Of a stretch of DNA of 64,000 bases, positions 1 through 64,000 are shown in pieces (within the stretch, counting starts at the first letter, position 1; each line of letters starts with the position of its first letter). The notes under the pieces were generated by a model. The model had not been told where the DNA came from. It made no database searches and was given only the letters and a program-made list of their open reading frames with translations. Source of the DNA: Actinomycetota bacterium (lineage in GTDB: Bacteria > Actinomycetota > CADDZG01 > JAHWKV01 > JAOPZY01); assembly GCA_035765775.1 (NCBI GenBank), contig DASTWV010000040.1, positions 62,001 through 126,000 on the forward strand. Direction: 5' to 3'. Both the position numbers and the translations under genes were made by a program.

Positions 1-1025
1 CAGGCGCCGGCGAAGCCGGTCAGGGCGGCGGCGCTCATCGAGCCCCCCCAACGCTGGGCGTACTGGCTCTTCGCCCACGACAGGGCCTGGGCCGCCGCCG
101 GCGTCAGGTTCGAGGTCTTGAGCACATCGGCGTCGGGCTTGTCGGAGGCGAACAGGCCCACCGCCTCGGAACCGAGGGCGGCGCCGAACTGCGGCAGGCA
201 GTAGCTGGAGCTGGTGCCGATGTTGACCAGCAGCGGTACGTGCTGGGCCAGGATCTGTTGGCGGAGCGACTCGGCATCGTTCAAGTAGGACGAGACGAAC
301 AGCACGTCGGTGTGCGCCTGGGCGATCGACGCCGCCATCTGGGCGTAGTTGGCGGTATTGAGGTCGTAGGGAAGGGTGGCGCCCAGGAGGAGCCCCAGCT
401 TGTGGATCTCGTCCAGGGCGCCCTGGCCCACCTCGGAGCCGTAGTCGTCATTCACGTAGGCGACGCTGTAGGTGAGCGGCCGGGCGGGGAGCTGGGTGCG
501 CAGCTCGGAGTTGATGAAGTCGATCGCCGCGCTCCCCAGGACGGTGCCCGCCGGCGGGAACCGGAAGACCCGGGTGCCGAGGTACGGGGCGGCGGTCTCG
601 GTGGACATCTCACCGAGGTCGCCCACGGCGCCGGTCTCCCAGAACACGCCGCCCTTGTCGTAGGTCTGCACCGCCGCCGGGTAGGCGATGGTGCTGCCGT
701 AGCTCCCGACGACCACCTTGGCCCCACCCGCCATCAGGGAATCCACTGAGCCGGGGGCGGCGTCGGCCGAGTCGGTCTCCTTCAGGCGGAGGTCGATCTG
801 CTGGCCGTGCACCCCGCCCTGCGAGTTGGCCAGCGCGGCGGCGAGCTGGACGCCGCGGTACTCCTCCACGCCCCCCGGGCCTTGGCCCCCGTTGGTGGGA
901 TAGACCGCACCGACGATGAACGGGTTGCCCCGGGTGGCCGCCCAGGCGATGGCCCCGGCCACGACCAGCAGGGCCACAACGCCCGCCACGATGAGTCTCG
1001 ACCTGCCGGACAGCACGCTTGTCAC
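1..1025 (-). CDS. ABC transporter substrate-binding protein (3' end beyond the window)
   Basis: Type I periplasmic-binding-fold protein of the branched-chain amino acid/amide ABC uptake family (Peripla_BP_6-like), expected to bind a small ligand outside the membrane. The GTG start at 1025 gives VTSVLSGRSRL followed by a hydrophobic stretch (about residues 11-30), a signal peptide or membrane anchor. Then comes FIVGAVYPTNG and a glycine-rich GGQGPGGVEEYRG segment typical of the first strand and ligand loop, then VVVGSYGSTIAYPAA. About 341 codons are visible and the gene runs off the left edge. The start overlaps the stop of the upstream CPBP gene by four bases (GTGA), so the two are translationally coupled. 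No permease or ATPase gene is visible, so the ligand cannot be named. Fold assignment is firm; substrate is unknown. Confidence 0.85.
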   Translation of the reverse strand, partial: MTSVLSGRSRLIVAGVVALLVVAGAIAWAATRGNPFIVGAVYPTNGGQGPGGVEEYRGVQLAAALANSQGGVHGQQIDLRLKETDSADAAPGSVDSLMAGGAKVVVGSYGSTIAYPAAVQTYDKGGVFWETGAVGDLGEMSTETAAPYLGTRVFRFPPAGTVLGSAAIDFINSELRTQLPARPLTYSVAYVNDDYGSEVGQGALDEIHKLGLLLGATLPYDLNTANYAQMAASIAQAHTDVLFVSSYLNDAESLRQQILAQHVPLLVNIGTSSSYCLPQFGAALGSEAVGLFASDKPDADVLKTSNLTPAAAQALSWAKSQYAQRWGGSMSAAALTGFAGA

Positions 1026-1642
1026 GCGATCACCCCTTCTGCAATCAGGTTCGCCACCACATGGGTCAGTCCCGAGGCCGACCACCCCCCGGTGATCCAC
1101 CGCTGCCAGCCGAGCAGTGCCCCGGCGGCAGCGTCGATCGGGAGCACCGCGAGACCGTAGACCGGGACGTGCACCGCCGCGAACGCCAGCGCCGATCCGC
1201 AGACTGCCACCGCCGGACCCCCCGCACCAAAACACACCGCCAGCCAGCCGAACACCAGCCGGCGGAAGAACAGCTCCTCAGCGACCGCCGCCACCACACT
1301 GGCCGTCACGGCCGCCACCCCGGCATGGGGCACCAGCACCCCGGCGGGCGGGCCGATGCCCAGCATCGAGGGCAGCCGGCCGGCGAGCAGGAGTGCCCCC
1401 ACTCCCAACGCCACCGCCCCCAACCAGGTGCCCGCCGAGGGCCGGGAGGAGCCTGGCCGGGCGGCAGCGGCGGAAACTTCCCGCGGGCCCGACGGGAGCG
1501 GCGCGATCAGCCCCACGGCCCCCACCCCGACGGTCACGAGGACCGCCCATCTCGACGGCTGCCGGGTGGCGAGGGCGGCGAGCCCGAGGCCGATGGCCAG
1601 CGGCGTCGCCACCCGTGCCGGGTCGGCGGCGCGCAGCCTCAC
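1022..1642 (-). CDS. CPBP family intramembrane metalloprotease
   Basis: Protein of 206 aa, mostly hydrophobic, with several predicted helices. It carries the three CPBP/CAAX-protease (Abi) motifs: EELFFRR at residues 122-128 (EExxxR), a histidine in FAAVH at 158, and H194 in LTHVVANLI. These residues coordinate the catalytic metal in the Rce1-like family and all are intact, so an active membrane protease is likely; substrate unknown. It sits between a lipoprotein gene and a substrate-binding protein gene with four-base overlaps on both sides (ATGA upstream, GTGA downstream), forming a three-gene operon. The family is used in prenyl-protein processing, bacteriocin immunity and signalling; nothing here selects among these. 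Confidence 0.88.
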   Translation of the reverse strand: MRLRAADPARVATPLAIGLGLAALATRQPSRWAVLVTVGVGAVGLIAPLPSGPREVSAAAARPGSSRPSAGTWLGAVALGVGALLLAGRLPSMLGIGPPAGVLVPHAGVAAVTASVVAAVAEELFFRRLVFGWLAVCFGAGGPAVAVCGSALAFAAVHVPVYGLAVLPIDAAAGALLGWQRWITGGWSASGLTHVVANLIAEGVIA

Positions 1643-2094
1643 TGATCCGTGAAGTCGACGGTCTTCAGGTCCCTCGGGCTGAACGACTGGTGGTTGTTGG
1701 CCACGAACTCGGCCGTCAGGAGGTGATGGCCGGTGTGGGTCACCTGCATGTCATAGGTGAGCCCGCTGGTCATCGACACGATCTCGCCGTCGAGGCTGAG
1801 GTGGATGTGGCCGTGCGTGGGATCGACCCCGGACACGGTCCCGGGCGGGACCAGGGTGGCCCCCACCAGGGTCAGCACCACGTGGACAGTCGTGCCGGTG
1901 ACCGTGCTGCCGGAGAGGGGCTGCACGATGGTGATCTGGGCCGGGGAGGCCGGGTTCGGGGAGCCCTCGGGCGATGGGCTGCCGGAGGACCCGCCGCCCG
2001 TGTTGGCCTTCGAGCTGCACCCGGCCGCGAGGGCCGCCACGAGCGCGCCGGCCGCCAGGAGGACCGCCAGCTTGCCTGGTCCCCGTCCCCGCAT
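1639..2094 (-). CDS. Lipoprotein with Ig-like extracellular domain
   Basis: Starts at ATG 2094 (MRGRGPGK...), giving 151 aa with a lipoprotein signal: hydrophobic core and lipobox LAAGC with Cys at residue 26. A Ser/Gly/Pro linker follows, then a beta-rich domain (PLSGSTVTGTTVHV ... HGHIHLSLDG ... HTGHHLLTAEFVANNH) resembling the immunoglobulin-like modules of surface lipoproteins. The histidine-rich HGHIH and HTGHH stretches could bind metal, but that is inference. In-frame starts further upstream (to 2247) would overlap the divergent neighbour and lack a signal peptide, so 2094 is preferred. The stop overlaps the CPBP gene start (ATGA). Function unknown. Confidence 0.75.
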   Translation of the reverse strand: MRGRGPGKLAVLLAAGALVAALAAGCSSKANTGGGSSGSPSPEGSPNPASPAQITIVQPLSGSTVTGTTVHVVLTLVGATLVPPGTVSGVDPTHGHIHLSLDGEIVSMTSGLTYDMQVTHTGHHLLTAEFVANNHQSFSPRDLKTVDFTDQ

Positions 2095-2126
2095 CTGCCC
2101 CACGAATGTTGGACGGCGGCGGGGAG

Positions 2127-3206
2127 GTGGCATCATGGCGGTCAGTGTATACCCGGCACTTGGCGACCTGGTCTGCCGTCGGAATGCTCGCCCTGGCCTT
2201 CCTGTTAGCGGGTGCGGCGCCCGCCTCGGCCCACACCACAGGGCCACAGCTCATCTCCAGCTTTGACCGGTTCTCGCCCCAGATTTCGGGTGTTTCCTAC
2301 AGCATCCTCTCCACCGGCAGCGCCCCGTACATCACTGTGCAGGTGAACGGCCAGCACACGTTCGACATCTTCGGATTGCAGGGCGAGCCGTTCATCCGCA
2401 TCACCGCAGCCGGCGTGCAGCTCAACCGGAACTCGCCCAGCGATTACCTGGTCACCAACCCGTCCAAGACGGTGACGCTGCCGGCGACCGTCAACCCGGT
2501 GACATCCTGGGAGCACGTCGCCGATCAACCGGCCTTCCACTACTACGAAACCCGGGCGGAATGGCCCCACATCGGCCAGCCCCAGGAGGCCAAAGCGCTC
2601 GGCCGCACAGCCACCGTCTACCGGTTCACCATCCCGGCGTCCTACGACGGCACTCCCGTGGCGATCGTCGGGCATGTGACCTGGGTCCCGGCCCCCATCA
2701 ACCTCGAGGTGCCCCTGCTCTTCGTCCCGATCGGCGTGGTGATCCTGCTGTGGATCGAACCGAAGGCCAAGCCGTACGTCAGCCGGATCGCGGTGGGCAC
2801 GGCGGTGGTCGCCCTCCTGGGCGTGGCGGTGGATGCCGGCCGGAGCGTCCTGACCTTCTCCTCCCAGACCGGCGGCCTCCGGGCCGCTCCCCTGGCAATC
2901 CTTCCCGGGCTGGTGCTGATTGCGGCAGTGGCGGTGCCCCGGCTAAGCCGGGGGCATCGGGGAGCGTATGCGACCGTGCTCCTCTTCGGCCTCTATATGG
3001 TCACCTTCGGCCTCGTGCGGCTGGGCCTGCTCACCACGTCGCCCTCGGGGGCGATCCTGTGGCTCCACCGGGCGGAGCTGGGGCTGGGCGCGCTCACCAC
3101 CGCCGGCGGTGGGATGCTGCTGTTCCTCACCTCACCGGTGCGGGCCCATGCCACCCGCAGAAGGCGGCAGCCGGTGTCCCCGCCGAGGCCAGCGCGGGAC
3201 ACCTAG
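2127..3206 (+). CDS. Unknown exported membrane protein with large extracytoplasmic domain and five TM helices
   Basis: Not a family I recognise. From GTG 2127 the product is 359 aa. The N-terminus is a good signal peptide ending APASA before HTTGPQL. A roughly 170-residue extracytoplasmic, beta-type domain follows (SYSILSTGSAPYITVQVNG; a WEHVADQPAFHYYETRAEW stretch rich in aromatic and acidic residues and histidine). Five hydrophobic helices come after residue ~210 (PLLFVPIGVVILLWI, then four more), and the tail is basic. The exported-domain-plus-helices layout recalls actinobacterial copper-resistance-associated membrane proteins, but no CopC or CopD motif is evident. ATG 2106 is an alternative start; neither has a convincing Shine-Dalgarno. 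It diverges from the lipoprotein with only about 30 bp between starts and converges on the gene ending at 3227. Confidence 0.65.
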   Translation: MASWRSVYTRHLATWSAVGMLALAFLLAGAAPASAHTTGPQLISSFDRFSPQISGVSYSILSTGSAPYITVQVNGQHTFDIFGLQGEPFIRITAAGVQLNRNSPSDYLVTNPSKTVTLPATVNPVTSWEHVADQPAFHYYETRAEWPHIGQPQEAKALGRTATVYRFTIPASYDGTPVAIVGHVTWVPAPINLEVPLLFVPIGVVILLWIEPKAKPYVSRIAVGTAVVALLGVAVDAGRSVLTFSSQTGGLRAAPLAILPGLVLIAAVAVPRLSRGHRGAYATVLLFGLYMVTFGLVRLGLLTTSPSGAILWLHRAELGLGALTTAGGGMLLFLTSPVRAHATRRRRQPVSPPRPARDT

Positions 3207-3226
3207 CCAGCCGGGCTGGACTTCTT

Positions 3227-5458
3227 CTAGAAGGAGCTTCTCGGCCTGCGCTTCGCCCCGCCGGGGGTCTCGGGGCCCGGGGCGGGAAGGCTGGGCGCGG
3301 CCTCGGGGGTCGCTTTCGCTTCGGGTTTCGGTGCCGCCTGCGCGGTTGGCTTGGCTACCGGCCTGGCAACTGGCTTGGCTACCGGCTTGGCCGGGACTTT
3401 GGCAGCCTGCTTGGCAGGGGCCAGCTTGGGAGAGGCTGCCTTTGGTGCCGGCTTGGATGCCAGGCTGGGAGCCGGCTTGGCGGCCGGCTTTAGCGAAGGC
3501 TTCACCGGGGCGGGGGGGGCCACTTTGGCGACGGGTTTGGGGGCGGCTTTGGCTTCAGGCTTGGTCACCGGCTTCGAGACGGGTGTCGCGGCTGGCTTGG
3601 CAGCGGGTTTTGCTGAGAGTTTCTCCAAGAGTTTCGCAGAGGGTTTTCCCGAAAGTTTCGTCGATGGTTTTGCCTCTACTTTCGGCGCGACCTTCGGTGT
3701 CCCTTGCGAAGTCGGCCTCGGCGCCAGCACTGGTACCGGCTTGGGTGTGGCCTGGGTCGCTGGGGACTTGGGTGCCGCCTTGGGTGTCGCCTTGACAGCT
3801 GAAGGCTTGGCCGCGAACGGCTTCGGGGTGGGCTTCGCCGTCGCCTCCGTGGGTGCCGGCGCGGGTGCGGGCTTGGGAGTCGCCCTGGCCGCCGCGGGCT
3901 TGGCCGCGGGCTTGGCCGCGGGCTTGGCGGCCGCGACAGGCTTGGCGGGCAGCACGGGTGCGGGCTTGGGGGTTGCCTTGGCGGCGGCCGGCTTCGGTGC
4001 GACCGGCTCCGTCTCCGGGGCCTTGGGTGCGACAGGTGGTGCCGCGGGGGCCGCTGCTTCAGGCGCGGGGCCCGGGCGCGTCCTGCGGCCACCCCCGAAG
4101 CTGCTCGCCGGGCGGTGCTCGCCGGGTGCCGGCGCGGCGGGCGCCGCCGCCGGGCGGCGGGCCGCAACCGGCGCCGCCGGGGGGGTGGGGGGCGTCCAGG
4201 GGGCGATGGCCGGCTCGTCGTTCTCCGCGGCCTCGGCGGTGGGCCGGGCCGCCGACGCGGCCGGCTCCGCACTCCGGGCGTAGCGGCGCATGGGCCGGTG
4301 GGGTTCTGGGCCGGGAGCGGGGGCGGGTGGCTCCGCCATCTCAGGCTCGGGTTCCGCCTCGCCTTCGGGCGGGATCTCGGGCGCGATCTGGGGGGCCGAC
4401 CGGAGTTCGTAGTCGGGGGCCGCCGGGCCCGACCGCATCCGGCGGCGACGGGCGGACCACGGGAGCGCCTCATCCCCGGCGTCCGCGGTCCGGGCAGCGG
4501 GCCCCGACGCGGCGGGCCCCGACGCGGCAACCGCCTCGGAGCCCGGGAACCCCACCCGGGAACGGCTCGGCGCCCGCTCGGGAACCGGGACCGGGGGTGA
4601 GGCCAACTCGGCGGCCCGCTGCTCGCGGCGGCGCATGACCCGGTCCAGCCACTCATCCTGCTCCCGGTGCGGGGCACCGGAAGCGACGCCCGTCTCGGCC
4701 GGCCCCGATGCTGGTGTGCGCTCGGGGGCAGGCGTCGGGGTGCGGGGGGCTGCGGGGCGGCGCTGCGACTCGATGGGCTGCGCCAGCAGCGCCTCCACCT
4801 CAGCCTGGGCGCGGGCGAGCAGCTCCTCGGGCGTGTCCGTCCGGGGACCCGACTCGAAGGACAGGCCCGGACCATCGGCCGCCCCCTCGAGGCTGGTCTC
4901 GGCGCTGCGGTCGTCATCGGTCGGCGGCTCCCAGCGGGGCGGGCCGGGCTGGGCGTAGTCGTCCTCCTCCATGCCGGTCTCCATGCCGGTTTCCATCGAG
5001 GTGTGCAGCGGCGGGACGACCTCAAGGGCCGGCGACGCCTCCTCGGGGGGCGCCTCTGGCGTCGGCTGGCCGCCGCCGGCCCGGCGCACAAACCGGGCGA
5101 AGCGCGACTGGATGGGGTCCGGGGAGGCGCCGGCCTGCACCGGCATCGACATGGTGGGCGAGTCTGCCGGGGTGTAGGCGGGCACCGCCGGGCCGGCGAA
5201 CGAGCCGGTCGCCTCAGGCCGGGATGCCTCCTCCGGCGGGGCAGTCCAGCGGGGCGACACCGGGGCCTCGGCCCCGTCCGCGGTGGCGAGGTCGTTGCGT
5301 CCCCGCACCCGATCGAGGACCGAGGAGGCAATCAGCAACAGGAATGCCACGATGGCGGTCACGATCGCCAGGTAGGTCGCCGGATTGGACTGCTGGAGCC
5401 ATCCGTACAGCAGCGCGACGCCTGCTACACCAACGAACCCGAGAGAAGCCTTGTACAT
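3227..5458 (-). CDS. Membrane-anchored Ala/Pro/Lys-rich protein, function unknown
   Basis: Protein of 743 aa. Residues 1-22 (MYKASLGFVGVAGVALLYG) and about 27-49 (a second helix ending LLLIASSVLD) form two membrane segments, followed by an acidic/proline linker (about 50-400). The last ~330 residues are an extremely repetitive basic tail of units such as AAKPAAKPAAARATPKPAP, like histone-H1 or HupB tails. Such tails bind nucleic acid or acidic polymers or act as disordered tethers; none of this is shown here. The start is secure: AAGGGGTGA sits six bases upstream of ATG 5458. A similar tail occurs on SecDF in this window. The repeats create long open frames on the opposite strand that are not genes. 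A 15-bp perfect tandem duplication lies at 4499-4528. Confidence 0.75.
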   Translation of the reverse strand: MYKASLGFVGVAGVALLYGWLQQSNPATYLAIVTAIVAFLLLIASSVLDRVRGRNDLATADGAEAPVSPRWTAPPEEASRPEATGSFAGPAVPAYTPADSPTMSMPVQAGASPDPIQSRFARFVRRAGGGQPTPEAPPEEASPALEVVPPLHTSMETGMETGMEEDDYAQPGPPRWEPPTDDDRSAETSLEGAADGPGLSFESGPRTDTPEELLARAQAEVEALLAQPIESQRRPAAPRTPTPAPERTPASGPAETGVASGAPHREQDEWLDRVMRRREQRAAELASPPVPVPERAPSRSRVGFPGSEAVAASGPAASGPAARTADAGDEALPWSARRRRMRSGPAAPDYELRSAPQIAPEIPPEGEAEPEPEMAEPPAPAPGPEPHRPMRRYARSAEPAASAARPTAEAAENDEPAIAPWTPPTPPAAPVAARRPAAAPAAPAPGEHRPASSFGGGRRTRPGPAPEAAAPAAPPVAPKAPETEPVAPKPAAAKATPKPAPVLPAKPVAAAKPAAKPAAKPAAARATPKPAPAPAPTEATAKPTPKPFAAKPSAVKATPKAAPKSPATQATPKPVPVLAPRPTSQGTPKVAPKVEAKPSTKLSGKPSAKLLEKLSAKPAAKPAATPVSKPVTKPEAKAAPKPVAKVAPPAPVKPSLKPAAKPAPSLASKPAPKAASPKLAPAKQAAKVPAKPVAKPVARPVAKPTAQAAPKPEAKATPEAAPSLPAPGPETPGGAKRRPRSSF
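4499..4528. repeat. 15-bp perfect tandem duplication
   Basis: Unit gggccccgacgcggc occurs twice back to back inside the Ala/Pro/Lys-rich gene, in frame, adding five residues. One of many short tandem duplications in the window. Confidence 0.9.
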
Positions 5459-5513
5459 CGTAGGTCACCCCTTCATGATGATTTGTGTTGCCAGACGGGG
5501 ACATCGCCGTCAT

Positions 5514-5523
5514 GATAATTATC
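5514..5523. promoter_or_regulatory. AT-rich palindrome upstream of the Ala/Pro/Lys-rich gene
   Basis: GATAATTATC is a perfect 10-bp palindrome in an otherwise GC-rich 219-bp gap between the divIVA stop and the ATG at 5458. It is about 56 bp upstream of that start and could include a -10 element (TATCAT on the minus strand) or an operator. The rest of the gap (5524-5677) holds a weak hairpin, AACTC at 5631-5635 pairing with GAGTT at 5642-5646, followed on the minus strand by four T residues. This may terminate divIVA transcription. Confidence 0.35.
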
Positions 5524-5677
5524 CCACCAGGTCGCCGCCGTCCCGGCGAGGAACCTGGCGAAGGGAGAGCCGGGACGCTCGATCGGCGCTCCGCCCACAG
5601 CTCCGCTATCAGCTACCACAGTAACGGCAAAACTCCTCATCGAGTTGAGCGTTCGGGTTCATCACTGGCCGAAGGGC

Positions 5678-6973
5678 TCAGCCCTTGCCCCAGAAGAGCT
5701 CGCGTACCGAGCGCCGCCCGGCCTCGTCCTCGGCCGGGCTGGCGTGGTCGTCCTCAGCGGGGGCCGATCCCGATCCCGATCCCGATCCCGGGGGGAAGAT
5801 CGGGGCGCGGTCGCTGACGCCGGGGTCCGCTCCCTCCCCTGATGACCGGGGGGAGAACGATGAGGCGGGCCGGCTCCACGGAGACATGCCGGGATCTGGC
5901 CCAGTGCCTGCCGGGTCGGGCGCGCCGGGCGGTGACGGATCGGCCACCCTCGGCGGTCCGGGAGGGGCCGGTCCGCCTCCGGGCACGCCCACCGGGTCGC
6001 CCCAGGCGCCGGCCTCCTGGGTGTAGCCGGCCTGTGCGTCGGTCCGTGCGTTGCCCGCCGACGGGTCGGCGGACCCGCCCAGCGTAGTGCCCCAGAACGG
6101 CTCGGCGGTGGAGGGGCTGGACAGGGGGGCGGCGGGCGCAGTGTCGGGGGGCGGCATCGTGGCCCACGACGGAAGGGCGGGAGGCGGCTCCGGGGCGGGA
6201 GGGACCGCCGGCGCCGCCTCCACCGGGGGAACCGGTGGGAGACGAATGGGGTCCTCGGGGACCGCCACGTCGAGGTCATCGGGCGGTGGTCCCAGCACGC
6301 TCAGGCTCTGCAGCTGGCCCTCGACGAAGGTGCGCAGGCGGGCATGGTGCTCGGTGTACAGCTCCCGGAGCCGGCGGGCCTGCTCGGCGATGCGGCGCAG
6401 CCGGTCCTCGGCCCCCGAGACCGCGGCGGCGGCCCGGCGGCTGGACTCGGAGTCCAGCTGCGCGGCGCGCGAGCGGGCGTCGGCCACGATCTGCTCGGCC
6501 TGGGCCTCGGCCTCGGCCACCGCTTCGTCGGCGGCACGCTGGGCAGCGAGCAGCGTGCGCTTCAGGATGCTCTCGGCATTGGCCGCGGAGAAGCCCACGG
6601 AGGGGGCGGGGTGCGCCGGGGTGGGGATGCTCGGGACATACGCCGGCTCCTCCACCGCGGGCCGGCGGGCCTCCTTCCCCAGCCTCCGGGCCTCCTCGAC
6701 CGCCCGGCGGTTCTCGTCGAGCAACCGGCGGTTCTCGTCCGCCAGGCGGCGGCTCTCGTCGATGGCCCGGCGGCTGTCCTCGAACATCTGGCGCCCGGTG
6801 TCGATCTGCGTCTCGAGCTCTCGTGCGCGCTGCGTGGTCGCCTCGACCTGCAGGTACAGGGCTTTGAAGCTGGCCGCCACCTCGTCGAGGAAGAGGTCCA
6901 CTTCTTCGTGGTTGTAGCCACGAAACGCGTCGTGGAACCGCTTGGATTCGATGTCCTCTGGGGTCAGCGTCAT
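5678..6973 (-). CDS. divIVA: DivIVA/Wag31-like polar growth and septum protein
   Basis: Start chosen at ATG 6973, where MTLTPEDIESKRF...GYNHEEVDLFLDEV is the classic DivIVA membrane-binding N-terminus (residues 1-36). Product 431 aa. A long coiled coil (about 37-130, with repeated RRLADENRRLLDENRR heptads) and a second one (about 155-260, alanine/arginine/glutamate-rich) drive oligomerisation. The C-terminal ~170 residues are proline/glycine-rich and disordered, including a GSGSGSGS run from a 6-bp microsatellite. In actinobacteria this protein marks the pole and recruits envelope synthesis. The start overlaps the yggT stop (ATGA), making it last in the ftsZ-pgeF-yggS-sepF-yggT-divIVA set, the standard Gram-positive order. 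The C-tail is longer than in mycobacterial Wag31. Confidence 0.92.
   Translation of the reverse strand: MTLTPEDIESKRFHDAFRGYNHEEVDLFLDEVAASFKALYLQVEATTQRARELETQIDTGRQMFEDSRRAIDESRRLADENRRLLDENRRAVEEARRLGKEARRPAVEEPAYVPSIPTPAHPAPSVGFSAANAESILKRTLLAAQRAADEAVAEAEAQAEQIVADARSRAAQLDSESSRRAAAAVSGAEDRLRRIAEQARRLRELYTEHHARLRTFVEGQLQSLSVLGPPPDDLDVAVPEDPIRLPPVPPVEAAPAVPPAPEPPPALPSWATMPPPDTAPAAPLSSPSTAEPFWGTTLGGSADPSAGNARTDAQAGYTQEAGAWGDPVGVPGGGPAPPGPPRVADPSPPGAPDPAGTGPDPGMSPWSRPASSFSPRSSGEGADPGVSDRAPIFPPGSGSGSGSAPAEDDHASPAEDEAGRRSVRELFWGKG
5764..5787. repeat. 6-bp microsatellite (ccgatc x4)
   Basis: Four perfect copies of ccgatc lie within the divIVA C-terminal region, encoding a Gly-Ser repeat on the minus strand. 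The unit is a multiple of three, so copy-number change would alter linker length without a frameshift. Confidence 0.9.
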
Positions 6974-7251
6974 AGCAGCGCCCCTCCTGTTCCGCACACA
7001 ATCCCGTGGGCGACAATGATGATGATGAACCAGACCAAGAATGCCAGATCGAGCGGGAAATTGAAGGGTTGGGGTACCACCTTGCGCAGCGCGTTCACCG
7101 GCGGATCGACCAGCGCATAGACCGCGTCCAGGACAGGGCGGAGCCCACCGGGCGGCGCCCACCCGGGCTTGAACATGAACACGAAGCCGATGATCACGCG
7201 CACCCAGAGGATGATCTCGTAGGCACCGATGACCGAGCAGAGGAACGTCAT
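6970..7251 (-). CDS. yggT: YggT family membrane protein
   Basis: Protein of 93 aa with two hydrophobic segments (about residues 3-27 and 67-88) separated by a loop containing DPPVNALRKVVPQ, the recognisable YggT signature. It is a single-repeat, short version. YggT proteins sit in the membrane next to sepF and divIVA in Gram-positive and actinobacterial division clusters; a role in osmotic tolerance or division has been proposed, and the biochemical function is unknown. Three bases separate it from the upstream sepF stop, and its stop overlaps the divIVA start. Confidence 0.9.
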   Translation of the reverse strand: MTFLCSVIGAYEIILWVRVIIGFVFMFKPGWAPPGGLRPVLDAVYALVDPPVNALRKVVPQPFNFPLDLAFLVWFIIIIVAHGIVCGTGGALL

Positions 7252-7254
7252 CGG

Positions 7255-7707
7255 TTAGAACTCATCGAAAAAGCCGCGCTCCATCAGACGCCGGCGCTCC
7301 TCGGCCGAGACCTCGACGTTGGCGGGTGTGATCAGGTAGACGCGGGGGGCGAGGCGCTGGACCCGGCCCTCCAGCCCGTAGGCCAGCCCGGAGGCGAAGG
7401 CGGTCAGGCGCTTGAACAGGTCCTCCTCGATGCCCTGCAGGTTCATGATCACCGGCACCGAGGCCCGCAGCTTGTCGCCGATCTCCTTGGCGTCGTCGTA
7501 GGCCCGGGGCTCCACGATGTGGACCTGGCCGAGCGACTTCGGCTGCGGGACCGGGCGCTGCGCGGCGGAGGCGAGGTCATCACGGGTGATCTTGCGTATG
7601 GTCGAGGAGTTGTCCCGCGGCGGCTCTTCGTACGCCTGCATCTCCTCTTCGAAGTCGTCCTCTTCGACGAGCCCCAGGTACAGCAGCGTCTTCCTCCAGA
7701 CACCCAT
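7255..7707 (-). CDS. sepF: SepF, FtsZ membrane anchor and bundling protein
   Basis: Product of 150 aa from ATG 7707, preceded by an AAGGTGA ribosome site five bases away; the in-frame start at 7731 is less likely. The N-terminus MGVWRKTLLYLGLVEED is the amphipathic membrane-binding helix. An acidic linker is followed by the SepF core (about 65-140), with the conserved VHIVEPRAYDDAKEIGDKL and PVIMNLQGIEEDLFKRLTAF segments. SepF polymerises, binds the FtsZ C-terminal peptide and tethers Z-rings to the membrane. No ftsA is present in the cluster, so SepF is probably the main tether, as in other actinobacteria. Confidence 0.95.
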   Translation of the reverse strand: MGVWRKTLLYLGLVEEDDFEEEMQAYEEPPRDNSSTIRKITRDDLASAAQRPVPQPKSLGQVHIVEPRAYDDAKEIGDKLRASVPVIMNLQGIEEDLFKRLTAFASGLAYGLEGRVQRLAPRVYLITPANVEVSAEERRRLMERGFFDEF

Positions 7708-7712
7708 GGACG

Positions 7713-8447
7713 TCACCTTCCCCCTAGCCAAGTTGAGCCCAAGTTCAGCGTGCGGTCGCCCCCCGTGCGGGCGGGCCGGGGCCCGAACAGGGCCTCGCCG
7801 ATCCGCACAATCGTCGCGCCCTCTTCCACGGCCACCCCGTAATCCTGGCTCATTCCCATCGAAAGGTGGTGGAATACGCCGGAATCGGTGCTCGCGGCCA
7901 GTTGATCGCTGAGCTGCGCCAGCCTCCGGAAGTAGGGCCGGGCCTCCCCGGGAGAGCCCAGCGGGGGCGCCATCCCCATGAGCCCGGTCACGCGGACGTG
8001 GGGCAGGGGGGCCAAGGCCTCGGCCAGGCGCGGCACGTCGGCCGGAGCGATCCCGCCCCGGGCTGGATCGCCCGACAAGTTCACCTCGATGAGCACCTCC
8101 ACCGTGCGCGCGGCACGACGATCAAACTCCGTCGCCAACTCGGCACGGTCGATCGAGTGGACGAGGTCGACCCAGCCGGCCAGGAACCTGACCTTGTTCC
8201 GCTGCAACCTGCCGACGAAGTGCCACCTGACCTGCGTGCGTAGTTCCTTATACTTCGCCGCAGCCTCCTGGACCCGGTTTTCGCCGAAATCTCGTTGCCC
8301 AAGTGCGATGAGATCGCGCATCGGTGCCACACCGAAGCCCTTGCTGACCGCGACGAGCGTCACGCTCCCCGGGTCGCGCCCGGCACGCCGAGCGGCCGCG
8401 GCAACCTCGTCTTGGACACGCTGGTAGCGCCCGGCGAGCTCGCTCAC
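7713..8447 (-). CDS. yggS: YggS/PROSC family PLP homeostasis protein
   Basis: Starts at GTG 8447, overlapping the pgeF stop (GTGA); 244 aa. It is an alanine-racemase-like TIM barrel that binds pyridoxal 5'-phosphate without known catalysis and buffers PLP. Signature elements are VTLVAVSKGF (Schiff-base lysine near residue 36), DFGENRVQEA, HFVGRLQRNKV and the C-terminal HLSMGMSQDY segment. An in-frame start at 8540 would lie inside pgeF and is unlikely. It stands between pgeF and sepF as in most Gram-positive division clusters. Confidence 0.93.
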   Translation of the reverse strand: MSELAGRYQRVQDEVAAAARRAGRDPGSVTLVAVSKGFGVAPMRDLIALGQRDFGENRVQEAAAKYKELRTQVRWHFVGRLQRNKVRFLAGWVDLVHSIDRAELATEFDRRAARTVEVLIEVNLSGDPARGGIAPADVPRLAEALAPLPHVRVTGLMGMAPPLGSPGEARPYFRRLAQLSDQLAASTDSGVFHHLSMGMSQDYGVAVEEGATIVRIGEALFGPRPARTGGDRTLNLGSTWLGGR

Positions 8448-9178
8448 GGGACCCACACCACCAAGGCCTGCCGGCCCGTCGTCCCTCCCCCGCGGGCGTC
8501 GCGGCGGTGGGAAAAGAACCTCGGGTCGCACGCCGTGCACGCCGGGCCTCCGGTCAGGCCGTCACTCGGTGCATCGCCCTCGGCGACCGCCACCCCGGCG
8601 CGGGCCAGCACCCAGGTCGCGGCCGCCCGGAGGTCGAAGTGGGTGGCGCCGCCCACCGTTCGGGTGCAGGCGGGCGCGCCCGGCCGCCGGGCGACGAAGG
8701 CCGCCGAGACCTCGGGGCCCACCTCGTAGCAGCACGGGCCGATGCACGGCCCGATCCAGGCCACCAGGGCGTCCCGGGGCGCGCCGATGGCGGACACCGC
8801 CGCCTCGATCACCCCGGCACACAGGCCGCGCCAGCCGGCGTGGACCGCGGCGGCCACGCCCTCACCCACCAGGGCGATGGGAACGCAGTCGGCCACCAGC
8901 ACCGCCGCCGGCCGGCCGGGCTCGTGCACGACCACCGCGTCGGCGTCCTCGGGCCCGCCACCCGCCGCCGGATCCACCAGGACCCCGCAGCCGTGCACCT
9001 GGCGGGCGAGCGCCCAGGTGGGGCCCCACGCCGGGGCGAGGCCGAGCGCGGCGGAAAGGCGCTCCCGGTTGGCCGCCACCCGCTCCGGGTCGTCGCCGGT
9101 GGCCACGCTCAGGTTCAGCGAGTCGTACGGGGGGGCGCTCACCCCGCCCAGGCGGGTGCTGAAGGCCACGCCGGGCAC
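8444..9178 (-). CDS. pgeF: Purine nucleoside phosphorylase/laccase-domain protein PgeF (YfiH)
   Basis: Cu-oxidase_4/YfiH family, now associated with purine nucleoside phosphorolysis and peptidoglycan editing. Diagnostic segments are VAFSTRLGGVS near the start, SLNLSVATGDDPERVAANRERL, the metal site around RQVHG, VADCVPIAL and AAVHAGWRGLCAGV, and WIGPCIGPCCYEVG. The frame is open into ftsZ (to 9706), but sequence beyond the ftsZ stop at 9306 does not look like this family. GTG 9178 (VPGVAFST) is the first usual start codon in frame and matches the family N-terminus, though no clear ribosome site precedes it. The true start lies between 9305 and 9169. The stop overlaps yggS. Confidence 0.85.
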   Translation of the reverse strand: MPGVAFSTRLGGVSAPPYDSLNLSVATGDDPERVAANRERLSAALGLAPAWGPTWALARQVHGCGVLVDPAAGGGPEDADAVVVHEPGRPAAVLVADCVPIALVGEGVAAAVHAGWRGLCAGVIEAAVSAIGAPRDALVAWIGPCIGPCCYEVGPEVSAAFVARRPGAPACTRTVGGATHFDLRAAATWVLARAGVAVAEGDAPSDGLTGGPACTACDPRFFSHRRDARGGGTTGRQALVVWVP

Positions 9179-9305
9179 CTGGCTGCCGGGGGGCGCAAGG
9201 AGAGGGACATCCGGGCGCGCCGAGACCCCGGGCCGGGGCTGCCGGCCTCCGGGGGGGACGGAGACCGGCAGGGCCCTGGGGTCGCTCAGGCCGGTGGGGG
9301 GGAGC

Positions 9306-10496
9306 CTACGGCCTGCGAAGGAAGCTCGGGATATCGAGGTCCTCGTCTTCGTCGGCGTCGAAGATGTAGGTCGGTTCACGGGTTTCGGGGCGCTCCCGCT
9401 CGGGCTCCCGGGCGTAGACGGGCTCGGGGGCGTAGGTGGGCTCGCCGCCGCCGAAGGGTTCGATGACGTAGTCCTCGCCCTCGAGCGGCTCCAGGTCCAG
9501 CACCGTGGCGTGGCGGCCGGCCATGGCCGGTTCCACCGCCTGGGTCGTCCAGCGGTCGAAGCCCGAGGCGATGACGGTGACCCGCACCTCGTCGCCCAGC
9601 TGGTCGTCCACCACGGCGCCGAAGATGATGTTGGCGTCCGGGTGGGCGGACTTGGCCACGATCTCGGCCGCCTCGTGGACCTCGAACAGGCCCAGGTCGC
9701 TGCCACCGCAGATGTTGAGCAGCACGCCGCGGGCGCCCTCGACCGAGGCCTCGAGCAGCGGCGAGGAGATGGCGTTGCGGGCCGCCTCGGCCGCCCGGTT
9801 CTCGCCCCGGGCGGTACCGATGCCCATGAGCGACGAGCCGGCGTTGGTCATGATCGTCTTGACGTCGGCGAAGTCGAGGTTGATGAGCCCGGGTGTGGTG
9901 ATCAGGTCCGTGATGCCCTGGACACCCTGGAGCAGCACCTCGTCGGCCATCTTGAAGGCCTCGAGGACCGAGGTTGTCTCATCGCACACCTGGAGCAGCC
10001 GGTCGTTCGGGATGATGATCAGGGTGTCGAGCTTGTCCTTCAGGCTCATGATCCCCTGCTCGGCCACCACTGCCCGTCGGCGCCCCTCGAAGGAGAACGG
10101 CCGGGTGACGACGCCGATGGTGAGGGCGCCCTGCGCCTTGGCGATCTCCGCCACCACCGGGGCCCCGCCGGTGCCGGTGCCGCCGCCCTTGCCGGCGGTG
10201 ATGAACACCATGTCGGCGCCCTTCAGCACCTCCTCGATCTCGTCGCGGTGCTCCTCCGCCGCCTGGCGCCCCACTTCCGGGTCGGCACCGGCGCCGAGGC
10301 CACGGGTCAGGTTCCGGCCGATGTCCAGCTTGACGTCGGCGTCTGACATCAGGAGGGCCTGGGCGTCGGTGTTGACCGCGATGAACTCCACGCCCTTGAG
10401 GCCGGAGTCGATCATCCGGTTGACCGCGTTGACCCCGCCGCCACCAATCCCGACGACCTTGATGACCGCCAGGTAATTCTGCAGGCCCATGGCCAT
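9306..10496 (-). CDS. ftsZ: Cell division protein FtsZ
   Basis: Tubulin-like GTPase forming the Z-ring; 396 aa from ATG 10496, five bases after a GGAGG. GTG 10502 and ATG 10490 are in frame but spaced less well. [14 protein letters not shown]-like nucleotide-binding elements, the tubulin signature GGGTGTGG (about residue 105), and the synergy/T7 loop [11 protein letters not shown] are intact. The acidic variable linker (about 315-380) ends in [11 protein letters not shown], the conserved C-terminal peptide that binds SepF or other anchors. It is separated from ftsQ by a 231-bp gap carrying its own promoter. Confidence 0.98.
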
Positions 10497-10518
10497 GTCC
10501 ACCTCCGGATCCCGTGAC

Positions 10519-10538
10519 CCTTAACCATGAAGTTAAGG
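10519..10538 (-). promoter_or_regulatory. Hairpin/dyad in the ftsZ leader
   Basis: CCTTAAC (10519-10525) and GTTAAGG (10532-10538) are perfect 7-bp arms around a six-base loop. They lie between the predicted transcription start (about 10566) and the ftsZ ribosome site (about 10503-10507). It could be an RNA hairpin limiting translation initiation or an operator. Confidence 0.45.
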
Positions 10539-10560
10539 TTCATAGATGACTCTTATGAAG

Positions 10561-10590
10561 CTCTGGTAGAGCAATATAGTGGTACCAGAG
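10561..10590. promoter_or_regulatory. 8-bp inverted repeat framing the ftsZ promoter -10 region
   Basis: CTCTGGTA (10561-10568) and TACCAGAG (10583-10590) are exact reverse complements 14 bases apart. The pair brackets the -10 element at 10573-10578, one arm falling in the spacer and the other at the expected start site. This placement suits a repressor or architectural protein; no regulator is identified. Confidence 0.55.
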
Positions 10591-10601
10591 GCAAAGGTCA
10601 A
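10573..10601 (-). promoter_or_regulatory. Sigma-A type promoter of ftsZ
   Basis: Read on the minus strand: TTGACC (10596-10601), a 17-base spacer, then TATATT (10573-10578). This close match to the housekeeping consensus sits 77 bp upstream of the ftsZ start in the gap after ftsQ. It indicates that ftsZ and the genes behind it can be transcribed independently of the mur genes. Confidence 0.75.
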
Positions 10602-10727
10602 CCTGTCGACAAGAAAACATGGTTGTAACTTCTTGCCAGTGATCGTCGGGATCGGCCGGGACTGGAGTCATGTGGGGTCAACAGCAGTTCTCTGCTGCCC
10701 GTAGATGTTGCCTGGTGTAAAGAAGAG

Positions 10728-11555
10728 TTAGTGCGGGACCGCTGCCGGGTGGGCGGGGGCCTGCACGTCGATGCTGGCGAAGCTCTGCCCGGTGGCGAGG
10801 AGTGCGGTGACATCGGCGTTTTTGTCCGCCAGCGCGTGGGCGTCCCCGTAGACGATCCGGGTGTGGTCGGTGAGGAGGATGCTGATGAGATCGGCGGCTG
10901 GGGCCTGGATGCTCGCCAACCGGGAGCGGAGGTCCTGGGGCAGCGCGCCGAGCACAGCCACCGCCGGGGCGAACGCGGTGGAGGTCACGGTCGTCCCGGG
11001 GAGCGGTGCGCCGATATCCAGCTGGTTGACCGCCGGGTAGCCCGTGTTGCCCGCCGACAGGACCCGCCCGGTGCGGTCCACCAGGTAGGCCCGGACGGGG
11101 CCGATGACCACCACGGCGGGGCGGCGCTCCGTGACCACGATCCGGATCCGGGACGGCAGCACGTGGCTGACCGAGGCCGTCGCCACCCACGGCAGCGCCT
11201 CCACTCGGCGGGCCACCGCCGAGGACGAGATGTCGGTGAGCCGGGTGCCGGGCACCAGGGCGGCGACCCCGATGATCTCGGCCGCCGGGGTGTGGCGATT
11301 GCCGGCCACCTGCACCGAGCGGAACTTCAGCCACGAGGAGTTCCACACCGCCACGGCACCGGCGGCGAGCAGGACCAGGAGGGCGACCAGCCCGACGGCC
11401 AGCTTGACCCGCCGCGTTCCGCGCGTGCGCGGGGTTCGTCCTGCTCCTCGGGGCGCTCCTCGGGGCGCTCCTCGGGGCGCTCCTCGGGCACCCGGGCCGC
11501 CGCGGGCGCCGGTGGGCCCCTGAGCGCCGCGGGGAGACGGGGCGCGCCCGCTCAT
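10728..11555 (-). CDS. ftsQ: Cell division protein FtsQ
   Basis: Starts at ATG 11555, overlapping the murB stop (ATGA); 275 aa. A short cytoplasmic N-terminus rich in RGAP repeats (from a 12-bp tandem repeat) precedes one transmembrane helix (about 50-72, LAVGLVALLVLLAAGAVAVW). A POTRA domain follows (LKFRSVQVAGNRHTPAAEII, about 77-145), then the beta domain typical of FtsQ/DivIB (VTERRPAVVVIGPVRAYLVD). FtsQ links FtsL/FtsB to the divisome. A 6-bp-arm hairpin at 10682-10697 lies just after the stop but lacks a T-tract, so it is at best a weak terminator. Confidence 0.92.
   Translation of the reverse strand: MSGRAPSPRGAQGPTGARGGPGARGAPRGAPRGAPRGAGRTPRTRGTRRVKLAVGLVALLVLLAAGAVAVWNSSWLKFRSVQVAGNRHTPAAEIIGVAALVPGTRLTDISSSAVARRVEALPWVATASVSHVLPSRIRIVVTERRPAVVVIGPVRAYLVDRTGRVLSAGNTGYPAVNQLDIGAPLPGTTVTSTAFAPAVAVLGALPQDLRSRLASIQAPAADLISILLTDHTRIVYGDAHALADKNADVTALLATGQSFASIDVQAPAHPAAVPH
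11443..11488. repeat. 12-bp tandem repeat x3.8 in ftsQ
   Basis: Unit gctcctcggggc repeats three times perfectly with a partial fourth, encoding consecutive RGAP units in the cytoplasmic tail of FtsQ. The third bases are identical between copies, so the expansion is recent rather than selected at protein level. Confidence 0.92.
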
Positions 11556-12505
11556 GTACGCAGGGGCGGGCCGCCGAAGGCGCCCACCAGGCGGACCTCG
11601 GGGACCAGCACGACCCCCGTCGCCTCGGCGACCGCCGCCTGGACCGAGGCGAGGAGGTCGTGAACCTGGCTCGCCCGGGCGCCGGCCGAGGCCACGAAGA
11701 AGTTGGCGTGCTTGGGCGAGACCTCGACTGCCCCCACCCGGAACCCCTTGAGCCCGCACTCCTCGATCAGGCGCCCGGCCGAAGGGGCGGGCGGGGGCGG
11801 GTTGCGGAACATCGACCCGGCGGTACGGGGCTCGGTGGGCTGGGTCGCCGCCCGGTGGTCCCGGTAGCGCTGCATCCGGGCGGCGATGTCCTGGGGAGAT
11901 CCCGCCTGCAGGTGGAGGCGGGCGGCACACACGATGTCGCGCTCCCCCAGGCCGGTGGAGCGGTAGCCCAGGCCGAGGTCGGCGGCGGGCGCGTCGGCGG
12001 CGGCCGCCTCGCCCAGCCGGTAGATGCGCGCCCGGCGCAGCACCGCGGCGAACGACGAGTCGTGGGCGCCGGCGTTCATGCGCACGGCCCCGCCCACCGT
12101 CGCCGGGATGGCCACGGCGAACTCCAGGCCGGTCAGTGCCCGCCGGGCGGCCCAGTTGGCCAGCCGGCCGAGGGGTGTGGCGCCGCCGGCATCGAGGGCC
12201 TCCTCATCGTCGTCGGCAGCCCGGATCCAGTCGAAGCCCTTCCCCAGGCGCAGCACGATGCCCGCGAACCCGGCGTCGGAGATCAGCAGGTTGCTCCCCC
12301 GCCCCAGGGCGAGCACCGGGAGCCCGGCGCCCTCGGCCGCCAGAGCGGTGGCCGCCAGGTCCTCCTCCGCTTCGGCCTCCACCAGGATGGCGGCGGCCCC
12401 GCCCAGGCGGTAGGTGGTGAACGGGGCCAGCTCGGCGTCAGTGGACACCCGGCCCCGCACCGAGGTGCGCAGGCTGCGGGCGACGGCGGCGAACCCGGCG
12501 GTCAC
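11552..12505 (-). CDS. murB: UDP-N-acetylenolpyruvoylglucosamine reductase MurB
   Basis: Flavoenzyme reducing enolpyruvyl-UDP-GlcNAc to UDP-MurNAc with NADPH; 317 aa, GTG start at 12505 overlapping the murC stop. The FAD-binding N-terminal half contains TTYRLGGAA and GRGSNLLISDAGFAG. The C-terminal substrate domain has GSMFRNPPPP with the catalytic serine, ECGLKGFRVGAVEVSPKHANFFV, and a late VLVPEVRLVG carrying the catalytic glutamate. Length and motif order are normal. The stop overlaps ftsQ. Confidence 0.96.
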   Translation of the reverse strand: MTAGFAAVARSLRTSVRGRVSTDAELAPFTTYRLGGAAAILVEAEAEEDLAATALAAEGAGLPVLALGRGSNLLISDAGFAGIVLRLGKGFDWIRAADDDEEALDAGGATPLGRLANWAARRALTGLEFAVAIPATVGGAVRMNAGAHDSSFAAVLRRARIYRLGEAAAADAPAADLGLGYRSTGLGERDIVCAARLHLQAGSPQDIAARMQRYRDHRAATQPTEPRTAGSMFRNPPPPAPSAGRLIEECGLKGFRVGAVEVSPKHANFFVASAGARASQVHDLLASVQAAVAEATGVVLVPEVRLVGAFGGPPLRT

Positions 12506-13938
12506 CGCTCCGGGCGCACGGCGTCGCCGTGGGCGAGGACCCGTTGGGGCAGCGTCGTGATGTCGCCCGCCCCCAGGCTCAGCAGCAAGTCCCCGGGCCG
12601 CAGCAAGCCCCGGACGTAGTCGGCCGCCTCCTCCAGGTGAGGGAGGTAGGCCACCCGCCGCCCGGGGGCGGCGTCACACACCGCGTCCACCACCAGCTTG
12701 CCGGTCACCCCCGGGATGGGCTGCTCGCGGGCGCCGTAGACGTCGGTGACCACCACGACGTCGGCCCGGGCGAGCGCCGAGCCGAAGGCAGGCCACATCG
12801 CCTGCGTGCGGGAGTAGAGGTGGGGCTGGAAGACCGCCAGCACCCGGCGCCACGGACCCCAGCGGGCGGCCTCCAGGGTGGCGGCGATCTCGGTCGGGTG
12901 GTGGGCGTAGTCGTCCACCAGGTCCGCCCCCAGGACGCTCCCCCGGTACTCGAAGCGCCGGCTGGCCCCGGCGAACTGGGCGAGCCCGTCGGCGACCGCC
13001 CGCGGCTCCAGGCCGAGGGCCAGCCCGACCCCGGCGGCCGCCAGGGAGTTGCACACGTTGTGCCGGCCGGCGATCCGGAGGGCGACCGGGACCGCGGGCA
13101 CGCCGTCGATGGTCAGCGTGAAGCGGGAGCCCTCGGCGCTGGTCTCGATGCCCTCGGCCCCGATCCGCAGGTCGGGCGGCAGCCCGGCGGGCAGGTCCAC
13201 CGCCGGTGTCTCCAGGCCGTAGACCACCAGGTCCCCGGTGGCGTGCGCGGCGAGCGCTGCCGCCCGGGCGTCGTCGCCGCACAGGATGACGGTGCCGGTG
13301 GTGGCCGCGACGAAGGCCCCGAAGGCCTCGATGAGCTGCGCCAAGCCGCCGTAGTGGTCCAGGTGGTCGTCCTCGACGTTGGTCACCACAGCCACCTCGG
13401 GGGCCAGCCACAGGAAGGACTGGTACGCCTCGTCCGCCTCCACGACGGCGACGGTCCCCCCGCCCAGGTGGCCCCCGGCGCCCCGCCGGGCGAGGTCCGC
13501 CCCCAGCAGCCAGGTGGGCTCCCGGCCCGCCACCTGCAGCATCGTGGCCACCATGCCCGACGTCGTCGTCTTGCCGTGGGTGCCCGCCACCGCCACGGTG
13601 CGCAGGCCCTCGACGATCCTCGCCAGGCATTCCCCGCGGGTGAGCACCGGGATGCCCGCCGTGCGGGCAGCCTCGAGCTCGACATTGGACTCCGGCACGG
13701 CGGCCGATGCCACCACCAGGGCGGCGCCCGCCACTCGGCGCGCCCGGTGCCCGATCTCGACCGTCACCCCGAGCGCCCGCAGGGCGGAAAGCACAGTGGA
13801 CTCCCGCTGGTCCGAGCCCGACACCGGGTAGCCCGCCTCCCGCAGGACGCGGGCGATGGCGCTCATCCCCGCCCCACCGATGCCCACCAGGTGGACCCGA
13901 CCGCCCGGGGCCACGGGCAGTCCCGGGAGCCGGCTCAC
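12502..13938 (-). CDS. murC: UDP-N-acetylmuramate--L-alanine ligase MurC
   Basis: Adds L-Ala to UDP-MurNAc with ATP. 478 aa, GTG start at 13938 overlapping the murG stop. The N-terminal Rossmann domain (VHLVGIGGAGMSAIARVL, then VSGSDQRES) binds the UDP sugar. The ATP loop is VAGTHGKTTTSGMVATML (about residue 113), the central domain has EADEAYQSFL and TNVEDDHLDHYGG, and the C-terminal domain has DDYAHHPTEIAATL, a MurC hallmark. Normal length and organisation. Confidence 0.97.
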   Translation of the reverse strand: MSRLPGLPVAPGGRVHLVGIGGAGMSAIARVLREAGYPVSGSDQRESTVLSALRALGVTVEIGHRARRVAGAALVVASAAVPESNVELEAARTAGIPVLTRGECLARIVEGLRTVAVAGTHGKTTTSGMVATMLQVAGREPTWLLGADLARRGAGGHLGGGTVAVVEADEAYQSFLWLAPEVAVVTNVEDDHLDHYGGLAQLIEAFGAFVAATTGTVILCGDDARAAALAAHATGDLVVYGLETPAVDLPAGLPPDLRIGAEGIETSAEGSRFTLTIDGVPAVPVALRIAGRHNVCNSLAAAGVGLALGLEPRAVADGLAQFAGASRRFEYRGSVLGADLVDDYAHHPTEIAATLEAARWGPWRRVLAVFQPHLYSRTQAMWPAFGSALARADVVVVTDVYGAREQPIPGVTGKLVVDAVCDAAPGRRVAYLPHLEEAADYVRGLLRPGDLLLSLGAGDITTLPQRVLAHGDAVRPER

Positions 13939-15095
13939 CGGCCCGCCACCTCGAGCACGAGGTCGGCCAGGTCCCGGGCGGCGTCGGGCTTGGCGAACCC
14001 CCGGAGAGCGGCGCTCATCGCAGCCAGGGTGGGCGGGTCGTCCAGCAGGCCATCCACCTCGGCGGCCAGGCGGTCACGGGTGCAGTCGGCATCGAGCACC
14101 AGCCGGACGGCATCAAGCTCAACCAGAGGTTGAGCATTGCGCACCTGGTGTGCCCCGGCGTGCGGGTAGGGCACCACGATGCACGGCAGCCCGGTCGCGG
14201 CGATCTCAAACAGGGTGGCGGCGCCCGCCCGGCAGACGCCGAGGTCGGCAGCCGCGTAGGCGAGATCCATCCGGTCGGTGAAGCCCACCAGCCGCCACAC
14301 CAGCGCGTCGCCCGGCCGGCGCTCCGCGGCCAGCGCGGCCTCAGCCGCGGGCAGCTCCTTCGGGCCCACCAGGTGGAGCACCTGGCGGTCGGCCCGGTCA
14401 CGCCAGACGTCATAGGCCCCGAGTGCCGCCTGGTTGATGTGCCGGGCGCCCTGGCTCCCGCCGAAGACCAGCAGGGTCCGGCGGGCGGCCTCCAGGCCGA
14501 AGTGCTCCCAGGCGGCGGGGCGCAGGGCGGGGCGGTCCAGGTGGGCGAGTTCCGGCCGGACCGGGTTGCCGGTCACCACGACCCGGGGCCAGCGCCGCGC
14601 CCAGGGGGCTCCCGCCTCCCCGGTCCCGGGGAAGGACACGGCCACGACCGAGGCCCAGGGAGCCGCCAGGCGGGTGGCCCGGCCCGGGACGGCGTTCTGC
14701 TCGTGGACCACCAGCGGCACCCGGGCCAGCCGGGCGGCCACCGCCACCGGCACGCTGGCGTAGCCCGCGCACCCCACGGCCACACGCGCGTGGACCCGGC
14801 GCAGCAGCACCCGGGCGCGCAGGGTGGCCACGCCGGTGCGGGCGGAGGCCGAGAGGTTGCGCGGCAGGTCACGGGGCGCCAGGGAGCGCCGGAACCCGAT
14901 CACGTCCATGCCTTCGAAGGGTATGCCCGCGGCTGCCGCCGCGCGGGCCTCGGGGCCACCGGTCGTGCCCGCCAGGACCACCCGGGCCCGGGCCGGCTCC
15001 GCCACCAGGGCCTCGGCGAGCGCCAGAGCCACGAACCCGTGCCCCCCGGTACCCCCGCCGGCGATCACGACACCGGGCAGCGAGGGGTCCCCCAC
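13935..15095 (-). CDS. murG: UDP-N-acetylglucosamine transferase MurG
   Basis: Transfers GlcNAc to lipid I to make lipid II at the inner face of the membrane (GT28). The N-terminal domain has VVIAGGGTGGHGFVALALAEAL, in which the usual proline after the second glycine-histidine element is valine. The C-terminal domain contains LLVFGGSQGARHINQ, the donor-site GFTDRMDLAYAAADLGVCRAGAATLFEIAATGLP, and PYPHAGAHQVRNA. GTG 15095 starts 10 bp past the ftsW stop and gives 386 aa; GTG 15068, right before the glycine loop, is an alternative. The stop overlaps murC. Confidence 0.94.
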   Translation of the reverse strand: MGDPSLPGVVIAGGGTGGHGFVALALAEALVAEPARARVVLAGTTGGPEARAAAAAGIPFEGMDVIGFRRSLAPRDLPRNLSASARTGVATLRARVLLRRVHARVAVGCAGYASVPVAVAARLARVPLVVHEQNAVPGRATRLAAPWASVVAVSFPGTGEAGAPWARRWPRVVVTGNPVRPELAHLDRPALRPAAWEHFGLEAARRTLLVFGGSQGARHINQAALGAYDVWRDRADRQVLHLVGPKELPAAEAALAAERRPGDALVWRLVGFTDRMDLAYAAADLGVCRAGAATLFEIAATGLPCIVVPYPHAGAHQVRNAQPLVELDAVRLVLDADCTRDRLAAEVDGLLDDPPTLAAMSAALRGFAKPDAARDLADLVLEVAGR

Positions 15096-15105
15096 CTCCC
15101 GGGCC

Positions 15106-16365
15106 TCAGTCAGCGTCTTCGGCGCCGGCCCCGGCCGCCGCGCCTGCCGCAGGGGCGCCGGCACTGGCGTCGGCCTCCGCCAACCGGGCGGCGGTCTCCG
15201 CCCGCGCGAGACCGCCCAGGCGCGCGATGGACAGCAGCAGCCCGATCGCCGCCAGGGTCACCACCAGCGACGTGCTGCCGAAGCTGATCAGCGGGAGGGG
15301 CACGCCGGTGATCGGCAGCATCCCGGTCACCGCGCCCACGTTGATCACGGCCTGGATCCCGATCCACGCCGTGATCCCGCCGGCCACCAGGAACCCGAAC
15401 CGGTCGGGGGCCTCGCGGGCGGTGCGGATCCCGAGGTAGAGGAAGAAAGCAAAGGCCCCCAGCACCAGCAGGGTCCCCACCAGGCCGAGCTCCTCGCCGA
15501 TGATGGCGAAGATGAAGTCGGTGTGGGCGTTGGGCACGTAGGACCACTTCTGCCGGCTGGCCCCGAGGCCGACGCCGAACCAGCCCCCGCTGCCGAGGGC
15601 GATCTGCCCCTGGATGATCTGGTAGCCGCCCTTGAGGGGGTTGGCCCACGGGTTGAGGAAGGCGGTCAGCCGTGCCCGCTGGTAGGGCTTGGAGAGGATG
15701 TAGAGGGCGCCGCAGGCCCCGGCCCCGGCCAGGATCGCCCCGAGGTGCCGGATGCGGGCACCCGCCAGGTAGAGCACGACGGCGACCGAGACCGCAGCGA
15801 TGATCGCGGTCCCCAGGTCGGGCTGCAGGAGCATTAGGCCGCAGGCGATCGCGGTCATCGGCAGGGCCGGGACGGTGAGCTCGCGCAGGTCGCCGACCCA
15901 CCGGCCCTTGCGTTCCAGCACGTGCGCGGCCACCAGGATGAGCGACAGCTTGGCCAGCTCGGAGGGCTGCACCGTGATCGGGCCGAAGCCCAACCAGCGG
16001 CTGGACCCGCCGCCCGAGATCCCGATCCCGGGGACCAGCGCCGCCAACAGCGCCGCCAGCGTCACCCAGAACAGGGGCCGGGCCAGCGCCCGGAGCCGGC
16101 GGTAGTCCAGCCGCGCGACCACCGCCATCACCACCACGCCGATCGCCGCCCCGAGGAGCTGCTTGCGGAAGTACAGGAACGAGGAGCCGTAGGCGGTGAA
16201 CGACTCGACCGACGAGGCGGAGAGGACCATGACCAGCCCGATGGCCAACAGGGCGATGGTGGTCGCCACCTGGAGGCGGTAGGTCGCCGGCGTCCGGATC
16301 TTGGCGGCGCGCGGAACGCGGGGCGTCGACGCCCGTACCCGGCCGGCGGCCAGGTCCGTGCTCAC
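15106..16365 (-). CDS. ftsW: FtsW, SEDS peptidoglycan glycosyltransferase
   Basis: Polytopic SEDS-family enzyme polymerising lipid II at the septum with FtsI. 419 aa from GTG 16365 (overlaps the murD stop). About ten hydrophobic helices. Signature segments are GGSSRWLGFGPITVQPSELAKL (catalytic loop region), the segment around QPDLGTA, AHTDFIFAIIGEELGLVG, and the closing PLISFGSTSLV. The C-terminus is a short Ala/Gly/Asp-rich tail. It could be a RodA by sequence alone, but its place in the dcw cluster supports FtsW. Confidence 0.95.
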   Translation of the reverse strand: MSTDLAAGRVRASTPRVPRAAKIRTPATYRLQVATTIALLAIGLVMVLSASSVESFTAYGSSFLYFRKQLLGAAIGVVVMAVVARLDYRRLRALARPLFWVTLAALLAALVPGIGISGGGSSRWLGFGPITVQPSELAKLSLILVAAHVLERKGRWVGDLRELTVPALPMTAIACGLMLLQPDLGTAIIAAVSVAVVLYLAGARIRHLGAILAGAGACGALYILSKPYQRARLTAFLNPWANPLKGGYQIIQGQIALGSGGWFGVGLGASRQKWSYVPNAHTDFIFAIIGEELGLVGTLLVLGAFAFFLYLGIRTAREAPDRFGFLVAGGITAWIGIQAVINVGAVTGMLPITGVPLPLISFGSTSLVVTLAAIGLLLSIARLGGLARAETAARLAEADASAGAPAAGAAAGAGAEDAD

Positions 16366-17930
16366 GGCCGGCCGCCCAGCCCGGATGGCCCGGTGGGCTC
16401 AGCGGGGGGCAGCGCCCGCACGGCGGCGGCGAAACGGTTCCCCCGCTCGGCGTAGCTCTGGTACTGGTCCAGCGACGAGCACGCCGGCGAAAGCAGCACC
16501 GTGTCGCCGGGCTGCGCCCATCCGGCGGCGGTGGCGACGGCATCCTCGACCCAGGCAGCGGTGGCGAACGGCAGCCGGCCGGCGAACAGGCCCTCGAGTT
16601 CGGCGGTCGCCTCCCCCATCGCCACTACCCCCTTCAGCCGGGGCAGCTCCCCGGCCACGGGGGACAGGTCCAGGCCCTTGGCCCGGCCGCCGGCGATCAA
16701 CACCACCCGCTCCAGGCCTTGCAGGGCACGCAGCGTGGCGTGCGGGTTGGTCGCCTTCGAGTCGTCGATGTAGCGCACCCCCTCGATCTCCCGGACCAGC
16801 GTGCTGCGGTGAGGGAGCGGGCCGAACGCCGCAACTGCGCGGCCGACCGCGGCGGGCTCCACCCCCCACGCCTGCGCCGCCAGCCCGGCGGCCAGGACAT
16901 TCTCCCGGTTGTGCGGCCCATGCAGCCGGATTTTCGCGATCTCGACCAGCGGAATTGCGGCACCCGGCGGGCCAGCGCTCAGCCAGCCATCGTCGATGCC
17001 TGCGGCGGCAGCAAGCGGGCGGCCGATGGCCTCCGCCCCCTGGGCGGCCACCTCGTCCGGCGTGCCGAGGCCGAACGCCGCCACCCGTGCCGCCGCGCCG
17101 GCGGCAATCGAGCACGCCCCGGGGTCGGCGGCATTGACGATGACCAGGTCCCCTGCCTCCTGGTGGGCGACGATCTGGGCCTTGGCCCGCAGGTAGTCGT
17201 CGTAACCGGCGTGCCAGTCGTAATGGTCGTCGGCGACGTTGAGCACCACGGCAATGGCGGGCCGGAAGGTGGGGGCGAAGGCGAGCTGGAAGCTGGACAC
17301 CTCGCACACGAGCACCGGTTCTCCCTGGGCAACCCGCGCCGCCGGCGACTCGGCGCGCAGTTCGGCCACCGCATCGACCAGCGGGTAGCCGATGTTGCCC
17401 GCCGCGATGGCGTGCCAGCCGCCCTCGGTCAGGATTGCGGCCAGAAGCGCGGTCGTGGTCGTCTTGCCGTTGGTGCCAGTCACCGCCAGGATCGGCAGTC
17501 CGATCGAGCTCGAGTAGTGGCTGGCCAGCTCGATCTCGCTCCACACCGGGATGCCCCGGGCCTGCGCCCGGGCGATCACCGGGTTCGAGGGCGGGACGCC
17601 GGGGCTGACCACCAGCACATCCGCCCACTCGGCCAGCGACTCGTCGTTGGCCCCGAGCACCGCCTGGACCCCGAGAGTGGCCAGCTCGGCGGCGGCGGCG
17701 GCCACCTCGGGTCCCTCGGCGGCATCCACCGCACGGATCTCGGCCTTGACTACGGCTGGCACCACGGCTCCGGCTACGCCTACGGCTGGCACCACGGCTC
17801 CGGCTGCGCCTACGCCTGGCAACTCCACTCCGAGCCCGGCGAGGAACCGCGCCGCCGAGCGCCCCGACCGGCCCAGGCCCAGGACGCCCACCTTGACGCC
17901 CACCTTGGCGAACGGCAGGCCGGCGCTCAA
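16362..17930 (-). CDS. murD: UDP-N-acetylmuramoylalanine--D-glutamate ligase MurD with an internal repeat insertion
   Basis: Adds D-Glu to UDP-MurNAc-L-Ala. A TTG start at 17930 overlaps the mraY stop (TTGA), consistent with the operon's other four-base overlaps, and gives 522 aa, long for MurD (about 450). The Rossmann start VGVLGLGRSGRSAARFLAGLGVE is interrupted by about 24 residues of VGAAGAVVPAVGVAGAVVPA type before the strand EIRAVDAAEGPE resumes. The insertion comes from a 30-bp tandem duplication at 17751-17810. The ATP loop LAVTGTNGKTTTTALL, SSFQLAFAPTF, NVADDHYDWHAGYDDY, HNRENVLAA and DDSKATNPHAT are intact, so the enzyme is probably active. Confidence 0.95.
   Translation of the reverse strand: MSAGLPFAKVGVKVGVLGLGRSGRSAARFLAGLGVELPGVGAAGAVVPAVGVAGAVVPAVVKAEIRAVDAAEGPEVAAAAAELATLGVQAVLGANDESLAEWADVLVVSPGVPPSNPVIARAQARGIPVWSEIELASHYSSSIGLPILAVTGTNGKTTTTALLAAILTEGGWHAIAAGNIGYPLVDAVAELRAESPAARVAQGEPVLVCEVSSFQLAFAPTFRPAIAVVLNVADDHYDWHAGYDDYLRAKAQIVAHQEAGDLVIVNAADPGACSIAAGAAARVAAFGLGTPDEVAAQGAEAIGRPLAAAAGIDDGWLSAGPPGAAIPLVEIAKIRLHGPHNRENVLAAGLAAQAWGVEPAAVGRAVAAFGPLPHRSTLVREIEGVRYIDDSKATNPHATLRALQGLERVVLIAGGRAKGLDLSPVAGELPRLKGVVAMGEATAELEGLFAGRLPFATAAWVEDAVATAAGWAQPGDTVLLSPACSSLDQYQSYAERGNRFAAAVRALPPAEPTGPSGLGGRP
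17751..17810. repeat. 30-bp tandem duplication inside murD
   Basis: Two adjacent 30-bp units beginning tacggctggcaccacggctc, differing at one position, with the first part of a third copy (tacgcctggcaac) after them. In frame, they add ten-residue GAVVPAVGVA-type units between the first helix and second strand of the MurD Rossmann fold. Confidence 0.92.
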
Positions 17931-18982
17931 CCGACGCCTCCCCGGGCGATGAAGTCGGCGTAGAACAGGCCGAGGCCGAACGCGACGAAGAGCCCGGCGA
18001 GGATCCAGAAGCGCACGATGACGGTGAACTCGGGCCAGCCGAGCAGCTCGAAGTGGTGGTGCAGCGGCGCCATCAGGAGTGCCCGGCGCCCGAAGACCCG
18101 GTAGGAGACCACCTGCAGGATCACCGAGCTCACCTCGATGACGAAGAGGCCGCCGAGCACGATCACCAGCAACTGGGTGTTGGTCAGCAGGGCCATGGCC
18201 GCCATCGCCCCGCCCAGTGCCAGCGATCCGGTGTCGCCCATGAAGATGCGCGCGGGCGCGGCGTTCCACCAGAGGAACCCTGCGGCCGCGCCCAACAGGC
18301 TGGCGGCGACGATGGCCAGGTCCAGGGAATGCGGGGCCGTGTAGCACACCGCCGCCGCCTTGCCCAGCCCACAGGCGTGGCGGTACTGCCAGAAGCAGAT
18401 GACCACGTAGGCGCCCATCACCATCGCCGAGGAACCGCAGGCCAGGCCGTCGAGGCCGTCGGCGAGATTGACCCCGTTGGAGCAGGCCGCCAGCACGAGG
18501 AACACCCAGACCACAAAGAGGGGGCCGAGGTTAATCCCCAAGGGGCGCACGAAGGAGAAGCCGCGCACCGCCTGGGTGTACTTGCCGGCGATGAGGGCGA
18601 AGATGATGGCAATGGCCGCTTGGCCGAAGATCTTCCAACGTTTGGACAGCCCCAGCGACCGGCGCTTGCGGATCTTGATGTAGTCGTCGAGGAATCCGAG
18701 CCCCCCCAGGGCGACCACCACCCCGACCGCCAGCAGGCCGCTGTCGGTGAACGGCGACACCCGGTGGCGCGGGATGTGGGCGGCGGCGTAGCCCAGGAGC
18801 GCGGCGCCGATGATCACGACGCCGCCCATCGTCGGAGTTCCCTTCTTGGCGAAGTGGGCCTTGGGGCCGTCTTCGCGGATCAGCTGCCCGATACCGCGGG
18901 CGCGCAGGAAGCGGATGGCCACCGGGGTGCCGAAGAGAGCGACCACCAGCGAGAGGCTGGCGGCGATCATGAGCCGGGTCAC
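17927..18982 (-). CDS. mraY: Phospho-MurNAc-pentapeptide transferase MraY
   Basis: Integral membrane enzyme forming lipid I from UDP-MurNAc-pentapeptide and undecaprenyl phosphate. GTG 18982 overlaps the murF stop (GTGA) and gives 351 aa. Key motifs: KKGTPTMGGVVII, the aspartate pair GFLDDYIKIRKRRSLGL, NGVNLADGLDGLA (nucleotide/metal site), FMGDTGSLALGG, and the cytoplasmic histidine motif MAPLHHHFELLGWPE. Ten membrane helices are expected. The longer open frame upstream to 19492 is the shadow of murF. Confidence 0.97.
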   Translation of the reverse strand: MTRLMIAASLSLVVALFGTPVAIRFLRARGIGQLIREDGPKAHFAKKGTPTMGGVVIIGAALLGYAAAHIPRHRVSPFTDSGLLAVGVVVALGGLGFLDDYIKIRKRRSLGLSKRWKIFGQAAIAIIFALIAGKYTQAVRGFSFVRPLGINLGPLFVVWVFLVLAACSNGVNLADGLDGLACGSSAMVMGAYVVICFWQYRHACGLGKAAAVCYTAPHSLDLAIVAASLLGAAAGFLWWNAAPARIFMGDTGSLALGGAMAAMALLTNTQLLVIVLGGLFVIEVSSVILQVVSYRVFGRRALLMAPLHHHFELLGWPEFTVIVRFWILAGLFVAFGLGLFYADFIARGGVG

Positions 18983-20388
18983 CGGGCCGCCTCCCGGGTT
19001 TTCTCCTCGAGCTGTTGGGCGACCCGCTCCAGGCCGGCCACGCGGGAGCCCTTGATGAGCACCACGTCGCCCGGGTGCAGCGGGCCAACTGCGGCGGCGA
19101 TCTGGGCGGTGATCCCGGCGCCGCCCCCGGCGACCAGCACCACGTCCCCCAACCCGGCCTCGCGGGCGGCGTCGGCCAGCGGCCGGGCCCCCTCGCCCAC
19201 CACGACCAGCTGGTGGGCGGCCGCGGCCGCCGCCCGCCCGGCCGCCTCGTGCTCCGGGGCCTCGCGGGCGCCCAGCTCGGCCATGTAGCCGAGGACGGCC
19301 ACCAGCCGGCCCCCGGCAGGGACGATCGCGGCGCAGGTTTCCAGCGCGGCGGTCAGCGACGTCGGGTTGGCGTTGTAGGCGTCGTTGACGATGACCGCCC
19401 CGCCCACCTCGGACACCTCCATGCGCCAGGGGGAGGCGTGGGCGGCCCCCAATCCGGCGGCGATCTCCTCGATCCCCAGCCCGAGCGCCCATCCCGCACC
19501 CGCCGCCGCCAGGGCGTTGGCCACCTGGTGCCGCCCGGCCATCGCCAGGCGGACCGGCGCCCGCTCGGCGCCCCGGGTAAGGACGAAGCTGGCCCGGCCC
19601 AGCCGGTCGAGGCTGACCTGGTGCGCCCGGATCGCCGCCCCGGGATCGAGCCCGTAGGTGACCACCGAGGCCCGGGTGCGGGAGGCCAGGCCCGCGACCG
19701 CCGGGTCATCGGCGTTCAGCACGGCCACCCCGTCCTCCGGCAGGGCAGCCGGGAGCTCGCCCTTGGCGGCCGCGATGGCCTCCGCCGAGCCGAACAGCTC
19801 GTAGTGGGCCACACCCACGTTGGTCACCACACCGATCTGCGGCCGGGCGAGCGCGCACAGCCCGGCGATGTGACCCGGCCCCCGGGCACCCAGTTCGCAC
19901 ACCACGACTTCGGTCCCGGGCCCGGCCAGGAGCAGGGTGAGCGGGACGCCCAGCTCGTTGTTGTAGGAGCGTTCGGCGGCGGCCGTGGCGAACTTGGCCG
20001 ACGCCACCGCGGCCACCAGGTCCTTGGTGGAGGTCTTGCCGGTGGACCCGGTGATGCCGATGACCACCGGGTTGATGGCTGCCCGGTTGGCGGTCGCCAG
20101 GCGCTGGAGCGCGGCGAGGATGTCGCCCACCCGGATCACCGGTCCGCCGGCCTCCTGGGGAGACAGCGGCCGGGTGACCAGGGCTGCGGCGGCGCCGGCG
20201 GCGAAGGCTGCCGGCAGGAAGTCGTGGCCGTCGGCGGCCGCCCCCGCGAAGGCGGCGAAGAGATCCCCGGGAGTGACGCGGCGGGAGTCCACCACCACGC
20301 CGGTGGCCAGGGCCTGCGGATCCCCGCCGGCGGGGAGGGACAGCTCCCCCCCGGCGTCTCGGGCCAGCTGTGCCAGCGTGCGCCTCAC
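18979..20388 (-). CDS. murF: UDP-MurNAc-tripeptide--D-Ala-D-Ala ligase MurF
   Basis: Adds D-Ala-D-Ala to complete the pentapeptide precursor. GTG 20388 overlaps the murE stop; 469 aa. The N-terminal substrate domain contains VVDSRRVTPGDLFAAF, the ATP loop is VIGITGSTGKTSTKDLV, and the middle domain has YNNELGVPLTLL, CELGARGPGHIA and TNVGVAHYELFGS. The C-terminal domain includes VNDAYNANPTSL, characteristic of MurF. Motifs and length are normal. Confidence 0.97.
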   Translation of the reverse strand: MRRTLAQLARDAGGELSLPAGGDPQALATGVVVDSRRVTPGDLFAAFAGAAADGHDFLPAAFAAGAAAALVTRPLSPQEAGGPVIRVGDILAALQRLATANRAAINPVVIGITGSTGKTSTKDLVAAVASAKFATAAAERSYNNELGVPLTLLLAGPGTEVVVCELGARGPGHIAGLCALARPQIGVVTNVGVAHYELFGSAEAIAAAKGELPAALPEDGVAVLNADDPAVAGLASRTRASVVTYGLDPGAAIRAHQVSLDRLGRASFVLTRGAERAPVRLAMAGRHQVANALAAAGAGWALGLGIEEIAAGLGAAHASPWRMEVSEVGGAVIVNDAYNANPTSLTAALETCAAIVPAGGRLVAVLGYMAELGAREAPEHEAAGRAAAAAAHQLVVVGEGARPLADAAREAGLGDVVLVAGGGAGITAQIAAAVGPLHPGDVVLIKGSRVAGLERVAQQLEEKTREAAR

Positions 20389-22061
20389 GGGCTGCTGCCG
20401 TCCTGGGGTGCACCCGCTCCCCGCAGGCGGCGGAGAAGCTCGGTCGCCACCGCGCGGTCGTCGAAGGGCACCACCCGGTCGGCGAAGGTCTGGGTCGCCT
20501 CGTGGCCCTTGCCGGCAATGACCACCACATCGCCGGTCCGGGCCGCCGCCAACGCGTGGGCGATCGCCTCGGCACGGTCGGCGATCAGCCGGAAGCCGCC
20601 GCGGGGCGGCGACGGGGCGATGCCCGCCTCGATGCCGGCCATGATCGCCGCCGGGTCCTCGCCCCGGGGGTTGTCTGACGTGACGATCACGGTGTCGGCG
20701 CCCGCGGCCGCCGCCTGCCCCATGAGGGGGCGTTTGGCCCGGTCGCGGTCCCCGCCGGCACCGAAGACCACGGCCACCCGCGCCTCCCCGGCCACCGAAC
20801 GGGCGGCGGCGAGCACCCGGGCGAGGCCATCGGGAGTGTGGGCGTAGTCCACCACCACCGCGAAGTCCTGGCCGGCATCGACCCGCTGGAAGCGCCCGGG
20901 CACCGGAGGCAACGCATCCAGCCCATGGGCAACCACGCCCGCCGGCACGCCGAGGGCGAGCGCTGCGGCACCAGCCGCCAGGGCATTCGACACGTTGAAC
21001 CTCCCGGGCAACGGCAGCGTCACCCATTCGTCGGCCGCCAGGCGGCTGCCGCCGGCGGTCATCCGGAACCGGGAGCCGCCCCCCGCCGGCGCCACGTCAG
21101 TGGCCCGGACATCGGCGGGCGCGTCGACCCCGTAGGTCACCACCCGTCCCGCCAACGGGCCGGCGGACAGCTCGGCCGCCAGGCGCGCACCATGGTCGTC
21201 ATCGGCGTTGATGAGCGCCACCGAGCCCTGGCCGGCTCCCGATTCGGGGAGGTACTCCCCGGAGAACAGTGCCCGCTTAGCCTGGAAGTACGACTCCAGG
21301 TCGCCATGGTAGTCGAGATGGTCCTGGGTCAGATTGGTGAACGCGGCCACCGCGAAGGTGGTCCCGGTGATCCTGCCCTGCGCTAGGCCGATCGAGGTCA
21401 CCTCGATGGCGACGTGGCCCACCCCGGCGGCGACCATGCGGGCCAGAAGGCGCTGCAGGTCCACCGACTCCGGCGTTGTGCGGCCGCCGTGGGACACCGG
21501 CACCCCCCCGATGCGGCTCTCGACCGTGCCGATCAGCCCGCTGGGGAGGCCGGCCGCCCCCCAGATCGACTCCAGCATGAAGGTTGCTGTGGTCTTGCCG
21601 TTGGTGCCCGTGAAGCCGGCGGCGGCGAGACGCCGGCTCGGGTTACCGAAGAAGGGAGCGGCAGCGAGGTTCATCGCCCGGCGGGCGTCAGGCACCACCA
21701 GCTGGGCTGCCGGCACCTCCAGGGGCTGTTGGCAGACCAGGGCCACAGCCCCCGCCGCTAGCGCAGCCCGCGCGTACCGGTGGCCGTCGTCGGCGCCGCC
21801 CGGCAGGCAGAAGAAGCAACTCCCCGGGGTCACCGCCCGGGAGTCGTAGGCCAAGTCGGTGAGCGGCCCGGTCGATCCGGCAAGCCGCTCCTCCACCGGC
21901 ATGCCCGCCGCCCGCAGGATCTGCGCCAGGCCGTGCGCCGAGACCGCGTCGTCCATCGGCGCAGCATCGCGCCATGCATGTACTGGAGACAGCGGAGCCG
22001 CAGGCGGAGCGCCAGGAGACAGCGGAGCCGCAGGCGGAGCGCCAGGAGAGAACGGAGCCAC
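20385..22061 (-). CDS. murE: UDP-MurNAc-dipeptide--meso-diaminopimelate ligase MurE
   Basis: Adds the third stem-peptide residue. ATP loop GFTGTNGKTTATFML (about 149-163), EVTSIGLAQGR, NLTQDHLDYHGD, VVDYAHTPDGL and the C-terminal DNPRGEDP. The DNPR motif is characteristic of meso-diaminopimelate-adding MurE, so the peptidoglycan is probably DAP-type. From GTG 22061 the N-terminus carries two copies of SPGAPPAAPL encoded by a 30-bp tandem duplication. ATG 21956 (MDDAVSAHGLAQIL) is the alternative start and resembles usual MurE N-termini; neither has a clear ribosome site. The longer form leaves a 23-bp gap after ftsI, the shorter one 128 bp. The stop overlaps murF. Confidence 0.95.
   Translation of the reverse strand: MAPFSPGAPPAAPLSPGAPPAAPLSPVHAWRDAAPMDDAVSAHGLAQILRAAGMPVEERLAGSTGPLTDLAYDSRAVTPGSCFFCLPGGADDGHRYARAALAAGAVALVCQQPLEVPAAQLVVPDARRAMNLAAAPFFGNPSRRLAAAGFTGTNGKTTATFMLESIWGAAGLPSGLIGTVESRIGGVPVSHGGRTTPESVDLQRLLARMVAAGVGHVAIEVTSIGLAQGRITGTTFAVAAFTNLTQDHLDYHGDLESYFQAKRALFSGEYLPESGAGQGSVALINADDDHGARLAAELSAGPLAGRVVTYGVDAPADVRATDVAPAGGGSRFRMTAGGSRLAADEWVTLPLPGRFNVSNALAAGAAALALGVPAGVVAHGLDALPPVPGRFQRVDAGQDFAVVVDYAHTPDGLARVLAAARSVAGEARVAVVFGAGGDRDRAKRPLMGQAAAAGADTVIVTSDNPRGEDPAAIMAGIEAGIAPSPPRGGFRLIADRAEAIAHALAAARTGDVVVIAGKGHEATQTFADRVVPFDDRAVATELLRRLRGAGAPQDGSSP
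21985..22049. repeat. 30-bp perfect tandem duplication at the 5' end of murE
   Basis: Two identical 30-bp units (beginning ggagacagcggagccgcagg) plus five bases of a third. If murE starts at GTG 22061 they encode SPGAPPAAPL twice; if it starts at 21956 they form the ftsI-murE spacer. Confidence 0.93.
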
Positions 22062-22084
22062 GGGGCGGAGGGGCAGTGGGACGG

Positions 22085-24220
22085 CTATTCGATCGCGCCG
22101 GGCGCCGCCGGCAGCGAGCTGGGGTCCGGCAGCGGGTAGGCGGGCGCGTCTCCGGAACGGGCCGGGGCCGGGAGGGGTGATCCCCCTGCGGCCCCTGCAG
22201 TCGGCGAGGCGTAGGAGGCCGGCCCCGGCCCGATCCCGAGACGCTGGAGCGCGAACTGCATGACGGTCTTGAACGTCGGGGCGGCGGTGTCGGCGCCCCA
22301 GATGGGCGTCGGCTGGTCCAGGACCACGCCGACGGCGAGCTGCGGGTTGGCGGCGGGGGCGAAGCCGATGAAGGAGGCCACGTAGCCCGAGTACCCGCCG
22401 CCGGCCGGCTTTTCGGCCGTGCCCGTCTTGCCTGCCACCTGGAAGCCGGGGATGGCGGCCTCGCCCCCGGTGCCGGTACTACCGTTGATCACCTGCAGCA
22501 GCATCGAGGTGAGCGTCTTGGCGGTGGAGGGTTCGATCACCCGGCGCTGCGGTGCCGCCGGGGCCGGGACGAGCTTGCCCGCGGCATTCCGCACGCCAGC
22601 CACCACCCGGGGGGCCACCCGCACACCGCCATTGGCCACGGTGGCGTAGACCTCCATCATCTGCATGACGGTGACCGCCACGCCCTGGCCGATGGCGGCG
22701 GTGGGCAGCTCGGTGGCCGACCACTTCGGCAGGGCCGGCAGCAGGCCGGCAGACTCACCGGGGAGCCCGATGCCGGTCACTTGGCCGTAGCCGAACTTCT
22801 TCAGGTAGGCGTCGAGGGTCTGCTTGCCCACCATGTCGGCCACCTTGATGGTGCCGATGTTGGAGGACTGCTCCAGGATCTGCGGCAGGGTGAGGTTGAG
22901 GGTGGCGTGATTCTCGGCGTCGTGGAACGTCGCCCCGGCCAGACGGAGGACATCCGGCACGCTAATCACGGTCTGGGTGGTCACCACCCCGGACTCGAGC
23001 GCGGCGGAGGCGGTGATCACCTTGGAGACCGACCCCGGTTCGTAGACGTCGGACAGCGCACGGTCGGTCAGCTGCTCGGAGGTGGCGGTCCCGAAGTTGT
23101 TGGGGTCGAAAGCCGGGGCGTTGGCCAGCGCCAGCACGTCGCCGGTGGACGGCTGCATCACCACGATGGTCCCGCCCCGGGCGTGGTAGTTCTGCACGGC
23201 CTGGGCCAGCACGGCCTCGGCCTCGTACTGGATGTCCTGATCGACGGTGAGCTCCAGGTCGGAGCCCTGCACCGGTGGCGTCACGCTGGACCCGGCGGAG
23301 ACGATCTCCTGGCCCTGGGGGTCGGCCTGGATCTGCATCTGGCCGGGCTTGCCGGCCAGGACCGTCTGCTGGGTGGACTCCAGCCCGCCGAGGCCGGTCC
23401 CGTCGGTACCCACGAAACCCAGCACGTGCGAGGCCAGCTGGCCATCGGGGTACACCCGCTTGGGGTCGTCGATCTGGGTGATCCCGGCCAGCTTCAGCGC
23501 CATCACCTTCTGGGCGGTGGCCGGGTCGATCTTGTGGACCAGGTAGGCGAACCCGCTGCCGTTGTCCAGGGTCCGCACGAGGGTGCCCACCGGGACCCCG
23601 AGCAGCGGGGCCAGGGTGGCGGCTTCCCCGGCCGGGTCGGCGATCTGGTGAGGGTCGGCCACGATGGTCTTGGCGTCCACCGACATGGCCAGCACCCTGC
23701 CGTTCCGGTCGAGGATCTCCCCCCGGGTGGGGGGCAGGTCGATCTTGCGGTCTCGCTGGTCGGTCGCCAGCGAGACGAAGTGGGGCGAGTCGATCCCCTG
23801 GACCCACACCAGGCGGGCTGCGACCAGGGCGAAGCAGACCGACATCACCACCAAAAAGAAGATCAGCCGGTGGCCGGGCTTGAAGCCCCCGCCCGCCCGC
23901 AGCGGGCTACGGAAGGTGGGCAACGGCCGCACTGCGCCGCCGGCGGACGTCGCCATGACCGGCCGGCCGGCCGGCAAGGGACCGGGAGGGGACGTGGGAC
24001 GGGGAGCCGAGCGGGGGGTCCGCTGGGGAGTCCGTTGGGGGGCCCGCTGGGGAGTCCCGTTGGCCGACCTACCGGCCACGGGCGCGCGTGTGGGCCGACC
24101 GGCCCCAGGCCGGGGGCGGTGGGCTCCCGGTGCGGGTTGCAGGCTGCGCGGGGCGCCCGGCCGGGGTGAGCCCGGGCTGCGGGGCGGCGTCAGCCGGTCA
24201 GGCATGCGCTCACGCCCCAT
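22085..24220 (-). CDS. ftsI: FtsI, septal class B penicillin-binding protein
   Basis: Transpeptidase cross-linking septal peptidoglycan with FtsW. 711 aa from ATG 24220, four bases after GGGAGGG, overlapping the ftsL stop by 11 bases. The cytoplasmic N-terminus (about 117 residues, Pro/Arg-rich with QRTP repeats) is unusually long; the single transmembrane helix is about 118-139. The pedestal domain has PPTRGEILDRNGRVLA. Penicillin-binding motifs: EPGSVSK with Ser397 and Lys400 (Val-Ser in place of the commoner Thr-Phe), SSN at 452-454 and KTG at 598-600. The C-terminal tail is Pro/Ala-rich. No PASTA domains follow. Confidence 0.96.
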   Translation of the reverse strand: MGRERMPDRLTPPRSPGSPRPGAPRSLQPAPGAHRPRPGAGRPTRAPVAGRSANGTPQRAPQRTPQRTPRSAPRPTSPPGPLPAGRPVMATSAGGAVRPLPTFRSPLRAGGGFKPGHRLIFFLVVMSVCFALVAARLVWVQGIDSPHFVSLATDQRDRKIDLPPTRGEILDRNGRVLAMSVDAKTIVADPHQIADPAGEAATLAPLLGVPVGTLVRTLDNGSGFAYLVHKIDPATAQKVMALKLAGITQIDDPKRVYPDGQLASHVLGFVGTDGTGLGGLESTQQTVLAGKPGQMQIQADPQGQEIVSAGSSVTPPVQGSDLELTVDQDIQYEAEAVLAQAVQNYHARGGTIVVMQPSTGDVLALANAPAFDPNNFGTATSEQLTDRALSDVYEPGSVSKVITASAALESGVVTTQTVISVPDVLRLAGATFHDAENHATLNLTLPQILEQSSNIGTIKVADMVGKQTLDAYLKKFGYGQVTGIGLPGESAGLLPALPKWSATELPTAAIGQGVAVTVMQMMEVYATVANGGVRVAPRVVAGVRNAAGKLVPAPAAPQRRVIEPSTAKTLTSMLLQVINGSTGTGGEAAIPGFQVAGKTGTAEKPAGGGYSGYVASFIGFAPAANPQLAVGVVLDQPTPIWGADTAAPTFKTVMQFALQRLGIGPGPASYASPTAGAAGGSPLPAPARSGDAPAYPLPDPSSLPAAPGAIE
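24018..24053. repeat. Degenerate 12-bp tandem repeat x3 in ftsI
   Basis: Units gtccgctgggga, gtccgttggggg and gcccgctgggga encode the QRTP/QRAP repeats in the cytoplasmic tail of FtsI. The same 12-bp period occurs in ftsL, ftsQ, rsmH and ruvA. Confidence 0.8.
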
Positions 24221-24935
24221 TGGCCCTCCCGGACGCAGTGGATGTCGGCGTCTGGGGGGTGAGTGGCTGAACCTTGGCCGCCGGCACCAGGCCCAGCTGG
24301 CTGGCGCGCTGGGCGATGTGGTCGGGGGCCTCCTGCACGGACACGGCGTAGCGCAGCTGGGTGAGTTGGGCCTGCTGCTGGGTCACCTGGGTGCCTACTT
24401 CGTCCACCTTGAACGAGGCCTGATCCACCATGACCCGCAGGAACACCATGCCCAGAACCGCCAGGCTGACGAGGATCGAGGCGAACACGATGAACGGAAG
24501 CCCCGGTGCTTTCGGGGAGGTGACCGACCGTGTTATAACCCTAAGCTTAAACTTGAGGTTATGCGATGAGGGAACGGCATCGGGTAAGGCTTCAGCGACG
24601 GCCTGGGTGGCGAGCGCTCCGGCCGTTACTGGCTCGAGGACGGCTTTGGTGGGGACGAACGTGCGGAATCCCCTGCGTTCGGCTACCTCGGTGGGGGCAA
24701 CCGCTTCCCTTCCCCCTGATTCCGAGCCTGATTCCGAGCCTGCTTCAGAGTCTGCACTGAAGAGGTCGTCGAGGCCACCGCCCCCCGGCAGCACCACCAG
24801 GTGCCGGACCCGGCGGGGCACCCGCTCTTCCATGGCGTCTCCGCCGCCACCCTCTTCCAGGGTGGGATCCTCCGGGCCGGAAGGACCGCGTGGATCGCGA
24901 GGATCACGAGGATCGTGCGGCTGCCAGCCGTTCAT
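24210..24935 (-). CDS. ftsL: FtsL-like divisome protein with long cytoplasmic domain
   Basis: Assigned by position (between rsmH and ftsI) and architecture: one transmembrane helix at about 146-168 followed by a short coiled coil (169-200) and a C-terminal ASQLGLVPAA segment like the conserved FtsL/FtsB end. The 145-residue cytoplasmic part is far longer than usual (FtsL is about 100-120 aa in total), acidic and low-complexity, with SESGSESG repeats from a 12-bp tandem repeat. ATG 24935 overlaps the rsmH stop by one base (TGATG). The open frame continues upstream to 25811, but that part is an rsmH shadow. Confidence 0.8.
   Translation of the reverse strand: MNGWQPHDPRDPRDPRGPSGPEDPTLEEGGGGDAMEERVPRRVRHLVVLPGGGGLDDLFSADSEAGSESGSESGGREAVAPTEVAERRGFRTFVPTKAVLEPVTAGALATQAVAEALPDAVPSSHNLKFKLRVITRSVTSPKAPGLPFIVFASILVSLAVLGMVFLRVMVDQASFKVDEVGTQVTQQQAQLTQLRYAVSVQEAPDHIAQRASQLGLVPAAKVQPLTPQTPTSTASGRANGA
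24718..24753. repeat. 12-bp tandem repeat x3 in ftsL
   Basis: gattccgagcct occurs twice perfectly, followed by a diverged third unit, gcttcagagtct. It encodes the acidic Ser/Glu/Gly repeat of the FtsL cytoplasmic domain. Confidence 0.85.
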
Positions 24936-25984
24936 CAGGCCGCCTCGGCGGGGGCCAGGCGCTCGGCGATGCGCAGGTGCGCGCTGGCCGCCCGGGGATT
25001 CGATGCCAGCTCCCCGGCTCCCGGGGTGATGGCCTTGCGGGTGACCAGACGCAGCGTGGCCCGGGCGCCGCACACGCACACCGGGAGGTCCCGCGGGCAC
25101 CGGCACCCGGCGGCCCCGTCGGCGAAGGCGCGTTTCACGATCCGGTCCTCGAGCGAGTGGTAGCTGATAACCGCGACCCGCCCCCCGGGAGCGAGGGCAG
25201 CGATGGCCTGGGGCAGGGAAGCCTCCAGCTCGGCCAGCTCGCCGTTGACCTCGATGCGGAGTGCCTGGAAGGTGCGCCGGGCAGGGTGCGGCCCCTGGCG
25301 GCGGGCGGCCGCCGGGATGGCTCCCCGGACAGTGTCCGCCAGGTCGGTCGTGGTGGAGAAGGGCTGCCGGTCCCGCCGGGCCACGATGGCGGCGGCGATG
25401 CGCCGGGCGAAACGCTCCTCGCCGAAGGCGAACAGGATGCGCACCAGTTCGGCCTCCGGGTAGCCATTGACGACATCGGCCGCGGACAGGTCCTGCCCCG
25501 GGTCCATGCGCATGTCGAGGGGACCCTCCGCCCGGTAGCCGAAGCCCCGGTCCGGCCGGTCGAAATGGGGCGAGGAGACGCCCAGGTCGTAGAGCACCGC
25601 GCGCACGTCCCTCGCCCCGCCGGCGAGTTCGGACAGCGCGCCGGCAAGATCGCCGAAGCGGCGCTGCATCAGCGTGACGCGCCCAGGGAAGGTGGCAAGG
25701 CGGCGGCCGGCGGCGGTGAGGGCATCGGGGTCCCGGTCGAGCCCGAGGAGCGCCGCGTGCGGAGCCGCACCCAGGAGGGCGGCGGCGTGGCCACCGCCGC
25801 CAAGGGTGCAATCGACCAGGAGGGGGCGAGGGCCGGGCGGACCAGGTACGCCACCGGGACCGGGCTCAGCACCCTCCAGACCATTTCGCTCCAGTGGGGG
25901 CTCCAGTGGGGGCTCCAAGGCGGGTGCCAAAGCGGCGACCACCTCGCCCAGCAGGACCGGTATGTGCTCGAAGGGCTGCTCCAT
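24935..25984 (-). CDS. rsmH: 16S rRNA (cytosine1402-N4)-methyltransferase RsmH
   Basis: SAM-dependent methylation of C1402 in 16S rRNA; standard second enzyme of dcw clusters (mraW). 349 aa, ATG 25984. The N-terminus FEHIPVLLGEVV is followed by a non-family proline-rich insert of about 30 residues (LEPPLEPPLERNG...), then the SAM site VDCTLGGGGHAAALL, DLGVSSPHFDRPDRGFGYR, QALRIEVNGEL and SYHSLEDRIVKRAF. The insert includes a 12-bp tandem duplication at 25889-25912. Three bases separate it from the small upstream membrane protein gene. Confidence 0.96.
   Translation of the reverse strand: MEQPFEHIPVLLGEVVAALAPALEPPLEPPLERNGLEGAEPGPGGVPGPPGPRPLLVDCTLGGGGHAAALLGAAPHAALLGLDRDPDALTAAGRRLATFPGRVTLMQRRFGDLAGALSELAGGARDVRAVLYDLGVSSPHFDRPDRGFGYRAEGPLDMRMDPGQDLSAADVVNGYPEAELVRILFAFGEERFARRIAAAIVARRDRQPFSTTTDLADTVRGAIPAAARRQGPHPARRTFQALRIEVNGELAELEASLPQAIAALAPGGRVAVISYHSLEDRIVKRAFADGAAGCRCPRDLPVCVCGARATLRLVTRKAITPGAGELASNPRAASAHLRIAERLAPAEAA
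25889..25912. repeat. 12-bp perfect tandem duplication in rsmH
   Basis: ctccagtggggg twice (with ctcca of a third), encoding LEPP repeats in the proline-rich insert near the RsmH N-terminus. Confidence 0.9.
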
Positions 25985-25987
25985 CCG

Positions 25988-26179
25988 TCACCGCACGACC
26001 CCCGCGAACAGCAGGATCAGGCCGATGTAGCCCGCCAGGGTGAACCCGGTGATGGCCAGGAGCAGGAAACTCTCGTAGGTTTCCCGGGCCAGGTCGCCCG
26101 CCCGGGTCACCGCCAACTCGCTGATCTCGGAGAGCCCGATCGGGGCTGCCGCCGGGGTTGCCGCCTGTGCCATCTCCAT
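25988..26179 (-). CDS. Small single-pass membrane protein in the dcw cluster
   Basis: Protein of 63 aa. ATG 26179 follows AAGGAGG with a five-base spacing, one of the best ribosome sites in the window, so it is very likely translated. Residues 1-38 are a soluble, Ala-rich segment (GLSEISELAVTRAGDLARETYESF). Residues 39-60 are a hydrophobic helix (LLLAITGFTLAGYIGLILLFAG) ending GVVR. I recognise no family. It lies between mraZ and rsmH, where a gene is not usually found, three bases before rsmH. Topology suggests a cytoplasmic N-terminus with a C-terminal anchor, possibly a small divisome or envelope factor; that is inference from position only. Confidence 0.75.
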   Translation of the reverse strand: MEMAQAATPAAAPIGLSEISELAVTRAGDLARETYESFLLLAITGFTLAGYIGLILLFAGVVR

Positions 26180-26239
26180 CACCGCCGCCTCCTTCGTGTT
26201 CCGAGCCGACCTACGCTCCGCCCTTTCCTGCGCTACCGG

Positions 26240-26659
26240 TCACAGCAACTGCCGGGCGATCTCCTCGTACTGGCCTTCCACGTCCCCGATGTAGGTGTCG
26301 TAGCGGCTGCGGTCCCAGATCTCCGCCCGGCCCGACGCCCCCGCGAGAACCACGTCCTTGATCAGCCCGGCTCCCTCCCGCAGGTGGCCGGGGATCGTGA
26401 TGCGCCCCTGGGCGTCGACCGTCTCCTCGGACGCCTTGGCGAAAAAGACCCGGGCGTACGCCCGGGCGTTGGGGTTCTCCAGTTGCATCTGGCCAAGGCG
26501 CGCCGCAAGCGCATCGAACTCGGCGTGGGCCATCAGGTAGAGGCAGCCGTCCAGACCCCGGGTAATGACGACGTCCGACCCCAGCGTTTCCCGCCAGCGA
26601 GCCGGCAGGAAGACCCTGCCCTTTGCATCCAGCGAGTGACGGAACTCTCCAAGCAGCAC
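26240..26659 (-). CDS. mraZ: MraZ, transcriptional regulator of the dcw cluster
   Basis: 139 aa, GTG start at 26659 preceded by GGAG seven bases upstream. Two tandem AbrB/SpoVT-like swapped-hairpin domains are visible, with the duplicated DAKGRVFLPARWR (11-23) and DAQGRITIPGHLRE (82-95) motifs. MraZ oligomers bind direct repeats of TGGGN upstream of their own gene and repress or tune the operon. A matching box is present at 26709-26733. Length and motifs are normal. Confidence 0.97.
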   Translation of the reverse strand: MLLGEFRHSLDAKGRVFLPARWRETLGSDVVITRGLDGCLYLMAHAEFDALAARLGQMQLENPNARAYARVFFAKASEETVDAQGRITIPGHLREGAGLIKDVVLAGASGRAEIWDRSRYDTYIGDVEGQYEEIARQLL

Positions 26660-26708
26660 GGGTTGACTCCACTTGCCGGCGGGTTTTGGGTCCGAGGGAT
26701 CCTATTTC

Positions 26709-26733
26709 CTCCACGGCTCCCCACATCGCCCCA
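26709..26733 (-). promoter_or_regulatory. MraZ box (three TGGGN-type repeats)
   Basis: On the minus strand TGGGG (26729-26733), TGGGG (26719-26723) and TGGAG (26709-26713) are spaced exactly 10 bp apart, the arrangement described for MraZ operators. A further TGGAG in phase lies at 26749-26753. The box is about 50-75 bp upstream of mraZ and directly downstream of the predicted -10. Confidence 0.8.
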
Positions 26734-26762
26734 CCTTACGCCCCGACCCTCCACAGAGTCAA
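26733..26762 (-). promoter_or_regulatory. Candidate proximal promoter of mraZ (P1)
   Basis: Minus strand TTGACT (26757-26762), 18-base spacer, TAAGGT (26733-26738). It lies immediately upstream of, and touching, the MraZ box. Confidence 0.55.
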
Positions 26763-26837
26763 TCGTTCGCGGCAAAAAAGCCCGCGGAATATCGGTGGTA
26801 GACGTGCGTTGAGGCCCCCCGGCATAGTTACACGGGT

Positions 26838-26853
26838 GTAAGTTCGAACGTAC
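26838..26853. promoter_or_regulatory. Palindrome GTA-GTTCGAAC-TAC upstream of mraZ
   Basis: An imperfect 16-bp palindrome with a perfect GTTCGAAC core (26842-26849) lies between the two candidate mraZ promoters. It may be an operator; the cognate protein is unknown. Confidence 0.35.
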
Positions 26854-26886
26854 TTTCGCCTCAGCTGTTAGCGCCCGGCTTTCGTG

Positions 26887-26916
26887 CGAATAAGATCAGG
26901 AACAAACGTTCGACAA
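26887..26916 (-). promoter_or_regulatory. Candidate distal dcw promoter (P2) with embedded LexA-like box
   Basis: Minus strand TTGTCG (26911-26916), 18-base spacer, TATTCG (26887-26892). The spacer contains GAACGTTTGTTC (26900-26911), a perfect GAAC-N4-GTTC element of the Gram-positive/actinobacterial LexA type. The promoter match is modest; the box match is good. Confidence 0.4.
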
Positions 26917-26922
26917 AAGCTC

Positions 26923-28131
26923 TCAGCGGTCACGGGTTACCGAGGGCTTTGGCCGCGGGATCCGCAGCAGCCAGGCCCCCGCCACGCCGCCGGCCAGCGA
27001 GCCCGCCAGGAGCCCGGCGATGGCGGCATTGGCCAGGGGTCCGGCGGGCAGGGCGGCGCGGATGATGAGGAGGGGGACGGTCAGACCGATACTGGCCACC
27101 GCCCCGAGGCCCACCTCATGGCGGAAGGGGATGGACCACCGATCGGGCGGCGCCCGCCCGAGTGCGGCGACCCGCTGCCCCACCGTGATGCCGAGCGGCT
27201 TGCCGACGAAGCGGGCGAGGGCCACCGCCAGGAAGATGCGGGCCGCAGCGCCCGACCCGAGCACCGACCCGGTCAGCGGGACCCCGGCGTTGGCCAGCGC
27301 GAAGGCTGGGAGCACCACCAGCGTCACCCAGGGGGCCAGCGCCCACTCCAAACCGGACGACGCATCGCCCCCCGACCGGGGACGGGCGAGAGAGGGGGCG
27401 ATCACGCCGATCGCCACCCCGAGGACGGCAGGCTCGATCCCGGCCCGGGCCAGTGCCCACCAGGCCGGGATGCCCAGGACGACCAGAGGCCACATCCCGC
27501 GGGCCTCCCCCCGCCTCCTTACCGCGGCGAGGGCGATGATGGCCCCCAGGCACGCCAGGCTGACTCCCACCAAGGCCACGTCCACGCGCTGGCTGTAGAA
27601 GAGGATAAGGATGGCGATGCTCGCGATGTCGTCAGCCACGGCCAACGTGAGAAGGAAGACCCGCAGCCGAGACGACCCCGGCTGCACCAGGCCCAGGGCC
27701 CCCAGGGCGAACGCCACGTCGGTGGCCATGGGGATCCCCCAACCGCCCCCGCCGGACGTGGCGCCGGCGATGAGCGCGTAGAGGAGCGCCGGCACGGCCA
27801 TGCCGAACGCGGCGGCCAAGAGGGGGGCCGACGCCCGCCGCCAGGAGCGCAGATCGCCGCCCGCAATCTCACGCCGGATCTCCAGGCCAACAAGCAGGAA
27901 GAACAACACCATCAGGCCCTGGCTAACAAGATCCCGGAGCGTCAGATCATGCCCCAGAACATGAGCGCTCGGGACGATGGCGTGCCAGATGGCCGCATAC
28001 GACCCGGGGCTCACATTCGCCCAGACCACTGCCGCGGCCACCGCGGCGATGGTCACCAGGTCCGCGCGGGCACCCCGACCGGCGGCCGCGAGGCGCCGGA
28101 GCTGGGGGGAGCAACGGTGACGCATGCCCAC
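26923..28131 (-). CDS. nhaA: Na+/H+ antiporter NhaA
   Basis: 402 aa polytopic membrane protein exchanging Na+ for protons, for pH and sodium homeostasis. Diagnostic segments are LVGLEIRREIAGGDL, GWGIPMATDVAFALGALGL (aspartate of the unwound helix IV), LAVADDIASIAILILFYS (the ion-binding Asp pair of helix V), and FVGKPLGI. About twelve helices. It is independent of the dcw cluster, ending about 265 bp before mraZ, and diverges from the small secreted protein gene at 28348. The ATG at 28131 is the first start; ATG 28125 is also possible. Confidence 0.95.
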   Translation of the reverse strand: MGMRHRCSPQLRRLAAAGRGARADLVTIAAVAAAVVWANVSPGSYAAIWHAIVPSAHVLGHDLTLRDLVSQGLMVLFFLLVGLEIRREIAGGDLRSWRRASAPLLAAAFGMAVPALLYALIAGATSGGGGWGIPMATDVAFALGALGLVQPGSSRLRVFLLTLAVADDIASIAILILFYSQRVDVALVGVSLACLGAIIALAAVRRRGEARGMWPLVVLGIPAWWALARAGIEPAVLGVAIGVIAPSLARPRSGGDASSGLEWALAPWVTLVVLPAFALANAGVPLTGSVLGSGAAARIFLAVALARFVGKPLGITVGQRVAALGRAPPDRWSIPFRHEVGLGAVASIGLTVPLLIIRAALPAGPLANAAIAGLLAGSLAGGVAGAWLLRIPRPKPSVTRDR

Positions 28132-28347
28132 AAGGAATCCTCCTGGTCAGCCGCAAGTAGCGCCGACCAGACTTCCCGGCACGCCACGCCCATCATAGGG
28201 CGGACGCGACCAATCCACCGGGGCGGGCTGAGTATGAGCCGGTGCGCGGACTACGTAATTCCCTGCAGATTGCGGTGTACCATCAAGGCACCGAAGCTGG
28301 GAATTGTGTCCTGTATTATCCCGATTTTTCTCGTTTGGGGGTGAGGG

Positions 28348-28698
28348 ATGCGGCGTTGGGTGCTGTCGAGCCTGCTGGCGTTCGGCATCCTCCTGCTTTC
28401 CGTCGTCCTCCCGGCGCCCCCTGCGCCTACCTCCCCGGCACCGGCGCCCCCGTTGAGCCCCCTGTCCCGGGCGCAGGCGGTGGCCGCCGCCGAGAACGGC
28501 GGCACCCAGCCGGCGACTGCCCGCCTGGTCAGCTACCGGTCGGCAGCGCAACTTCTGGGCCGGGCCCCCGATCCCGCGGAAGACCCCGGCGCCCAGGTGT
28601 GGCTGGTGACCGTCCGCCAGCCGCAGACCTACACGGTGATCCTGAACCAGGCCGACGGCCGGGTGATCGACTCCTGCCTGCAGTGCTGGGCGGCCTGA
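28348..28698 (+). CDS. Small secreted protein, function unknown
   Basis: 116 aa. Residues 1-22 (MRRWVLSSLLAFGILLLSVV) form a signal peptide, followed by a proline/alanine linker. A small alpha/beta domain (about 40-110) starts LSRAQAVAAAENGG and ends VWLVTVRQPQTYTVILNQADGRVIDSCLQC, reminiscent of PepSY-type modules but too short to assign. A C-terminal CLQC pair could form a disulfide. GTGAGGG just upstream of ATG 28348 acts as a ribosome site, and TATTAT at 28314-28319 may be the -10 element. Convergent with the hydrolase gene. Confidence 0.65.
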   Translation: MRRWVLSSLLAFGILLLSVVLPAPPAPTSPAPAPPLSPLSRAQAVAAAENGGTQPATARLVSYRSAAQLLGRAPDPAEDPGAQVWLVTVRQPQTYTVILNQADGRVIDSCLQCWAA

Positions 28699-28725
28699 GC
28701 GGGCAGCCCATCCGGCCGCCGCAGC

Positions 28726-29625
28726 TCACCCTGACGCCCGGCCCTCCGCCGCCAGCAGGCCGTCGAGTATCGCCCCGATCTGGCCCAGCCAGATCGACAG
28801 GTGGCCCTCCTCCGGCTGGAGCTCGGCCCGGGCACCCGGGATATGGCCCGCCAGCCACTGGCCGTGGGCGTAGGGCACCATCAGGTCGTCTGCCCCCTGC
28901 CAGAGCGTCACGGGGACAGTGATCGCCCCGAGGTCGAACCCCCAGGGAGACACGAAGGCGAGGTCATCGTCGAACCAGCCCCCCGGGCCGTGGGCGAACG
29001 CGGTCCGGAAGGACTCGGCCAGGACCTCGCCGAACTCCTCGGCGCAGTACGGCTCGTCCACCGCCGAGACGAGCGAGCGCAGCCCGGCCACCAGGTCGCC
29101 CGCCTGGATCGCAGCCAGTGCCTCGGCGTGGGGCGCCATCCATGCGGCCAGCTCCCCCGGGTCGCGAGCGGCCGTCGGGTACTCCACCTGGTTGTCCTCG
29201 CCCATCCCGGCGATCCAGTCCAGGCCCTCGGCGTCGTAGGGGGCCACCCCGCCCATCGTTGCCACCGCCCGCACCCGGCCGGGCAGCAGTGCGGCACACG
29301 CCAGCGCATGGGGCCCCCCGCCGGACCAGCCGAGGGTGAAGAACCGCTCGGCGCCCAGGTGGTCGGCGAGGGCCGCGATATCCGGGGCGGCGTCCGCCAC
29401 CCGCCGCCCAGGTTGGCGCGAGGAGCCCCCGAAGCCCGGCCGTGAGGCCGTGGCGAGGCGCAGCCCGCGGGCCGCCGCGGCGTCCTCCAGGAACGGCATC
29501 GGCACCGCCGCCCCCGGGCTGCCGTGGTGGAAGATCAGGAGATCGCCCGCCGTTGGGCCGGACACGAGCGCATCGAGCACCCGGCCGCCGGGCAGGGGAA
29601 GCGCCAGCCGTTCCCGGGCGGTCAT
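28726..29625 (-). CDS. Alpha/beta hydrolase
   Basis: 299 aa from ATG 29625, overlapping the apt stop (ATGA). Canonical fold signs: IFHHGSPGAAVPM (oxyanion HGxPG), the nucleophile elbow LGWSGGGPHALA (GWSGG with Ser at about 104), LWQGADDLMVPY with the acid, and EEGHLSIW with the catalytic histidine. The triad is complete, so it is probably an active hydrolase; the substrate is undetermined. Coupling to apt looks organisational rather than metabolic. Confidence 0.88.
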   Translation of the reverse strand: MTARERLALPLPGGRVLDALVSGPTAGDLLIFHHGSPGAAVPMPFLEDAAAARGLRLATASRPGFGGSSRQPGRRVADAAPDIAALADHLGAERFFTLGWSGGGPHALACAALLPGRVRAVATMGGVAPYDAEGLDWIAGMGEDNQVEYPTAARDPGELAAWMAPHAEALAAIQAGDLVAGLRSLVSAVDEPYCAEEFGEVLAESFRTAFAHGPGGWFDDDLAFVSPWGFDLGAITVPVTLWQGADDLMVPYAHGQWLAGHIPGARAELQPEEGHLSIWLGQIGAILDGLLAAEGRASG

Positions 29626-30149
29626 GGCGCCGGGTACCGGAGGAGGGACTCCACCCGGCGCCCCGCCAGGCGCTCCCGCCCGGCCAGGAACTCCAGCTCG
29701 ATCAGGAACCCCAACCCCGCCACCGTTGCACCCGATCGTTCCACGAGAAGGGCCGCCGCCTCCGCCGTCCCGCCCGTGGCCAGCACGTCGTCGATGATCA
29801 GGACGCGGTCGCCGGGCGCCAGGGCATCGGCGTGGATCTCGAGGGTGGCCTCGTCGTACTCCAGCGTGAAGTCCTGGCCGACCGTCGCCGAGGGGAGCTT
29901 GCCCGCCTTGCGGATCGGGACGAAGCCCGCTCCGGCGTGGTAGGCGACCGGCGCGGCGAGGATGAAGCCCCGGGCCTCGATGCCGCACACTTTGTCCACC
30001 GACCCCCGTCCGAAGGCCAGGACCAACAGGTCCACTGCGGTGGAGAAGGCGGCCTCGTTGCCCAGCAGGGGCGTGATGTCCTTGAAGACGATGCCCGGCT
30101 TGGGGAAGTCCGCAATGTCACGGACCCAGCCCCGCAGCCAATCCCCCAC
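29622..30149 (-). CDS. apt: Adenine phosphoribosyltransferase
   Basis: Salvages adenine to AMP using PRPP. 175 aa, GTG start at 30149 with GAGGA five bases upstream. DFPKPGIVFKDITPLLGN, GIEARGFILAAPVAY, RKAGKLP and the PRPP loop VLIIDDVLATGGTAEAA are all present. It follows secDF by 26 bp, the sec-apt-rel neighbourhood familiar from actinobacteria, although here rel is elsewhere (48.4-50.8 kb). Confidence 0.95.
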   Translation of the reverse strand: MGDWLRGWVRDIADFPKPGIVFKDITPLLGNEAAFSTAVDLLVLAFGRGSVDKVCGIEARGFILAAPVAYHAGAGFVPIRKAGKLPSATVGQDFTLEYDEATLEIHADALAPGDRVLIIDDVLATGGTAEAAALLVERSGATVAGLGFLIELEFLAGRERLAGRRVESLLRYPAP

Positions 30150-30175
30150 CGGGATCCTCGCCGGGGCCGCATCGC

Positions 30176-33034
30176 TCAGCGGCCGCCCTTCTTGCGTTTG
30201 GCCCGGTTGGTCTTGCGGGGCTGCGGGCGGGAGGCCGGGGTGCCCCCGCCCGGCCGGGCAGGCGGGCGGCCGTTGCCCGCGTCCGCCGTGGACCTGTCGG
30301 CGCCGGACGAGCCATTGGCCGACGACGCCGATGCAGGCGCCGGTTCGCCGTTGGCCTCGCCGGCGGGCTTGGTCGTCTCCTGTGCCGCCGGCTTCGGAGC
30401 TGCCTTGGCGCCGGGCTTGGCCACTGGGCGGGTCCCGGCGCGGGGGGCGGGGCGCGCCCCGGGCTTGGCAGCCGGCTTCGCGGCGGGCTTGGGCGCCGGC
30501 TTCTCGCCGTCGTCCTCCTCCCCGCTGCCCGGCTCGCCCCTGCCACCGCCGGATTTGGTGGCCGGCCGGGCGGGCGCCTTGCCCGCGGGCCGGCGGGCAG
30601 GCTTGTCCTCGTCGGGCTCGCCGCCCAGGGCTACCGTGCCCCCCCCGGCAGTCGCGCCGGCCAGGCGGGGGGCCCGGGCTGCGGCGCTGCGCAACGAGGC
30701 GTAGCGCGGCTCCCGCTCCTTCATGATCGACAGCAGCGGCGTGGCCACGAAGATCGATGAGTACGTGCCCGAGGCGATGCCGACGAACAGGGCGAGGGCC
30801 AGTTCCCGCAGGGTGTCGGCCCCCAGCAGGAAGCTGCCGACGAACAGCAGGCTCCCCACCGGCAGCAGGGTCGTGAGCGACGTGTTGATCGAGCGCATGA
30901 GCACCTGGTTCATGGACTCATTGGCGATGGTCGCGTACGGTTTCTTGGCATTCGAGGGTATGACGACGTTTTCTTTGATCTTATCGAACACGACCACGGT
31001 GTCATACAATGAATACCCGAGGATGGTGAGGATGGCGATCACGGTGTCCGGGGTGACCTGCAGGCCGGTCAGGGCGTAGATGCCGGCGGTGATCACCAGG
31101 TCGTGCAGCAGGGCGATGATCCCCGAGAAGGCCATCTTGGTCTCGAGCCGCCACGACATGTAGAGGATGACGACGATGAGGAACACGATGAGGCCCCGGA
31201 TGGCCTTGTTGGTGATCTCGTGGCCCCAGGTGCTGCCCACCGAGTCCACGCTCACCTTGTTGACCGGTGTCGCCGTCAGGCTTGCCAGGGCCTGCTGGAC
31301 CGCGCCGGTCTTGGTCGGGTTCAGGCTGATGGTCTCGACTTCAGCCTGCTTCGCGCTCTGCCCGACCTTGTGCGCGATCTGCACAGTGTCGGCAACCACG
31401 CCTTGTTTGGCGACCGCCGCCTTGATGTCGGGCACCGACACGTCCTTGGTGAGCGGGACGATGAACTGCGTGCCGCCCTTGAAGTCGATCCCGTAGTGCA
31501 AGCCTCGGACTCCTGGGATCAGCGCCACGATGGAGATGGCGATGATCACACCTGAGATGCCCAGCCACAGGCCGCGGCGGCGGATGAAATCGATGTGGAA
31601 ATCGCTGCGGTAGATCTTGCGGAGCAGCCCCTTTGAGCCGGTACCTTCCAGGGCCGTGGTCATGCCGATGAACCGACCCTTGCCGAACACCTGGGTGCGT
31701 GCCAGGATCGCCGCCAGCGGGTAGGTCAGCGCCAGGAAGAGAGCGACGTCGAGGGCGGTGGCCAGCCCCAGGGTGAGGGCGAATCCGCGCACCGAGCCGA
31801 TGGCCAGGATGTACAGGATCAGGGCGGCAAAGAACGTGACCGTGTCGGCGGTGAACAGGGTGCGCACCGCGCTCTTGTAGCCCCGGTCCACCGACGACCG
31901 GAGCGTCTTGGCTTCGTGCACCTCTTCTTTGACGCGCTCGAAGAAGACCACATATGAGTCTGTTGTGATACCTATCGAAACGATCAGACCCGCGATGCCG
32001 GCCAACGACAGGGTCAGTCCCGCCACCTGGCCGAGGAGCACGATCACCCCGTAGGTGAGCGCCGAGAAGGCGATGAGCCCCACCCAGGTCTGCAGGCCCA
32101 GCGCCCGGTAGTAGATGGCCACATAGATCATGACCAGGAACAGGCCCAGCGCCCCGGCCAGCAGCCCGGCCCGCAGGGACTGGGCACCGAGGGTGGCCGA
32201 CACCAGTTGCTCGGTCTGCTGGGTGAGCTTGACCGGCAGGGCACCGCTCTGTAGCACCAGGGCGAGGTTCTTGGCGTCGGACTGAGTGAAGCTGCCTTGG
32301 ATCTGCGTGCCGCCCGGGATCCCCGTGCCGCACGCCACGTCGGTTTGCACCACGGGAGCGGACTGGACCCGATTGTCCAGCACGATGCCGATCTGGCGGG
32401 TCGGCGATGAGGTGTTGGTGATGCAGGCCAGGTTGCTGGTGAACTTCGTCCAGGTGGACTGGAAATTGGATTTGAAGGTGAGGTTGACCAGCCAGGCGCC
32501 GTTGCTGGTGTTGACCTGGGCATTGGCGCCGGAGATGGCCTCCCCGGTCAGGGTGGCGGTGGCCAGCTGGTACTTGGTCTTGGAGTCCTGCCCGATGCCG
32601 TAATCAACCACCGTAGCGGTGGTGAAACGTTGATCATCCGGCGTCACCGTCAGGGTGGAGTAACCGGGGGCGCCATTGGTGATGACCTGCTGGACCTGCC
32701 GGAACTCCAACTGCGCGGTCTGACCGAGGATCTTAAGGACTCCATTCGGATCCTTGACGTTAGGGATTTCCACCAGAATATTGATGTTTCCCTCGCGGGT
32801 GACATCGGCGTTGCTGACCCCCAGGGCGTCGACCCGGTTGCGCAGGATGTTGACCGCCTCGTCCACCTTGTCGCCCGGGGTGTGCGCCGGGGCGCTGAGC
32901 GTCACGCTCAGACCGCCGGAGAGGTCGAGGCCCAGCTTGGGCTTCCACCCGGCGGCGAAGACCACAATGAGCAGGCCCACCACCACGACGGCGACGAGCG
33001 CGGCGGACCAGGCGAAGCGGCGGGTGCCTTTCAT
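30176..33034 (-). CDS. secDF: Fused protein translocase subunit SecDF with Lys/Ala/Pro-rich tail
   Basis: 952 aa from ATG 33034 (MKGTRRFAW...). The SecD half (about 1-440) has the first helix, LGLDLSGGLSVTL, the P1 periplasmic domain, and a C-terminal helix bundle with AGIAGLIVSIGITTDSYVVFFERVKEE. The SecF half (about 460-790) has GLHYGIDFKGGTQF and ILTILGYSLYDTVVVFDKIKEN. SecDF pulls exported proteins across using the proton gradient. Most actinobacteria I know encode secD and secF separately; here they are one frame. The last ~150 residues are a disordered basic tail (PAAKPAAKPGARPAP) ending KTNRAKRKKGGR. Confidence 0.95.
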   Translation of the reverse strand: MKGTRRFAWSAALVAVVVVGLLIVVFAAGWKPKLGLDLSGGLSVTLSAPAHTPGDKVDEAVNILRNRVDALGVSNADVTREGNINILVEIPNVKDPNGVLKILGQTAQLEFRQVQQVITNGAPGYSTLTVTPDDQRFTTATVVDYGIGQDSKTKYQLATATLTGEAISGANAQVNTSNGAWLVNLTFKSNFQSTWTKFTSNLACITNTSSPTRQIGIVLDNRVQSAPVVQTDVACGTGIPGGTQIQGSFTQSDAKNLALVLQSGALPVKLTQQTEQLVSATLGAQSLRAGLLAGALGLFLVMIYVAIYYRALGLQTWVGLIAFSALTYGVIVLLGQVAGLTLSLAGIAGLIVSIGITTDSYVVFFERVKEEVHEAKTLRSSVDRGYKSAVRTLFTADTVTFFAALILYILAIGSVRGFALTLGLATALDVALFLALTYPLAAILARTQVFGKGRFIGMTTALEGTGSKGLLRKIYRSDFHIDFIRRRGLWLGISGVIIAISIVALIPGVRGLHYGIDFKGGTQFIVPLTKDVSVPDIKAAVAKQGVVADTVQIAHKVGQSAKQAEVETISLNPTKTGAVQQALASLTATPVNKVSVDSVGSTWGHEITNKAIRGLIVFLIVVILYMSWRLETKMAFSGIIALLHDLVITAGIYALTGLQVTPDTVIAILTILGYSLYDTVVVFDKIKENVVIPSNAKKPYATIANESMNQVLMRSINTSLTTLLPVGSLLFVGSFLLGADTLRELALALFVGIASGTYSSIFVATPLLSIMKEREPRYASLRSAAARAPRLAGATAGGGTVALGGEPDEDKPARRPAGKAPARPATKSGGGRGEPGSGEEDDGEKPAPKPAAKPAAKPGARPAPRAGTRPVAKPGAKAAPKPAAQETTKPAGEANGEPAPASASSANGSSGADRSTADAGNGRPPARPGGGTPASRPQPRKTNRAKRKKGGR

Positions 33035-33133
33035 CGGGGCGACTCTACCCGATGGCGCCCGGCGGCAGGCCGTGTCTCGCGGCACACACAGCGGGACTCC
33101 ATCGCGTTGACCCGGCGTCTGTTCACGGCATCC

Positions 33134-33844
33134 CTACAGGAGGTCCTGGCCGTTGATCACGAGGCGGAACCGGTAGTGCAGGAACTCGGCCGCCCGGCGG
33201 CACATGGTCATGCGGTTCAGGAAGATCTCGAAGTACTCCATGATCTTGGAGATCGAGGTGTCGATGCGCAGCTCCAGGATCAAGGTGTGCTCGCTGGTGT
33301 TCACCGACAGCACCGAGGACTCGGCGGCGTAGTTGACCCGGTCGTGGATGTCGAAGGTCTCCGGGTTGGGGTTGCGCACCCGGGACCGGTGCACGTCGGA
33401 CTTATCCGCCAGGATGAGCGCCGCCCCCTCAGGGGACACGGGCAGGCCCTCGCCCTCCTCGTGGTTGCCGACGGCCCCCAGAATCACCCCGATGTCCTTC
33501 AGGGGCATGCCGATCTCGGTGAGGATCGGGTAGCACAGGCTGGCGGCGGTCTGCGGGTGGCCCTTGCGGTTCACAAAGTTGCCCATGTCGTGCAGGTAGC
33601 CGGCGATGGCCGCCCGCTCCGGCTCCCGGTCATCGAAGCCCAGGGCATTGAGGAGCTTACGGGCGTCCCGGGAGACGATCTTGGCGTGCCGGAAGCCGTG
33701 CTCGGTGTAGCCGAGCTCGCCCAGGTACCGGTCCGACAGCCGGATGAACGTCTTGACAGCCGGATGGGCCTTGACGTCGGTGAGGTCGATCACGGTCGGG
33801 AGCGGGACGGCACCCGGGGATGGCGCGGCAGCAAGGAGCCCCAT
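33134..33844 (-). CDS. HD-domain phosphohydrolase
   Basis: 236 aa. Metal-binding HD signature: H49 in YTEHGFRHAKIV, the HD pair in IAGYLHDMGNFVNRKGH (about 94-95), GAVGNHEEGEG, and an aspartate in ILADKSDVHRSRVRN. This pattern is typical of HD hydrolases acting on phosphomonoesters, nucleotides or cyclic dinucleotides; the substrate is unknown. The C-terminal third (SVNTSEHTLILELRIDTSISKIMEYFEIFLNRM) looks like a small ligand-binding domain. It lies between yajC (three-base gap) and secDF, an unusual insertion into the yajC-secD pair. Confidence 0.85.
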   Translation of the reverse strand: MGLLAAAPSPGAVPLPTVIDLTDVKAHPAVKTFIRLSDRYLGELGYTEHGFRHAKIVSRDARKLLNALGFDDREPERAAIAGYLHDMGNFVNRKGHPQTAASLCYPILTEIGMPLKDIGVILGAVGNHEEGEGLPVSPEGAALILADKSDVHRSRVRNPNPETFDIHDRVNYAAESSVLSVNTSEHTLILELRIDTSISKIMEYFEIFLNRMTMCRRAAEFLHYRFRLVINGQDLL

Positions 33845-33847
33845 ATC

Positions 33848-34249
33848 TCACTCTGTATCGTCAGGTTCACCCGATCCCTCAAGGCCGGTCCCACCGTCAT
33901 GCCCCTCGCCCGTTGTGGTGCCCTCGCGGCTGGTCAGGGAGGGCTCGTCCTCCACCTTCCGGGCGATGGCCTGCTTCACGACCCGGATGGTGCAGCCGTC
34001 GGCGATGTCCAGGCGCACGGCGTCCTCGTCGATCCCCTGGATGTAGCCGATGATGCCCCCGATCGTGACCACCTCGTCGCCCGGCTCCAGCGTGGAGACC
34101 AGGTCCTGGTGCTGGCGCAGCCGGCGGCGCTGGGGCCGGACGAGCAGCAGGTAGAACACCACCAGCAGGGCACCCAGGAAGATGAGGTAGCTGGCACCCG
34201 AGCTGCTCGACTTCGTGGCCGCCAGGAGCAGGCCGGTAGGCAGGGTCAT
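33848..34249 (-). CDS. yajC: Preprotein translocase subunit YajC
   Basis: 133 aa; single N-terminal helix (about 20-38, YLIFLGALLVVFYLLLVRPQ) with the RPQRRR stop-transfer motif, then the YajC core LEPGDEVVTIGGIIGYIQGI and a disordered acidic tail. YajC associates with SecDF in the translocase holocomplex. It is upstream of secDF, separated by the HD gene. Confidence 0.93.
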   Translation of the reverse strand: MTLPTGLLLAATKSSSSGASYLIFLGALLVVFYLLLVRPQRRRLRQHQDLVSTLEPGDEVVTIGGIIGYIQGIDEDAVRLDIADGCTIRVVKQAIARKVEDEPSLTSREGTTTGEGHDGGTGLEGSGEPDDTE

Positions 34250-34312
34250 GGCCGGAGTCTAGTGGGTCGGCGTGCGCCTCTGGCCGGTGTCACCTGGCCC
34301 CAGTTCAGAGCG

Positions 34313-35206
34313 TCAGAGCGCGACCGCGGCGGCGGTGGCGTCGTCGCCGCTGTGGGCTCCAGCGTCCGACAGCCAGCCCGGAAGCATCTCGCCCAGCGCC
34401 GCCAGCCCTTCCTTCCCGACGACCTCCCGCACCCCGGCGCCCACCTCCAGGAAGCCCTCGTCGTCGATGAAGGCGTTCTTCAGCCCGTCGGTGGCCAGGA
34501 GCGCGACCGCCGGGATGGGCTCCGCCGGGCGCCACAGCCCGTAGCGGAAGTCCTGCTCGGCCCCGGGTAAGCAGAGCGAGGTTGTGGCCCCGCCCTGGAG
34601 CCGGTCGTCACCGGGTACCGGCAGCACCGTCCCGGCCGCCGAGGTCACCAGGATGTCGCCGTCACCCACCTGGAGGAAGAAGGCGGTGGGGCCGGCCACC
34701 AGGGCGATGAGCAGCGTGGCCCCGTAGGCCACCTCCGGCCGCTCCTCCACCTCCCCCCGGAAACCCGGGCCCATGTGCTCGTCGACCGCAGCCAGCTCCT
34801 CCTCCTGGAACGGGCGCCGCTCCACATCCGCCAGCACCAGGGCGGTCCAGGCCCGGACCACCGCTTCCGCCATCGGGGCGAGGAACTCCTCGGGATCGAG
34901 AGCGGGATCGCCGCCCGGATCGAAGGCGGGCAGGCGCTCGGCGCCCTCCCGCACCGCCGTGGCCACCGCCAGTGCCGAGCCCGTCTGGCTCCGGAAGTGC
35001 AGGCGTGCCCCGTGACCGTCCGACACCGCCACCACCAGCCGGTCGCCCGAGCCCGACTCGGGGAACCAGGCCAGCGCGTCCTGGTTGGGCAGCCCGTCCC
35101 GCACGTGCGCCGGGCCCAGCACGGAGGCGCCCACCACCCGGAGCGCGCTCCGCCCCGACGGCGGCCCGGCCGGGAACCCGTTGGGGGGACCACTCATCGA
35201 CGTCAT
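34313..35206 (-). CDS. PP2C-family protein phosphatase
   Basis: 297 aa. PPM-type serine/threonine phosphatase motifs: [19 protein letters not shown] (metal-binding Asp and the DGHG motif), [34 protein letters not shown], and the C-terminal [12 protein letters not shown] with a metal aspartate. All catalytic positions are present. It overlaps the 3' end of ruvB by four bases, so it is probably cotranscribed with ruvCAB. No cognate kinase is in the window. Confidence 0.85.
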
Positions 35207-36246
35207 AGAAGGCGGTCCGCGGCATACCCGGGTTCTGCGCCGTCGTACGTCGCCAGCCCCAGATGCTCGTAGGCCGTCAGCGTCGCCAACCGCCCCCGGG
35301 GCGTGCGCTGGAGGAACCCCTTGCGCAGCAGGTAGGGCTCGTAGACATCCTCGATGGTCTCGGGCTCCTCTCCCACCGCCACCGCCAGGGTGCTGAGCCC
35401 CACCGGCCGGCCCCGGAAGCGCTGGGTGAGGGCCTCCAGGATGGCAATGTCCACCTTGTCGAGGCCCTCGACGTCCACCTGGAACAGGTCGAGGGCGTCC
35501 TGGGCCACATCGAGGGCGATCACCCCCGCCGCCCGCACCTGGGCGTAGTCCCGCACCCGGCGCAGGAGCCGGTTGGCGATGCGGGGCGTCCCGCGGGCAC
35601 GGCTGGCGATCTCTTCCGACGCCTCCCGGTCGATCTCGATCTCCAGGATCGCCGCCGAGCGGCGCACCACGTGCGCCAGCTCCTCCGGTTCGTAGTAGTC
35701 CAGCCGCCCGATGAAGCCGAACCGGTCCCGCAGCGGCGAGGTCAGCATCCCGGTGCGGGTGGTGGCCCCGATCAGGGTGAAGCGGGGGACCTCGACCCGG
35801 ATCGAGCGGGCGGAGGGCCCCTTGCCGATGACGATGTCCAGCCGGAAGTCCTCCATCGCCGGATAGAGCACCTCCTCGACGGTGCGGGCGAGGCGGTGGA
35901 TCTCGTCGATGAACAGCACGTCGCGGTCCTCGAGGTTGGTGAGGATGGCGGCCAGGTCGCCCGCCCGCTCGATCACCGGGCCGGAGGTGACGCTGAAGCC
36001 GACGCCCAACTCGGAGGCCACGATGTGTGCCAGCGTGGTCTTGCCCAGACCCGGGCTACCGGCAAACAGGAGGTGGTCCGCCGCCTCGCCCCGGGCCTTC
36101 GCGGCGTCGAGGATGATCGACAGGTGCTCCTTGGTGGAGGTCTGGCCCACGAAATCGCTCAGCGTCCGGGGCCGCAGCGACCGCTCGATCTCCTGGTCGT
36201 CGATGCTGGCGTCAGGGGCCAACATCCGCCCGGCGGCGTCGATCAC
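35203..36246 (-). CDS. ruvB: Holliday junction branch migration ATPase RuvB
   Basis: 347 aa, GTG start at 36246 overlapping the ruvA stop. AAA+ motor: Walker [16 protein letters not shown], Walker [11 protein letters not shown], sensor 1 [12 protein letters not shown], the arginine-finger region [13 protein letters not shown], and sensor 2 [17 protein letters not shown]. The winged-helix C-terminus ([12 protein letters not shown] ... [15 protein letters not shown]) is standard. Works with RuvA and RuvC in recombination repair. Confidence 0.97.
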
Positions 36247-36854
36247 CGTGTCCCAGCCCCGGTCCCGGCACTGGCGCCGGCACTGGCGCCGGCCAGCATC
36301 TTGAGGGCGGCCCGCACCATGGCCTCCACGGTGGCACCCGGGGTGGCGACCTCCTCGATGACCCCGCGCAGCTCCGCCGGCGTGTAGCCCAGCCCGGTGA
36401 GCGCCGCACGCACCTCGGCCACCGCGGCGCTGGGCACCGACGGCTCGACCGCCACCACCGCCAGCCGGTCGCGCAACTCCAGCAGCATGCGCTGGGCCCC
36501 CCGCTTCCCGACGCCGGGCACCGAGGTCAGAGCATCCAGGTCCCCGGTAGCCACCGCCCGGCGGAGCTCGTCGGGGTCCAGTACCGAGAGCACCGCCACG
36601 GCGAGCTTCGGCCCGACCCCGGTGACCCCCAGGAGGGTCTGGAAGACCTCCCGCTGGTCGGCGGTCCGGAAGCCGTACAGGGTGAGGGCGTCCTCCCGGA
36701 CCGCGAGATGGGTGAGGAGCCGGGCGGGCTGGCCCTTCACCAGCCCGGCGAGCACGGGGCCGGGCGCGTACACCAGGTAGCCGACCCCGCCCACCTCCAC
36801 CACCGCGGCGGCGCCGGTGACCTCAGCCACCACGCCGTTGAGCGAGGCGATCAC
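36243..36854 (-). CDS. ruvA: Holliday junction DNA helicase subunit RuvA
   Basis: 203 aa, GTG start at 36854 overlapping the ruvC stop (GTGA). OB-fold N-terminus ([22 protein letters not shown]), tandem helix-hairpin-helix region ([32 protein letters not shown]), and domain III contacting RuvB ([20 protein letters not shown]). The C-terminal [15 protein letters not shown] derives from a 12-bp duplication. Tetramers recognise the junction and load RuvB. Confidence 0.96.
36267..36290. repeat. 12-bp perfect tandem duplication at the 3' end of ruvA
   Basis: ggcactggcgcc twice, extending RuvA by Ala/Gly/Thr/Ser residues just before its stop codon. Confidence 0.9.
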
Positions 36855-37357
36855 GCCGGTCTCCGGGCAGCCGCCGCCAGGCCCGCCAGCTTGCGGGAGT
36901 GGCAGTGGCAGATGGCGACGGCCAGGGCGTCGGCGGCGTCGGGCGTGGCGGTTTGCGGATCCCCCCGCAGGAGGCGCTTGACCATAAAGCTGACCTGCTC
37001 CTTGGTGGCACTGCCGGTGCCCACCACCGCCATCTTCACCTGGAGGGGGGCGTAGTCGAAGACCGGGAGGTCGCAGCAGGCGGCGGTCAGCAGGGCCACT
37101 CCGGACGCCTGCGCCACCGGGATCACCGTCTGCGCATTCATCTTGTGGAAGATCCGCTCGATCGCCACCACGTCGGGCGCCCAGCGGGCGAACGCGGCCT
37201 CGAGGCCATCCCGGATGGCCCGCAGGCGCTGGGGCACCGGGTCCTCCGGCCGGGTGACGAGGGTGTCGCAGCCGATTGCCTGCAGCCGGTTGCCCTCCTG
37301 GAGGACCAGCCCAATCCCCATCCGGGTCAGGCCGGGGTCGATTCCGAGAACCCGCAT
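36851..37357 (-). CDS. ruvC: Holliday junction resolvase RuvC
   Basis: 168 aa, ATG 37357. RNase H-fold nuclease with catalytic acids in MRVLGIDPGLTRMG (D7), AIERIFH (Glu, about 67) and DAADALAVAICH near the end (two aspartates). QVKMAVVGTGSATKEQV is the DNA-binding region. First gene of ruvC-ruvA-ruvB-PP2C. A TATGAT -10-like element at 37402-37407 and a LexA-like box at 37385-37396 lie just upstream, consistent with damage induction. Confidence 0.95.
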   Translation of the reverse strand: MRVLGIDPGLTRMGIGLVLQEGNRLQAIGCDTLVTRPEDPVPQRLRAIRDGLEAAFARWAPDVVAIERIFHKMNAQTVIPVAQASGVALLTAACCDLPVFDYAPLQVKMAVVGTGSATKEQVSFMVKRLLRGDPQTATPDAADALAVAICHCHSRKLAGLAAAARRPA

Positions 37358-37384
37358 CGTGCGTTTCCTTCACGAAGCAAAATC

Positions 37385-37396
37385 GAACGGTTGTTT
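37385..37396 (-). promoter_or_regulatory. LexA-like (SOS) box upstream of ruvC
   Basis: GAAC-GGTT-GTTT, one mismatch from the GAAC-N4-GTTC core, 27 bp before the ruvC start and just downstream of TATGAT (37402-37407), so it would cover the transcription start. ruv genes are classical SOS members. Confidence 0.6.
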
Positions 37397-37430
37397 GCAG
37401 GATCATACCGAGACCCACCGACATCGCCTT

Positions 37431-37461
37431 GGATTGTGGGTGGATTGCGGGTGGATTGTGG
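37431..37461. repeat. 11-bp tandem repeat x2.8 between ruvC and the L,D-transpeptidase
   Basis: ggattgtgggt, ggattgcgggt, ggattgtgg in direct succession in the 212-bp divergent intergenic region. The unit is not a multiple of three, consistent with its non-coding place. Confidence 0.85.
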
Positions 37462-37569
37462 AAGCCTCGGCCCGGGTAACTCCAGGACCCATCAAGTTGC
37501 CATCGCCGAGTCCCGATAAGATCCTCACACCGATCCGCACGGTGCTTGCTCCCGCGGAGGCCAACACAT

Positions 37570-38400
37570 ATGAGAAGCCGGCTGTTCTACCGCCTCGCGA
37601 ACAGTTCACCCCTGGCGCAGGCCGCCGCGATCTTCTGCGTGCTCATCGTGCTCGTCGGGCTGTTCGAGGCGGACAACTACTTGTTCGGCGCCAAGCCGAA
37701 GCATGTCGCGAAGGCGGTGGCCTCCCCCAGCCCATCGCCGTCGCCCAGCCCCGCCCCCACCGAAGCCCCGAGCCCGGCGCCCAGCACTGGGGTGCCCATC
37801 CCGGTCACCTCGACGGTGGCCACCGCCGGCGATGCGTTCGTGGCCGCCCGCTCCGAGCCCAGCACCAAGGGGCGCCTGATTGAGAACGTGGATGCCCACA
37901 ACCTGCTCGGCCAGTCCACCGTGTTCCTCGTGGTCGGCCAGCAGCCGGGCTGGTACCAGGTATTGCTGCAGAAGATCCCCAACGGGACCACCGCGTGGGT
38001 GTCCGCCAGCCAGGTCACCATCAGCGTGGTCAACGACTTCATCCTGGCCCACCTGTCCACCTACAAGTTGGAGCATTACAACTCCGGCAAGCTCGTGGGC
38101 ACGTACTCCATGGCCATCGGGGCCAGCAAGACGCCCACGCCCACCGGCATGTTCTACCTCTGGGGCCTGCAGACGGGCGTCCCGCCGCCCTACACGCCGG
38201 CGATCTTCGCCCTGTCGGCGCTGTCGGAAACCCTCACCAACTGGCCCTATGGCGGCATCGTCGGGATCCACGGCTGGTCGGACTCGAGCGTGGAGGGCAA
38301 AGCGGTCTCCAACGGCTGCCTGCGCCTCACCGAGACCGACGCCCAGCGGCTGGTGAACGCCAACCTGCCCCTGGGCACGCCGGTCCAGATCGTCGCCTGA
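37570..38400 (+). CDS. L,D-transpeptidase (YkuD domain) with SH3-like domain
   Basis: 276 aa from ATG 37570, preceded by GGAGG. Transmembrane/signal anchor at about 13-33, a Ser-Pro repeat linker, an SH3-like cell-wall-binding module (about 85-150, FVAARSEPSTKGRLIENV ... GWYQVLL), then the YkuD catalytic domain. The catalytic signature GIHGWSDSS ... SNGCLRLTETDAQRL has the histidine and cysteine. The enzyme forms 3-3 cross-links or attaches proteins to peptidoglycan and is carbapenem- rather than penicillin-sensitive as a family. Monocistronic; divergent from ruvC. Confidence 0.93.
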   Translation: MRSRLFYRLANSSPLAQAAAIFCVLIVLVGLFEADNYLFGAKPKHVAKAVASPSPSPSPSPAPTEAPSPAPSTGVPIPVTSTVATAGDAFVAARSEPSTKGRLIENVDAHNLLGQSTVFLVVGQQPGWYQVLLQKIPNGTTAWVSASQVTISVVNDFILAHLSTYKLEHYNSGKLVGTYSMAIGASKTPTPTGMFYLWGLQTGVPPPYTPAIFALSALSETLTNWPYGGIVGIHGWSDSSVEGKAVSNGCLRLTETDAQRLVNANLPLGTPVQIVA

Positions 38401-38446
38401 TCGATCCCAGATTCCAGGTTTCCCGTTCGGTTTCCGGCACGAAAAA

Positions 38447-38469
38447 GGGCCGGGAACAGATCCCGGCCC
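38447..38469 (-). terminator. Rho-independent terminator after the 32-aa membrane peptide gene
   Basis: Perfect 9-bp stem GGGCCGGGA / TCCCGGCCC with a five-base loop, followed on the minus strand by TTTTT (complement of 38442-38446). It lies 23 bp past the stop of the small gene at 38492. It may also slow plus-strand transcription from the L,D-transpeptidase. Confidence 0.8.
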
Positions 38470-38491
38470 CTCGGAGTACTCCTGGGAAGTA

Positions 38492-38590
38492 CTACTTCTT
38501 GGCGCCGACCATACCCCAGACGTAGCTGGCCACAATGCCGACCAGGCCAACGCCGGCGAGGATCAATGCAAACGCGCTCAGACCAGTCAT
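38492..38590 (-). CDS. 32-aa single-pass membrane peptide
   Basis: Not a family I can name. ATG 38590 to TAG 38492 encodes MTGLSAFALILAGVGLVGI, continuing VASYVWGMVGAKK: one hydrophobic helix (about residues 6-27) with a Lys-Lys C-terminus. Support for a real gene: GGGAGGAAG about six to eight bases before the ATG, a perfect intrinsic terminator immediately after, and isolation between genes of other operons. The helix contains small-xxx-small spacings (AGVGLVG) that favour helix packing. It could be a stress-induced membrane peptide, a type I toxin-like peptide, or a subunit of a membrane complex. Confidence 0.7.
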   Translation of the reverse strand: MTGLSAFALILAGVGLVGIVASYVWGMVGAKK

Positions 38591-38919
38591 CGTTCCGCTT
38601 CCTCCCACTCTGTGGCCCATATGAATTCCGAATGAATTCGGGGGCTACTGCCTCATGTAGTAGTTCAATCGGCATAACGAGGGGGAACGCTAAACGGCCT
38701 CTTTTACCTAGCCCGGGCTCCCCCGAATGGTGGAGGAGCGCCCCGGGGTGTCGCAGGCCCCGGTGGCCTAGTCCCGGGCGCTTGGGGGACCGCTGGGCCA
38801 TACCTGCACGCGTGGTACAGCCAGGGGATGTACTACTCCACCAACTATCCCGGCGGAGCGGCAATGTTCACGGGTCGCCGGGTGAATCAGTGTGAAGCAC
38901 GGGCACACTCGGCCAGGCT
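38591..38919. other. 329-bp non-coding region upstream of the 32-aa gene
   Basis: No protein gene is supported. It should contain the promoter and leader of the 32-aa peptide (minus strand) and the end of the yebC transcript. Visible elements are AGCCCGGGCT (palindrome, 38709-38718), the near-direct repeats GAATTC around 38625-38640, and nested hairpins near the yebC end (AGTGTG/CACACT and TGAAGC/GCTTCA). A structured leader is possible, but I could not match a known riboswitch. Confidence 0.5.
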
Positions 38920-39669
38920 TCAGCCGGCCAGCTCCGCCATGACGTCGTCGGGCACGTCGAAGTTGGCGTGCACCTCCTGCACGTCGTCCAGATCCTCCAG
39001 GGCGTCCAGCAGGCGCAGCACCGGGGGCGCTCCCTCCCGGTCCAGCTCGATCACCGTCGAGGGCTCCATCGTGATCTGGGCCTCCTCGATCGGCAGCCCC
39101 TCCGCCTCGATCGCCTGGCGCAGCGTCTCCAGGTCGTTCGGGCCGGTGGTCACCTGCCAGGTGTCGCCCTGATCCTTCAGGTCCTCGGCGCCCGCCGCCA
39201 GGGCGACGCCCATCAGGTCATCCTCGGACACCGCGTCCTTGGGGACCAGCACCACGCCCCGCTTGGTGAACATCCACGACACCGCCCCCGGCTCGGCTAG
39301 CGAGCTGCCGTACTTGGTGAAGATCCGGCGGACGTCGGCGGCGGCGCGGTTGCGGTTGTCGGTCAGGACCTCCACCAGGACGGCGACCCCACCCGGGGCG
39401 TAGCCCTCGTAGATCAGGGTCTCGTAGGTGACGCCCTCCAACTCCCCGGTGCCCCGCTTGATCGCCCGCTCGATGGTGTCGGTGGGGATGCTGTCGGCCC
39501 GGGCGCGGGAGACCGCGTCGGCCAGGGTGGGGTTGGCGTCCATTTTGCCCCCGCCCTCGCGGGCGGCCACCTCGATGGCCCGCAGCCGCTTGGCGAACTG
39601 CTTGCCCCGGCGGGCGTCGATGATCGCCTTCTTGTGCTTGATCCCCGCCCACTTCGAATGGCCCGACAT
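38920..39669 (-). CDS. yebC: YebC/TACO1-family translational regulator
   Basis: 249 aa. MSGHSKWAGIKHKKAIIDARRGKQFAKRLRAIEVAAREGG at the N-terminus is near-invariant in the family, followed by RARADSIPTDTIERAIKRGTGE, YEGYAPGGVAVLVEVLTDNRNR and the three-domain layout. Family members have been described as DNA-binding regulators and, more recently, as ribosome factors relieving stalls at proline-rich stretches. The latter would matter in this proline-rich proteome (inference). The start overlaps the pdxT stop by one base. Confidence 0.96.
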   Translation of the reverse strand: MSGHSKWAGIKHKKAIIDARRGKQFAKRLRAIEVAAREGGGKMDANPTLADAVSRARADSIPTDTIERAIKRGTGELEGVTYETLIYEGYAPGGVAVLVEVLTDNRNRAAADVRRIFTKYGSSLAEPGAVSWMFTKRGVVLVPKDAVSEDDLMGVALAAGAEDLKDQGDTWQVTTGPNDLETLRQAIEAEGLPIEEAQITMEPSTVIELDREGAPPVLRLLDALEDLDDVQEVHANFDVPDDVMAELAG

Positions 39670-40247
39670 CAGGCTCCTCCCCGTCCCGTCGTGTCGAGAA
39701 CGCTGTCGAGGAAGTACCGGTGCAGCACCGGCGTCCCCGTGATCTCCGGGTGGAACGCGAGGCCCAGGATAGCCCCGGAGCGCACGACCACGGGGTGCCC
39801 GTCCCATGTGGCCAGCACCTCGACGCCCTCCCCGGTCGCCTCGAACACGGGCGCCCGGATGAAGGCCGCCCGCACCCGGCCGACCCCGGCGACGTCCAGG
39901 TCCGCCTCGAAGGAGTCCCGCTGCGTGCCATAGGCGTTGCGGGTGACCGTGATGTCCAGCACCCCGAGCGGCGTCTCCCCGTCGGAGACCCTGGTGGCGA
40001 GGATGATCGCCCCGGCGCAGGTCGCCAGCACCGCCATGCCGCCCTGGATCCGCTTGACTAGGGGGTCGCGCAGCTCGTAGCGGTCGATGAGCTTGAGCAG
40101 GGTGGTGGACTCGCCGCCCGGGAGCACCAGCCCGTCCACCGCCTCCAGCTCGGCGGCGGTGCGCACCTCCCGGGGCTCGATCCCGCAGTCCCTCAGTGCC
40201 CGGCGGTGCTCGGCGACGTCGCCCTGCAGGGCGAGGATACCCACCAC
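39669..40247 (-). CDS. pdxT: Pyridoxal 5'-phosphate synthase glutaminase subunit PdxT
   Basis: 192 aa. Class I glutamine amidotransferase supplying ammonia to PdxS. GILALQGDVAEH, LVLPGGESTTLLKLI (oxyanion region), the nucleophile in VLATCAGAIILA, and the His-Glu pair in LAFHPEITG. GTG 40247 is used; a second GTG follows immediately. It comes 56 bp after pdxS, as in most DXP-independent vitamin B6 operons. Confidence 0.95.
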   Translation of the reverse strand: MVGILALQGDVAEHRRALRDCGIEPREVRTAAELEAVDGLVLPGGESTTLLKLIDRYELRDPLVKRIQGGMAVLATCAGAIILATRVSDGETPLGVLDITVTRNAYGTQRDSFEADLDVAGVGRVRAAFIRAPVFEATGEGVEVLATWDGHPVVVRSGAILGLAFHPEITGTPVLHRYFLDSVLDTTGRGGA

Positions 40248-40303
40248 CTACATCCGCCCCGCTTCCGGCTCCGCTCTCGGCGAGCGAGCTCGCCCCACGG
40301 GCG

Positions 40304-41191
40304 CTACCACCCTCGGGGCGCCAGCCGCTCCTCCGCCGGGATCTCCCTGAGGTCCATGCCGCGCATCGGCTCGCCGAGCCCGCGGGAGACCCGGGCCACC
40401 ACCTCGGGGTCCTGGTAGTAGGTGGTGGCCTCGACGACGGCCCGGGCGGTGCGGGCCGGATCGGCGGCCTTGAAGATGCCCGAGCCCACAAAGACGCCTT
40501 CGGCCCCGAGTTGCATCACCAGGGCGGCATCGGCCGGCGTGGCGATCCCCCCGGCGCAGAAGGTCACCACCGGCAGCCGACCGGACTGGGCGACGTCCCG
40601 CACCAGCTCGTAGGGAGCGCCCAGCTCCTTGGCCTCGGTCATGAGCTCCTCGGGGGGAACGGCCTGCAGCCGGCGGATGGTGTCCCCGATCGAGCGCAGG
40701 TGACGTACCGCCTCCACCACGTTGCCGGTGCCCGCCTCGCCCTTGGAGCGGATCATGGCGGCGCCCTCGCCGATGCGGCGCAGCGCCTCGCCCAGGTTGG
40801 TGGCCCCGCACACGAAGGGCACGGTGTACGCCCACTTGTCCACGTGGTAGCGCTCGTCGGCCGGGGTGAGGACCTCGGATTCATCAATGAAGTCGACCCC
40901 GAGGCTCTGCAGCACCTGCGCCTCGGCGAAGTGGCCGATGCGGCACTTGGCCATGACCGGGATGGTCACGGCCTCCTGGATCTCGGTGATCTTGTTGGGA
41001 TCGGCCATGCGGGCGACGCCCCCGTCCCGGCGGATGTCGGCCGGGACCCGCTCGAGGGCCATGACTGCGACCGCCCCCGCCTCCTGGGCGATGGCCGCCT
41101 GCTCGGCGGTGGTGACGTCCATGATGACCCCGCCCTTGAGCATCTCGGCGAGGCCGCGCTTGATGCGCACGGTTCCGTGTTCGACTGCCAT
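40304..41191 (-). CDS. pdxS: Pyridoxal 5'-phosphate synthase subunit PdxS
   Basis: 295 aa TIM-barrel that condenses ribose 5-phosphate, glyceraldehyde 3-phosphate and ammonia into [42 protein letters not shown] (catalytic Lys), [10 protein letters not shown], and [11 protein letters not shown] (second Lys) are intact. This gives the organism de novo B6 synthesis; the PLP-binding YggS elsewhere in the window would buffer the product. Confidence 0.97.
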
Positions 41192-41224
41192 GGCACCAAT
41201 CTTAGCCGGGCACTCCGATGGCTA

Positions 41225-41272
41225 GGTTGAGGGCCCGGTTGAGGGCCCGGTTGAGGGCCCGGTTGAGGACCC
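41225..41272. repeat. 12-bp tandem repeat x4 upstream of pdxS
   Basis: ggttgagggccc occurs three times perfectly and once with one change (ggttgaggaccc), in the gap between pdxS (start 41191) and the lipoprotein gene ending at 41288. Located where the pdxS promoter and leader would be. Confidence 0.92.
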
Positions 41273-41287
41273 GGCCGCGGGGTGCGC

Positions 41288-41974
41288 TCAGCCGACGCCG
41301 CTGGGCAGCGGCGATGCGGCCGGGAGCACGAAGTCGGTGTCGGGCGGCGAGGTGGAGTAGTTCGTGAGCTGGAAGGAGCTTCCCCCGTCGCTCACGGCGG
41401 CCAGCACCCCGTTCGCCAGCACGCAGTACTTGCCCGATCCGTCGGTGCTGGAGACGTTGGCGCAGGTCGCCGACTGCCCGGCGAAGGTCTCATGGGTCAC
41501 CTTGACCGATTGCCCCGCCCCCGCCGACGCCAGGGCGGCCGAGGCCGCCCGGAAGAACTGGGCGGCGTTGGTCGGGCTGAAGATCTGGGCGAGGCTGGCC
41601 ACCGGGCTGACCCCGGGCGAGGAGTAGCACGCCTGGACGCCGTTGGTCGTGGAGCAGTAGTCGGTCTTGGAGCCGTCCGAGATCACCGACCCCCCCGCCG
41701 CATCGAAGCGGGACTTGGGCGGCTTCTGCTCGACGGTGATGGATTCCGGGCTGGAGCTGGAGCCCGACTCGCTGGAGCTGTACACCGCCTTGAAGGTCGT
41801 CCCGGTGCTGCCGGCCGCGGCTTGGGCGGCGGCCTGCAGGGCGGCGGCGTCGCCGGTCCCGGAGGGGGCCGGCGCCCCGGTGGTGGAGCCCGCCGAGGTG
41901 CCGCCTTTACTGCAGGCGGCAAGCAGGACTGCGGTCGCTAACCCAGCAATGAGGACGAAGCGTTGTTCACGCAC
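41288..41974 (-). CDS. Lipoprotein of unknown function
   Basis: 228 aa from GTG 41974 (VREQRFVLIAGLATAVLLAAC), with lipobox LAAC and Cys at residue 21. A Ser/Gly/Thr linker precedes a globular domain (about 55-215) with AAAQAAAGSTGTTFKAVYSSSES and several cysteines (DYCSTTNGVQACYSS, SATCANVS, KYCVLAN). The layout resembles the LppX/LprG-type lipid-transfer lipoproteins only loosely; I do not assign it. It stands alone between pimA and pdxS. In-frame GTG 41983 is an alternative start. Confidence 0.7.
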   Translation of the reverse strand: MREQRFVLIAGLATAVLLAACSKGGTSAGSTTGAPAPSGTGDAAALQAAAQAAAGSTGTTFKAVYSSSESGSSSSPESITVEQKPPKSRFDAAGGSVISDGSKTDYCSTTNGVQACYSSPGVSPVASLAQIFSPTNAAQFFRAASAALASAGAGQSVKVTHETFAGQSATCANVSSTDGSGKYCVLANGVLAAVSDGGSSFQLTNYSTSPPDTDFVLPAASPLPSGVG

Positions 41975-42122
41975 TTTTCGAACCCCTTTTTCCGCCCAAA
42001 TAGTCCCCGCATGGTGCGGGCCGATTCTATCGCCGGCACTGGTACACGGCCGGGGGGAGCGCTGGCTGCAGAAACTTGTGGAAACAACCGCCGATATGGC
42101 GGCGGAATCCACACGTTTCCGT

Positions 42123-43181
42123 CTACCGCGCCCCGGCGTCGCGGTATGCCTGCACCACCCGCCCGGACACTGCCGCCCAGTCCAGTTCCGCCGCCCGGTG
42201 CTGCCCCCGGACGATCTGGTCGGGCACCGAGTGGTCCTCGTCGGTCAGCACCTCCAGCAGCGCCTGGGACAGGGCAGCGGGGTCGCCGGCCGGGGCGAAG
42301 CGGGCTGCGCCAGCCGCCGCCTCCCGGTAGCCGGGCAGCGCCGAGCAGACCACCGGGGTCCCGGCGGCCATCGCCTCCACCAGGACGATGCCGAACGACT
42401 CGCCCGCCAGCGAGGGGGCGCAGAAGACATCGGCGGCGGCGTAGATGCCGGGCAGGCGATCGTCGGGCACCCGGCCCACCGACCGCACCCAGACCGGGGC
42501 ATCCGGCGGTGCGGCGGTGGTGACCAGGGTGACCGGCAGGTGGCGGCGGACCTCCTCCATGGCGGCGAGCAGCACATCGAAGCCCTTGCGGGGCTCGGGC
42601 CGGCCCACGAACAGCACGCAGGGCCGGTACTCGAGGACCTCGGGATCGGGGAACGCCCGGGCGAAGCGCCCCGCTGGGATCCCGTTCGGGATGAGGCGGT
42701 AGGGGGCGGGGAAGTACGACCCGATCAGCTGCCGGGCGGCCGCCGAGACGGCGATCCGCACCCCCAGCCGGTCCAGGCGGGACCGGAGCAGGGGGCGGGC
42801 CAGGGCATACCCGGCGCTGCGCTCGGCCGACGCATGGAAGGTCCCCACCGCCGGGATCCGGGCTGCTCCCAGCGCCAGGAGCGACAGGCTCGGGATAGCC
42901 GGCTCGTGCACGTGCAGCACATCCAGGTCGCCCACCTCCAGGCGCTCGAGCACCCGGCGCCGGGGCCCGGGGCCGAAGGACAGGCGGGCCACCGACCCGT
43001 TCGCCGGGATGCCGATGCTGCCGCCGCACCGCCAGATGTCTGGTTCGGGGTCGGTGGCGGGGGCCAGGATCTCGACGCCCACCCCGTGGACCTCCCGCAG
43101 CGCCGCCGCCAGCCCCAGGATGTGGCTCCGGACACCCCCGGGGAATGACCAGTCGTAGGGGCAGACGATCCCGACCTTCAC
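42123..43181 (-). CDS. pimA: Phosphatidylinositol alpha-mannosyltransferase (GT4), PimA-like
   Basis: 352 aa. GT-B glycosyltransferase: MKVGIVCPYDWSFPGGVRSHILGLA (donor/acceptor loop), DVLHVHEPAIPSLSLLAL, GTFHASAE, VLFVGRPEPRKGFDVLLAA, and the E-x7-E motif in APSLAGESFGIVLVEAMAAG. Together with the neighbouring acyltransferase and CDP-alcohol transferase, the best reading is PimA, which adds the first mannose to phosphatidylinositol. The ATG overlaps the stop of the acyltransferase gene by four bases. Confidence 0.9.
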   Translation of the reverse strand: MKVGIVCPYDWSFPGGVRSHILGLAAALREVHGVGVEILAPATDPEPDIWRCGGSIGIPANGSVARLSFGPGPRRRVLERLEVGDLDVLHVHEPAIPSLSLLALGAARIPAVGTFHASAERSAGYALARPLLRSRLDRLGVRIAVSAAARQLIGSYFPAPYRLIPNGIPAGRFARAFPDPEVLEYRPCVLFVGRPEPRKGFDVLLAAMEEVRRHLPVTLVTTAAPPDAPVWVRSVGRVPDDRLPGIYAAADVFCAPSLAGESFGIVLVEAMAAGTPVVCSALPGYREAAAGAARFAPAGDPAALSQALLEVLTDEDHSVPDQIVRGQHRAAELDWAAVSGRVVQAYRDAGAR

Positions 43182-44194
43182 CCCGGCGGCTCGGTAGGCA
43201 CCTCGGCAGGCGGCTCGGCCGCCCGGCCCCGGGGGGGGAGGCCGGGCTCGTCGGCCGGCCAGTTGGTGGAGAACAGGTGGTACTGCTCAGGTGCCTTGCG
43301 CACCACCTCCTCGAGGGCGGTGGCGATCGCCTGGGCGATCACCGGGATGTCCGCCTTCTCGTCGCCGGTGCGAGCGTAGGGGATGGCCGTGACCTCGCAC
43401 CGGAAGCGTCCCGGCCCGATCTGGTAGAAGCCCGCCGCCGCCAAGGGTGCGCCCGTCCGGGCGGCGATGAGGGCCGGGCCGACCGGAGCGGTGGTCTCCT
43501 CGCCGAAGTACGTGACCCACAGCCCCCGCCGCCCAAGGTCCCGGTCGGCGACGAGGGCGGCGACGCCCCCCGCCTCGAGCGCCCGCAGGAGGCCGCGCAG
43601 GGCCTGGGTCCCCGGCTTGGCCGGGAGGATCGTCATTCCCGCCCGCTCCCGGATGCCGGCGAACCACTCGAACAGGGCCCGGGGCTTCAGCACCTCGGCC
43701 ACCGTGGTCAGCGGGTAGCCCTTCGCCCCGGCCCACGCCCCCAGGAGGTCGTAGAACCCGAAGTGTGGCAGCACGGCGAGCAGCCCGGTGCCCGACGCCA
43801 GGGCGGCGTCCACCACCTCGGTGTTGACCTCCTCCACCATCGCCAGGAGCTGCTCGGGGCGGTAGCGCCCCAGCCGGAAGGTCTCCAGCCAGTACCGGGC
43901 GTAGGAGCCGTAGGCGGCCTGCACCATCCGGTCCAGCTCCGCCGCCGGCCGACCCGGGGCGACCCGGGCCAGGTTCCCGGCCACGATGCCCCGCTTGCGC
44001 ACCGACGCCCGGTAGGCGATCCGGCCCGCCAGGTCGGCCGCCCCCTCGGTGAAGCGCATTGGCAGGTGTTCGGCCAGCCAGGCGCCCGACTTGAAGGCGT
44101 AGTAGCGCACACCCAGGCCGAAGCCGTTCTCGAACGGGCCGCCGGCGGGCGGCACGCGAGGGGCCGGAGGCGCCTCCGGAGCAGGCGAGGGCAC
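43178..44194 (-). CDS. patA: Phosphatidylinositol mannoside acyltransferase (LpxL/HtrB family)
   Basis: 338 aa from GTG 44194. LpxL/HtrB-like acyltransferase with the H-x4-D catalytic motif in LLAVLPHFGFYDLLGAWAG, plus NLARVAPG, YARYWLETFRL and ALVADRDLGRRG. It is the Rv2611c-type enzyme that acylates the mannose of PIM, judged from its place between pgsA (seven-base gap) and pimA (overlap). No separate signal peptide; peripheral membrane association expected. Confidence 0.88.
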   Translation of the reverse strand: MPSPAPEAPPAPRVPPAGGPFENGFGLGVRYYAFKSGAWLAEHLPMRFTEGAADLAGRIAYRASVRKRGIVAGNLARVAPGRPAAELDRMVQAAYGSYARYWLETFRLGRYRPEQLLAMVEEVNTEVVDAALASGTGLLAVLPHFGFYDLLGAWAGAKGYPLTTVAEVLKPRALFEWFAGIRERAGMTILPAKPGTQALRGLLRALEAGGVAALVADRDLGRRGLWVTYFGEETTAPVGPALIAARTGAPLAAAGFYQIGPGRFRCEVTAIPYARTGDEKADIPVIAQAIATALEEVVRKAPEQYHLFSTNWPADEPGLPPRGRAAEPPAEVPTEPPG

Positions 44195-44201
44195 CGAGGA
44201 C

Positions 44202-44819
44202 CTAGGCGCGCCGGGCGGCGCTCGCCTGGCGCCAGACCACCACGTAGCGCTGGGCCACCGTGATGAGCGACAGCACGAACAGGATGACGAGCGCGGACAC
44301 AGTGAGCTGCAGCCCGATCCCCACGGCGCCGATCAGGACCCGCTCCCCCCGCTCGGCGATGCCCACGTCGCACGTGAAGCCGAGGGTCTCGGCCTTCCCC
44401 TTCAGGTACGGCGTGAGGAAGCCCAGCACCAAAACGGCGAGACCGATGGCCACCACCGTGGAGGTCGAAAGCCCCAGGGAGACGCGTCCTGGCCCGTGCA
44501 GGGCGAGGTAGTAGACGATGCCGGAGAACAAGATGCCGTCGCTGATCCGGTCGGTGGTGGAGTCGAGGAACGCTCCGAAGACCGTCTCGGTGTGGGTCGC
44601 CTTGGCCACGGCCCCGTCGATCAGGTCGAGCACCCCGCCGATGCCCATCACGAAGGCACCCGTCATCGGGTGCCCGAGCAGGTAGAACCACACCCCCAGC
44701 GCCACGAAGACAACGCCGGCGACCGTGAGCGTGTTGGCCGAGATCCCGGTCTTGCCCACTGCCTTGCCCAGCGGCCGGGCCACCTTGTTGATCGGCCCCC
44801 GGAGGCGGCTCGCTAGCAC
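44202..44819 (-). CDS. CDP-alcohol phosphatidyltransferase, PgsA1/PIP synthase-like
   Basis: 205 aa with about six membrane helices. The CDP-alcohol motif D-x2-DG-x2-A-R-x8-G-x3-D-x3-D is seen as DLIDGAVAKATHTETVFGAF then LDSTTDRISDG, with lysine in place of the conserved arginine. By context (first gene of the PIM operon) it should make phosphatidylinositol phosphate from CDP-diacylglycerol and inositol phosphate. ATG 44819 is the start; the gap to the EF-G gene at 44911 carries a 12-bp repeat. Confidence 0.87.
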   Translation of the reverse strand: MLASRLRGPINKVARPLGKAVGKTGISANTLTVAGVVFVALGVWFYLLGHPMTGAFVMGIGGVLDLIDGAVAKATHTETVFGAFLDSTTDRISDGILFSGIVYYLALHGPGRVSLGLSTSTVVAIGLAVLVLGFLTPYLKGKAETLGFTCDVGIAERGERVLIGAVGIGLQLTVSALVILFVLSLITVAQRYVVVWRQASAARRA

Positions 44820-44843
44820 TGCGGGCCGCCTCCCTCTTGGTCT

Positions 44844-44879
44844 CCCGAGCGTGTCCCCGAGCGCGTGCCCGAGCGTGTC
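44844..44879. repeat. 12-bp tandem repeat x3 between pgsA-like gene and fusA-like gene
   Basis: cccgagcgtgtc, cccgagcgcgtg, cccgagcgtgtc in direct succession in the 91-bp divergent promoter region. Confidence 0.9.
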
Positions 44880-44895
44880 ATGGGCCCAAGAATAT

Positions 44896-44911
44896 TAGAA
44901 TCACCCCCCCA
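44896..44911 (+). promoter_or_regulatory. -10 element implying a leaderless EF-G-like transcript
   Basis: TAGAAT at 44896-44901 is followed by CACCCCCCC and the ATG at 44911, putting the expected transcription start at or one or two bases before the start codon. No Shine-Dalgarno precedes the ATG. Leaderless mRNAs are common in actinobacteria. Confidence 0.5.
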
Positions 44912-46998
44912 TGAAGACGTATCCCCCCGAGGCGATCCGCAATGTCGGCCTCTTCGGGCACCAGGGGACGGGAAAGACCACCCTGGCCGAGTCCCTGCTG
45001 TCCCTCTCGGGTGCCACCACGCGGATCGGTCGGGTGGAGGACGGCAACACCGTGTGCGACTTCGAGCCCGAGGAGATCAAGAAGGCGCTCTCGGTCTCAC
45101 TCGCCCTGGCCCCCATCGAGTGGGCCGGTCACAAGATCAACCTCATCGACGTCCCGGGCTACGCCGACTTCATCGGCGAGGCCGCCGCCGCCCTCCGGGT
45201 GGTGGACCTGGCGGTCTTCGTCCTCTCGGCGGTCGAGGGCGTCCAGGTGCAGCACCAGATCCTGTGGAGCATGGCCGCCAGACTCGGCGTCCCCCGGCTG
45301 GTGTTCATCAACAAGCTGGACCGGGAACGGGCGTCGTTCTCCCGGACGCTGGGCGAGCTGACCGAGCGCCTCGGCGGCGGCTTCGCTCCCGTGGACCTGC
45401 CCATGGGCGAGGAGCACGACTTCCATGGCGTCGTCGATGTGCTGGACGAGAAGGGCTACCGCTACGATGATTCCGACAATGCAGGCAAAGGCGTCGAGGT
45501 TGAGGTCACCGGCCCGCTGCACGACGAGGCCGACCGGCTCCACACCCAGATCGTCGAGTCGGTCGCCGAGTCGGACGACGTCCTCCTGGAGCGCTACCTG
45601 GAGGGGGGCGAGATCACGCCCGCCGAGATCGAAGCCGGCCTGAGCGCCGGCCTGTTGGCCGGCCGCGTGTTCCCGGTGATGGCGGGCTCGGCCTCCGGCC
45701 TGGTCGGCATCGACCGTCTGGCCGACTTCCTGGTCCACGAGGGGCCGTCGGCCCAGAACCGGGGCCCGGCCCACGGGACCGTGCCGGGCTCGGACACGGA
45801 GGAGGTGCGGGACCCCACGGCCGACGCTCCCCTGTCGGCCTTTGTCTTCAAGACGGTCTCCGACCCCTACGTCGGGCGCATCTCGCTGTTCCGGGTGTGC
45901 TCGGGCCGGCTGCGCCCGGACTCCATGGTCTACAACGCCTCCACCGGCACCGACGAGCGCATCGGCCAGATCTTCGCTCTGCGGGGGAAGACCCAGCTGC
46001 CGCTCACCGAGGTGCTGGCGGGCGACATCGCCGCCGTGGCCAAGCTGGCCCACACCACCAGCGGCGACACCCTGGCCGACAAGGCCCACCCCATCGCCTA
46101 CCCGGCGCTCGAGCCGCCCCAGCGGGCGCTCGCCAAGGCCATCGCGCCCAAGACCAAGGGCGACGAGGACAAGCTGATGACCGGCCTGGCCCGCCTGCAG
46201 GAGGAGGATCCCGCCCTCACGGTCGAGCGCAACGCCGAGACCCACCAGACCCTGCTGTGGGGGACGGGCGAGGCCCACCTCGAGGTCACCCTCGACCGCC
46301 TGCACCGCAAGTTCGGCGTCGAGGTCGCCGAGATCCCGCTGCGCATCCCCTACCGTGAGACGGTGGCCAAGCCTGCCCAGGCCCTCGGCCGCCACGTGAA
46401 GCAGACCGGCGGCCACGGCCAGTACGCCATCGCCCACATCCAGGTGGAGCCGGGCGAGCGGGGCTCGGGCTTCGAGTTCGTCGACAAGATCGTGGGTGGC
46501 GTGGTGCCGAACCAGTTCATCCCCTCAGTGCAGAAGGGGGTGGAGAAGACCCTCGCCGACGGGGTCCTCGCCGGCTACCCGGTGGTCGACGTGCGGGTGA
46601 TCCTGGACGACGGCAAGTTCCACCCGGTGGACTCCTCCGACATCGCCTTCCAGCTGGCCGGCGGGTCGGGTTTCAAGGAGGCGGCGATGGCCGCCGGCGT
46701 GGTGCTGCTGGAGCCGATCGTGGACCTGGAGGTGGTGGTCCCCGACTCCTACCTGGGCGACATCATGGGCGACCTCAACTCCAAGCGGGGCCGTATCCAG
46801 GGCACCGAGGCGGTGGGCGGCCACCAGATCGTCCGGGCGAAGGTGCCGCAGGCCGAGGTGGCGCGCTACGCCATCGACCTCCGCTCCATCACCGGTGGAC
46901 AGGGCACCTTCCGCATGGAGCACTCCCACTACGAGGAGGTCCCGGCGCACCTGGCCGACAAGATCGTGGCCGAGACAAAGGAAGCCGCCGCCAAGTAA
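44911..46998 (+). CDS. Elongation factor G-like translational GTPase
   Basis: 695 aa, five-domain EF-G layout. G1 GLFGHQGTGKTTLAESLL, G3 INLIDVPGYADFIGEA, G4 VFINKLDRERASF; domain II has FVFKTVSDPYVGRISLFRVCSG, domain III EEDPALTVERNAETHQTLLWGTGEAHLEV, domain IV GGHGQYAIAHIQVEPG and GVVPNQFIPSVQKGVE, domain V LGDIMGDLNSKRGRIQG. The G1 form GHQGTGKT and the short switch I are like the EF-G2/FusA2 paralogue of actinobacteria rather than canonical FusA, and no rpsL, rpsG or tuf flank it. Probable role in translation or ribosome rescue. Confidence 0.9.
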   Translation: MKTYPPEAIRNVGLFGHQGTGKTTLAESLLSLSGATTRIGRVEDGNTVCDFEPEEIKKALSVSLALAPIEWAGHKINLIDVPGYADFIGEAAAALRVVDLAVFVLSAVEGVQVQHQILWSMAARLGVPRLVFINKLDRERASFSRTLGELTERLGGGFAPVDLPMGEEHDFHGVVDVLDEKGYRYDDSDNAGKGVEVEVTGPLHDEADRLHTQIVESVAESDDVLLERYLEGGEITPAEIEAGLSAGLLAGRVFPVMAGSASGLVGIDRLADFLVHEGPSAQNRGPAHGTVPGSDTEEVRDPTADAPLSAFVFKTVSDPYVGRISLFRVCSGRLRPDSMVYNASTGTDERIGQIFALRGKTQLPLTEVLAGDIAAVAKLAHTTSGDTLADKAHPIAYPALEPPQRALAKAIAPKTKGDEDKLMTGLARLQEEDPALTVERNAETHQTLLWGTGEAHLEVTLDRLHRKFGVEVAEIPLRIPYRETVAKPAQALGRHVKQTGGHGQYAIAHIQVEPGERGSGFEFVDKIVGGVVPNQFIPSVQKGVEKTLADGVLAGYPVVDVRVILDDGKFHPVDSSDIAFQLAGGSGFKEAAMAAGVVLLEPIVDLEVVVPDSYLGDIMGDLNSKRGRIQGTEAVGGHQIVRAKVPQAEVARYAIDLRSITGGQGTFRMEHSHYEEVPAHLADKIVAETKEAAAK

Positions 46999-47113
46999 AA
47001 CCCGTCAAGTAAGCCCTCAAGAAATCCCCGTGCCCGCCATCCCGGGCGGGCCCTCCCCCGTAGTACCTCGGACATTGTCCGGGGGACGACCACTTCCAGG
47101 GGAGGACGGGGCC

Positions 47114-47812
47114 ATGAGAACCACGGGGCGCATAGGGGCTGGACTGACCGCGCTGGCGATCGGCGTCGGCTGGGCACTCGCCGGGCCGGCACCGGCGGCA
47201 ACCTCGTCGGTCAGCCTGATCAACATCTCGTTCACCCCGGCGACGGTCACCATCACCGTGGGCGACACGGTCACCTGGACCAACAACGAGTCCGGCCAGA
47301 TCCCGCACTCGGTGACCTCGGACACCGCCGGCCAGTTCGACTCCAACCCCGCCTGCGCCGGGGCGGCCACCAGCTCCTGCATGCTGCCCGGGCAGAGCTT
47401 CTCGCAGACCTTCGCCACGGCCGGGAGCTTCGCCTACCACTGCCGGATCCACGCCAACATGCACGGCACCGTTGTCGTGGTCGCCGCAGCGGCGGCCAGC
47501 CCCACGCCCTCCCCATCGCCCAGCCCGATGCCGGCGGCCAGCCCCACGGCGTCGCCCAGCCCCACACCGGCGGCGAACCCCACGCCCGCAGCAAGCCCCA
47601 CCGCCGCGGCCACCACCGGGGCCACGGCCGGAGGCACCGGGTCGGGCGGCTCCCAGGTGCTGGGCACCCAGATCAGCCGGAAGCCCACCCTGCCGGTCAC
47701 CGGTGCCCGGGACCTGCTCCCGCTTACCCTGGTGGCGGGGGGTCTGCTGCTCACCGGAGCGGCCGCCCTCCTGGCGAGCCGCCGGCGCCGGACCGCCCGC
47801 ACGCCGGGGTAG
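47114..47812 (+). CDS. LPXTG-anchored cupredoxin
   Basis: 232 aa from ATG 47114 with GGAGG upstream. Signal peptide (about 1-29, ending APAATS). A plastocyanin-like domain (about 30-125) has SLINISFTPATVTITVGDTVTW and type 1 copper ligands: His in QIPHSVTS, Cys-x2-His-x4-Met in YHCRIHANMHGTV. A long Ala/Ser/Pro/Thr linker (about 126-195) leads to LPVTGARDL, a hydrophobic helix and RRRR: a complete sortase sorting signal. So a surface-attached copper protein, possibly an electron carrier or copper buffer. No sortase is in the window. Single gene, convergent with dtd. Confidence 0.85.
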   Translation: MRTTGRIGAGLTALAIGVGWALAGPAPAATSSVSLINISFTPATVTITVGDTVTWTNNESGQIPHSVTSDTAGQFDSNPACAGAATSSCMLPGQSFSQTFATAGSFAYHCRIHANMHGTVVVVAAAAASPTPSPSPSPMPAASPTASPSPTPAANPTPAASPTAAATTGATAGGTGSGGSQVLGTQISRKPTLPVTGARDLLPLTLVAGGLLLTGAAALLASRRRRTARTPG

Positions 47813-47834
47813 AAAACCTTCCGACCACCCATCT

Positions 47835-47889
47835 GCGTTTCTGTGCACACCAGGGGGCTCCACATGGCACTGGATGGACACAGAAACGC
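47835..47889. repeat. 11-bp perfect inverted repeat between convergent genes
   Basis: gcgtttctgtg (47835-47845) and cacagaaacgc (47879-47889) pair exactly around a 33-base interior, in the 106-bp gap between the cupredoxin and dtd 3' ends. It could be a bidirectional transcription stop or a small mobile-element relic. Confidence 0.8.
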
Positions 47890-47918
47890 GGTCCGGGTGG
47901 GGCGGGCGAGCTGACGAC

Positions 47919-48356
47919 TCAGACCTCCATCAGGATCGTCACCGGCCCGTCGTTGACCAGGCTCACCTCCATGTGGGCGCCGAAGCGACCTTCCTCCACT
48001 TCGACGCCCAGAAAGCGCAGCTCGCTGACAAACGCCGCCAGCACGCCCACCGCCAGGTCGGGCGGGGCGGCGGCGACGAACGACGGCCGGTTGCCCTTCC
48101 GGGTCTCGCCGTAAAGGGTGAACTGGGAGACCACCAGGGCCGAGCCCTCGATCTCGAGCAGCGACACGTTCATCCGGCCGGCGGGGTCGGGGAAGATGCG
48201 TTGGGCGGCCACCTTGCGGGCCAGGCGGCGGGCGATGGGGTGGGTGTCGTCCCGGCCCACGCCCACCAGGACCAGCAGCCCGGGGCCGATGGCGCCGACC
48301 AGCTCCTCGCCCACCCGGACCGAGGCGGCCGTCACCCGCTGCAGGACCAGCCGCAC
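47919..48356 (-). CDS. dtd: D-aminoacyl-tRNA deacylase
   Basis: 145 aa, GTG start at 48356. Removes D-amino acids (and glycine from tRNA-Ala) mischarged onto tRNA. Family marks are MRLVLQRVTAASVRVG, VVSQFTLYGETRKGNRPSF and the C-terminal SLVNDGPVTILMEV with the GPVT cross-subunit motif. It is 24 bp downstream of rel, the common rel-dtd pairing. Confidence 0.95.
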   Translation of the reverse strand: MRLVLQRVTAASVRVGEELVGAIGPGLLVLVGVGRDDTHPIARRLARKVAAQRIFPDPAGRMNVSLLEIEGSALVVSQFTLYGETRKGNRPSFVAAAPPDLAVGVLAAFVSELRFLGVEVEEGRFGAHMEVSLVNDGPVTILMEV

Positions 48357-48380
48357 GCTGCGACCCTCAGCCGGACGGGG

Positions 48381-50780
48381 TCAGGCGCGCCCGGGTGTGA
48401 CCCGGAAGGCGTCGTACACCGCTTCGACCTTGCGCACGCCGGCGAGGATCTTGTCGAGCGCCTTCGGGTCGACCAGGCTGACCGTGAAGCGGAACTGGGC
48501 GATGCCCCGCACCGTCGTCGAGGTGACGCCGGCGATGTTGACCCCGTACTCGGAGATCGCCTGCGACACGTCCCGCAGGAGCCGCGGGCGGTCCAGGGCC
48601 TCCACCCCGATCGACACCGGGAACAGGCCCCCGGCCCGGGGATCCCAGGACACCTCGATGCGCCGCTCGGGCTGCTCGGCCAGCCCGCCGGCGCGCAGGT
48701 TGGGGCAGTCGATGCGGTGGACGGAGATTCCCCGCCCCCGGGTGACGAAGCCCACGATGGGGTCGCCGGGCACCGGCATGCAGCAGCGGGACAGCTTGAC
48801 CAGGACGTCGCCCACCCCTTCCACCACAACGCCGCCGGTGGTCGCGGGCTCGGCCTTCACGGGCGACGTGCGCACCGCCGGCTCGTCGGCCAGCGGCTCC
48901 ACCTGGTTGCGCAGCAACCGGGCGACCACGCTGTTCACCGGCGTCCGGCCCTCGCCGACCGAGCCGTAGAAGGCCTCCAGGCTGCCGAACTTGAGGTCGG
49001 TGACGATGGTCTCCAGCTCGTGGCCCGCCAGGATGCGCTGCAGCGGCAGCCCCGCACGGCGGATGGCCTTGGCCACCGCGTCCTTGCCCTCGGAGATGGC
49101 CTCCTCCCGGCGCTCCTTGGTGAACCACTGCCGGATCTTGGTCCGGGCCCGGGGGGTCACCACCAGCTTCAGCCAGTCCCGGCTGGGGCCGCTGGACGTC
49201 TTCGAGGTGACGATCTGCACGGTCTCGCCCGAGGAGAGCTGGTGCTCGAGCGGGACCAGCCGCCCGTCCACCCGGGCCCCGGCGCAGGCGTGGCCCACTT
49301 CGGTGTGGATGGCGTAGGCGAAGTCGATCGGGGTGGCGCCCTTGGGGAGCTGGATGATGTCGCCCTGCGGGGTGAAGACGAACACCTCCCCGGCGAACAG
49401 GTCCAGCTTGAGGGTGTCCAGGAACTCCCGGTCGTCCTCGGTCTGGCCCAGCTCCAGCATCCGCTGCATCCAGGCGACCTGCTCGTCGGCCGCCCGCTCG
49501 ACCTTCAGGCCCTCCTTGTAGCGCCAGTGTGAGGCGACCCCCCACTCGGCCATGCGGTGCATCTCCCGGGTGCGCATCTGCACCTCCAGCGGCTTGCCCT
49601 GGGGGCCGACGACGGTGGTGTGCAGGGACTGGTAGAGGTTGAACTTGGGCATGGCGATGTAGTCCTTGAACCGGCCGGGCACCGGCTTCCACAGCGAGTG
49701 GATGGCGCCCAGGACGGCGTAGCAGTCCCGCTCCGAGTCCACGATGACCCGCACGCCCACCAGGTCGAAGATCTGGTCGAACTCCCGTCCCCGGGTGGTC
49801 ATCTTTTCGTAGATCGAGTAGAAGTGCTTCGGCCGGCCGGTCACGATGGCCTTGACCCGGACGTCGCGCAGGCGGGCCTGCACTTCGTCGATGACGACCT
49901 GGATGTAGACCTCCCGTTCCGGCTGGCGCTGAGCCACCATCGCCGCCAGCTCCTCGTAGGCCTTGGGGTGCAGGTTCTTGAAGGCCAGGTCCTCCAGCTC
50001 GGACTTGATCGGCTGCATGCCCAGGCGGTCGGCGAGGGGGGCGTAGATCTCCAGGGTCTCGGTGGCGATCAGCTCCCGCTTGTGGGGGGCCAGGGCACCG
50101 AGCGTGCGCATGTTGTGCAGCCGGTCGGCCAGCTTGATGATCAGGACCCGGAGGTCCCGGGCCATGGCCACGATCATCTTGCGGAGGTTCTCCGCCTTCT
50201 CCTGCTCCTTGGAGCGGAACCGGAGCTTGTCGAGCTTGGTCAGCCCGTCGATGATCGCCGCCACCTCGGCCCCGAAGGACGTCTCGATGTCCTCCAGCTC
50301 GAGGTCGGTGTCCTCCACCGCATCGTGCAGGAGGGCGCCCACGATGGTGGTCTCGTCCATGCCCAGCTGGGCGAGGATCCGGGCGACGCCGATGGGGTGC
50401 TCGATGAACAGCTCCCCGGACTTGCGGTACTGGCCCTCGTGGGCCACCCGGGCCAGCTCGAAGGCCCGGACCATCTCCCGCACGTCGGCCTTGGGGTGGT
50501 GCGCCTTCACCTCCCGGACGACATCCTCGATCTCCTTCGGCGTCGGGCCGACGGGCAGGAGCCGGAGGCGGGAGAGCATCGCCTTGACGCCCTTGCGGAC
50601 CACCCGCTGGGGGCCCCGGGGCTCCCGGCGGGAGGCGGTCTGGGGGCGGGGGCGGGCCGGTTCTGGGCGGGCCTCAACGCCCGGGGGCTCCGCGGGCGAC
50701 ACGACGGCCGTGAGCGGGGCGGTTCCGTCGGGCCGGGGGCGGGCCTCGGACGTGGTTTCAGAGGTGGTCTCTGGGGCCAT
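48381..50780 (-). CDS. rel: Bifunctional (p)ppGpp synthetase/hydrolase Rel
   Basis: 799 aa. The HD hydrolase domain is intact (FIEHPIGVARILAQLGMD, ALLHDAVEDTDLELEDI), so it can degrade (p)ppGpp. Synthetase domain: RPKHFYSIYEKM, FDLVGVRVIV, RFKDYIAMPKFNLYQSLHTTV, EVQMRTREMHRMAEWGVASHWRYK. TGS (VFVFTPQGDIIQLPKGATPIDFAYAIHTEVG), a CC motif (KLSRCCMPVPGDPIVGFVTRGRG) and a C-terminal ACT domain follow. The ~65-residue N-terminal extension is Pro/Arg/Thr-rich. ATG 50780 has no clear ribosome site upstream (tttaatggacc), so the transcript may be leaderless. Controls the stringent response. Confidence 0.97.
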   Translation of the reverse strand: MAPETTSETTSEARPRPDGTAPLTAVVSPAEPPGVEARPEPARPRPQTASRREPRGPQRVVRKGVKAMLSRLRLLPVGPTPKEIEDVVREVKAHHPKADVREMVRAFELARVAHEGQYRKSGELFIEHPIGVARILAQLGMDETTIVGALLHDAVEDTDLELEDIETSFGAEVAAIIDGLTKLDKLRFRSKEQEKAENLRKMIVAMARDLRVLIIKLADRLHNMRTLGALAPHKRELIATETLEIYAPLADRLGMQPIKSELEDLAFKNLHPKAYEELAAMVAQRQPEREVYIQVVIDEVQARLRDVRVKAIVTGRPKHFYSIYEKMTTRGREFDQIFDLVGVRVIVDSERDCYAVLGAIHSLWKPVPGRFKDYIAMPKFNLYQSLHTTVVGPQGKPLEVQMRTREMHRMAEWGVASHWRYKEGLKVERAADEQVAWMQRMLELGQTEDDREFLDTLKLDLFAGEVFVFTPQGDIIQLPKGATPIDFAYAIHTEVGHACAGARVDGRLVPLEHQLSSGETVQIVTSKTSSGPSRDWLKLVVTPRARTKIRQWFTKERREEAISEGKDAVAKAIRRAGLPLQRILAGHELETIVTDLKFGSLEAFYGSVGEGRTPVNSVVARLLRNQVEPLADEPAVRTSPVKAEPATTGGVVVEGVGDVLVKLSRCCMPVPGDPIVGFVTRGRGISVHRIDCPNLRAGGLAEQPERRIEVSWDPRAGGLFPVSIGVEALDRPRLLRDVSQAISEYGVNIAGVTSTTVRGIAQFRFTVSLVDPKALDKILAGVRKVEAVYDAFRVTPGRA

Positions 50781-51004
50781 GGTCCATTAAACACCGTAGC
50801 AGTGGCGAGGACGATCGAACGCTGCGCACGGGATCCTGGATCCGGACTCAGCGAGGCCCGAGCCGCTCGAGCCGCCCCTCGAGCGCCGGAGGCGATCTGG
50901 CCTCCGCCGCCTCGACGAGGTTGGGAGGGTGAGCGGCACCTGGTCCCCGCCCGGTCCGGCGAGCACGCCGACATCGTGCAGCAGGTGGCGCTGCTCCTAA
51001 GCCC

Positions 51005-51517
51005 TCAGCCCGCAGTGCCCAGGCCCTCGGGGACCAGGTACGGCTCCCAGCTCGGCTCGGGCTTGCCCGCCGCCACCACCAGGAAGTGGCTCCCCCTGGG
51101 CGCCCGCGGGATGCGGCGCAGCTTGAGGCCCACCTCGGCGGCGGTGCGGTTCTCCTTGCGCGAGTTGCAGCGCCGGCAGGAGGCCACGACGTTCTCCCAG
51201 GTGTGCGGCCCGCCCTTGGAGCGGGGCTGCACGTGGTCGACGTTCTCGGCCGCCGCCCCGCAGTACTGGCACTCGTAGCCGTCCCGGATGAATACCGCCC
51301 GCCGGGACAGGGTGGCGCGGGCGCGGTAAGGCACCTTCACGAAATAGGTGAGCCGGACCACGCTGGGGACCGGGATGGCGGCCTTCTCGGAGTGGAAAGC
51401 GGAGGCGTTCGCCTCGATGATCTCAGCCTTGGACTTGAGAACCAGCACCACCGCGCGCCGGGAGGGCACGATGCACAGAGGCTCGTCGGTGGCATTGAGT
51501 ACCAGCGATCTCCCCAA
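51005..51517 (-). CDS. HNH endonuclease family protein
   Basis: 170 aa. HNH-5 type zinc-finger nuclease: RDGYECQYCGAAAENVDHVQPRSKGGPHTW followed by NVVASCRRCNSRK, with paired CxxC knuckles and the His/Asn/His catalytic core. The N-terminal ~70 residues (LVLNATDEPLCIVPSRRAVVLVLKSKAEII) form the conserved domain of this actinobacterial family. Usually a single chromosomal copy with no mobile element around it; biological role unknown. A 224-bp gap with a GC hairpin (50887-50906) separates it from rel. Confidence 0.88.
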   Translation of the reverse strand: MGRSLVLNATDEPLCIVPSRRAVVLVLKSKAEIIEANASAFHSEKAAIPVPSVVRLTYFVKVPYRARATLSRRAVFIRDGYECQYCGAAAENVDHVQPRSKGGPHTWENVVASCRRCNSRKENRTAAEVGLKLRRIPRAPRGSHFLVVAAGKPEPSWEPYLVPEGLGTAG

Positions 51518-51552
51518 GCAACGCCCCCCTTACCGGATCGGCATCAGCAGTA

Positions 51553-51588
51553 TACGGGCCCTCTTACGGGTCCTCATCCGGGTCCTCA
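51553..51588. repeat. 12-bp tandem repeat x3 between HNH gene and moxR
   Basis: tacgggccctct, tacgggtcctca and tccgggtcctca in succession, in the 275-bp divergent region 51518-51792. The rest of that gap holds a 14-codon ORF (51727-51771) that I do not call a gene. Confidence 0.8.
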
Positions 51589-51792
51589 ATCCCAGAAACG
51601 CCCCGTGGGCGCCGGACCGTTCCCTAAAGTTTTCCTTTACTGGCGCTCCGCCCAGGGGCTACGCTGACCCAGAATTTGTCGGAATCGCAGACTAGTTCCA
51701 CACAGGCAGGGAGAAAAGGCCCCACAATGTCGGTGAGCACCGGCCACGAGGTCTCCCGGGGCTCTTCCTGACCGCCCCGATAGGGAGTTGAC

Positions 51793-52761
51793 ATGGCCAT
51801 CGCCGAGATCGACTACGACGGCTTTGCTCAGGCCTTCGAGTCGATCGCCGCCAACGTCGAGCGGGTGATCGAGGGCAAGGCCGACGTCATCCGGCTGGCC
51901 CTGATCGCCCTGGCCGCCGAGGGCCACCTGCTGGTGGAGGACGTGCCCGGCGTGGGCAAGACGATGCTGGCCAAAGCCATCGCCCGCAGCATCTCGTGCG
52001 AGTGGCGACGCATCCAGTTCACCCCCGACCTGTTGCCCTCCGACGTCACCGGGGTGGGTATCTACGACGGGGAGGTCAAGCGCTTCGTCTTCAAGCCCGG
52101 CCCGGTGTTCGCCAACATCGTGCTGGGCGACGAGATCAACCGGGCGTCGCCCAAGACCCAGTCCGCCCTCCTGGAGTCGATGGAGGAGCGCCAGGTCTCG
52201 GTGGACGGCGTGACCCACCCCCTCCCCCGCCCGTTCATGGTGATGGCCACCCAGAACCCCATCGACCACGTCGGCACCTACCCGTTGCCCGAGGCGCAGC
52301 TGGACCGCTTCATCATGCGGCTGTCGATGGGCTACCCGGACGCCAACGCCTCACTGCGCATCCTGGACCGTCACGGCGCCACCGAGCCGGTCTACAGCCT
52401 GGACCCGGTGGTGGACCAGGACGGTGTCCTGCGCCTCATCCAGGGCGCCCGCAATGTCCACGCCGCCGAGGCCCTGAAGCGCTACGTCGTGGACCTGACC
52501 GAGGCCACCCGTGCCCACCCGGGCGTCAGCCTGGGCGCCAGCCCGCGGGCGTCGTTGTTCCTGCTCAAGGCCGCCCGGGCGAAAGCGGCCTCCGAGGGCC
52601 GGGACTACGTCCTGCCCGACGACGTGAAGGCGCTCGCCCGCCCGGTCCTCGCCCACCGGCTGCTCCTCTCCCCGCAGGCCCAGAGCCGGGGGCGCACCCA
52701 GGAGGATCTGGTGGCCGAGATGCTCGGCACCGTGCCGGTCCCGAGCCCCGGCCGGCGATAG
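51793..52761 (+). CDS. MoxR-family AAA+ ATPase
   Basis: 322 aa from ATG 51793 with AGGGAG five bases upstream. Walker A HLLVEDVPGVGKTMLAKAI, the region around FTPDLLPSDVTGVGIYD, Walker B IVLGDEINRASPKTQSALLESMEERQV, sensor 1 VMATQNPIDHVGTYPLPEAQLDRF. MoxR ATPases act as chaperones maturing partner proteins, commonly encoded with DUF58 and transglutaminase genes exactly as here. First of three genes. Confidence 0.95.
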   Translation: MAIAEIDYDGFAQAFESIAANVERVIEGKADVIRLALIALAAEGHLLVEDVPGVGKTMLAKAIARSISCEWRRIQFTPDLLPSDVTGVGIYDGEVKRFVFKPGPVFANIVLGDEINRASPKTQSALLESMEERQVSVDGVTHPLPRPFMVMATQNPIDHVGTYPLPEAQLDRFIMRLSMGYPDANASLRILDRHGATEPVYSLDPVVDQDGVLRLIQGARNVHAAEALKRYVVDLTEATRAHPGVSLGASPRASLFLLKAARAKAASEGRDYVLPDDVKALARPVLAHRLLLSPQAQSRGRTQEDLVAEMLGTVPVPSPGRR

Positions 52762-52774
52762 CCCCACCCGGACC

Positions 52775-54265
52775 GTGCTGACCACCCGGGGGTGGGCCCT
52801 CGCCGCGGGCAACCTGGCCCTGCTCATCGCCGGGCGCCTCTTCGGCATCCGGGAGCTGTTCGAGGTCGGCCTCGGCCTGGCCACCCTGGTGATCACCTCG
52901 TGCATCATCGTGCGCCGGGGCCGCCACCAAACCCGGCTGTCCCGGGCGGTGGACCCGGTCGAGGTGTACCCGGGCACCGTCGTGCGGGTCGAGGTGACCA
53001 TCCGGGCGGGGGCCCGGCGCTCCCCCCCGCTGCTGTTCGTCGAGGAGCTCCCGGTCGACCTGGCCGAGGGGGTGCCCGCCCAGTACCGCGCCGAGGACGG
53101 CTCGTCCGGCATGGAGCAGGCAGTGGCCCAGCCCAGACGCACCGCCCAGTACCGGCCCGGCTCCGCCCTGACCCGCACGGGCGTGGCGCCCTCGGACCAG
53201 GCCCGGCGGTCGGGCCGCCGGGCGATCGGGTTCCCGGTGGGCGCCATCGAGGCCCACGAGCTGCACCACGTGGCGTACCGGATCGTGCCGACCAAGCGGG
53301 GGCGCTACGAGATCGGGCCGGGGTCGACCATCATCACAGACCCCTTCGGCCTCGCCCGGGCCCCCGACCGGCCCCTGGCCAAGAGCTCGCTGCTGGTCTT
53401 CCCCGCCTTCGAGGCCCTGCTGCCGATGGCGGCCGCCAGCCCGCACTCGATCGAGGGGGCGCCCCGCCCGATGTCCCCCACCGGCTCGGGCGAGGACTTC
53501 TTCACCATGCGGGAGTACCAGCCGGGCGACGACGTCAAGAAGATCCACTGGCGGACCACCGCCCGCCAGGGCCGCATGATGGTGCGCCAGGAGGACCGGC
53601 CCTCGGAGCCCCGGGCGGTCATCCTGCTCGACGACCGCCGCTCGGCGCACGCCCGCCGGGCGGACGGCGCCGACTCCTTCGAGGCGTGCATCACCTCGGC
53701 CGCCTCGCTCATCCACCTGTTCACCGGCCAGGACCTGGCGGTCGGCCTGGCGCTCGCCTCCCGGGTGGGCGGCCCGCCCGCAGCCGGCGGTCCCGGTGCC
53801 CCGTCGTCGGGCCGCCGGATTGCCGGGGTCAACGAGCGCGTCGCCAAGGGGCCGGACCACGAGCGCCTCCTCATGCAACGCCTCGCCGTGCTGGGGCAGG
53901 CCTCGGGCGGGGACCTGTCGGCGGCCATCGGCGCCCTGCTGGAGCCCCGCCTGGGCGCCACCTACCTGGCGGTGGTCACCACGGCGGTCGACCCGGCGTG
54001 GGAGCTGTCCGCCGGCGGCCCCCGGGGCGCCTCCGGGCTGCCGCTGATGGTCATCCGGCACCTGCGCCACAGCTACCTCAGCCTGAGCACCGCCGAGGCG
54101 GAGGCCGAGGAGGAGCAGGCGGTGGCCGGGGCGCTGGTGGTGGAGCGGGCCGGCGGGACGGTGGTCAACGTCCGGGCGGGCGAGACGCTCGGGCCGGCCT
54201 GGGAGCAGCGCCTGGGGGTGCGCCCCCGATGGTCGGGGAACGCAACCGCCACAGTGGCGTCATGA
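52775..54265 (+). CDS. DUF58 domain protein
   Basis: 496 aa from GTG 52775, 13 bp after moxR. Two N-terminal hydrophobic segments (about 8-22 and 27-45), a beta-rich region, and the DUF58 hallmark MREYQPGDDVKKIHWRTTARQGRMMVRQ (about 245-273), followed by a vWA-like region with ILLDDRRSAHARR. DUF58 proteins pair with MoxR ATPases; function undefined, probably envelope-related. Confidence 0.93.
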   Translation: MLTTRGWALAAGNLALLIAGRLFGIRELFEVGLGLATLVITSCIIVRRGRHQTRLSRAVDPVEVYPGTVVRVEVTIRAGARRSPPLLFVEELPVDLAEGVPAQYRAEDGSSGMEQAVAQPRRTAQYRPGSALTRTGVAPSDQARRSGRRAIGFPVGAIEAHELHHVAYRIVPTKRGRYEIGPGSTIITDPFGLARAPDRPLAKSSLLVFPAFEALLPMAAASPHSIEGAPRPMSPTGSGEDFFTMREYQPGDDVKKIHWRTTARQGRMMVRQEDRPSEPRAVILLDDRRSAHARRADGADSFEACITSAASLIHLFTGQDLAVGLALASRVGGPPAAGGPGAPSSGRRIAGVNERVAKGPDHERLLMQRLAVLGQASGGDLSAAIGALLEPRLGATYLAVVTTAVDPAWELSAGGPRGASGLPLMVIRHLRHSYLSLSTAEAEAEEEQAVAGALVVERAGGTVVNVRAGETLGPAWEQRLGVRPRWSGNATATVAS

Positions 54266-54287
54266 GGACCGTCATGACGGGGCGGGC

Positions 54288-56534
54288 GTGACCCGGGAGG
54301 GCGAGAGCCGCCTGGTCCTGGCCCTGGCCCTGGTGGCCGGGGCGACGATCTTCGCCTACACCCGGGTGTTCGCCGGGCACTCCTGGCTGATCCCGGCCCT
54401 CGCGGCCGCCTGGGGGTCGCTGGCGCTCACCCGCGGGCTGGTGCGCCTGAAGGTGCAGCCCAGCCTCCTGGTGGCCGTGCTGCTGGTGGCGGGCGCCGTC
54501 CTCGTTCTGGTCGTGGTGTTCCCCTCGGCCACGCTGTACGGCCTGCCGACCGGAGGGGCGATCCGGACGGCGCTCGACGCCGCCCGGGCCGCCGAGAAGC
54601 AGATCTCGGCGGTCACCGCCCCCATCCCGGTGTCCTCCGGGTTCCTCGCCCTGGCGATGGCCGCCTCGTGGCTGGCGGGCTGCCTGTCGGCATCCCTGCT
54701 CGGCACCACCAGCCAGCGCCGCCCGGAGGGGGCTGCCCAGTCCGGCCTGTCGCCCTCGCTGATCGCCCCGGTGCCCTGGATCATCCTGTTCGCCGTCGCC
54801 GCCGGGGTCGGCCAGGGCGGGAACCGGCTGGTGGCGGTCGGCGTGTTCTTCGCCTCCGTGTTGGCCTACCTGCTCGCCGAGGGCTGGAGCAGCATCGGCC
54901 ACCTGCCCAAGCTGGACGGGGCCGTGCGCCTCGGGGTGGTCTCGCTGGCGGGCGCCCTGATCCTGCCCAACGTGGTGCCGGGCTACCGGTCCGGCCCGAT
55001 CTTCCCGTGGGCCCGGCTGGGGCCGACCACCGAGACCACGGTCAGCCCGTTGGTGCAGATCAAGCCCTTCTTGCTGCAGCAGTCCAACGTCACCCTGTTC
55101 CACGTCCAAGCCAGCGACCCGGTCTACTGGCGGCTGACCTCCCTGGACCAGTTCACCGGCCAGGCGTGGATGTCTTCGGGCAGCTACAACGCGGCGAGCG
55201 GGACCCTGTCCTCGCCGGCGCCCGGCATCACCAACACCGTGGTCCGCCAGAGCTACCACATCGCCTCGCTGGGGGGGATCTGGGTCCCGGCCGCCTTCAA
55301 GCCCACCCGGGTGCAGGGCCTGTCCACCTCGCTGGACCAGGACTCGCAGACCCTGATCGTCGCCTCAGGGTCCTCGCTGCACCCGGGCGCCGCCTACTCG
55401 GTCACCTCGGCGGCACCCGAGCCCACCGGCGATGAGCTGGTCGCCGCCGGCGCCGGGACCCCGCGCGGGGCGGCCGACACCGCCCTGCCGGCGTCCACCG
55501 TCGCCGAGATCCGCCCGATCGTGAACCAGGTGGTGAACGGGGCCACGGGGGCCTACGACCAGGCGGTGGCGGTGCAGGACTACCTGCGCAGCTTCACCTA
55601 CGACGAGTCGGTCCCCGCCGGCTCCGGCACGGACTACCTGTACACGTTCCTGACCCAGACCAAGCGGGGCTACTGCGAGCAGTTCGCCGGGGCGATGGCG
55701 GTGATGCTGCGCATCCTCGGGATCCCCTCCCGGGTGGCGGTCGGCTTCCTGCCCGGGACCCAGGGGCCGGGCATCAACGGCCTGGCCGACTACACCGTGA
55801 CCGGCAAGGACGCCCACGCCTGGCCCGAGGCCTACTTCAGCGGCATCGGATGGGTGGCCTTCGAACCCACCCCCCGGCCCGGTCTGGTGCCGCCGGCGTA
55901 CACCATCCCCGCCCAGCCGGTCCAGGACCAGCAGCCCCCGTCCGAGCAACCCACCCCGGCGGCCACCAGCCCGGACACCGGGCCGGCGGCCGCCTCGCCC
56001 ACCACCGCCCCCCAGTCCCGCCACAACCAGGTGCCCCAGCCCGTGGCCCATCACCACCAGAGCGCGGCGGAGCGGGCCGCCGAGGATGTCGTCCTGCTCC
56101 TGGTGCTGGGCCTGGCGCTGCTGTTCGGCGCCCGGGAGGCCCGCCTCCGCCTGCCGGAGTGGCTGGCGCGCACTCCCCAGGAGAAGGCGATCGCCATCTA
56201 CGACGAGTTCGCCTTGCGGGCGGCCGACGCCGCCCGCAGCCGGACGCGGGGCGAGACGGTGGCGGAGTACGCCCGGGTGGTGGTGCAGGAATGCGGCGTG
56301 CCGCCGGCCCCGGTCCAGGCGGTGACGCTGGCGTACCAGCAGGCGATCTACGCCCGGCAGGGGCCGGGCGCGGACGTGGTTCACATGGCGAGGGCCGCCA
56401 ACCGTGATCTCCGCAGGCTCCTCTTCCGGAAGGCTACCTGGCGGGGAAGGGTCCGGCTGGCCCTCTCCCCACACCCCTTGTTCACCCGGGTCACCCGGTC
56501 CGCACCCCGGGGTGCCCCGGGGTACGCCCGGTAG
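54288..56534 (+). CDS. TgpA-type membrane transglutaminase-like protein
   Basis: 748 aa from GTG 54288. Six or so N-terminal helices (about 8-230, DUF3488 part), then an external region and the transglutaminase-like core (about 410-525): catalytic Cys in TKRGYCEQFAGAMAVML, His in TGKDAHAWPEAYF, and the Asp position replaced or shifted in WVAFEPTPRPG. A Pro/Gln/Ser-rich linker, one more helix (about 603-620, VVLLLVLGLALLFGA) and a DUF4129-like cytoplasmic tail follow. Last gene of the moxR-DUF58-transglutaminase operon. Confidence 0.92.
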   Translation: MTREGESRLVLALALVAGATIFAYTRVFAGHSWLIPALAAAWGSLALTRGLVRLKVQPSLLVAVLLVAGAVLVLVVVFPSATLYGLPTGGAIRTALDAARAAEKQISAVTAPIPVSSGFLALAMAASWLAGCLSASLLGTTSQRRPEGAAQSGLSPSLIAPVPWIILFAVAAGVGQGGNRLVAVGVFFASVLAYLLAEGWSSIGHLPKLDGAVRLGVVSLAGALILPNVVPGYRSGPIFPWARLGPTTETTVSPLVQIKPFLLQQSNVTLFHVQASDPVYWRLTSLDQFTGQAWMSSGSYNAASGTLSSPAPGITNTVVRQSYHIASLGGIWVPAAFKPTRVQGLSTSLDQDSQTLIVASGSSLHPGAAYSVTSAAPEPTGDELVAAGAGTPRGAADTALPASTVAEIRPIVNQVVNGATGAYDQAVAVQDYLRSFTYDESVPAGSGTDYLYTFLTQTKRGYCEQFAGAMAVMLRILGIPSRVAVGFLPGTQGPGINGLADYTVTGKDAHAWPEAYFSGIGWVAFEPTPRPGLVPPAYTIPAQPVQDQQPPSEQPTPAATSPDTGPAAASPTTAPQSRHNQVPQPVAHHHQSAAERAAEDVVLLLVLGLALLFGAREARLRLPEWLARTPQEKAIAIYDEFALRAADAARSRTRGETVAEYARVVVQECGVPPAPVQAVTLAYQQAIYARQGPGADVVHMARAANRDLRRLLFRKATWRGRVRLALSPHPLFTRVTRSAPRGAPGYAR

Positions 56535-56569
56535 ACCCGGGTCACTCTGCTGCTCGTCCAGCGCGGCTG

Positions 56570-57061
56570 TTAGCCCAGCGCTCCCCGCTCCAGGAGCGCG
56601 TCCTCGGCCGCCCGCAGGGTGGCGACGAATTCTTCCCGGTCACGCAGGAATTCGGCGACGCCCTGGTCGAGGTTCCTGGTGATCTCGTCGATCGCCAGGA
56701 AGAACGCCATCTGGCCCTGGCGCAGGGCGTCGAGAATCTCGCCGTCGTCGTTGGCGATCCGGAAGATCGACTGGCCGTCCGTGATCAGCTTGATTCCTGC
56801 CAGATGCTCTTCGAGACCCGCCTTCTCGCGTAGATACTTGTAGGCACGCCGGACTCGCTGCAACGACATCCCGCCATCCAGCAGGGCCCGCACGACCTTG
56901 AGCGCCACCAAGTCCCGGAAGGAATACAAGCGCCGCACGCCGGGGCGCCCCCCTGTGGACTGGATGCTCGGCCGGACGAGCCCGATCTGATCCCAATACC
57001 GGAGTTGATGTGTAGTGCAACCCGTGAATTGACAAGCCTGCAGGACTGTGAATCCCTCCAC
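56570..57061 (-). CDS. MerR-family transcriptional regulator
   Basis: 163 aa from GTG 57061, preceded by AAAGGGG. Winged-helix N-terminus: FTVLQACQFTGCTTHQLRYWDQIGLVRPS (helix-turn-helix), GRPGVRRLYSFRDLVALKVVRALL (wing), then a coiled coil GMSLQRVRRAYKYLREK. The effector part (about 85-163) has no metal-binding cysteines; it matches the small-ligand or effector-free MerR types of actinobacteria (Rv1828-like). The in-frame extension to 57289 is unlikely. A 7-bp inverted repeat upstream (57109-57141) could be its own operator. Confidence 0.88.
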   Translation of the reverse strand: MEGFTVLQACQFTGCTTHQLRYWDQIGLVRPSIQSTGGRPGVRRLYSFRDLVALKVVRALLDGGMSLQRVRRAYKYLREKAGLEEHLAGIKLITDGQSIFRIANDDGEILDALRQGQMAFFLAIDEITRNLDQGVAEFLRDREEFVATLRAAEDALLERGALG

Positions 57062-57376
57062 CTGACCCCTTTCCGCAAGAGATGCCGCGCCCGACCCCGG
57101 GGAAGAGGGAAGTGCGAACAGGACGATCGATCTTGCACTTCTAGCAAACCCACCGGCGCCGGGCAAGTCCGAAAGCGGGCTTTTCCGCCAGGCCGCGAAA
57201 CTTTCCAAAGAGTGCATCGCACAGCGCCGCCCCAGCCCCCGGATCGGGGGGTTCCCGACCAGGTGGCGGCCAGAACACAGCCAGAACATCAGGTGAACAG
57301 AAGGTGAACGAGCGGTCGGGTCGAGGACGGCGCGCCAACGGGAGGGAATGGCCTGAGCGGGTGGGGGGGAGCCGGG
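57062..57376. other. 315-bp intergenic region upstream of merR
   Basis: No coding gene supported. Contains the candidate MerR operator and, near 57293-57312, two closely spaced aggtgaac direct repeats. The DUF3040 gene ends at 57377. Confidence 0.5.
57109..57141. promoter_or_regulatory. Candidate MerR operator (7-bp arms, 19-bp gap)
   Basis: GAAGTGC (57109-57115) and GCACTTC (57135-57141) flank 19 bases containing GATCGATC. The site is 48-80 bp upstream of merR. MerR proteins bind spaced inverted repeats within elongated promoters, so autoregulation is plausible. Confidence 0.4.
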
Positions 57377-57748
57377 CTACTCGCCGTCCCGGCGGCGGAG
57401 CCGCCGGATCCGGCCGGGGACGTCCTTCAACCGCTTCCCGATGCCGTCGCCACCCGCCCGCCGGGCTGCCCGCTCCTCGCCGCTGCGCCGCAGGCCGTGG
57501 TAGGCCAGCGTGGCGCCGAGCAGCATGAGGAGGAACGAGGGCACCCCGAGCCAGAGGGTGGGGTCGATGAAGAAGCCGAAGAGGGCGGCGAAACCCAAGA
57601 CGAAGAGGATGATCCCCCGCCGCAGGCTGTGGGCCGACTGGCCCTTGCGGGCACGGCTCGCCACCGTCCGGGCGAACTTCGGATCCTGCTCGTAGAGCTG
57701 GCGCTCGATTTCCTCGAGGATCTTCTGTTCGTGCTCGGAGAGAGGCAT
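57377..57748 (-). CDS. DUF3040 membrane protein
   Basis: 123 aa. MPLSEHEQKILEEIERQLYEQDPKFA is the hallmark N-terminus of the actinobacterial DUF3040 family. Two helices (about 45-62 and 67-85) follow, then a basic tail ending IRRLRRRDGE. Function unknown; often near mraZ or division genes in actinobacteria, but here it is next to dinB. TATAAT at 57846-57851 (minus strand), 98 bp upstream, may be its -10 element. Confidence 0.9.
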   Translation of the reverse strand: MPLSEHEQKILEEIERQLYEQDPKFARTVASRARKGQSAHSLRRGIILFVLGFAALFGFFIDPTLWLGVPSFLLMLLGATLAYHGLRRSGEERAARRAGGDGIGKRLKDVPGRIRRLRRRDGE

Positions 57749-57898
57749 GACCTCGGTGGTTCCCCTCTAGTTGGCCGGACGAGCATCGCCTGGTGCCCGG
57801 CCGGGCCCCTCCTCACTGGCGGGCCGGCTGGCCTCCAGACCTTTGATTATAAGGTCACAGACGCCTCTGCGGGACCCCCCAGAGGTGCCGGTGCGCCT

Positions 57899-59116
57899 TC
57901 ATGGAAGAAGCGTACCCAGCTGCACGGCATGGTCCCCGAAGCGGCGGCGGATTTCGTCGAGGGCACCCTCGGCCGCCGGCCAGCGCGGACCGCCCTCCAG
58001 GGAGATCTGCTCCGAGGCCGGCCAGTCGCCCAGCTGGCCCACCGAAACGCCCAGAAGGCGCACCCTCACATTGGAGGGGCTGGTGGCCGACGCCTTCAGT
58101 GCGGTGGCGCACAGGCTCCGGGCGGTGGCATAGATCGGGGCCGTGGAGTCCACCTCCCAGGCCAGGGTCCGTGCCCGGGTCACCGTCACGAAGGAGGCGT
58201 AGCGCACCTTCACCGTGATGGTCCGGCCGCTGATGCCCTGCCCGCGCAGCCGGGAGGACACCCGGTCGGCCAGGCCCAGCAGGCCCCGGGCGATCTCCTC
58301 GTCGGCCACCAGGTCCCGCTCGAAGGTCTCCTCGGCCCCCACCGACTTGCGGGGCGGGTCGGCCACCACCCTACGGTCGTCGATCCCCGCCGCCAGCTTG
58401 GCGATCTGGGTACCGAGCGACCCGAGCGCCCGGGTAAGCGTCTCGGGGGGCACCGCCGCGATGTCGCCGATGGTACGCAGGCCCAGGCGGTCCAGCAGCT
58501 CCTTGGTGCGTTCCCCCACCCCCCACAGCTCGCCCGCGGGGAGCGGGTGCAGGAAGGCCTCGACCCGGTCGGGCTCGACCAGCACCAGCCCGTCCGGCTT
58601 CGCCCGCCGGGAGGCCAGCTTGGCGAGGAACTTGTTGGGCGCCAGCCCGGCGGAGACCACCAGACCGGTGGCCTCGGTGACTGCGTGGCGGAGCGCCCGG
58701 GCCAGCTCCACGGGCCCGTCGGGGCCGGGCCACATCCGGCTGGCCCCCCGGAGGTCGAGGAAGGCCTCGTCCAGGGCGAGGGGCTCCACCACCGGCGAGA
58801 ACGAGTCGAAGACCTCCCGCACCATCCGGGAGTAGCGGGGGTAGGCCTCGAAGTCCGGGGAGACGAAGATGCCGTGCGGGCAGAGCCGGCGGGCCCGGGA
58901 GGTCGGCATCGCCGAGGTGACCCCGAACCGGCGGGCCTCGTAGGAGGCCGAGGTGACCACGCCGCGGGACGACGTGCCCCCCACGATGACCGGCTTGCCG
59001 GCCAGGGAGGGGTTCTTCAGGATCTCGACCGAGGCGTAGAAGGCGTCGAGGTCGGCGTGCAGCACAGGCGTCGGCCATCGCTCCGCCTCCGGCACGGCTG
59101 TCTCGGGCCGGCTCAC
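57899..59116 (-). CDS. dinB: DNA polymerase IV (Y-family, DinB)
   Basis: 405 aa from GTG 59116, overlapping the dnaE stop (GTGA). Translesion polymerase. Catalytic carboxylates are intact: VLHADLDAFYASVEIL (metal Asp, start of palm) and VEPLALDEAFLDL (Asp-Glu pair). GLAPNKFLAKLASRRAKPDGLVLV, the HhH region LWGVGERTKELLDRLGLRTIGDIA, and the little-finger domain from about 250 follow. Unlike ImuB, the polymerase site is complete. The C-terminus lacks an obvious QLxLF clamp motif, though QISLEGGPRW could serve. A weak hairpin (57866-57887) follows the stop. Confidence 0.94.
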   Translation of the reverse strand: MSRPETAVPEAERWPTPVLHADLDAFYASVEILKNPSLAGKPVIVGGTSSRGVVTSASYEARRFGVTSAMPTSRARRLCPHGIFVSPDFEAYPRYSRMVREVFDSFSPVVEPLALDEAFLDLRGASRMWPGPDGPVELARALRHAVTEATGLVVSAGLAPNKFLAKLASRRAKPDGLVLVEPDRVEAFLHPLPAGELWGVGERTKELLDRLGLRTIGDIAAVPPETLTRALGSLGTQIAKLAAGIDDRRVVADPPRKSVGAEETFERDLVADEEIARGLLGLADRVSSRLRGQGISGRTITVKVRYASFVTVTRARTLAWEVDSTAPIYATARSLCATALKASATSPSNVRVRLLGVSVGQLGDWPASEQISLEGGPRWPAAEGALDEIRRRFGDHAVQLGTLLP

Positions 59117-62100
59117 CGGCCCGCCGACCCCGGGCTGGCGTGCCAGAACTTGACGGCCGGGCCCCGATCCTGCTGGCCGCCCTCCTTCTTCAGCTTCGCC
59201 AGGTCGATGACCTCCTCCCCCACCACCGACACCCCCCGGGCCCCCGTCCGGCGCAGGGTGCCCCGTACGGCGAGTATCCACCCGTCGAACACGCACCGGG
59301 CGTAGCGGGCCTGGGCCTCCTCGAACAGGGCGATCTCGGCGACCCCGGTCCCGTCGTCCAGCGACAGGAAGATCACCCGCTTGCCCGAGCGGATTGGCGG
59401 GGTCTGGGTGGCCACCTTCACCCCGGCCACCACGATCGGCGTGTTGCCCCGGCGCCGGAGGAGCTGGGCGGCCGGCGTCCAGCCCACTTGGCGCAGCTCC
59501 TCGCCGTAGAACTCGACCAGGTGGTGGGAGGCGTCCATGCCCAGCACCTCCAGCTCGGCCTCCACCCGCTCCCGGGGCGTGTAGTCCGCCAGGCCGGGGA
59601 GGCGGATCTGTTCGGCGACGGCCAGGTCGAAGCTCAGCTGCGTCACTCCGGCGCTCCGCCCCTGGCTACGCTGTCCCCCCTCCCGCTCCCGGGCAGCCCA
59701 GGCCTCCTCGATCTGCCACCACAGCTCCCTTCTTGGCCGTCGGGTGATCGAGTCGAACGCCCCGCAGTGCACCAGGGCCTCCACCACTGGCCGGGAGACC
59801 GCCGCCCGCCGGCAGAAATCGCCGAAGTCCTTCCAGGGGCGGCCCTGCAGGATCGAGGCGATCTCGTCCTTCGAGATGCCCTTGACGTCCTGGAGGGCGA
59901 GGCGGATGCCGGCACCCTCCGTTTCGTGATCCAGAGGCGTTCGTTCCACCCGGTAGTCCGCCCAGGAGGCGTTGACGTCCACACCCAGGATCGGCACCCC
60001 GTGCGCCCGGGCGTCGGCGAGGATCGCCCGCCGGGGGTACATCCCGGGGTCATGGGTCAGCACCCCGCAGTAGAACTCGGCCGGGTGGTGGGCCTTCAGC
60101 CAGCACGACTGGTAGGTGGGCACGGCGAACGCCGCGGCGTGCGCCTTGCAGAACCCGAAGGAGGCGAAGGCGGCCAGCTCCTTCCAGACCCGCTCGGCCG
60201 CCTCCCGCTTCCAGCCCCGGGCCACCGCCTGGTCCAGCAGCTCGGGGCCGACGGTGGCCAGCGCCTCCGGCTTGTCGAGGAGCCGGCGGATGCGGTCGGC
60301 CTCGCCCAGGTCCCTGCCGTTCATGGCGGCGATGATCCGCATCACCTGCTCGTGGTAGACGACCACGCCTTGGGTCTCGGCCAGGATCGGCCGGAGCGAC
60401 GGGTGGGCGTAGGCCGCCGGCGCCAGGCCCATGCGGCGCTCGATGAAGGGCCGCACCATGTCGGACTTCATCGGGCCCGGGCGGAACAGCGAGATGTCGA
60501 CGATCAGGTCCTCGAAGGCGTCGGGCTGGAACTTGCCCAGCAGCTCCCGCTGGCCGGGCGACTCGATCTGGAAGCACCCGAGGGTGTCCGAGGCCCGGAT
60601 CAGGTCGAAGGTGGCCCCGTCGGTGCGCTCCAGGGTGTCGATGTCGGGCCGGGTGCCGTCGATCCGCTCGACCTCGTCCAGGGTGTGGGCGATCGTCGAG
60701 AGCATGCGCACCCCCAACACATCGAGCTTGGCCAGCCCGAGGGCCTCAACGTCGTCCTTGTCGAACTGCGAGACCAGGAACCCCTCGTAGGAGCGCTGCA
60801 TCGGCATGAGGGCGGGGAGGGCCTCGTCGGAGAGGATCACCCCGGAGGGGTGCAACGCCAGGTGGCGGGGGTAGCCATCGAGGCGGGAGGCCAGGTCGAA
60901 GAGGGTCTCCAGCCGGGAGGCGGGCAGGGTGAGCTCGGCCACCTCGGGCAGCGCCTCCAGGGCATCGGGGATGGCGCCCGCCGAGATGTGCGGGAAGGCC
61001 TTGGCCACCAGGTCCACCTCGCTGGGCGGCAGCCCGAGGGCCTTGCCCACCTCCCGCAGGGCGGCCCGGGCCCGGAAGGTCTCCATCATCGCCACCATGG
61101 CGCAGCGCTTGCCGTAGGTGGCCAGGATGTAGGCGTTGACCTCCTCCCGGCGGGCGGACTCGAAGTCCACGTCGATGTCGGGGATCTCCTTGCGGTGCTC
61201 GTTCAGGAAGCGCTCGAAGACCAGGCCGTAGCGGATCGGGTCCACGTCGGAGATCCCCAGCACGAAGGCCACCAGCGACCCGGCCGCCGACCCCCGGCAG
61301 GCACACCGGATGGCGAGCTCCTTCTTGGCATGCTCGACGATGTCGGCCACCAGCAGGAAGTAGCCGCAGAACCCGCCCCGCCGGATGGCCCGCAGCTCGG
61401 TCTGGAGGCGGTCCTCGATGGTCCGGGTGAGCTTTCCCGCTACCGGGGGGTAGCGCCGCCGGACCCCCTCCCAGCACCGGCGGGCGAGGATCTCGGTGGA
61501 GGACATCGTCCCGGAGGCCCCGCCCCGTTCGGCGGGCAGCGAGGGGAAGTGGAAGGTGCCGAAGGGCAGCTCGTAGGCACAGCGCTCCGCCACCCGGGCG
61601 GCCCCGGCGATGGCCTCCGGCGGGTGCAGCGCCCGCATGGCGGCCGGGGGCTTCAGGTCGTACTCGGCGTTGGTCCGGGGGGCGGTGGCGGGCGAGAGCG
61701 CCACGATGCGCCGGATGCAGTCCAGCACCTCGTGCATGACGGCGTCGGAGCGGTCGGCGTAGTGCACGTTGTTGGTGGCCACCACGTCGGCCCCCAGCTG
61801 CCGGGCGATGTCGAGCAGGTGGGCGGTGCGCTCGGCGTCGCCCGGTTCCAGGTGGTTGGCGACCTCGATGGCGAAGTCCGCCCCGAACACCTCCCGCCAG
61901 CGCCGGGCCGCGGCGGCGGCCTCCTCGGCCCGCCCGAGCCCCGCCAGCCAGGGCACCTCCCCCCGGGTGCAGCCCGAGAGCGCCACCAAGCCCTGGGCGT
62001 GCTCGGCGATCGCCGCGAAGCTGGTCCGGGGCCGCCGGCCGGGAGGCAGCGACTGCGCCCGCTCGTCGAGGTGCATGGCGGTCACCAGGGCGCACAGGTT

Positions 62101-62361
62101 GGCCCACCCCTGGGCGTCCTTGGCCAGCAGGACGGCGTGGTAGCCCTCACCCCACTCCACCTCGGCGCCCAGGATGGGGCGGATCCCTGCCGCCCGGCAG
62201 GCCTGCGAGAAGCGCACCGCCCCGTACATGCCGTCGTGGTCGGTGAGCGCCAGCGCCCCCATGCCCTGCTCGGCGGCCCGCTGGGCGAGGTCGTCCACCC
62301 GGGCCGCCCCTTCCCGGAGCGAGTAGTGGGAGTGGACATGGAGATGGACGAAGGGATCCAC
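59113..62361 (-). CDS. DNA polymerase III alpha subunit, DnaE2-like (error-prone)
   Basis: 1082 aa, GTG start at 62361. PHP domain HLHVHSHYSLREGAARVDDL and LALTDHDGMYGAVRFSQACR; polymerase palm with the Asp motif EIPDIDVDFESARREEV; fingers and beta-binding domain follow, with an OB fold near the end (VVAGVKVATQTPPIRSGKRV). The length and the DHDGMYGAVRF-type N-terminus fit DnaE2, the damage-inducible alpha subunit, better than the ~1180-residue replicative DnaE1. Context agrees: it lies in a LexA-boxed operon between DUF6504 and dinB. The replicative DnaE is expected elsewhere. Confidence 0.93.
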   Translation of the reverse strand: MDPFVHLHVHSHYSLREGAARVDDLAQRAAEQGMGALALTDHDGMYGAVRFSQACRAAGIRPILGAEVEWGEGYHAVLLAKDAQGWANLCALVTAMHLDERAQSLPPGRRPRTSFAAIAEHAQGLVALSGCTRGEVPWLAGLGRAEEAAAAARRWREVFGADFAIEVANHLEPGDAERTAHLLDIARQLGADVVATNNVHYADRSDAVMHEVLDCIRRIVALSPATAPRTNAEYDLKPPAAMRALHPPEAIAGAARVAERCAYELPFGTFHFPSLPAERGGASGTMSSTEILARRCWEGVRRRYPPVAGKLTRTIEDRLQTELRAIRRGGFCGYFLLVADIVEHAKKELAIRCACRGSAAGSLVAFVLGISDVDPIRYGLVFERFLNEHRKEIPDIDVDFESARREEVNAYILATYGKRCAMVAMMETFRARAALREVGKALGLPPSEVDLVAKAFPHISAGAIPDALEALPEVAELTLPASRLETLFDLASRLDGYPRHLALHPSGVILSDEALPALMPMQRSYEGFLVSQFDKDDVEALGLAKLDVLGVRMLSTIAHTLDEVERIDGTRPDIDTLERTDGATFDLIRASDTLGCFQIESPGQRELLGKFQPDAFEDLIVDISLFRPGPMKSDMVRPFIERRMGLAPAAYAHPSLRPILAETQGVVVYHEQVMRIIAAMNGRDLGEADRIRRLLDKPEALATVGPELLDQAVARGWKREAAERVWKELAAFASFGFCKAHAAAFAVPTYQSCWLKAHHPAEFYCGVLTHDPGMYPRRAILADARAHGVPILGVDVNASWADYRVERTPLDHETEGAGIRLALQDVKGISKDEIASILQGRPWKDFGDFCRRAAVSRPVVEALVHCGAFDSITRRPRRELWWQIEEAWAAREREGGQRSQGRSAGVTQLSFDLAVAEQIRLPGLADYTPRERVEAELEVLGMDASHHLVEFYGEELRQVGWTPAAQLLRRRGNTPIVVAGVKVATQTPPIRSGKRVIFLSLDDGTGVAEIALFEEAQARYARCVFDGWILAVRGTLRRTGARGVSVVGEEVIDLAKLKKEGGQQDRGPAVKFWHASPGSAGR

Positions 62362-62394
62362 TGAATTCAGGTGGGTTCTCGGGCGGGACCGGGC

Positions 62395-62433
62395 GCGAGT
62401 GCAGATGGCGAGTGCAGATGGCGAGTGCAGATG
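62395..62433. repeat. 13-bp tandem repeat x3 upstream of dnaE
   Basis: gcgagtgcagatg three times in a row, plus gcgag, within the 106-bp gap between the DUF6504 stop and the dnaE start. Because 13 is not a multiple of three and the region is non-coding, slippage is tolerated there. Confidence 0.92.
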
Positions 62434-62467
62434 GCGAGGAAGGGGTAGGCGGCCTAGTGCGGTGCCC

Positions 62468-62791
62468 TCAGTCCCACACCCTCGCCAGCCGCCAGGCCTT
62501 GGCCCCGGTGGGCCCGGGGGCTCCTGTGGGCCCGGAGACGCCGGAAGCGGTCAGGCGGTCGAAGGTAAGGTCATAGGTAAGGTCGTAGACGCCTCCCTCC
62601 GCCTCGACCCGGAAGCACTCCCGGTCCCGCGCGCGCTGCGGGTCCCACCACTCCCCTGCCTCCCTCCAGTACTTGAGGAGGCCCCCGACGACGTAGCGCC
62701 GCCCCCGCCAGGAGAACGCCGAAGGCTGGCGCAGGCCGGGCCCTGGTTCGGCCCATTCGACGTCGATCTGGTCGTTGTAGCGTTTGGTCAC
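62468..62791 (-). CDS. DUF6504 family protein of the DNA-damage polymerase cassette
   Basis: 107 aa, GTG start at 62791. Small basic-acidic protein: KRYNDQIDVEW, then PSAFSWRGRRYVVGGLLKYWREAGEWW and DRECFRVEAEGGVYDLTYDL, then a short GPTGAPGPTGA collagen-like stretch before the end. As I recall the family, DUF6504 proteins accompany dnaE2 and Y-family polymerase genes in actinobacteria, and this is the same arrangement. Biochemical role unknown, perhaps an adaptor in the mutasome. Expression should be damage-inducible through the box at 62803. Confidence 0.8.
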   Translation of the reverse strand: MTKRYNDQIDVEWAEPGPGLRQPSAFSWRGRRYVVGGLLKYWREAGEWWDPQRARDRECFRVEAEGGVYDLTYDLTFDRLTASGVSGPTGAPGPTGAKAWRLARVWD

Positions 62792-62802
62792 AGGGCGTCC
62801 TC

Positions 62803-62814
62803 GAACGTGTGTTC
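62803..62814 (-). promoter_or_regulatory. LexA-like (SOS) box of the DUF6504-dnaE-dinB operon
   Basis: GAAC-GTGT-GTTC; with flanks, CGAACGTGTGTTCC matches all positions of the CGAACRNRYGTTYC consensus. It lies 12 bp before the DUF6504 start and just downstream of a good promoter. Confidence 0.85.
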
Positions 62815-62829
62815 CGAGAGGGGAGGAGC

Positions 62830-62859
62830 ACCGTACACCTGTTCGTGCAGCCCTGTCAA
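62830..62859 (-). promoter_or_regulatory. Promoter of the DUF6504-dnaE-dinB operon
   Basis: Minus strand TTGACA (62854-62859), 18-base spacer, TACGGT (62830-62835). It begins right after the toxin gene stop and precedes the LexA-like box. Confidence 0.65.
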
Positions 62860-62894
62860 GATCGGGAAAACGTGAGCCGGAAGGGTGAGGCCGG

Positions 62895-63308
62895 TCAGGG
62901 AAGGAGCTCGAAGGCCGCCCGGTGGGACGGGCACACCACGCTGAAGTGGCGCCGATCGAGCGTCACGATCACGCCAATCCCCAGCCGTTCGGCTGCCGCC
63001 ACGATGGATGCATCGACCGTCCCGAGCGGCAGGTCCCGGTAACGGGCCACCAGGGTGGCCATGCGCAGCCAGTCCGCGGCGTGGACCGGCTCTGCGATCA
63101 GTGTCCCGGCGGCGAGATCTCCCAAGAAACGCACCTCGGCCTCGACACCCAGCCGGGTTGCCGCCAGATAGGAGACTTCCGATACGACCAGCGTGGGCAC
63201 CATCAACGGCCCGGGATGCTGCTCCAGGAGCGCCCGGCTCGCCGCATGGTGCCGGTCGTCGGCATCGATGGCGGCGTACAGGGGCCCGGCGTCGACTAGG
63301 ACGGCGAT
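62895..63308 (-). CDS. PIN-domain toxin (VapC-like), no usual start codon visible
   Basis: From the codon ATC at 63308 the product is 137 aa with a complete PIN nuclease core: VLVDAGPLYAAID (first Asp), VVSEVSYLAATRLG (Glu), LGTVDASIVAAAERLG (third acid) and VTLDRRHFSVV (fourth). Expected to be an RNase (tRNA or mRNA cleavage) held inactive by the antitoxin. The reading frame has no ATG, GTG or TTG between the preceding in-frame stop and TTG 63206, yet the catalytic Asp lies upstream of 63206. So either a rare start (ATC 63308), a -1 frameshift from the antitoxin, or a sequence error applies. It overlaps the antitoxin end by 13 bases. Confidence 0.78.
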   Translation of the reverse strand: MAVLVDAGPLYAAIDADDRHHAASRALLEQHPGPLMVPTLVVSEVSYLAATRLGVEAEVRFLGDLAAGTLIAEPVHAADWLRMATLVARYRDLPLGTVDASIVAAAERLGIGVIVTLDRRHFSVVCPSHRAAFELLP

Positions 63309-63583
63309 CTTCCGGGCTCCCTCTGCCCGAGTTCCTGCTGCCCGAGTTCCTGCTGCCCGAGTTCCTGCCGCAGAATCTCTTCGAGAATGTCAGAGATGTC
63401 GCTGCGCCCACTGCGGCCTGCCCCCGCTGACAGAAGTTGCCGGCGGGCGGGCCCATCGGCGGCGCTCAGATACTGCGTGATGGCGGCACGTGTCACCTCG
63501 GACACGGTCCGGCCGCTGCTCTGCGCCTCGTGGCGGAGCAGAGCGTCAAGCTCGTCCGGCAGTTTCACGGTGGTCCGCCTCAT
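63296..63583 (-). CDS. Ribbon-helix-helix antitoxin (CopG/VapB-like)
   Basis: 95 aa from ATG 63583. N-terminal RHH DNA-binding domain: MRRTTVKLPDELDALLRHEA (beta strand RTTVKLP) and GRTVSEVTRAAITQYL. The C-terminal region binds the toxin (about 50-80) and ends in QELGQQELGQQELGQ repeats from a 15-bp tandem repeat. It precedes and overlaps the PIN toxin gene. An 18-bp palindrome abuts the start codon and is the expected autoregulatory operator. Confidence 0.85.
   Translation of the reverse strand: MRRTTVKLPDELDALLRHEAQSSGRTVSEVTRAAITQYLSAADGPARRQLLSAGAGRSGRSDISDILEEILRQELGQQELGQQELGQREPGRSPS
63320..63363. repeat. 15-bp tandem repeat x3 at the antitoxin 3' end
   Basis: Three nearly identical units of the form ctgcccgagttcctg lie in frame, encoding GQQEL-type repeats just before the toxin overlap. 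Copy-number change would alter antitoxin length without a frameshift. Confidence 0.9.
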
Positions 63584-63600
63584 GGTATGCCAGCATACCA
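63583..63600. promoter_or_regulatory. 18-bp palindrome at the antitoxin start (operator)
   Basis: TGGTATGC-CA-GCATACCA, perfect 8-bp arms around two bases. The first base is the complement of the A of the antitoxin ATG, so the operator reaches the start codon and any transcript must be leaderless or start further upstream. Confidence 0.8.
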
Positions 63601-63762
63601 ACGGAGACGCAGCCTGCAAAGCATCGCCGAGCGAGTCGGAGTCTGTGAGTGCTGAGGTCCCTATAGCACCCCTAAACACTCACAGGCGACAAGGGCACGG
63701 GATCCGGGGGGTTGCCGCCCCCGCGTGCCAGGATTCGTGCGGGGGTGTCGAAGGGGCGCGTC

Positions 63763-64000
63763 GTGAGAAGGCGGGCACGGTCGGTGGTCGTGGGCCTGGC
63801 GGCCCTCGTCCTTGCCGCGTGCGGCCCGGCCGCCCGCACCACCGTATCGGCCACCTCGCCGCCCGCAGTCGGCGCCCTCACCCTCCTGGACAGCTCTTGG
63901 ACCAGCCCGCAGGCGGGCTGGGTGCTGGCCGATGGCTCGTGCGGGGGAGCGCTGTGCGCAGTCGTGCTGCACACCACCGACCGTGCGGCCACCTGGCGCC
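63763..64000 (+). CDS. Lipoprotein, N-terminal part (continues beyond the window)
   Basis: GTG 63763 preceded by GAAGGGG. MRRRARSVVVGLAALVLAAC is a lipoprotein signal with lipobox LAAC (Cys at residue 20). The following segment, LLDSSWTSPQAGWVLADGSC then CAVVLHTTDRAATWR, resembles the first blade of BNR/sialidase-type beta-propeller proteins (aromatic, GW, TTD-x-TW). Only 79 codons are visible. Divergent from the toxin-antitoxin operon. Confidence 0.7.
   Translation, partial: MRRRARSVVVGLAALVLAACGPAARTTVSATSPPAVGALTLLDSSWTSPQAGWVLADGSCGGALCAVVLHTTDRAATWR

Follow-up and report, generated by a model that had tools for sequence, protein, structure and literature searches.

A conserved gene for a 32-residue predicted membrane peptide, found in opposite orientations in two genera of one actinobacterial family

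We describe a small gene on the minus strand of a 64-kb stretch of actinobacterial DNA, the whole of which was analysed and is called the window here. Its open reading frame (ORF) encodes a hydrophobic peptide, lies between a conserved leader and an intrinsic terminator, and is under purifying selection as judged from one pair of sequences. We put at roughly one half the probability that the product works through helix packing as a small membrane protein with an accessory or regulatory role. Genes of this kind are already known; as a family, this one matched nothing in the libraries that we searched. The features of the unit, with the evidence for each, are as follows:

38492-38590, minus strand: ORF of 32 amino acids with one predicted transmembrane helix and a C-terminal Lys-Lys (translation, homologue, dN/dS, helix model)
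38598-38606, minus strand: Shine-Dalgarno sequence GGGAGGAAG, separated by 7 nt from the ATG; in the homologue GGGGGAGAC is found at equal spacing
38442-38469, minus strand: intrinsic terminator with a 9-bp perfect stem, a 5-nt loop and TTTTT (inverted repeat, folding); the hairpin is also present in the homologue (L002/L021)
38591-38738, minus strand: conserved leader of about 140 nt (local alignment with the leader of the homologue)
38690-38711, minus strand: longest and most conserved leader block, CTAGGTAAAAGAGGCCGTTTAG, consensus CTAGGTAAAAnnnGCCGTTYAG (exact once in its own genome and once in genome G001)
38651-38666, minus strand: second conserved leader block, GAACTACTACATGAGG, which reads GAAGTAGTACGTGAGG in the homologue (leader alignment)
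38718-38735, minus strand: leader hairpin CTCCnCC/GGGGGAG, for which an alternative pairing with the Shine-Dalgarno sequence is possible (present in both leaders)

The 99-bp ORF translates as MTGLSAFALILAGVGLVGIVASYVWGMVGAKK followed by a stop codon, in agreement with the first-pass annotation, which had described a 32-residue hydrophobic peptide with a single helix and a Lys-Lys end. The strong ribosome site and the 9-bp perfect stem plus T-tract 3' of the stop codon that it had claimed are likewise present at the positions listed. An alternative in-frame ATG upstream would give a product of 42 amino acids; it is absent from the homologue, which makes the 32-amino-acid start the likelier one. 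Both hydropathy and a predicted model describe a single hydrophobic helix, which AlphaFold2, run on the single sequence, places at residues 4-31 with a mean pLDDT of 86.7. A Lys-Lys end is expected to be cytoplasmic by the positive-inside rule, and that of the peptide would be placed there. The small residues A12, G18, S22, G26 and A30 are identical in both homologues (n = 2 sequences). Within this set, G18-S22-G26-A30 forms in both peptides a small-xxx-small chain with i, i+4 spacing along one face of the helix, an analysis based on one pair of sequences. The ORF is single copy in a search of its own genome. When the whole window was scanned for the combination of a Shine-Dalgarno sequence, a hydrophobic ORF of 25-60 amino acids and a perfect-stem terminator, this ORF was the sole result, and the combination appeared in none of ten first-order Markov shuffles of the window.

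Among 61 genomes (its own and relatives), we found one clear homologue (E = 9e-10), in genome G001, which belongs to another genus of the same family. The homologue (L002/L021) and the peptide are 69% identical, with frame and stop codon kept, and share 12 consecutive residues, AGVGLVGIVASY, as well as the GAKK end. Of 26 nucleotide differences between the two ORFs, 16 are at third positions; by codon, 10 differences are synonymous and 10 non-synonymous. The NG86 estimates are 0.162 for dN and 1.48 for dS (dN/dS about 0.11), and in a neutral simulation such amino-acid identity without a stop codon arose in ~0.1% of cases (P about 0.001). The first-pass annotation had proposed checking for homologues with a conserved frame and for synteny; both checks favour the gene, the homologue occupying the same gene gap between yebC and an L,D-transpeptidase gene, though flipped. 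Its description of a stand-alone small gene thus holds, given a frame kept across two genera, synteny of the flanking genes and a terminator hairpin that is also conserved.

Conservation is narrow, as a homologue is found only in one family, in a single other genus. No further credible match to the peptide was detected in 24 genomes of the class, in 397 sampled genomes of the phylum, or in Pfam, NCBIfam, PHROGs, the PDB, phages, plasmids or viral contigs; Pfam and NCBIfam returned nothing except PEP-CTERM-type models with E values of 1 or worse. A degenerate peptide pattern matched once in GTDB 220, from which records of the window's own genome or of very near ones may be absent; this match, in a contig of Actinobacteria bacterium isolate RYN_267, has the same sequence as the G001 locus. 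Weak matches in other genomes (E > 0.005) lay inside longer open frames (74-993 amino acids) and were treated as chance.

The arms of the terminator stem lie at 38447-38455 and 38461-38469, followed by TTTTT on the minus strand. The 70-nt 3' region folds with an energy of -32.6 kcal/mol, compared with -21.7 ± 2.9 kcal/mol for shuffles (z = -3.7). In the homologue the hairpin persists with a different loop and one pair altered on both sides; the terminator alignment by itself is marginal relative to chance (25 of 500 shuffles reach its score). A stock terminator scan did not report this gene's terminator, probably through allowing G-U pairs to extend the stem into the T tract.

In the window the gene order is ruvB, ruvA and ruvC (minus strand), an L,D-transpeptidase gene (plus), the peptide gene (minus), and yebC, pdxT and pdxS (minus). 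G001 has the same genes in identical order and on identical strands, the peptide unit alone lying on the other strand; by BLAST the ORF is on the reversed strand with both flanks in register. The leader and the terminator hairpin are inverted together with the ORF, as one block between the same neighbours, which argues that the three make up one functional unit. The gene upstream of this unit differs between the two genomes, being yebC in one and the L,D-transpeptidase gene in the other, yet both keep the leader. Since the leader is kept while the upstream neighbour changes, the unit very likely has its own promoter, which probably lies within the conserved leader. A scan for a sigma-70-type promoter found none, a result that says little for a high-G+C genome. 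From the arrangement of the two loci, the unit would have been inverted in one genus after its appearance in the family. The inversion is given as assembled, and mis-assembly may be an alternative source of the flipped unit.

In the rest of the class, those yebC loci that extend far enough have yebC and then ruvC on the same strand; in several others the sequence stops short of ruvC or ruvC is not seen. The cluster pdxS-pdxT-yebC-ruvC-ruvA-ruvB is contiguous in same-order relatives (loci compared: window 35203-41191, L021, L025, L027, L028 and L032, of which L021 is that of the homologue), and in the class loci readable through the yebC-ruvC interval we detected neither a transpeptidase match nor a peptide ORF of similar make-up. 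The cluster of the window's family is split between yebC and ruvC by the oppositely oriented L,D-transpeptidase gene and the peptide unit. Because yebC is followed by ruvC in the readable loci elsewhere in the class, this pair is extra DNA seen in the family only. Each of the two family genomes has four matches of the L,D-transpeptidase type (window 37546-38400; L078, L084, L088), with scores similar pair by pair, and the remaining genomes of the class have between zero and three at the same threshold. At the homologous locus, where the peptide gene and yebC are convergent, the two are separated by a hairpin CCGCCCC...GGGGCGG (L021 5546-5565) that is perhaps a yebC terminator.

The gap between the peptide ORF and yebC is 329 nt, the length that the first-pass annotation had given for a possibly regulatory upstream region, and the suggestion of regulation gains support from the conservation of some 140 nt of it well above chance. 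The leader alignment scores 48, compared with 19.6 ± 3.1 for dinucleotide shuffles, of which the highest reaches 33 and 0 of 500 reach 48; same-strand alignment of the remaining intergenic DNA between the two genomes is at chance level. Other matches to CTAGGTAAAAnnnGCCGTTYAG occur in six genomes with 3 mismatches each, about as frequently as those to a reversed control. Both predicted leader folds bury the Shine-Dalgarno sequence by pairing it with the same upstream CUCC tract, which has GGGGGAG as an alternative partner in a local hairpin. This pairing energy is within the range expected from composition, being reached by 44% and 7.5% of shuffled leaders, and we therefore rejected occlusion of the ribosome site as a proven switch. 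A two-hairpin leader that hides or exposes the Shine-Dalgarno sequence is only a suggestion from the predicted folds. With the ribosome site buried in these folds, the high expression proposed in the first-pass annotation is no more than putative.

The leader and unit matched no Rfam family at the gathering threshold, and a known riboswitch was rejected on this basis; the best weak match, to SorX, scored 22 bits against a cut-off of 46.6 and lay mostly in the terminator. Nor does the leader appear to be a widespread element. Searches with blastn returned short fragments only, the one in G001 (L056) lying in an apparent atp operon. A covariance model built from two sequences and run on 297 genomes placed the two known leaders alone well above noise; five other matches scored 20-22 bits, and none of these was followed by a comparable peptide ORF.

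Under the reading that we favor, the peptide would insert in the cytoplasmic membrane as one helix, with the Lys-Lys end inside, and would pack against another membrane protein, or itself, through the small residues named above. Leader, ORF and terminator would be transcribed from the unit's own promoter, and the leader would probably adjust expression. Known small membrane proteins of similar length frequently serve as subunits, among them CydX, KdpF and CcmD (PMC10903887). Like the peptide, these proteins and AcrZ have about 25-50 amino acids, one transmembrane helix and few charged residues, but they sit with or bind a large complex, whereas the peptide gene has no nearby partner gene or sequence match. 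Its neighbours are the L,D-transpeptidase gene and yebC, with no partner operon among them, and the peptide matched no CydX-, KdpF- or CcoQ-type family profile in Pfam or NCBIfam. The candidates of the Pro-SMP finder (PMC10903887) share its profile of a short intergenic ORF with one helix, a Shine-Dalgarno sequence and conservation beyond the species; conservation of the peptide, in contrast, is confined to one family, and its unit is inverted between genera.

The main rival, which we regard as unlikely, is a type I toxin. In that case the small hydrophobic peptide would depolarise the membrane once released, and a structured leader together with an antisense RNA would otherwise keep it silent. 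Published type I systems pair a toxic short membrane peptide with an antisense RNA (PMC7667032; PMC3567139). The size and single helix of the peptide fit, as most type I toxins of E. coli have 18-51 amino acids (PMC7667032), and the conserved small residues would also fit a self-assembling pore or toxin. The unit is self-contained, and the burial of its ribosome site in both predicted folds resembles the structured tisB-like leaders (PMC3567139). DinQ, TisB and TimP are likewise short single-helix hydrophobic peptides with their own transcript and a long leader possibly hiding the Shine-Dalgarno sequence, features that are predicted on the peptide's side. Unlike them, the peptide is single copy and has no antisense gene found by consensus scans. 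Simple consensus scans, of which the one for terminators missed the gene's own terminator, found no terminator-like site or promoter on the opposite strand of the leader in either genome. No homologue occurs in plasmids or phages, and the pairing of the ribosome site is no stronger than in shuffled leaders. A bolder version, in which a family-specific, self-contained unit has flipped in place and its leader, of a new kind, acts as a switch whose two mutually exclusive hairpins hide or expose the ribosome site of a membrane-acting peptide, strikes us as highly doubtful.

A role of the peptide in the service of the adjacent L,D-transpeptidase or of the cell envelope, in which case both genes would have entered the family together, is improbable. 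The two do share the extra yebC-ruvC DNA in both genomes, and no transpeptidase match was found in the readable intervals of the class. However, they lie on opposite strands in the window and on the same strand in the relative, so they form no stable operon, and none of the three other L,D-transpeptidase copies per genome adjoins such a peptide; nor was one of the same make-up found beside yebC elsewhere. A small regulatory RNA as the main product, the ORF being of secondary importance or belonging to a dual-function RNA, would account for the terminator hairpin and for a leader conserved to a degree comparable with the ORF. We consider it a poor prospect given that the codon-position pattern and dN/dS mark selection on the peptide, and that the Rfam search yielded only the SorX match noted above. 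That the ORF arose by chance in an intergenic region is barely credible: it is short and has only one homologue, but the conserved frame and codon pattern disfavor chance, and shuffled windows lack its combination of signals.

The gene is a clean example of a small-protein gene from an actinobacterial lineage whose only relative known here is metagenome-assembled, and the family libraries tested hold no model for it. Beyond the autonomy of the unit, the peptide is a further orphan among small membrane proteins. The 7-mer GTAGTAC/GTACTAC has 4 copies in the window, 2 of them (38489 and 38830) within 350 nt around the peptide gene, and it occurs twice in the unit of the homologue (L021 5250-5430), one copy lying in the leader and the other at the stop codon.

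Follow-up and report, generated by a model that had tools for sequence, protein, structure and literature searches.

A LexA-boxed operon that pairs a DnaE2-like polymerase with a catalytically complete Y-family polymerase and a standalone ImuB-C-like protein in an uncultured actinobacterium

Introduction

What kind of translesion machinery is encoded by an SOS-boxed operon that carries a dnaE2-like gene, a Y-family gene with its catalytic residues in place, and a gene for DUF6504? The question is raised by a locus in a 64,000-nucleotide stretch of DNA (the window) from an uncultured actinobacterium, of which the assembly is 95.8% complete. A preliminary description proposed a two-polymerase version of the mutasome. 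The SOS cassette, the catalytically complete Y-family protein and the lack of a detectable imuA' behind this proposal hold up, but the version is not new: a combination of DnaE2B, an active PolY, a standalone ImuB-C and RecA has been predicted computationally for Actinobacteria (PMC12926913, NAR 2026). We consider it likely that the three genes specify a translesion module of that type, repressed by LexA and induced by DNA damage.

Results and discussion

Organization of the operon

The open reading frames place three genes on the minus strand in the order DUF6504, dnaE2-like and dinB (Table 1). Their coordinates and calls stand as first given, with all three co-oriented and the last two overlapping. 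DnaE contains the expected set of Pfam domains, and DinB contains IMS and IMS_C. The longest dinB frame covers 57899-59296 on the minus strand (465 aa); the GTG at 59116 is the likeliest start, because homology begins late in this frame and because this codon and the dnaE stop share 4 nt (GTGA). The operon is real and apparently DNA-damage-inducible, and encodes two apparently active error-prone DNA polymerases together with a small helper protein.

Table 1. Positions of operon features in the window
Feature	Position	Strand	Remarks
-35 element TTGACA	62854..62859	-	seen in sequence; kept in L058 and L059
-10-like element TACGGT	62830..62835	-	18 nt from -35; kept in L058 and L059
Distal LexA box CGAACAGGTGTACG	62832..62845	-	9/10 consensus positions; same 14-mer in L058 and L059
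Proximal LexA box GGAACACACGTTCG	62802..62815	-	between promoter and DUF6504 start
DUF6504 gene	62468-62791	-	107 aa, GTG start; Pfam PF20114, E 7.9e-14
dnaE2-like gene, DnaE2B-type alpha subunit	59113-62361	-	1082 aa; Pfam DNA_pol3_alpha, E 1.4e-75
dinB-like Y-family gene, likely extent	57899-59116	-	405 aa, GTG at 59116; Pfam IMS, E 4.9e-46
Putative beta-clamp-binding peptide QLSFDL, DnaE	59623..59640	-	Q invariant in nine aligned sequences
DnaE C-terminal peptide WHASPGSAGR	59116..59145	-	consensus WHxSxGSxG
Putative beta-clamp-binding peptide QISLE, DinB	57995..58009	-	many relatives have similar Q-x-x-L peptides here
RecA-NT-like motif AEGALDEIRRRFGDHAVQL near DinB C-terminus	57917..57973	-	hhalign against RecA N-termini

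Promoter and LexA control

The TTGACA-N18-TACGGT promoter described at the outset is present, although a generic sigma-70 scan gave it no score, and is conserved in two relatives, L058 and L059 (one same-family and one same-order genome; DnaE identity 81 and 67%). The stretch TTGACA-N8-CGAACAGGTGTACGGT is identical in both except for the 8-nt spacer. Of LexA boxes, the preliminary description had one, the proximal box, which is confirmed; a second, distal box was found inside the -35/-10 spacer, overlapping the -10 element, so that two SOS-regulon boxes of the type CGAAC-N4-GTTCG stand at the operon promoter. A second, downstream box in L059, CGAACAAATGTTCG, is complete at the position equivalent to the proximal box, and the stretch of L058 that was compared stops within a similar box.

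CGAAC-N4-GTTC occurs genome-wide at 12 sites per strand, more than expected by chance, the reversed pattern giving 3 and 5. Several of these sites precede genes whose translations resemble those of recA, lexA, uvrB, a UvrD/PcrA helicase, dnaB and a radical-SAM gene, with Pfam confirmation for recA only. Of the 80 related operons, 54 carry a box matching at least 9/10 positions in the 400 nt that precede the DUF6504 domain, compared with 3.0% of control windows; a perfect 10/10 box is present in 48, compared with 0.13%. In the other 26 operons no box of at least 9/10 lies in this 400-nt stretch, which counts against an SOS module. At the sequence level, these boxes and their conservation, together with the control windows and the reversed-pattern counts, strongly support LexA control of the operon. 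The LexA consensus obtained by ChIP-seq in Streptomyces venezuelae, tCGAAC-N4-GNNCGa, agrees with the window boxes; in that species, the related operon has two LexA boxes, and mitomycin induced dnaE2 30.6-fold and the adjacent dinP 13.7-fold (PMC9380542).

DUF6504 as a separate ImuB-C

Profile comparison identifies DUF6504 as the C-terminal domain of ImuB (ImuB-C) in the form of a separate protein. An HMM built from cassette DUF6504 proteins alone matched Agrobacterium ImuB only weakly (E 0.03), and profile-profile comparison was therefore used: hhalign of a 37-protein DUF6504 profile against eight ImuB C-termini gave a probability of 95.5 and an E of 1.4e-8. Among alphaproteobacterial ImuB proteins, PF20114 scored above its cut-off in the C-terminus of that of Methylocapsa (28.9 bits, residues 430-504), the annotated product of which is itself "DUF6504 family protein", and below the cut-off in those of Rhizobium, Paracoccus and Agrobacterium.

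The AlphaFold2 model of DUF6504 is all-beta, with six strands (pLDDT 81.5). Foldseek found no counterpart fold for this model in the PDB, and a PDB search with the single sequence gave no match; both results are consistent with the report that ImuB-C is a beta-barrel without close PDB relatives (PMC12926913). Standalone ImuB-C proteins were already described in 2013 and 2019 (PMC3765255, PMC6511836), and the name DUF6504 was not mentioned in the literature searched. DUF6504 is hence not a new accessory; a domain of unknown function instead gains a name and a testable role. With DUF6504 read as a separate ImuB-C, the gene set looks like a split ImuB in which the Y-family half is still active.

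The Y-family polymerase

The catalytic triad of DinB, D82, D176 and E177 (numbering of the 465-aa frame), is present, in line with its initial description as catalytically complete. The survey of Y-family active sites suggested there showed the same triad in nearly all complete Y-family genes examined at 80 cassette loci. In a tree of 50 proteins, which like the DnaE tree below was built by a quick method with SH-aLRT support only, ImuB and related inactive homologues (iPolY) formed one clade (SH-aLRT 100). Placement within ImuB had been named beforehand as the result that would speak against the initial description; the window DinB fell outside the ImuB/iPolY clade and grouped with relatives of its class. 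No second Y-family gene was found in this genome.

The DinB tail resembles the N-terminal oligomerisation motif of RecA. Its profile matched RecA N-termini in hhalign with a probability of 90.6 and a score of 24.3, whereas none of 200 column shuffles scored above 13.6. A HMMER search with the tail HMM did not recover RecA, so that the match rests on the profile-profile comparison. A fourth partner of the module is thus likely RecA, which on this resemblance probably takes the place of ImuA', and the earlier view of DUF6504 as the only accessory is probably wrong.

Conservation of the gene order

The DUF6504-dnaE-dinB order and orientation recur at 80 loci across Actinomycetota, a count of loci slightly above that of independent genomes (L061 and L125, for instance, seem to be one and the same stretch). 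Hosts include Janibacter, Intrasporangium, Propionibacteriaceae, Nocardioidaceae, Frankiales, Nanopelagicales and Streptacidiphilus. We did not find this recurrence described in the literature searched. Actinomadura carries DUF6504-dnaE without a nearby Y-family gene, and Streptomyces carries dnaE with an inactive one; these arrangements correspond to neighbouring types in PMC12926913.

Such variation bears on the idea that the enzymes are independent and merely co-regulated, with DinB acting alone as Pol IV, DUF6504 and DnaE2B forming a two-part complex, and the operon shared only for damage induction. The operons of Actinomadura and others, as well as the DnaE2B-[ImuB-C] type listed in PMC12926913, would fit this idea, and any Pol IV function must also fall to DinB, since the genome has no other Y-family polymerase. 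We nevertheless regard it as unlikely: dnaE and dinB are kept linked and in order at the 80 loci, where they often overlap or abut, and the RecA-NT-like motif of the DinB tail has been linked to multi-subunit PolY complexes (PMC12926913).

The DnaE2-like polymerase

The catalytic aspartates D395, D397 and D547 of the window DnaE are intact in the alignment. In a tree of 54 proteins, it joined the Streptomyces and Actinomadura proteins and almost all of the other cassette DnaEs in a 39-row clade (SH-aLRT 100), outside both ImuAB-linked DnaE2A (SH-aLRT 98) and DnaE1. This clade appears to match the DnaE2B group of PMC12926913, the authors' reference sequences being left out of the tree. The genome's own DnaE1 (C40:38623) has a full PHP site and groups with E. 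coli DnaE1. A DnaE1 placement, the other outcome set in advance as adverse, was thus not obtained, and the separation from replicative DnaE1 claimed in the preliminary description holds. NCBIfam models scored the window DnaE at 821.9 bits (DnaE1) and 759.8 bits (error-prone polymerase), both under cut-off, which does not separate the two assignments.

A clamp motif of the QLSFDL type has been described for actinobacterial DnaE2 (PMC3919608). The C-terminal WHASPGSAGR may be a partner-binding tail; its consensus WHxSxGSxG ends most DnaEs of the 39-row clade, at the place where many ImuAB-type DnaE2s carry SRDF[HR] (PMC3919608), and the SRDF tail is absent from the window DnaE. Neither this tail nor the class-specific retention of the PHP site was found described in the literature searched.

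The PHP residues of the window DnaE and its closest relatives read HHEHEHCNH, two differences from DnaE1 (D to E and D to N), and three class relatives have HHDHEHCDH, the same as the genome's DnaE1. The set is lost in most other cassette DnaEs, whereas in the window's class it is intact or nearly so. This near-intact site argues for some proofreading and counts against SOS mutagenesis. In one form of the module, a single SOS-induced complex held together by free ImuB-C and RecA would contain two working polymerases, one of the Y family for insertion and one of the C family, with a functional PHP exonuclease, for extension. We think this rather unlikely; if true, the mutasome of this actinobacterial class would assign insertion, extension and editing to different subunits.

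A relatively accurate gap-filling role, in which proofreading DnaE2B would serve damage tolerance and not mutagenesis, draws on the same PHP residues, and appears quite improbable. Any deviation from the PHP motif was counted as inactive in PMC12926913, the actinobacterial DnaE2A in L222 likewise retains most of the PHP site, and M. tuberculosis DnaE2 is mutagenic though the PHP site of its subgroup is mostly intact (PMC3919608).

Search for imuA and imuB

In this genome, ImuA queries gave either no match or recA alone, in agreement with the first report of no imuA', and the same queries do find ImuA' in two control genomes (G046 and G016). No imuB was found in the 95.8% complete assembly, the single Y-family gene being outside the ImuB clade. 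That a canonical ImuA'-ImuB-DnaE2 mutasome was misread, through an ImuB mistaken for an active polymerase or an overlooked imuA', is barely conceivable with about 4% of the assembly missing: LexA control, the ImuB-C relationship and the general gene content are shared with it, but the DDE triad, the tree placements, the ImuA searches with their positive controls, and a DnaE without the SRDF tail speak against it.

Proposed mechanism

In the module that we favor, LexA would occupy both boxes, the distal one lying across the promoter and the proximal one shortly after it, and activated RecA would trigger LexA cleavage and thereby release the operon. One transcript would then yield DUF6504 (ImuB-C), DnaE2B and the Y-family polymerase together, the GTGA overlap suggesting translational coupling of the two polymerases. 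The DinB tail would dock on RecA and the beta clamp, with RecA in place of ImuA', and DUF6504 would tie DnaE2B to the complex, probably by contacting the PHP domain of DnaE, the site to which ImuB-C has been modelled (PMC12926913). In contrast to ImuB, the Y-family subunit is expected to insert opposite lesions itself, and insertion and extension could therefore be shared between two polymerases, either of which may insert or extend.

We infer complex assembly, RecA docking and mutagenic output from several lines of evidence. Within the genomes compared, these are the gene order and orientation at 80 loci, the intact DDE triad, the LexA boxes, the identity of DUF6504 with ImuB-C, the placement of DnaE and DinB in the trees, the RecA-NT-like motif, the lack of detectable ImuA and the single Y-family gene. 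Beyond them are the independent prediction in PMC12926913, the inducible S. venezuelae operon and the genetics of mutagenesis in Deinococcus deserti, in which UV mutagenesis needs ImuY, DnaE2 and RecA (PMC8072749). Disruption of S. coelicolor dnaE2 caused no phenotype (cited in PMC3919608), which counts against the module.

The operon is a clean, widely conserved example of the predicted mutasome type and, judged by its sequence, a well-supported further member of a composition already predicted in 2026 for Actinobacteria. ImuB is proposed in the literature to have arisen by fusion with ImuB-C followed by loss of the active site, and a separate DUF6504 beside an active Y-family subunit resembles a stage in that proposed origin. 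Related culturable strains could therefore test both this origin and the cooperation of two polymerases at a lesion. To our knowledge, no experiment has been reported on the active-PolY version of the module.

Comparison with known systems

The mycobacterial ImuA'-ImuB-DnaE2 mutasome shares SOS control, a DnaE2-type polymerase and an ImuB-C module with the window. It differs in its catalytically dead ImuB with fused ImuB-C, in the presence of ImuA', and in the SRDF tail of its DnaE2. Where ImuA-ImuB-DnaE2 systems have imuA or imuA', an inactive ImuB with fused ImuB-C, and DnaE2A, often with a C-terminal SRDF[HR], this genome shows no such gene, and its cassette has an active triad with a separate DUF6504 gene and a DnaE of a separate clade with the tail WHASPGSAGR.

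The Streptomyces dnaE2-dinP (scDinB2) operon is closer in its DnaE, which belongs to the same 39-row clade, is LexA-controlled, and ends in WHxSxGSxG in three of the four DnaEs compared; its Y-family protein is inactive, however, and no DUF6504 gene is adjacent. In D. deserti, compared by its published description, LexA likewise controls DnaE2, a Y-family protein and a standalone ImuB-C, and imuA is lacking; the genes there are arranged differently, and lexA is part of the operon.

The DnaE2B-PolY-[ImuB-C]-RecA type, exemplified by Tessaracoccus lapidicaptus (PMC12926913), is matched in every sequence feature compared: a DnaE2 that is neither DnaE1 nor DnaE2A, intact Y-family carboxylates, a standalone ImuB-C, a RecA-NT motif in the PolY tail, and no ImuA or ImuB. 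This putative mutasome, confined to Actinobacteria, similarly combines an active PolY and a standalone ImuB-C with a DnaE2 outside the ImuAB-linked group in a genome without ImuA or ImuB. In our comparison, the Tessaracoccus type was represented by members of the same family, Propionibacteriaceae (L151, L152 and L161), in place of the paper's own sequences; in contrast to that type, the PHP site of DnaE is still intact, or almost so, in the lineage of the window.

Possibly SOS-associated genes outside the operon

The recA frame of the window's own genome encodes 724 aa, in which RecA is interrupted by a LAGLIDADG endonuclease domain, and the same frame gave a weak intein-splicing match. Judged from its sequence, this recA contains an apparent intein, and hence, SOS induction may require protein splicing. 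Several perfect LexA-type boxes were also found in this genome (stretches L004, L008, L009, L023, and L026) at the starts of mutually similar genes, which have a DUF222/13E12 HNH-type look as judged by eye only; this arrangement suggests a repeated SOS-linked family. A perfect GAAC-N4-GTTC site lies about 250 nt before an mraZ-like gene in the window and may be a chance occurrence.

Table. Coordinates of features (window positions unless a locus is named)
Feature	Position	Strand	Basis
recA with apparent intein	G000 (own genome):C53:57109-57702 region; L204 574-2745	-	domain matches; strand is that of L204
GAAC-N4-GTTC site before mraZ-like gene	26900-26911		
DnaE gene	59113-62361	-	
DnaE C-terminal peptide	59116-59145	-	
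DUF6504-dnaE gap repeat	62395-62438		
Ribbon-helix-helix and PIN-domain proteins	62895-63679	-	

Cassette proteins and surrounding DNA

The metal site of the window DnaE PHP domain is nearly intact (HHEHEHCNH); it is wholly intact in the class relatives L061, L067, and L071, and lost in most other cassette DnaEs. The DnaE C-terminal peptide WHxSxGSxG is kept by most members of the DnaE2B-like clade, those of Streptomyces and Actinomadura among them. In a separate group of loci (L083, L098, L102, L104, L115, and L116), DUF6504 immediately precedes an active Y-family gene without dnaE, and these Y-family genes belong to another clade.

Between DUF6504 and dnaE in the window, a repeat occurs in three perfect copies with 13-nt spacing, the copy number of which could be variable. 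Immediately upstream of the operon, on the same strand, ribbon-helix-helix and PIN-domain proteins are encoded, a pair that by sequence looks like a VapBC-type toxin-antitoxin system.
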